This document shows positions 1 to 16,259 of a stretch of DNA of 16,259 bases, in pieces. How positions within the stretch are numbered: the stretch's first letter is position 1; each line of letters starts with the position of its first letter. The translations under genes and the position numbers were made by a program. Below the pieces are notes generated by a model. The model was not told where the DNA came from and searched no databases. It saw only the letters and a list, made by a program, of their open reading frames with translations. The stretch is from Chloroflexota bacterium (GTDB taxonomy: Bacteria > Chloroflexota > Ktedonobacteria > Ktedonobacterales > Ktedonobacteraceae): NCBI GenBank assembly GCA_005881495.1, contig VBHI01000360.1:1-16259 (forward strand). Direction: 5' to 3'.

Positions 1-260
1 ATGGTATGAATACCGTGCACGCGCCCAGGTACGAAACGAATGCGCTGATCTTGATAAAACGTTGCCGGGCGGGCCCAGAGCTTTTCCTCTGACATCCGCC
101 CACCTAGATAGTCCTTCAATGCGGGGCGATAGAAGACCGGCAAAAGGTCATCCGCAACGACTGTAATAGAACAGAGGGCATCTTCAGCGCGGAGAGTTTC
201 GGCGGCGGTGACACCAGCAATGCCATTGCCAATAATCACATAAGATTGCTGTTGACCCAT
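1..260 (-). CDS. FAD/NAD(P)-dependent oxidoreductase, N-terminal fragment (runs off left edge)
   Basis: The frame reads from an ATG at 260 leftward to position 1 without a stop, giving 86 residues of a gene cut by the window. It opens MGQQQSYVIIGNGIAGVTAA. The hydrophobic strand followed by GNGIAG (about residues 11-16) is the dinucleotide-binding Rossmann motif (GxGxxG) that binds the FAD ADP moiety. Residues 44-66 (FYRPALKDYLGGRMSEEKLW region) resemble the second conserved block of the pyridine-nucleotide disulfide oxidoreductase fold found in NirB-like and rubredoxin-reductase-like enzymes. That supports a cytoplasmic flavin electron-transfer enzyme, but the substrate cannot be told. The start is supported by GGGAG six bases upstream. 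The catalytic and NAD-binding parts lie outside the window. Family assignment is fairly secure; subfamily is not. Confidence 0.8.
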   Translation of the reverse strand, partial: MGQQQSYVIIGNGIAGVTAAETLRAEDALCSITVVADDLLPVFYRPALKDYLGGRMSEEKLWARPATFYQDQRIRFVPGRVHGIHT

Positions 261-287
261 TCAATACTCCCGATTCAATACTCCCGA
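260..287 (-). repeat. 14-bp tandem duplication carrying the ribosome-binding site
   Basis: TTCAATACTCCCGA occurs twice in perfect tandem (260-273 and 274-287). On the minus strand each copy contains GGGAG. The near copy sits six bases from the ATG of the oxidoreductase gene and the far copy a further 14 bases upstream. The first base of the near copy belongs to the start codon. This looks like a slippage duplication that doubled the Shine-Dalgarno sequence. Confidence 0.75.
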
Positions 288-299
288 TTATGCAGGCCT

Positions 300-385
300 G
301 GGGAAGGGCGGGGCAAGCCCAGCCCCTACTATACGCGGGCCGGGGGAAGGGCGGGGCAAGCCCAGCCCCTACCTATACACGGGCC
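300..385. repeat. 43-bp GC-rich tandem repeat, two copies (REP-like)
   Basis: A 30-base core beginning GGGGAAGGGCGGGGCAAGCC and ending CAGCCCCTAC occurs at 300-329 and again, identical, at 343-372. Each core is followed by a similar spacer (TATACGCGGGCC and CTATACACGGGCC). Each core contains the self-complementary GGGCAAGCCC and can form a short GC hairpin. The CCCCTAC(TA) end also closes the palindrome at 6329-6352, so these are probably related interspersed elements. The ORFs crossing this stretch are compositional artefacts. Confidence 0.7.
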
Positions 386-829
386 TGGCGGGGTGATTCG
401 TTGTTTGGTCGGGCGGAGCTTGCCTCTGCACCCGCATTCCCGTACTGGTCTCTTTGGTCATTTGGCTTTACGCTGAGTCCCTTTGTATGGTTGCCATTGT
501 TTCTGTAGCATACTGTATCGCCGTATTTCAATCCATGAAACGGTACTCTTGTACTAGAGATTATGGCCCACCTGGGCGACTGCAAGGGTTACGAATAGGC
601 CCATCGAGCTGTGCGAAATAGGAGCAGAGCCTGGCCCCCACCCTGACGGCCTGCCGGTACTAGTTCTCAACCGAATTGTTACCCTTATGTCCTACTTCTA
701 GCAAGCGTCCATTGACGTAACTCAACATACCTGAGTAAACTGCCAACTATAGGGGTGATACAGAAAGAAACAGGGAGATACAGCTCTGCTCGGTACAACA
801 AAAATTATTTGAGGCATGGTTCAAATGCA
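386..829. other. Non-coding stretch with no recognisable gene
   Basis: No frame here gives a protein-like product, and no tRNA- or riboswitch-like fold was recognised. A weak promoter-like pair can be found (TTGACG near 713 with TAAACT 18 bases downstream), but nothing adjacent supports it. Confidence 0.5.
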
Positions 830-960
830 CTTGACAGTTCCTCATCAACAGAAAGGTCCAGCCCTGTCATGCTGAGCGCAGCGAAGCATCTCGTGCGCCA
901 TGCGAGACAGACCCTTCGCTTCGCTCAGGGTGACACGGTGTGACTGTTCAAACTGTCAAG
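830..960. repeat. REP-like hairpin inside a pair of 10-bp inverted repeats (possible small mobile element)
   Basis: The inner part (865-935) is an imperfect inverted repeat. TGTCATGCTGAGCGCAGCGA at the left is matched by the complement of TCGCTTCGCTCAGGGTGACA at the right, with a short GC-rich loop between. The outer part is a perfect 10-bp inverted pair, CTTGACAGTT at 830-839 and AACTGTCAAG at 951-960. A palindromic core with terminal inverted repeats is compatible with a MITE or REP-type element. No clear target-site duplication was seen, so mobility is only an inference. The 62-residue ORF through it is an artefact. Confidence 0.6.
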
Positions 961-1033
961 GACTCTTCTTCACAATTGAACCTTGCCTGAGCAGGATAAT
1001 TCGAGAGCCAGGCAGGAATAGGAGATTGATATT

Positions 1034-2926
1034 TTGAGTATTGAACAAATTGTTGGGAGGACGCTTGGGGAGTACCAGATTGAGCGGCTGCTTGGTCAGG
1101 GACAGCTAGGCGCTGTTTACCTGGGACAACAAAAGTCTGGGGGTCACGCTGTCACGATTACGACCTTCAACTTTCCCGCAGGTATTACGGCGCAGGCACA
1201 TGAAAGCTTTAGCGCGCGTTTTGCCCACGAAGGAGCCATTCTCACCAGGTTAGACCATCCCAATATCCTCCTCATTTATGCTTACGGTGAGCAGGCCGAC
1301 TATGCCTTCATGATAACATCCTTTGTAAAAGCGGCCTCGCTGTCCCAGGCGCTGAAACAACAGGGTCGATTTACACCTGAACAAACGCTCAGTGTTTTAA
1401 AACAAGTAGCAGCGGCCCTGGATTATGCGCATGGATACGGTGTTGTACATGCTGTACTGAGCCTTGCAAATATTCTGGTGATCAACAAGCAACAGGTGCA
1501 AATAGCCGGTTTTGGGCTGAAGACGCTACTTGATCTACACGGAAATACGCAGCTCAAGCAACTGCCAGCGCACCTGCTTAACGCGAATGGGAAATTTCTT
1601 GGCAGCCCTGAATCTATCTCGCCGGAACGAGTATTGGGCTTACCAGCAGATGCTCGCTCCGACATTTATTCATTGGGCACTATGCTTTTTGAGCTGTTAT
1701 GTGGTACACCACCCTTTAGCGGCACAGACTCCCTCGAAATGGCGTTGAAACGTATAGAACAGCCTGCTCCCTCTCTGCACATGCGTTATCCCGAGATCCC
1801 AGAAACCCTCGCCCTGGTAGTCAATAAAGCGCTGGAACGCGACCCCTCACAGCGCTATCGACACGCTGGAGAACTAGCAACAGCTTTTGAACATGCCTTA
1901 CAAGTTGCAACACCGGAGCAGGCTCCATCCGCGAGGACCCGCCAGGTGAGACAGGATACGCAAATCACGATGCCACCAACTGTCAACTGGTTCGACGAGG
2001 ACATGCTGACCTCAAGAAAGTGGCAGGCCATGCAGCCCGCTGATGGCGGTAACGGATCTGTGGTAGCGCCTCAAGCGATGCCAGAAAAACCTATCCAGCC
2101 AACACAAGCAGATGTCATACCGGGCGTTGATCCTTTTGCCCTGTGGTCCGCCACTTCAGCAAAGACAGAGGCGCTTACACCTGGAATGTTCACCCGGCGT
2201 CCAACCGTCAGCCTTTCAGCCGGCAGAAGGCGTCCGCGCCCCCGACCAGCTCAAGCCGATCGCAGACGCCTGGTCAAGCTTATTGTCGTTGGCACTGTTA
2301 CAGCAGGTGTGATTGGTGCAGGAGGCATAAGCTTTGCACACTTCATGCAAAGTGTGAAGCAGGTACAATCCAGGGTCGCTAATGCACCAGCCACCGGGCC
2401 AACGCAGACGACACAGGGAAATGCACCAGCCACTGGCCCTACACAGGGTACTCAGAATCAGAATACGCCGACAGCAGGCAAGACCCCAACTGCGCAGCCT
2501 TCGTCAACGCAAAAGGCACAGCCGTCACCGACTGCGCATGCAACCCAGCAGCCAACACCAAAACCGACACAGCCGCCACCCACGCCCACGCCAAAACCGC
2601 CCTCACATACGGGCACAGTGATTGGCTATACGAGCCAGGCAACGAATAGCGCCAAAAGTTTTTCGAATCCAGCCGATGGGCAGGGAAGCCTGCTTATTCG
2701 CCTCCCAAACGGGAATTTCGTTGCCTGTGAAAGAGCTTGCACACATGTAGGAGTGGCTGTCAATTATGATTCCGGCAGCCACCAGCTTCTCTGCCCAGCG
2801 CATGGCGCAATTTTTGACCCCCCGAATGGCTTCAGCCATGTGTCAGGGTCAGGCCCATCAGGTCTTAACCCCTTGCCTCAAGTCTCCATTCGCGTGAATG
2901 GCGACGGTACGATCACAACCGGGTAG
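1034..2926 (+). CDS. Membrane-anchored pseudokinase with C-terminal Rieske [2Fe-2S] domain
   Basis: 630 residues, TTG start, with AGGAGA eight bases upstream (1020-1025). Residues 14-290 have the eukaryotic-type Ser/Thr kinase fold: glycine loop GQGQLGAVY (21-29), helix-C Glu67, an APE-like SPE (196-198), Asp210. All three catalytic signatures are lost. The VAIK lysine is Thr41 (HAVTI), HRD reads HAV (139-141) with Lys replaced by Ser143, and DFG reads GFG (159-161). Asn146 remains. A linker follows (290-397), then a basic stretch (398-412), one membrane helix (about 413-437), a Pro/Thr/Gln-rich spacer (450-525), and a Rieske domain (about 526-630). The Rieske ligands are CTH (Cys569, His571) and CPAH (Cys587, His590), with a GPSG..PLP proline loop. 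The positive charges before the helix place the kinase fold inside and the iron-sulfur domain outside. It is probably a redox sensor or scaffold rather than an active kinase. The gene is followed by a terminator. Confidence 0.9.
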   Translation: MSIEQIVGRTLGEYQIERLLGQGQLGAVYLGQQKSGGHAVTITTFNFPAGITAQAHESFSARFAHEGAILTRLDHPNILLIYAYGEQADYAFMITSFVKAASLSQALKQQGRFTPEQTLSVLKQVAAALDYAHGYGVVHAVLSLANILVINKQQVQIAGFGLKTLLDLHGNTQLKQLPAHLLNANGKFLGSPESISPERVLGLPADARSDIYSLGTMLFELLCGTPPFSGTDSLEMALKRIEQPAPSLHMRYPEIPETLALVVNKALERDPSQRYRHAGELATAFEHALQVATPEQAPSARTRQVRQDTQITMPPTVNWFDEDMLTSRKWQAMQPADGGNGSVVAPQAMPEKPIQPTQADVIPGVDPFALWSATSAKTEALTPGMFTRRPTVSLSAGRRRPRPRPAQADRRRLVKLIVVGTVTAGVIGAGGISFAHFMQSVKQVQSRVANAPATGPTQTTQGNAPATGPTQGTQNQNTPTAGKTPTAQPSSTQKAQPSPTAHATQQPTPKPTQPPPTPTPKPPSHTGTVIGYTSQATNSAKSFSNPADGQGSLLIRLPNGNFVACERACTHVGVAVNYDSGSHQLLCPAHGAIFDPPNGFSHVSGSGPSGLNPLPQVSIRVNGDGTITTG

Positions 2927-2947
2927 GCGTGCAATATACAGAAGCCG

Positions 2948-2998
2948 CGCCATTCATACCTCTGTAATATATCCAGGGGGTATGAATGGCGTGTTTCT
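2948..2998 (+). terminator. Hairpin terminator after the pseudokinase-Rieske gene
   Basis: A perfect 13-bp inverted repeat, CGCCATTCATACC (2948-2960) and GGTATGAATGGCG (2979-2991), with an 18-base loop, lies 21 bases after the stop codon. It is followed by TGTTTCTT, a modest T-rich tail. Position and stem strength suggest a terminator, though the T-tract is weaker than a textbook intrinsic terminator. Confidence 0.6.
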
Positions 2999-3030
2999 TA
3001 TTCAGGGCAGGAACTTGGTCTACTTGATAC

Positions 3031-3059
3031 TAGACATTTGTTCCAATAAAGACTATAAT
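3031..3059 (+). promoter_or_regulatory. Sigma-70-type promoter for the TPR gene
   Basis: TAGACA (3031-3036) and a perfect TATAAT (3054-3059) are separated by exactly 17 bases. The promoter lies after the terminator of the preceding gene and about 35 bases before the TPR start codon, so the TPR gene appears to be an independent transcription unit. Confidence 0.7.
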
Positions 3060-3093
3060 TCGAACATAAAAAAGATTTTGGGGGGGAATCTAT

Positions 3094-5241
3094 ATGGCAA
3101 GTGGGAACAACTCCATCAGTCAACACCTACAGGCTGGCGTAACATCGCAGAAGTCCAAAGAACTTTACCTGAGTGAAGGCATCACCTTTTACAAGGCCAG
3201 GCAGTATCAATTGGCTCTGACAGCCTGCGAGCAAGCTATACAATTCGACAGCAATTATGCAAGAGCATTCCATGGTAAGGGACTCGCGCTCATTGGACTT
3301 GGGCGTTATGCAGAAGCCATACTAGCTTACCAGCAGAGTATCCGCTTGCATCCACAGAACTCCAGGGGTTATGCCGATCTAGGATGCGTCCTCTACGAAC
3401 TGAAACGCTTTGAAGAAGCGGGTAAGGCGTACCGGCAAGCTATTCAGTACGATCCCAGTATTACCCAGGCTTATATTGATTTGACAAAAGCGCTCGTCGA
3501 TAAAGCGCATAAACTCTACGAGCGTGTAAAATTGGACCTATTCTATGAAGAAGCGATTTTTGCCTTTCAACAAGCCATTTTGTTTAACCCGAGCTATCCG
3601 GACGCTTATCTGCAACTTGGAATGGCCCTCTATGAACGCGGGCAGTACAAAGACTCAGGAAATGCTTATGAGCAAGCCGTTCAATATGACTCCACCTATG
3701 CTGAAATGTACACTCAGCAGTTGAGAGCGCTCACTGATAAAGGGAAGTCTCTTTATGACCAGGGTCGCAATCGTGAGGCCAGGGCGGCATATACTCACGC
3801 TATACTTTTTGATAGTAATGATGCACAAGCATATGTTGGGCAGGCAAAGGCTCTCTACAAATTGGGACAGTATTACGAGGCAGGGAGTGCCTTCAGGCAA
3901 GCTATTGCACTTGAACCTGATAATACCCGAACTTACACCGAACTGATAACAACGCTCGTCGAAAAAGGAAATGGGTTCTACGAACTGGGAAAATACCAGG
4001 ACGCGCTTGTGAGCTACCAACAAACGATTCTCTTTGCTCCTGAAGATGCTCAAGCTTACAATTGCCAGGCGAAAGCTTACTACTCACTGGAGAACTACCT
4101 TGAGGCAGGAACTGCTTACAGAAAGGCTGTTCAACTTGATCCAAATTATAGTGATGCTTATGTCGAACATATAGATGCTCTTTTTAACCAGGGAGAAAAG
4201 CTTTACGAACTTAGGCAATATAGAGGTGCGCTAACACTCTATCGTCGAACAATACAGTTTGATCCCGACAATGCCCAGGCTTATGCAGGTCAAGGAAACT
4301 CTTTGTTCGAACTTGAACGTTACGAAGCAGCAGGAGCCGCCTATAGAAAAGTGATCGAGCTTGATGCTGGATATCAGCAAATTTACGCGAAGCAGAGAGA
4401 CATTCTTTTCGAGCAAGTAAAAACTCTCAACCAACAAAGATACTATCTTGAGGCCGAGGCTTTGAATAAGCGTGCACTTCAATTCGACCCCTCTATTGCT
4501 CAATCTTTTATGAATCAAGCAGAGAAACTCGTCAACCACGGAAAAAATCTCTGCATACAACGGCAATTCCAGGAAGCTCTATCTTTCTTTGAACAGGCGA
4601 TTCTCCTTTTGCCCAACAATGCGAGCGTATATGTCGAGCTCGGAAAAGCGCATTTTGAACTTGAATGCTACGAAGAGGCGCGAGATGCTTATAAAAAGGC
4701 GATGCAATTGGACATTAGCTGGACCCAGGCTCATGTCGATCAGTGGAAAACTCTTGTTAACAAAGGAAAAGCGCTTGAAGAACGGGAACATTTTGAAGAC
4801 GCCCAAATTGTCTACAAAAAGGCAATACTGTTTCATCCAATGGATGCCAATGCTCATATGTCTTTAGGCAAAGTTCTTTATGAGCTTGGTCGCTATGAAG
4901 AGTCTCGTGACATTTACCGTCAAGCTATATACCTTGATTCGAGTAAATCCCAGGCTTATCAAGAGCAGCGGGAAGCTCTTCTTAACAAAGGGAAGGCTCT
5001 CTATGAACTTGGGCGCTTTGAAGATGCTCTTGCAGCCTATGAACAATCAATCAGCTTTGACCCTGATAATAAAGATGCTTATGTCGAAAAAGGTAGAACT
5101 TTAGATAAGCTTCTACGCTATAAAGAAGCTCGCGCTGCATTTCGAGCAGCTTCTAACGTAGCAAGTCCGTCACAATCAATACAATCCATCGAACAAAAAA
5201 CAACCTGGCTTTATAAAGAGCCATTCCGTTATGATTTATAA
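3094..5241 (+). CDS. Large tetratricopeptide-repeat (TPR) protein
   Basis: 715 residues, ATG start preceded by a run of seven G (3080-3086) that supplies the ribosome-binding site. Nearly the whole protein (about 24-690) is made of some 18 TPR units with the usual pattern, for example ALYKLGQYYEAGSAFRQAI, and ending DPDNAQAY or similar. There is no signal peptide, membrane helix or catalytic domain, so it is probably a cytoplasmic scaffold. After three ordinary 34-residue units, repeats mostly alternate between 34 residues and 41 residues. The longer ones carry a seven-residue extension such as IDALFNQ or REALLNK before the first helix, giving a 75-residue super-repeat (for example starting near 246, 321 and 396, and again near 511 and 586). 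The register breaks once, where two long units are adjacent (about 430-511). Its partner is unknown. Its stop overlaps the end of the convergent sugar-kinase gene. Confidence 0.9.
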   Translation: MASGNNSISQHLQAGVTSQKSKELYLSEGITFYKARQYQLALTACEQAIQFDSNYARAFHGKGLALIGLGRYAEAILAYQQSIRLHPQNSRGYADLGCVLYELKRFEEAGKAYRQAIQYDPSITQAYIDLTKALVDKAHKLYERVKLDLFYEEAIFAFQQAILFNPSYPDAYLQLGMALYERGQYKDSGNAYEQAVQYDSTYAEMYTQQLRALTDKGKSLYDQGRNREARAAYTHAILFDSNDAQAYVGQAKALYKLGQYYEAGSAFRQAIALEPDNTRTYTELITTLVEKGNGFYELGKYQDALVSYQQTILFAPEDAQAYNCQAKAYYSLENYLEAGTAYRKAVQLDPNYSDAYVEHIDALFNQGEKLYELRQYRGALTLYRRTIQFDPDNAQAYAGQGNSLFELERYEAAGAAYRKVIELDAGYQQIYAKQRDILFEQVKTLNQQRYYLEAEALNKRALQFDPSIAQSFMNQAEKLVNHGKNLCIQRQFQEALSFFEQAILLLPNNASVYVELGKAHFELECYEEARDAYKKAMQLDISWTQAHVDQWKTLVNKGKALEEREHFEDAQIVYKKAILFHPMDANAHMSLGKVLYELGRYEESRDIYRQAIYLDSSKSQAYQEQREALLNKGKALYELGRFEDALAAYEQSISFDPDNKDAYVEKGRTLDKLLRYKEARAAFRAASNVASPSQSIQSIEQKTTWLYKEPFRYDL

Positions 5242-6258
5242 ATCGATGGCGGTCTTAAAGAGTGCCGAGCCTGGAATCGTGGGGATCAGTCTTTCCAGGA
5301 GATCGTCATCGACGACAATTTTTGCTGCCTCGAGCGCGGTGAAAAGCACGCCGATGATAGGCTCAAAACGGCAGCGCGCCGGTCGTACTGCGGGACAGGT
5401 TGTGCGCACGCAATCGACAATAGTGTCTGCCAGCAGTTGAGAAGGATGGCGAAAGACGCCGCCGGCTAAGACTAGCGTAAAGGCCGATCCCTCAATGCCC
5501 ACTTTTCGCGCGGCGGCGAGCGCATATTTCCCGAGCATGACACCGTGTTCCTGAACGATACGTATCGCCACGCTGTCACCCGAAAGGGCCTCATCCAGGA
5601 GCAGCGGCGTCAAACGACCGACGTGGCGTGGGTGACTCTGCACCCGGCTGGTAAAAAGATGGAGCAACTCCTCGACTGTATCAAGGTGAAAAAAATCGAG
5701 GAAACACGCGGTCAGAGACGTCGGCGGCTCGATACCCAGCGCTGAACGGTAGACAACATCCAGCGCATTCTGGGCGAGGTGAGTACTGCCCTGTGCCTGG
5801 TCTTGCCAGAAGCTTGAATGCCAGGTTCGCCCATCTGGCGCGCGCGCGCCGGTGGCAGCTCCTGTCCCACAGACAACAGAGACACCGGTGTCGTCAGATG
5901 ATCCCGCGTGCAAGACACCCATGGCATCGTTTTGCACATAGATCGTACGTCCATAGCCACGTTCCTCCATCGCGGCCTGGATATAGGCAAAATCTTCCGG
6001 CCAGTCCGCACCGGCCATACTGAAAACGGAAGTGACAAGATCAGAGGGCCGGATTTGCGCGGCATCCAGGGCGCTGGTGACGGCGTACTCGACGTTGGCG
6101 ATGGCCGCGCTGGCGGAGTCCCGCCACTCTGTGCTGGTAGGAGCATTGTAGATGTCGCCACATCCACCACGTCCTGCTCCTAGTATGGCGCCATCCAGAG
6201 AGGCAACCAGTGCGATCGTTTTCGTATTCCCGCCATCAACGCCCAAAACATAATGCAT
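5236..6258 (-). CDS. BadF/BadG/BcrA/BcrD-family ATPase, probable N-acetylglucosamine or sugar kinase
   Basis: 340 residues from ATG 6258, chosen because AGGAGG (6268-6273) lies nine bases upstream and the protein then begins with its first beta strand, MHYVLGVDGGNTKTIAL. An upstream in-frame start at 6339 would add 27 residues encoded by repeat DNA. The ASKHA fold is clear: phosphate-1 DGGNTKT (8-14), NDAMGV (110-115) with candidate catalytic Asp111, phosphate-2 CGTGAATG (130-137), and adenosine-binding LAGGV (264-268). In carbohydrate loci this family usually phosphorylates GlcNAc or related sugars with ATP in the cytoplasm. Here it is the last gene of an ABC-transporter/GH4 locus, so it probably acts on the imported sugar, either a released monosaccharide or the intact disaccharide. 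It follows the GH4 gene by 127 bases containing repeats, and its stop overlaps the TPR gene by 6 bp. Confidence 0.85.
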   Translation of the reverse strand: MHYVLGVDGGNTKTIALVASLDGAILGAGRGGCGDIYNAPTSTEWRDSASAAIANVEYAVTSALDAAQIRPSDLVTSVFSMAGADWPEDFAYIQAAMEERGYGRTIYVQNDAMGVLHAGSSDDTGVSVVCGTGAATGARAPDGRTWHSSFWQDQAQGSTHLAQNALDVVYRSALGIEPPTSLTACFLDFFHLDTVEELLHLFTSRVQSHPRHVGRLTPLLLDEALSGDSVAIRIVQEHGVMLGKYALAAARKVGIEGSAFTLVLAGGVFRHPSQLLADTIVDCVRTTCPAVRPARCRFEPIIGVLFTALEAAKIVVDDDLLERLIPTIPGSALFKTAIDL

Positions 6259-6282
6259 ATTACACTGCCTCCTACCAGGCAC

Positions 6283-6352
6283 TGTTTCCTGGGTGATCAC
6301 ATGTTTCCTGGGTGACCATATGTTTCCTGGGTGACCCAAGGGTCACCCCTAC
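6283..6352. repeat. Three 19-bp tandem repeats ending in a perfect palindrome
   Basis: Units begin at 6283, 6302 and 6321, each starting TGTTTCCTGGGTGA and then varying (TCACA, CCATA, CCCAA). The third unit runs into GGGTGACCC-AA-GGGTCACCC (6329-6348), a perfect 9-bp inverted repeat with a 2-base loop, closed by CCCCTACTA. The block lies between the GH4 and sugar-kinase genes and would be transcribed within the operon. The palindrome is a REP-like element; the partial units upstream look like slippage copies of its left arm. Confidence 0.75.
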
Positions 6353-6385
6353 TACGAATGCAGCTGTGAAGCCAATTTATAGAGA

Positions 6386-7684
6386 TTAGTGGAGTAAGCG
6401 TTCAGGTAGATAGTGCCGGTGCGCGGCGGCCATCTCGTCATACATTGCTTCAGCTTTGTAGAGTGAAAAAACTAACGGATGACTTGTCAGCGCGCGGATG
6501 GCATCCCTGCGATTGCCACTCCAGGCAGCCTCAGCAGCCAGAGCCTGGTATTCGCCCAGCATTTGCACCAGCCCACGTACTTGTCGCGGTAGATTGCCCT
6601 GGACAAGAGGGGCAACACCGTTGCGGTCCACATATCCAATGGTTTCGACGACCAGGTCGTCCGGAAAGTCCGCGATAGAGCCACAGTTGGGAACATTGAC
6701 ATACCAGACCTCTCCGCGGTCATTGTAGATAGCGTCCATTACATCAATAGCCAGCTCTAGCTCGTGGATGCCTCCACGTGAGCGATCAGGGTCGAGTTCG
6801 GGAACGTCGCGCGCGGCCTGTTCGCGATAATGTGCCCAGTAATCTGGCACGCTGGCCATGATATCTTGCGCGCGGGTTGTTGGTTTTGCTTGAAGCTCAG
6901 CCAGTATCTCATCTTTGAAATAGTAGTACTGGAAATAGTCACTCGGCAGCGAGTCCATGAAACATGCCAGTTCGATCATGCGTAGTTCGTCGGGCGGGAG
7001 GGTACCATCACGGCTTATTCTCTCGTATCCCTCATGTAAGAGAGGCATGAAGTCCTGTCCATCGTAGAGATGGCGAATGGTCCAGGAGCCATGATTGAGG
7101 CCAATCGAGACCGCGTCCAGCTTATCGGGATCGAGCCCGATCAACTCCACATACTCGCGGTTGGTCACCATTGGTCCCTCACAGAAGGAAACGGCAGGAA
7201 TGGAGGTGTGGTGGGTAACAGCCTCCGAGACGATATTCACCGGGTTGGTGTAGTTAAAGAGGCGAGCATTGGGACAGACTGCTTCCATATCTTCAATGAT
7301 ACTTTTCGTTACGTGGATAGAGCGCAGCGCCATGAAGAAACCGCCTGGCCCCTGCGTTTCCTGACCGATTACACCGTGTTTGAGCGGAATGCTTTCGTCA
7401 AGATAACGGGCCTCAAAGCCTCCGGGACGAAAACTCGTCAAGACGGCGTCACATCCTTGCAGGCCAGCGCGCCGGTTCGTGGTGGTCGTGAAGGTGAGAT
7501 CCAGACCCCTGGCATTGGCCATCTTCTGGGCGATGCTTTTGACAATACCCAGGCGTTCTTCATTGAGGTCGATGAGAACGACCTCGGAGCCGTTGAAATT
7601 TTCACCCTGGTGGACAAATGAGGCCATTGTACCGGCGGCGCGGGTACTGCCACCGCCAATATAGGCCAGTTTAATGCGTGCCAT
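6386..7684 (-). CDS. Glycoside hydrolase family 4 enzyme, probable 6-phospho-beta-glucosidase
   Basis: 432 residues, the usual GH4 length. ATG with AAGGAG 11 bases upstream (7696-7701). The N-terminus IKLAYIGGGSTRAAG (4-18) is the NAD+-binding Rossmann loop. Other GH4 blocks are VLIDLNEERL (36-45), SFRPGG (84-89), GQETQGPGGF (107-116), NYTNPVNI (144-151), and the metal ligands Cys168 (SFCEGP) and His198 (GLNHGSW). GH4 enzymes cleave glycosides in the cytoplasm by an NAD+- and Mn2+-dependent oxidation-elimination mechanism, often with 6-phosphorylated substrates. The Cys block looks more like the beta-glucosidase branch (C-N-x-P) than the alpha-galactosidase/alpha-glucosidase branch (CHS), so a beta-linked substrate is favoured but not proven. 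It starts 18 bases after the ATPase gene and is clearly in the same operon. Confidence 0.87.
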   Translation of the reverse strand: MARIKLAYIGGGSTRAAGTMASFVHQGENFNGSEVVLIDLNEERLGIVKSIAQKMANARGLDLTFTTTTNRRAGLQGCDAVLTSFRPGGFEARYLDESIPLKHGVIGQETQGPGGFFMALRSIHVTKSIIEDMEAVCPNARLFNYTNPVNIVSEAVTHHTSIPAVSFCEGPMVTNREYVELIGLDPDKLDAVSIGLNHGSWTIRHLYDGQDFMPLLHEGYERISRDGTLPPDELRMIELACFMDSLPSDYFQYYYFKDEILAELQAKPTTRAQDIMASVPDYWAHYREQAARDVPELDPDRSRGGIHELELAIDVMDAIYNDRGEVWYVNVPNCGSIADFPDDLVVETIGYVDRNGVAPLVQGNLPRQVRGLVQMLGEYQALAAEAAWSGNRRDAIRALTSHPLVFSLYKAEAMYDEMAAAHRHYLPERLLH

Positions 7685-7702
7685 GCTTTGCTATGCTCCT
7701 TG

Positions 7703-8884
7703 TTATGCCGGTTCTATCGTATGTGTAGATATGTCAGTACTCTGCATGCAGGCAGAAGAATCTGCCTGCCGCTCCTTACCGCTGCCATACAGGAAACAAT
7801 GAGTCCAGTGACCTCCACCCAGTTCGGTGCGTCCGGGAAAACGCTGGCTACAGACCGGCATAGCGTGTGGACAGCGTGGGTGGAAACGGCACCCGGTGGG
7901 CGGGTTAATTAGGCTGGGAATCTCTCCCCGCGCTGGCAGACTTTGCGTGCTCTTGCCATCCTCTCCGATACGATCCGGGTCCGGCGCCGCAGAAATAAGC
8001 AGTTGCGTATAAGGATGTTTGGGCCGCTGGATGACCTCCTCGCTAGGGCCCCCCTCAACCGTCTGTCCGGCATACATGACCAGCGTATCCTCGGCGAAGT
8101 AGCGCGCGCTTGCTATATCGTGAGTGATAAAAAGTAAAGCGAGATGTTCCTCGTCTTTGAGGCGCAAGAGCAGGTTCAGGACATCCAGGCGTATGGAGAC
8201 ATCGAGCATAGAAACAGGCTCGTCGGCCAGCAGTATCTCTGGACGTGCGGCCAGTGCACGAGCGATAGCAACGCGTTGCCGTTGCCCGCCGCTTAACTGG
8301 TGTGGATACTTCTGGATAAACTGCTCCGCCGGGCTAAGGCTTACTCGATTGAGTAGAGCAAGTATCTGCTCTCCCTCTTCTCTTACAGAGTGCGCATACC
8401 CATGCAACCGTAATGGACGGCTCAAGTGGTAGCGCACATCGTGCACAGGGTTGAGCGACGAGAAAGGATCCTGGAACACTAACTCTACATGGTGGCGGTA
8501 GGAGCGTAACGAGGCTCCTCTGCCAACCTTTTCCGATTCGCCACGAAAGAGGATCTTGCCCGCAGTAGGCTCATAGAGGCGCGCCAGCATACGTGCTACG
8601 GTGGTTTTCCCACTGCCGCTCTCTCCCACGAGAGCAAGGGCGCGGCCGGGATAGAGCGCCAGCGAAGTGTCTTCTACGGCGTGTACTACCTTTTTTGGTC
8701 CGAAGAGTTTGAGCGAACGCAAGGGAAAGTACTTGCGCAAGTGTTGAGCCTCCAGAACAGCGGGTGTAGTAGGAAGCTCACCCATTTCACTTATTCCACT
8801 TGTCACAGCACCTTCTATGGTATCTTTGGCAGTTTCATTGAGTGCGACAAATGGGTAGTCGGCTCCCAAATGTTCGGTGCTCAT
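7703..8884 (-). CDS. ABC transporter ATP-binding protein, oligopeptide/oligosaccharide type (DppF/OppF-like)
   Basis: 393 residues. Walker A GESGSGKT (87-94), Q-loop [11 protein letters not shown] (Gln138), signature LSGGQRQR (197-204), Walker B ILLADE (217-222) and H-loop ITHD (His255) are all intact, so this is a functional ATPase. The C-terminal oligo_HPY region with [15 protein letters not shown] marks the peptide/nickel subfamily. In Thermotogota and Chloroflexota such transporters often carry beta-glucosides or other oligosaccharides, which suits the GH4 enzyme and kinase downstream. About 40 residues precede the ABC domain, longer than usual. Its ATG overlaps the stop of the preceding ATPase gene as ATGA (8881-8884), so translation is probably coupled. 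It should pair with that subunit beneath the two permeases. Confidence 0.92.
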
Positions 8885-10092
8885 TGCACTTTCCTCGTTC
8901 CTTGCATTACCTCATATGTTGCATCATATTTTGCCGCAAAATCGTGATTAGTTGGTACCCCTGCTGCATTGAACCTGGGGTCATAGAGATGACAGGCAAC
9001 GAGCTGCCCAGGCGTCCCAGGCGTCCCAGGCGTGGAAGGCAAGAGGGTTGGCAAATTGGTATTGCATATTTCAAAGGCCATCGGACAACGGGGATGAAAA
9101 GCACAGCCCGGCGGTATGTCCCGCAGATCGGGAGGAGAACCAGGAATACCCGTCATCCTGCGGCGCGGCCCGCGCAGCGTTGGAAACGAATTTAAGAGGC
9201 CGTAGCTGTATGGATGACGGGGCTGTTGACGCAATTCCCGGCATGTTGCCATCTCGACGATACGTCCCGCGTACATAATCGCAATCTTGTCAGCTAATTC
9301 GAGCAGCAGCGAGAGGTCATGCGTAATGAAAATGACGGAGAAGTTCAGTTTCTCCCGCAGCTCCATAATCTCCATCAGAATTTCACGCTGCACCACGACA
9401 TCGAGCGCGGTTGTTGGCTCATCCATGATGATCAGTTCAGGCAAGAGCGCCAGGGCAATGGCAATGATTGCACGCTGGCGCATGCCGCCGCTCAGTTCGT
9501 GTGGATAGCTGCGAATGCGGTCAGGGGCAATACCAACAAGACGCAGCAGTTCAATAGCCCGTCTACGGCGTGAGTCTGGTCCCATATGAGGTTGATGGGT
9601 ACGTAAGACATCAGTAATCTGCGTACCAATATTGATTACAGGATTGAGCGCGTTCATCGCGCTTTGGAAAACAATCGAAAGTTCATTCCAGCGAAATTCA
9701 CGCAGTTCCGCGGGGTTAAATTGAAGAATGTCCACTGCTTCTGTTGCCTCACCGGGTACTGCATTCTTAAGCGTAGTGGTAATTCTTGCATTTGCCCTCG
9801 AAGACCCTTTCAATTTCCCTTTATCCTCTTCATCGCCAGGGCGAGGATAATACAACAGTTTTCCCGCGATGATCTCAGCCGGTGGACGGAGCAGGCGGGT
9901 AATGGCATAGGCCAGGGTAGACTTGCCGCTGCCACTCTCGCCGGCAAGGCCGAGGATTTGCCCTCGTTCCAGGGTAATGCTTACATCAGTCAGGGCATGG
10001 ACGGTCCCGTTAGCGGCGTAATAGTCCACGCTGATATTCCTGATATCTAGCAATGTATTGCCTGGGTTGAGGTTTAATTCCTTAGTATTCAT
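8881..10092 (-). CDS. ABC transporter ATP-binding protein, oligopeptide/oligosaccharide type (DppD/OppD-like)
   Basis: 403 residues. Walker A GESGSGKS (51-58), Q-loop [11 protein letters not shown] (Gln143), signature LSGGMRQR (200-207), Walker B IIMDE (221-225), H-loop ITHD (His258). An oligo_HPY tail contains [15 protein letters not shown]. Two oddities are visible. About 40 extra residues (roughly 82-120, acidic then basic then Thr/Ala-rich) are inserted between Walker A and the Q-loop. [10 protein letters not shown] run encoded by three perfect 9-bp repeats interrupts the C-terminal cysteine region. The motifs are complete, so it should be active. ATGA overlaps join it to the permease gene before it (10089-10092) and the ATPase gene after it (8881-8884). 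Confidence 0.92.
9007..9033. repeat. Three perfect 9-bp tandem repeats inside an ATPase gene
   Basis: CCCAGGCGT occurs three times without a mismatch (9007-9015, 9016-9024, 9025-9033). On the coding (minus) strand it reads as Thr-Pro-Gly repeats between the cysteine motifs of the C-terminal oligo_HPY region. Because the unit is three codons, gain or loss of copies keeps the frame. Confidence 0.85.
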
Positions 10093-11021
10093 GATGCAGC
10101 TGCCTTCCTGGACTTACTGAGTTTAGCATGCTTTGACTTTGGCTCGGTTCGCAGACGAGGGTTTGCTACCTCGTCAATACCAAAATTGATGAAAGCCAAT
10201 CCTGCGCCCAATACAGCGATGCACAGGCCTGGTGGCAAGAACCACCACCATGCGCCTAATAGGAGCGCATCATTATTACCCGCCCAGTAAAGCATTGTCC
10301 CCCAACTTGTACTTGTAATATCGCCCAGGCCCAGAAATTCTAATCCCGTCTCGGCTAGAATGGCATAGATCACTGTACCAAGAAATTCCGCGGCCACAAT
10401 CGAGGTCTCATTGGGCAGGATTTCGAAGAAGATGATACGCAGCGTGGACTCCCCGTTGGCCTTCGCTGCTTCTACATAATCCCGGTTGCGCATCGAGAGT
10501 GTTTGCGCACGCAGCACTCGTGCCCCCCACGACCAGCCGGTCACTACCAACACAATCACGATAGTCAATGGCCCCCTGTATGCAGCAAAGGCGGCAAGGA
10601 GGATTGCCAGGGGCAGCGTAGGCAGCACCAGGAAGACGTTGGTTAACAACGAAAGCACTTCATCGGCCAACCCGCCAAAGTATCCAGAGGCCAGGCCAAT
10701 AATGATCGAGATGATCATTGTCAGTGTGCCGATGAGAAAGCCCATAGTGAGCGAAAAGCGCGTACCATATACAAGCTGGGTCAGAACATCCTGACCTGTT
10801 TGCGTTGTGCCCAACCAGTGAGCGGGTGATGGAGGCTGTAGTATATCCGCACTGAAAGCATTAGGATCCCCAGGAAAGAATACCGGCCCGAAGATTGCGA
10901 TCAGTACAAAGAAGGTCAGGATAAGAAGACCAAAACTCACCTTGCGGTTTTGCGTAACTAATCGCCACGTATCGCGTAAGCGCAACCTTGCAGTTGAAGA
11001 CATGGTTGAAGACATAATCAC
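10089..11021 (-). CDS. ABC transporter permease, DppC/OppC-like
   Basis: 310 residues with an N-terminal membrane helix (FGLLILTFFVLIAIFGPVFF, about 30-49), then GTTQTGQDVL (about 71-80), typical of DppC-type permeases. The BPD_transp_1 domain has about five more helices and the EAA loop EAAKANGESTLRIIFFEILP, which docks on the ATPase. The start is GTG at 11021; AGGAGGGAG, which lies inside the last codons of the preceding permease gene, is 10-13 bases upstream. An ATG six bases further in (11015) is an alternative. The gap to the preceding gene is 6 bp, and the stop overlaps the next gene as ATGA. It forms the membrane channel with the DppB-like subunit. Confidence 0.92.
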   Translation of the reverse strand: MIMSSTMSSTARLRLRDTWRLVTQNRKVSFGLLILTFFVLIAIFGPVFFPGDPNAFSADILQPPSPAHWLGTTQTGQDVLTQLVYGTRFSLTMGFLIGTLTMIISIIIGLASGYFGGLADEVLSLLTNVFLVLPTLPLAILLAAFAAYRGPLTIVIVLVVTGWSWGARVLRAQTLSMRNRDYVEAAKANGESTLRIIFFEILPNETSIVAAEFLGTVIYAILAETGLEFLGLGDITSTSWGTMLYWAGNNDALLLGAWWWFLPPGLCIAVLGAGLAFINFGIDEVANPRLRTEPKSKHAKLSKSRKAAAS

Positions 11022-11027
11022 GGTTTG

Positions 11028-12011
11028 CTAACTCCCTCCTAAGCGTACTCGCGGATCGAGCACCACGTACATCAGGTCAGCGAGGAAATTTGCACCCAAC
11101 ACCGCCACGGTAATCACCAGGAAGATGCCCTGTAACAAGGCGTAATCAAGGTTTTCAACCGCCTGTAGCAAGGTAAAGCCGATACCGGGATATGAAAAGA
11201 TGATTTCAGTGAGTAATGAGCCGCTCACCACAAAGCCTAAAGAGAGCGCGAAGGCAGTTATATTCGGCAAAATAGCGTTGCGTGCTCCATACGTATACAT
11301 AACTTTCCAGGAAGTAAGACCTTTCGCCTCGGCCATCAATACGTAATCCTCTGAAAGCGTGGTAATCATCGCGTTACGCATACCGAGCATCCACCCGGCA
11401 ATAGAGCCGATAACGATGGTAATAGCCGGCAGAATGGCATATTGTACTGCACTTAAGAGGAAGTCAAGGTTCCAGCCCGGGACGGTATTGTCTGTATCAT
11501 ACCCTCCATGGATAGGAAACCAGTTAAGCTGCGAACCAAAGATATAAAGCAGAACTAATGCCAGCCAGAAGTAGGGTATCGCAGAGAGGAACGTGAAAAA
11601 AGGGGTGAATACAGCGTCCGAGAAACCGCGCCGCCAGACGACGATGATACCCAGCACTGTTCCAACAATAAAGCTAATTATGAGCGCAACGCCAACCAGT
11701 ACGAGCGTCCAAGGGAGATCCTGCCAGATCACCACAGATACAGGTGTTGGAAGATACGTAATTGAAATCCCAAGGTTGCCATGCAACAGGTTGTTAATAT
11801 ACTGTACATACTGCGACCATAAAGGATCGTGATTCACTCCAAGCGAGATCTCTAACGCATGTTGTGCCTGAGGAGAGAGTTTTCCGCGCATGCGGGCCAT
11901 GAGTGCTTGTGCCGGGTTACCCGGAGACAGATGCGGTATGATGAAATTCAGCGTAACCGAAGCCCAGAGCGCAACGAGATAAAAACCTATACGACGTATC
12001 AGGTGACGCAT
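11028..12011 (-). CDS. ABC transporter permease, DppB/OppB-like
   Basis: 327 residues from ATG 12011, the usual length for this family, beginning MRHLIRRIGFYLVALWASVT with a first helix directly after basic residues. AAGGAG lies six bases upstream. An in-frame ATG at 12017 abuts that ribosome-binding site, and one at 12125 would add 38 residues encoded by a hairpin, so both were set aside. Features include the short conserved LSPGNPAQAL segment after helix 1, a long extracytoplasmic loop with LGISIT, about five further helices, and the EAA loop AEAKGLTSWKVMYTYGARNAI. The ending RLGGS is typical, and its codons carry the ribosome-binding site of the next permease gene. A 16-bp hairpin separates it from the binding-protein gene upstream. 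Confidence 0.92.
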   Translation of the reverse strand: MRHLIRRIGFYLVALWASVTLNFIIPHLSPGNPAQALMARMRGKLSPQAQHALEISLGVNHDPLWSQYVQYINNLLHGNLGISITYLPTPVSVVIWQDLPWTLVLVGVALIISFIVGTVLGIIVVWRRGFSDAVFTPFFTFLSAIPYFWLALVLLYIFGSQLNWFPIHGGYDTDNTVPGWNLDFLLSAVQYAILPAITIVIGSIAGWMLGMRNAMITTLSEDYVLMAEAKGLTSWKVMYTYGARNAILPNITAFALSLGFVVSGSLLTEIIFSYPGIGFTLLQAVENLDYALLQGIFLVITVAVLGANFLADLMYVVLDPRVRLGGS

Positions 12012-12056
12012 GCACATCTCCTTCCAGAGAGTCGTTGTAATGACTACCGGGGTCGC

Positions 12057-12098
12057 CTGGGAGCAACAGGGGGCATATAGCTCCCCTGTTGCTCCCAG
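12057..12098 (-). promoter_or_regulatory. Strong intercistronic hairpin between binding-protein and permease genes
   Basis: A perfect 16-bp inverted repeat, CTGGGAGCAACAGGGG (12057-12072) and CCCCTGTTGCTCCCAG (12083-12098), with a 10-base loop. It lies after the stop of the binding-protein gene and before the permease start. In the direction of transcription it is not followed by a T-tract, so it is more likely an mRNA-stabilising or processing stem, or partial attenuator, than a full terminator. Such stems often keep the binding protein in excess over the membrane subunits. It could also be a REP-type repeat. Confidence 0.65.
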
Positions 12099-12145
12099 AA
12101 GTCCGCGCCTGGCACCGCCATCCAATCTGCAGCCAGACGGATCAA

Positions 12146-13834
12146 CTAATCGGCTGGATGGAGGTTCAAAACAACATATTCAATATCTGGATACACTGCT
12201 GTTCCAGGTGCTGCATACGGGTGCTGCTGATCTGGCCAACCAACAAATTTGGATGTGTTGTACTGATACCAGTATGGTTCATTCGTCAATGGAATGCTTG
12301 GCAACTGCTCAACCATAATCTTCTGGATACCCATGATCACTTGCTTCTGCACAGTAGGATCAGTAGAAGTAGCATACTGATTCAATAACGCATCTGTGTT
12401 CGGGTCCATCCAACGTTCATAGTTAGAGCTTGCGGGCTGACCAATAGGAGCGCTATTCGTGCTTCTCAATAGTGCGTCGTACAAGTAGTAAGGCGTTGGG
12501 CCGGGATTGGTCCAGAGCATCGCCATGTCATAGTTACCATTCTGCAGAGCATTATAATAGGCGTCAAAGGCAATCACATTGACGTTGACTTTGATACCAA
12601 CCGCTTGCAGCTCTTGTGCCATTAACTGGCAATCGGTAATCCAGTCGGTATAACCACTGACAACGTTGAGGTTGAACGACAGCTTCTTGCCATTTTTATC
12701 GGCATAGATGCCATCAGATCCTTTTGTAAAGCCAGCCCCCTCCAGCAACTGTTGCGACTTAGCGGTGTCTACCGAGAACGTCAGATTAGCGTACTCAGGG
12801 GCCATGTAGTCTTTATTATAGGGCAGCAGGCCTGTAGGGCTAGCAGGGGGTTCGTAGCCGCTTTCCCCCAATTGGTTGAGCTTATTGCGGTCGATGGCAG
12901 AACTAATCGCCTGTCGAACCGGCAAAAGGTTGAATGGGTATTTAGTAAGGGGAAGGAAGAGCATAACGATGTCACTGGCGGGGAACCAGTAGTGGTTATG
13001 CTGCGGATTGAGATTGATGTACGTTTTCTGGATGTTCGGTATGTAGAGGTTTGTCCAGTCAATCTGACCTTTCTGGAGTGCCAATTCGGCACTCGTGTTT
13101 GAATTGAACGAGGGAATCTTCAGCTGACTCACTTCTGGCTTGCCGGGTTGCCAGTATTTCGGGTTCTTGCTCAAGACGATAAGTTGCGGGGTGAAGGACT
13201 TAACGATATAAGGGCCCGTCCCGACCGGGTTAGGATCGGCATACTGGGAGCCGTCACCCTGCACCGAGGACCATACATGTTTGGGAAGGATATACGTTTG
13301 CCCACCAAGGTACCACAGAAGAGGATAAAAGGGCTTGTTGAGCGATACCACTACCGTATTCGCATCGGGTGCGCTAACGTCCTTAATAAAAGGTGTTATG
13401 CTGCTGACATCCATTGCAGGATATTTCTTGAGCAAGCCAAGGGTAAATATCACATCACCACTGGTGAATGGCTGACCATCTGACCACTGCACGCCCTGTC
13501 GCAAGTGAAACGTAATGCTTGTCGCATCGCTCGAGCGATCGTAGCTCGAAGCCAACCACGGTTTCACACTGCCATCAAGCCGGTTGAAATAAAGCAAGGT
13601 TTCATAGATCAAACCGGGCGTTCCACTGATAACGCTGGGATTATACGGGTTGAAGTTTCTGGGATAGTCACCACCTGCATTACCCAGGAGTGTCAGAGAG
13701 CTGTTCTGGTTTGCCTTATGAGTAGCAGTATTGGTCCCGCCACAGGCAGCCAGTACCATTGTTAAGATCATCAGAAATGACAGGAGTAGCATTCCTTTGT
13801 TTGCCTTATTGGCGAATAGCGGGTTGAGAGTCAT
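12146..13834 (-). CDS. Extracellular solute-binding lipoprotein, family 5 (DppA/OppA-type)
   Basis: 562 residues. ATG with AGGAGG six bases upstream. A lipoprotein signal peptide is clear: basic start (Lys10, Lys13), hydrophobic MLLLSFLMILTMVLAAC, lipobox LAAC with lipidated Cys31, then a Gly/Thr/Asn-rich tether. The mature part shows SBP_bac_5 features, such as NPSVISGTPGLIYETLLYFN near the start, TSITFHLRQGVQWSDGQPFTSGDVIFTL-type block (written here only in part: LRQGVQWSDGQPFTSGDV) and VRQAISSAIDRN. It captures the ligand outside the membrane and delivers it to the DppB/DppC-like channel. Family 5 proteins bind peptides, nickel or oligosaccharides; the GH4 and kinase genes favour an oligosaccharide. 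It lies first in the transport part of the locus, 171 bases after the regulator gene. Confidence 0.92.
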   Translation of the reverse strand: MTLNPLFANKANKGMLLLSFLMILTMVLAACGGTNTATHKANQNSSLTLLGNAGGDYPRNFNPYNPSVISGTPGLIYETLLYFNRLDGSVKPWLASSYDRSSDATSITFHLRQGVQWSDGQPFTSGDVIFTLGLLKKYPAMDVSSITPFIKDVSAPDANTVVVSLNKPFYPLLWYLGGQTYILPKHVWSSVQGDGSQYADPNPVGTGPYIVKSFTPQLIVLSKNPKYWQPGKPEVSQLKIPSFNSNTSAELALQKGQIDWTNLYIPNIQKTYINLNPQHNHYWFPASDIVMLFLPLTKYPFNLLPVRQAISSAIDRNKLNQLGESGYEPPASPTGLLPYNKDYMAPEYANLTFSVDTAKSQQLLEGAGFTKGSDGIYADKNGKKLSFNLNVVSGYTDWITDCQLMAQELQAVGIKVNVNVIAFDAYYNALQNGNYDMAMLWTNPGPTPYYLYDALLRSTNSAPIGQPASSNYERWMDPNTDALLNQYATSTDPTVQKQVIMGIQKIMVEQLPSIPLTNEPYWYQYNTSKFVGWPDQQHPYAAPGTAVYPDIEYVVLNLHPAD

Positions 13835-13858
13835 CGAAAACCTCCTAACACTGGATGA

Positions 13859-13879
13859 ATGGATCTATCGTTGATCCAT
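13859..13879. promoter_or_regulatory. Inverted repeat in the leader of the binding-protein gene
   Basis: ATGGATC (13859-13865) and GATCCAT (13873-13879) form a perfect 7-bp inverted repeat with a 7-base loop, ending 25 bases upstream of the binding-protein start codon and just ahead of its ribosome-binding site. It could be an operator or a leader hairpin. It does not resemble the palindrome upstream of the regulator gene. No convincing -10/-35 pair was found in 13835-14005. Confidence 0.35.
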
Positions 13880-13921
13880 GAGATGAACCAGATCAAAGCG
13901 CCATGTGTTCGTAGCGGGGTT

Positions 13922-13954
13922 CTAAGGAGTTTCCCATGTGAAAGTAGCCCTTAG
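13922..13954. promoter_or_regulatory. Nested hairpin between regulator and binding-protein genes
   Basis: CTAAGG (13922-13927) pairs with CCTTAG (13949-13954), and inside this TTTC pairs with GAAA around a 6-base loop. It is about 50 bases after the regulator stop codon. Without a T-tract it is at best a weak terminator or attenuator. Confidence 0.3.
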
Positions 13955-14005
13955 CGTACCCCTCTATCTCACCTTTCCCTCAGAAAAGATGGAGAAGACG
14001 ACTGC

Positions 14006-15394
14006 TTACGAGAGCACATCTTCACCCGAAGATGTTGAGATAGTGATTTGATAATTTGCTCCACACGATTCACGCACTACGAGGCTGGTAGGCAATAGTA
14101 TTCGCGTTGGCAGAGGGTGTTGCGCGTCCCTTGTACCTTCTCCACCTGTTGTATGCCAAGTTCTGGCAGGATACCTTCCTTCCTGGGTTAGCCTTTGCTG
14201 AGAGGAGACCATGGATAACAATAGCTCCATACCGCTTTTCCCCATCTCGTAAACCGGCTGCCTGATGGTTGTCAGCGCAGGTCGGACATGAGCGGAGGGA
14301 GCATCATCGTCAAAGCCTACGAGCGCAATATCCTGCGGGATGGAGATCCCATGCTCTTCAGCCGCCGATAAAACACCGTAGGCCATCTGGTCAGTGGCAG
14401 CAAAGATGGCGGTAGGTCGTTTTTCGAGTGGGAGTTCAAATAATTTTTTGGCACAGGAGCGCCCAGTAGGTGGCATGAAGTCGCCCTCCAACACCAGCTC
14501 AGGATCGGGGGTAATTCCTTCGTCGAGTAAGGCCTGGCGATAACCGTTATAGCGGTCATGTGAGGCAAGATACTCGTTTGGGCCCTGGATATGTGCGATG
14601 CGGCGGTGACCAAGTTTGATCAGGTGACGAACAGCCATATAGGCTCCGGCGGTATTGTCCGTCCCTACCCACGGAGTGGTCTGTTCCAATTGATCATCAA
14701 TGATCACAACGGGAAATCCCTGCTGGTAGAGTCGCGTCAGTTGTTGTGACGCGCGAGCAGGAAAGACAGCCAGCAGGCCAGCAGTGAGTTGAGTCGCCAG
14801 GAGACGGCTAATGACTTCGCTACGGTCTCTTTCGAGATCTTCATCTTTGACACTGTAGAGCACTAACTCATACGGTGTGTTCTCTATAGCATCAGCAATT
14901 CCACGTAAAAGATCGGGGATAAGCGGCCAGGTGAGCGAGGGAATGAGCATGCCGATAAGCCGGTTGCGTCCACCAGCCAGCCCTGAGGCGGTGATACTCG
15001 GCACAAAGCTTTGCATAATCTGACGAACACGAGCATAACTGGGTGGGTTCCATCCCTGCTCTCGTGCAATCGCCGTTACTTGACGATGAATAGCGGCGAC
15101 AGAACGCGGAGGGGTTTGTAAGACCAGCTCCTCCACCAGTGTGATGGCATCCGGAGGCAAGCGACGCGACGTTCCTTTGTCGGAACGTTCTTCGTCTGCC
15201 AAACCAGCGATGCCCTTTTCACGATAGCGCTTGACCCACCGCTGGACCGTACTGGCAGGAACGTTGTGGATACGCGCCACATGAGCCTGGCTGACGCCAT
15301 CTTCCAGAGCCGAACGAATGATCGTAAAGCGGGTGTATGCTTGTGTTCTTTGGTCCTTGGAAAGGGCCGCAAGTGGGACAGGTTGTTCCGTCAT
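14006..15394 (-). CDS. LacI-type sensor regulator with transposase-like N-terminal DNA-binding region
   Basis: 462 residues, ATG with GGGAG ten bases upstream. Residues about 145-445 are a LacI/GalR-type periplasmic-binding-like sensor: IGMLIPSLTWPLIPDLLRGI, VVIIDD (229-234), VGTDNTAGAYMAVRHLIKLG, HRRIAHIQGP, PTAIFAATDQMAYGVL, IALVGFDDD (356-363), LTTIRQP, and LPTSLVVRESC (434-444). The usual N-terminal 50-residue LacI helix-turn-helix and hinge are absent. Instead, residues 12-130 show two modules: a homeodomain-like HTH (DGVSQAHVARIHNVPASTVQRW, here split as DGVSQAHVARIHNVP and STVQRWVKRYREKGIAGL), then RSDKGTSRRL and a second winged-helix-like part (SVAAIHRQVTAIAREQG, PSYARVRQIM). That arrangement is typical of transposase N-termini of the Mu/IS481 type. 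About 25 extra residues precede the C-terminal LPTSLVVRESC. It probably binds a sugar and controls the adjacent transport locus and itself. Confidence 0.88.
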   Translation of the reverse strand: MTEQPVPLAALSKDQRTQAYTRFTIIRSALEDGVSQAHVARIHNVPASTVQRWVKRYREKGIAGLADEERSDKGTSRRLPPDAITLVEELVLQTPPRSVAAIHRQVTAIAREQGWNPPSYARVRQIMQSFVPSITASGLAGGRNRLIGMLIPSLTWPLIPDLLRGIADAIENTPYELVLYSVKDEDLERDRSEVISRLLATQLTAGLLAVFPARASQQLTRLYQQGFPVVIIDDQLEQTTPWVGTDNTAGAYMAVRHLIKLGHRRIAHIQGPNEYLASHDRYNGYRQALLDEGITPDPELVLEGDFMPPTGRSCAKKLFELPLEKRPTAIFAATDQMAYGVLSAAEEHGISIPQDIALVGFDDDAPSAHVRPALTTIRQPVYEMGKSGMELLLSMVSSQQRLTQEGRYPARTWHTTGGEGTRDAQHPLPTRILLPTSLVVRESCGANYQITISTSSGEDVLS

Positions 15395-15441
15395 AACAAG
15401 GCATCTCCCATAGGCAAGAAACCAATAGTATTTCCTCCCTC

Positions 15442-15471
15442 ATTATAGCCTAACACCCACATAATTGTCAA
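15442..15471 (-). promoter_or_regulatory. Consensus sigma-70 promoter of the regulator gene
   Basis: On the minus strand, TTGACA (15466-15471) and TATAAT (15442-15447) are both perfect matches to consensus, with an 18-base spacer. The start codon at 15394 implies a leader of about 40 bases. The -35 box is inside the left arm of the palindrome at 15454-15491, so a protein bound there would block RNA polymerase. Confidence 0.8.
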
Positions 15472-15512
15472 GTTTGACAATTATGTGGGTGAATTTGACA
15501 ATTATATGAGTG
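15454..15512. promoter_or_regulatory. Operator: 18-bp half-sites as a palindrome plus a third copy
   Basis: CACCCACATAATTGTCAA (15454-15471) and its exact complement TTGACAATTATGTGGGTG (15474-15491) flank a 2-base centre. A third copy, TTGACAATTATATGAGTG (15495-15512, 16 of 18 identical), follows as a direct repeat whose start is 21 bp from the second, i.e. two helical turns. The third copy also begins an 8-bp inverted pair, AATTTGAC (15492-15499) and GTCAAATT (15513-15520). Overlap with the regulator's -35 box points to autoregulation. Confidence 0.75.
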
Positions 15513-15558
15513 GTCAAATTTCGCGGAATGAAACCAGGCGAGGCAGGGGAGGTTTGGT

Positions 15559-15657
15559 TTAGCCGTACTCTTCGTCTAATTCAATCCCAACAAACGGCTC
15601 TTTGCGCTGGTGGATGTTGGCTAACGGCACACCCACTGCATCCATAAACTGTATCAT
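15559..15657 (-). CDS. Possible 32-residue small ORF
   Basis: ATG at 15657 to TAA at 15559-15561 gives MIQFMDAVGVPLANIHQRKE and ends in GIELDEEYG. It begins 8 bases after the stop of the 51-residue ORF, in another frame, with an in-frame stop just upstream and no strong ribosome-binding site. The residues look protein-like, so it may be a coupled small gene or the shifted C-terminal part of a protein that begins at 15821. I do not recognise a family. Confidence 0.3.
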   Translation of the reverse strand: MIQFMDAVGVPLANIHQRKEPFVGIELDEEYG

Positions 15658-15665
15658 CTCTGTCT

Positions 15666-15821
15666 CTATCTACGTTCGTGCGTATCTTCAGGCGCGGCGA
15701 AAGTTGCTAAAAGACGCCCGCTATGGTGCGCCCCACGATTGTCCGTGTCCTTACTATGCCCAACATAATACTCTTCCCCATTATACCTGATATAAATTCC
15801 TGGTTTTGGTGCTTTTGACAT
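15666..15821 (-). CDS. Small hypothetical protein, 51 residues
   Basis: ATG at 15821 with AGGAGG (15832-15837) ten bases upstream, one of the best ribosome-binding sites in the window. The product begins MSKAPKPGIYIRYNGEEYYV and continues with GHSKDTDNRGAHHSGRLL to a TAG at 15666-15668. It is small, polar, Tyr/His-containing and has no signal peptide or membrane helix; I do not recognise it. The stop codon of the gene before it (15838-15840) directly abuts its ribosome-binding site, so the two are probably cotranscribed and translationally coupled. The following ORF in a different frame raises the possibility of a frameshift near 15660-15700, which would make one protein of about 85 residues. 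Confidence 0.5.
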   Translation of the reverse strand: MSKAPKPGIYIRYNGEEYYVGHSKDTDNRGAHHSGRLLATFAAPEDTHERR

Positions 15822-15837
15822 ATTTTCTCTTCCTCCT

Positions 15838-16259
15838 CTACACCCTCTGCAAAACGCTTATGTGTTCATCCAGGAGGAAACTCCTGAAAGTTTCCGGAGC
15901 GTTCTCGATGAAGGCCTCAATCCAACCCGTGATGCGCCCGGCTTTCCAAAGGTCTGCACAGGACGGTTCGTTCAAGATCATCATGAAATGGTCAAGGATT
16001 CTTTGACTGGTGAGAGGGAAGGGAGGCCAATGCCGTTCGTCGTAGAACTCCAGGTATCCGGTGGTATGTCCATCACTAAAAGGGTCATTCGGGTCTACCA
16101 GTTCAAAGTGACCATTCTTACGCGATTGAAGGATAACATGGCCGCAACATGGGTGAGTTGAGCAATTCGCAAGCATCGGGAAAAGGGGGCAAAAAGAGGA
16201 AAACAGGCAGCCGTCACTCTTACTTGTAGGCTTGTGAAGGATATAACGCCTTTTCAGGC
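15838..16259 (-). CDS. Hypothetical Cys/His-containing protein, probably partial at right edge
   Basis: The frame ending at TAG 15838-15840 is open to the right edge (139 residues visible). An internal ATG at 16176 would give 112 residues, but no ribosome-binding site precedes it, so the true start may lie outside the window. Visible features are a Cys/His cluster CSTHPCCGH next to that ATG, with two more Cys (GCLFSSFCPLF) in the upstream extension. Further on are GHFELVDPNDPFSDGHTTGY and an aromatic/acidic stretch, then amphipathic helices (SQRILDHFMMILNEP, RITGWIEAFIENAPETF). The cysteines hint at metal binding, but no family is recognised. It is the upstream partner of the 51-residue ORF. 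Plus-strand ORFs over the same bases look less protein-like. Confidence 0.5.
   Translation of the reverse strand, partial: LKRRYILHKPTSKSDGCLFSSFCPLFPMLANCSTHPCCGHVILQSRKNGHFELVDPNDPFSDGHTTGYLEFYDERHWPPFPLTSQRILDHFMMILNEPSCADLWKAGRITGWIEAFIENAPETFRSFLLDEHISVLQRV

Follow-up and report, generated by a model that had tools for sequence, protein, structure and literature searches.

Organization of the locus

The window analysed here is a stretch of 16,259 nucleotides from a Chloroflexota bacterium of the family Ktedonobacteraceae (contig VBHI01000360.1, assembly GCA_005881495.1). Scans of these 16 kb against Rfam and for tRNAs gave no matches. Close to its left end lies a single gene whose predicted product joins a kinase fold, a membrane helix and a Rieske iron-sulfur domain in one chain. 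Its features are listed below, with residue numbers referring to the protein.

1034..2926, plus strand: whole gene (pseudokinase, membrane helix, Rieske domain); single open frame of 630 aa, TTG start at 1034, stop at 2926
1020..1024, plus strand: AGGAG, likely ribosome-binding site from its sequence, 9 nt upstream of the TTG
1073..1861, plus strand: kinase-fold domain, residues 14-276 (Pfam PF00069, Pkinase, 1.5e-37; Foldseek matches to PknA, PknB and Stk1)
1160..1162, plus strand: Thr43, at the position of the beta-3 (VAIK) lysine (alignment to PknA)
1448..1456, plus strand: H139-A140-V141, at the HRD position (alignment to PknA)
1508..1516, plus strand: G159-F160-G161, at the DFG position (alignment to PknA)
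1961..1993, plus strand: conserved linker motif QITMPPTVNWF, residues 310-320, in a region predicted to be disordered (pLDDT <50)
2129..2146, plus strand: conserved linker motif DPFALW, residues 366-371
2261..2266, plus strand: twin arginine R410-R411 (in D-R-R-R-L-V-K), probable Tat recognition motif directly before the membrane helix
2279..2335, plus strand: membrane helix, glycine-rich and weakly hydrophobic, residues ~416-434 (from hydropathy, not from the AlphaFold2 model)
2354..2599, plus strand: Thr/Pro/Gln-rich linker, predicted to be extracytoplasmic, residues ~441-522 (from sequence; pLDDT <50 over 369-510)
2612..2923, plus strand: Rieske domain, residues 527-630 (Pfam PF00355 over residues 542-599, 6.3e-6; AlphaFold2 model of the domain alone; matches to Rieske structures in the PDB)
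2738..2746, plus strand: first ligand pair, Cys569 and His571, invariant in the 120 relatives listed
2792..2803, plus strand: second ligand pair, Cys587 and His590, invariant in the 120 relatives listed

Both Pfam matches of the 630-residue protein lie above the curated cut-offs, and hydropathy finds a single hydrophobic segment, at about residues 416-434, in agreement with the one membrane helix of the initial annotation. The predicted order of kinase fold, membrane helix and Rieske domain is solid. In the full-length AlphaFold2 model, the kinase part is mostly well defined (10-residue blocks at pLDDT 77-97, with 64 for the first block and 50-60 around the activation loop), residues 294-367 and 369-510 stay below 50, and intermediate values (51-87 by block) are reached in the Rieske part. 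The model leaves residues ~416-434 disordered and draws a low-confidence helix at 434-448 instead.

A kinase fold that has lost its catalytic residues

Where an active Ser/Thr kinase has the beta-3 lysine, the HRD aspartate and the DFG aspartate, the window protein carries Thr43, Val141 and Gly159. The initial annotation had read HAV for HRD (139-141) and GFG for DFG (159-161), exactly as they appear in the alignment to PknA. It was also right that the lysine is gone, but it placed the substitution at Thr41; in the alignment this residue pairs with the alanine of VAVK, and Thr43 is the one that faces the lysine. Between GFG (159-161) and SPE (196-198), the alignment to PknA shows an insertion and no deletion.

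To see these positions across relatives, residues were counted in the 120 proteins listed (among them that of the window) out of 395 relatives found with the Rieske part at E ≤1e-3 among 467 candidates. Position 43 is threonine in 103, serine in 4 and isoleucine in 3 (10 gaps); position 141 is an aspartate in none of the 111 readable proteins (9 gaps); and position 159 is glycine in 111, alanine in 1 and asparagine in 1 (7 gaps). The same holds in a set of 45 fusions taken from genomes, the window's among them and one kept of each duplicate: the HRD aspartate is found in 0 of 44 readable sequences, the DFG aspartate in 0 of 44 and the beta-3 lysine in 0 of 41. The glycine loop (GQGQLG), helix-C glutamate (Glu66) and SPE that had been called intact are present in the window, but the claim does not extend to the whole family as regards two of them: the third loop glycine is replaced by serine in 59 of the 108 readable relatives listed (49 keep glycine, 12 have a gap) and Glu66 by valine in 29 of 110. 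A kinase fold whose catalytic motifs are lost throughout a conserved family is what is understood by a pseudokinase, and this is the case here.

All three motifs are intact in 18 of 18 kinases that are encoded at the fetched loci and have no Rieske domain. These are what remained of a list of 22 rows after four fragments of fusions of the window's type (type 1, below) were set aside, and the control is a narrow one, as 16 of the 18 are a single orthologous neighbour gene and one comes from a Phycisphaeraceae locus.

As for the selection acting on the fold, 16 pairs of related fusions, all of them from lineages other than the window's and some with saturated dS values, gave dN/dS ratios of 0.03-0.24 for the kinase part. 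These ratios support a catalytically dead kinase fold maintained by purifying selection, and so favour the view, already put forward in the initial annotation, of selection rather than decay. The pattern that would have spoken for recent loss in this gene, namely intact homologues elsewhere, was not encountered among the homologues examined: no intact kinase-Rieske homologue occurs among the 44 readable genome fusions or the 114 kinase-bearing rows of a second type of fusion described below. The same catalytic residues are missing from the relatives, which retain the Rieske ligands, as the initial annotation had expected of a conserved family. Recent decay of the kinase was accordingly rejected. 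A decaying gene or an assembly chimera has a negligible probability: two Dictyobacter genomes (L015 and L022) do have the two domains split between different frames, but against this stand 395 relatives (most of those listed keep this domain order), fusion frames in 24 of 47 genomes, and the purifying selection on the kinase part.

Could the fold still be enzymatic by another route, through nucleotide transfer or a phosphorylation independent of the lysine? SelO, reported to be a pseudokinase that transfers AMP, offers a precedent (PMC12599244), the fold is kept, residue 146 is asparagine in 103 of the 120 listed relatives (gap in 11), and the type-2 relatives retain the DFG aspartate in 79 of 114 rows. 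Nevertheless this seems very improbable, considering that the lysine, the catalytic aspartate and the metal-binding aspartate are jointly absent in type 1, and that the third loop glycine and the helix-C glutamate vary within the family.

A family of the Ktedonobacteria

The Ktedonobacteria are a class of soil bacteria. Within the 120 listed relatives (of 395), 114 combine a kinase domain with the Rieske domain and 6 have the Rieske domain alone, and where the source name includes an organism, in four cases, it is Ktedonobacteraceae. A scan of representative genomes returned 31 loci, none of them a close copy of the window's gene; 27 lie in Ktedonobacteria, including Ktedonobacter racemifer, Dictyobacter, Tengunoibacter, Thermogemmatispora and Ktedonosporobacter. 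Searching the entire class uncovered a related Rieske domain in 47 of 47 genomes; in 24 of these it lies within a frame of at least 490 aa, and each of the 24 has at least one such frame confirmed to hold the kinase fold. Taken together, these comparisons of predicted proteins confirm the kinase-Rieske fusion as a conserved family of Ktedonobacteria. A search that scored at most 11 candidates per genome gave a Rieske match at 1e-25 in 58 of 400 genomes of the phylum, of which 16 are not on the class list; in five of these 16, six places encode DoxX/DoxD-Rieske proteins without a kinase (five identified by Pfam, one by eye). Among the matches listed for the open-licence PMC literature, judged by titles and the openings of abstracts, no paper on a kinase-Rieske fusion was found, and neither “Rieske” nor “Chloroflexi” occurs in the main text of a pseudokinase review (PMC12599244).

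The second type of fusion was aligned in 121 rows (120 listed of 213 matches, plus the query), 114 of which bear a kinase. Here the lysine position holds an arginine in 103 of 114 kinase-bearing rows and a lysine in 0 of 109 readable ones, HRD has become HRN in most rows, and the catalytic aspartate is found in 0 of 114. The Rieske ligands are present in all 121 rows, query included, and a twin arginine in 110 of 110 rows of at least 440 aa, one of which is a DoxX protein. In a kinase tree from which three proteins with a partial kinase (L052, L023 and L065) were left out, the type-1 fusions form one clade (support 99, 42 rows) and type 2 forms its own (support 100), although the surrounding branches of this quick tree are weak (70). 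In the Rieske tree, type 2 groups with DoxX-Rieske proteins. Since type 2, with its Lys to Arg and HRD to HRN changes, branches separately, the kinase-Rieske layout may have arisen twice, while a single clade of types 1 and 2 is not rejected (p-AU 0.248). The type-1 clade also includes L095, a pseudokinase with a VIT1-like membrane domain (Pfam 5.8e-9) in place of the Rieske domain, and a short pseudokinase without a membrane helix (L099).

The Rieske domain

Rieske proteins are recognized by their CxHx(n)CxxH ligands and by their fold, and the window protein has both. The domain and its ligands Cys569, His571, Cys587 and His590 had been proposed from the sequence; the Pfam match (6.3e-6) agrees, and the four residues are kept in 120 of 120 listed relatives. 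Structure prediction, which had been suggested as a check, returned a Rieske fold: an AlphaFold2 model of the domain alone, built with 14 sequences, reaches a mean pLDDT of 90 and matches solved Rieske proteins with query TM-scores of 0.58-0.79 among the first 20 matches.

The ligands and the fold are those of the Rieske subunits of bc1 and b6f complexes and of AioB, from which the window protein differs by its cytoplasmic N-terminal part, a kinase fold. High-potential Rieske proteins of the bc1/b6f kind have a disulfide-forming cysteine pair as well as a serine and a tyrosine near the cluster. The window protein, with CTHVGV and CPAHGAIFD, has neither the disulfide cysteines nor the Ser/Tyr pair. 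Closer to home are the DoxX/DoxD-Rieske proteins of Chloroflexota (13 within the class and 5 outside it among those tested by Pfam), which share the module of helix and Rieske domain; in most of those inspected, though not in L127, the helix is preceded by RR. In these a DoxX/DoxD membrane domain takes the place of the kinase, and the disulfide cysteines are retained (CTHxGC or CTHAAC ... CPCHG).

Such relatives call to mind an anchored electron carrier, in which the Rieske domain would shuttle electrons outside the membrane with a quinone, a DoxX/DoxD-like or a metal-reactive partner, and the pseudokinase would be an anchor or an assembly scaffold. The nearest solved relatives (AioB, bc1, b6f) are indeed electron-transfer proteins, related Rieske modules in the phylum are fused to DoxX/DoxD, of the thiosulfate:quinone oxidoreductase family, and the type-2 Rieske domains group with these. 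What weakens this alternative is the selection on the kinase fold (dN/dS 0.03-0.24) and on the linker motifs, needless for a pure anchor; moreover, no conserved redox-enzyme operon is seen at the loci of the syntenic group, and a clade without histidine ligands persists. We therefore hold it to be an unlikely explanation, albeit a serious one.

A probable internal Tat signal

The initial annotation had missed what is probably an internal Tat signal in the middle of the protein. The twin arginine R410-R411 is found in 120 of 120 listed relatives and in 100% of the 113 among them that reach 500 aa, and the genome fusions that keep the Rieske ligands have it in 41 of 41 cases. The helix that follows has a mean Kyte-Doolittle value of 1.91 in the window, against an average of 2.50 for 18 control transmembrane kinases. 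For the 41 ligand-bearing fusions, hydropathy averages 2.03 (vs 2.50, p 4e-7), glycine content 0.21 (vs 0.08, p 9e-8) and leucine content 0.17 (vs 0.28), these p-values being overstated because related rows were treated as independent. The controls come from 25 non-Rieske kinases of three genomes, of which 7 were dropped because their best segment did not exceed 1.6, a cut-off that two of the ligand-bearing fusions (1.54 and 1.58) would also fail. Seven of the 18 controls have RR near their helix too, which makes the twin arginine alone a weak mark of Tat.

These are nonetheless the traits of a Tat substrate: RR before the helix, then an h-region which, as in Tat signals compared to Sec ones, is less hydrophobic, rich in glycine and poor in leucine (PMC7317946). 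Rieske proteins are standard Tat substrates and most bacterial ones have a Tat-type anchor (PMC7317946), a further likeness to the bc1/b6f subunits and AioB. Actinobacterial QcrA and other dual Sec/Tat proteins come nearest, with an internal RR, a weak helix and C-terminal positive charges after it, then the Rieske domain (PMC5449189, PMC7317946); in the window this charge would be K442, conserved in 93% of the 113 proteins. In these proteins, however, membrane helices precede the Tat helix (PMC5449189, PMC7317946), while the window protein has a soluble kinase fold there. A TatC gene was found in 6 of 6 relatives' genomes searched. The twin arginine and the weak, glycine-rich helix thus probably make up an internal Tat signal anchor.

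The strongest support for Tat comes from a small clade that seems to have lost the signal. In four proteins (L032, L037, L082 and L083, from K. racemifer and three relatives), both histidine ligands are lost, the motif reading CTTD...CPPD, or CGAD in one, which leaves the ligands in 41 of the 45 genome fusions. RR is gone in 4 of 4, and the helices have a hydropathy of 2.66-2.86, beyond the maximum of 2.56 among ligand-bearing fusions. Three traits (RR, the weak helix and both histidines) went together in these four members, which count as one event. The pseudokinase and the Rieske fold are both kept, and the Rieske part is not decaying, since its dN/dS is 0.08-0.14 in three pairs; with the two folds under purifying selection, the layout is useful in this clade even without a cluster.

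This clade is also an argument for a non-redox receptor or scaffold comparable to MviN or EssB/YukC, whose Rieske fold would bind a surface or envelope ligand, any cluster being structural, while the pseudokinase recruits partners. The VIT1-like domain that replaces the Rieske domain behind the same type of pseudokinase points the same way. Yet such a role is weakened by the conservation of the ligands, found in 120 of 120 and 121 of 121 listed rows (queries included), as a purely structural use would hardly keep four ligands and a Tat-like signal so strictly. We consider it rather improbable. The ligandless clade nevertheless provides a natural control, able to separate redox from scaffold roles.

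Comparison with known pseudokinases

The closest precedents for the fusion protein among the pseudokinases covered by the review are MviN and EssB (PMC12599244). MviN, of the ActPs3 family, is a transmembrane protein with a catalytically dead STK fold in which the lysine is also a threonine (VALT), and it is reported to recruit FhaA once its C-terminal tail has been phosphorylated by PknB (PMC12599244). The M. tuberculosis protein is reported to carry a carbohydrate-binding domain (PMC12599244) where the window protein has a Rieske domain; the latter also differs by its Tat-like anchor and by a GFG-SPE segment longer than that of PknA. EssB/YukC is likewise a single-pass membrane pseudokinase serving as a scaffold, but it has a markedly reduced activation loop and a role in type VII secretion, and the review's account of it mentions no Fe-S domain (PMC12599244).

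The cytoplasmic linker and a possible mode of action

Between the kinase fold and the helix, the linker keeps short motifs within regions predicted to be disordered. Counted over the 113 listed proteins (of 120) of at least 500 aa, T312, P314, P315, T316, N318 and W319 are conserved at 96-100%, and D366, P367, F368 and W371 at 96-98%. Another motif, WQxxPP, mostly continuing as [IV][VI]T, occurs in 24 of 38 type-1 fusions (22 of 38 by a stricter pattern), in the VIT1 fusion and, within the window's lineage, in 89 of the 113 proteins. Neither the other non-Rieske kinases (0 of 24) nor the type-2 fusions (0 of 7) have it, and the window's own copy is degenerate (WQAMQP).

The reading that we favour, while granting it slightly less than an even chance, is that of a receptor pseudokinase assembled through Tat, with a Rieske ectodomain that signals redox or cluster state to a docking platform in the cytoplasm. 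The Rieske domain would fold and acquire its [2Fe-2S] cluster in the cytoplasm, and Tat would then translocate it outward, the uncleaved signal helix staying in the membrane and the pseudokinase being left inside. Together with the TxPPTxNW, WQxxPPxVTG and DPFxxW motifs, the pseudokinase could form a docking platform that works without catalysis, its likeliest clients being an active Ser/Thr kinase or the partners of such a kinase. Through its redox state, or simply by being there, the cluster might alter the display of this platform or the platform's dimerisation, and extracytoplasmic redox conditions would thereby be reported to cytoplasmic kinase signalling. The cluster, the export and the direction of the signal are inferred. 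The initial annotation had already proposed either the passing on of an extracytoplasmic redox state or an anchored electron carrier, and the persistence of the ligandless clade qualifies that proposal. If this reading is true, the family couples an Fe-S sensor outside the cytoplasm to signalling of the kinase type, and it is a case of Tat exporting the outer domain of a receptor that has a kinase fold as its cytoplasmic half.

A wider proposal can be made more tentatively, and we regard it as possible rather than probable. The combination of a pseudokinase, an internal Tat signal and a cofactor-loaded Rieske domain would define a class of bacterial redox receptors that arose twice, from different kinase and Rieske lineages; cluster assembly and Tat export would gate the display of the platform, and one branch would have dropped the cluster and the Tat signal while keeping the platform.

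As to a candidate partner, 28 sources were parsed, and 11 of them (five named genera, one MAG) encode an intact kinase on the same strand, 2.3-5.3 kb downstream of the pseudokinase-Rieske gene; K. rubrisoli has a similar pair of pseudokinase-Rieske protein and intact kinase (L036). The intervening 2.3-5.3 kb hold other genes, so this is not an operon. DUF1015, an FAD amine oxidase, a YbjN-like protein and an M29 peptidase belong to the same syntenic group and recur in 10-15 loci. No intact kinase neighbour is present on the window's 16-kb contig, and as its neighbours differ, the link to a kinase is known for another type-1 subgroup only. On either side of the window's gene lie:

1-260, minus strand: divergent oxidoreductase fragment (Pyr_redox_2, 2.9e-5, just under the Pfam cut-off)
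3094-5241: TPR protein, followed by an ABC transporter operon

Changes at the Rieske ligand sites

In one clade of four loci from other genomes, belonging to K. racemifer and three relatives, the pseudokinase is joined to a “pseudo-Rieske” domain whose sequence lacks the His ligands:

L032, 8342-10303, minus strand
L037, 8850-10859, minus strand
L082, 3958-6078, minus strand
L083, 4354-6498, minus strand

The ligand sites read CTTD...CPPD in L032, L082, and L083, and L037 has CGAD. The twin arginine is likewise absent from these four fusions, on which purifying selection persists according to dN/dS. The window's own protein carries an additional cysteine four residues ahead of the first Rieske ligand:

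Window, 2726-2728: Cys565

This residue is near-invariant within the window's lineage (at least 90% of 47), and its position is occupied by Tyr in 12 of the 13 other type-1 proteins (the window's fusion family) compared. It could form a dimer disulfide or influence the putative cluster.

Alternative arrangements of the domains

In two Dictyobacter genomes, the kinase and Rieske parts lie in different, slightly overlapping frames, a layout reflecting a frameshift, a sequencing error or a split gene. In Ktedonosporobacter rubrisoli a type-1 pseudokinase is joined to a VIT1-like domain of an iron/manganese transporter family:

L015, 9938-12156: kinase and Rieske parts, two frames
L022, 10249-12025: kinase and Rieske parts, two frames
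L095, 1468-3267, plus strand: pseudokinase and VIT1-like domain

In L129 and L130, a VIT domain follows the WQxxPPxVTG linker as in L095, the kinase being absent from that frame. Rieske domains also follow a DoxX/DoxD membrane domain and a helix (L034, L067-L071, L085-L091, L123-L127; confirmed by Pfam in 18 of 18 tested); among these, L087 scores slightly below the Pfam TAT_signal cut-off and L127 has no twin arginine. Other kinases may use Tat too; one from Thermogemmatispora has a Tat-like SRRQALV motif followed by a weakly hydrophobic helix (1.76):

L112, 1420-3786, plus strand: kinase with DFG motif and DUF346 repeats

Neighbours of the pseudokinase gene

Window, 1-260, minus strand: Pyr_redox_2-like oxidoreductase (slightly below Pfam cut-off), gene start only
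Window, 3094-5241, plus strand: TPR-repeat protein, 715 aa
Window, 5236-15394, minus strand: oligopeptide-type ABC transporter genes (Pfam)

The oxidoreductase gene, truncated by the window edge, is divergent from the pseudokinase gene, and the TPR gene is the next one downstream on the pseudokinase strand. Five relatives' loci also contain TPR-like proteins, the likeness being TPR similarity only. Genes for a BadF-type ATPase and a GH4 glycosidase accompany the ABC genes, as does one for a LacI-like regulator; the DNA-binding portion of this regulator is similar to transposase-type HTH domains.
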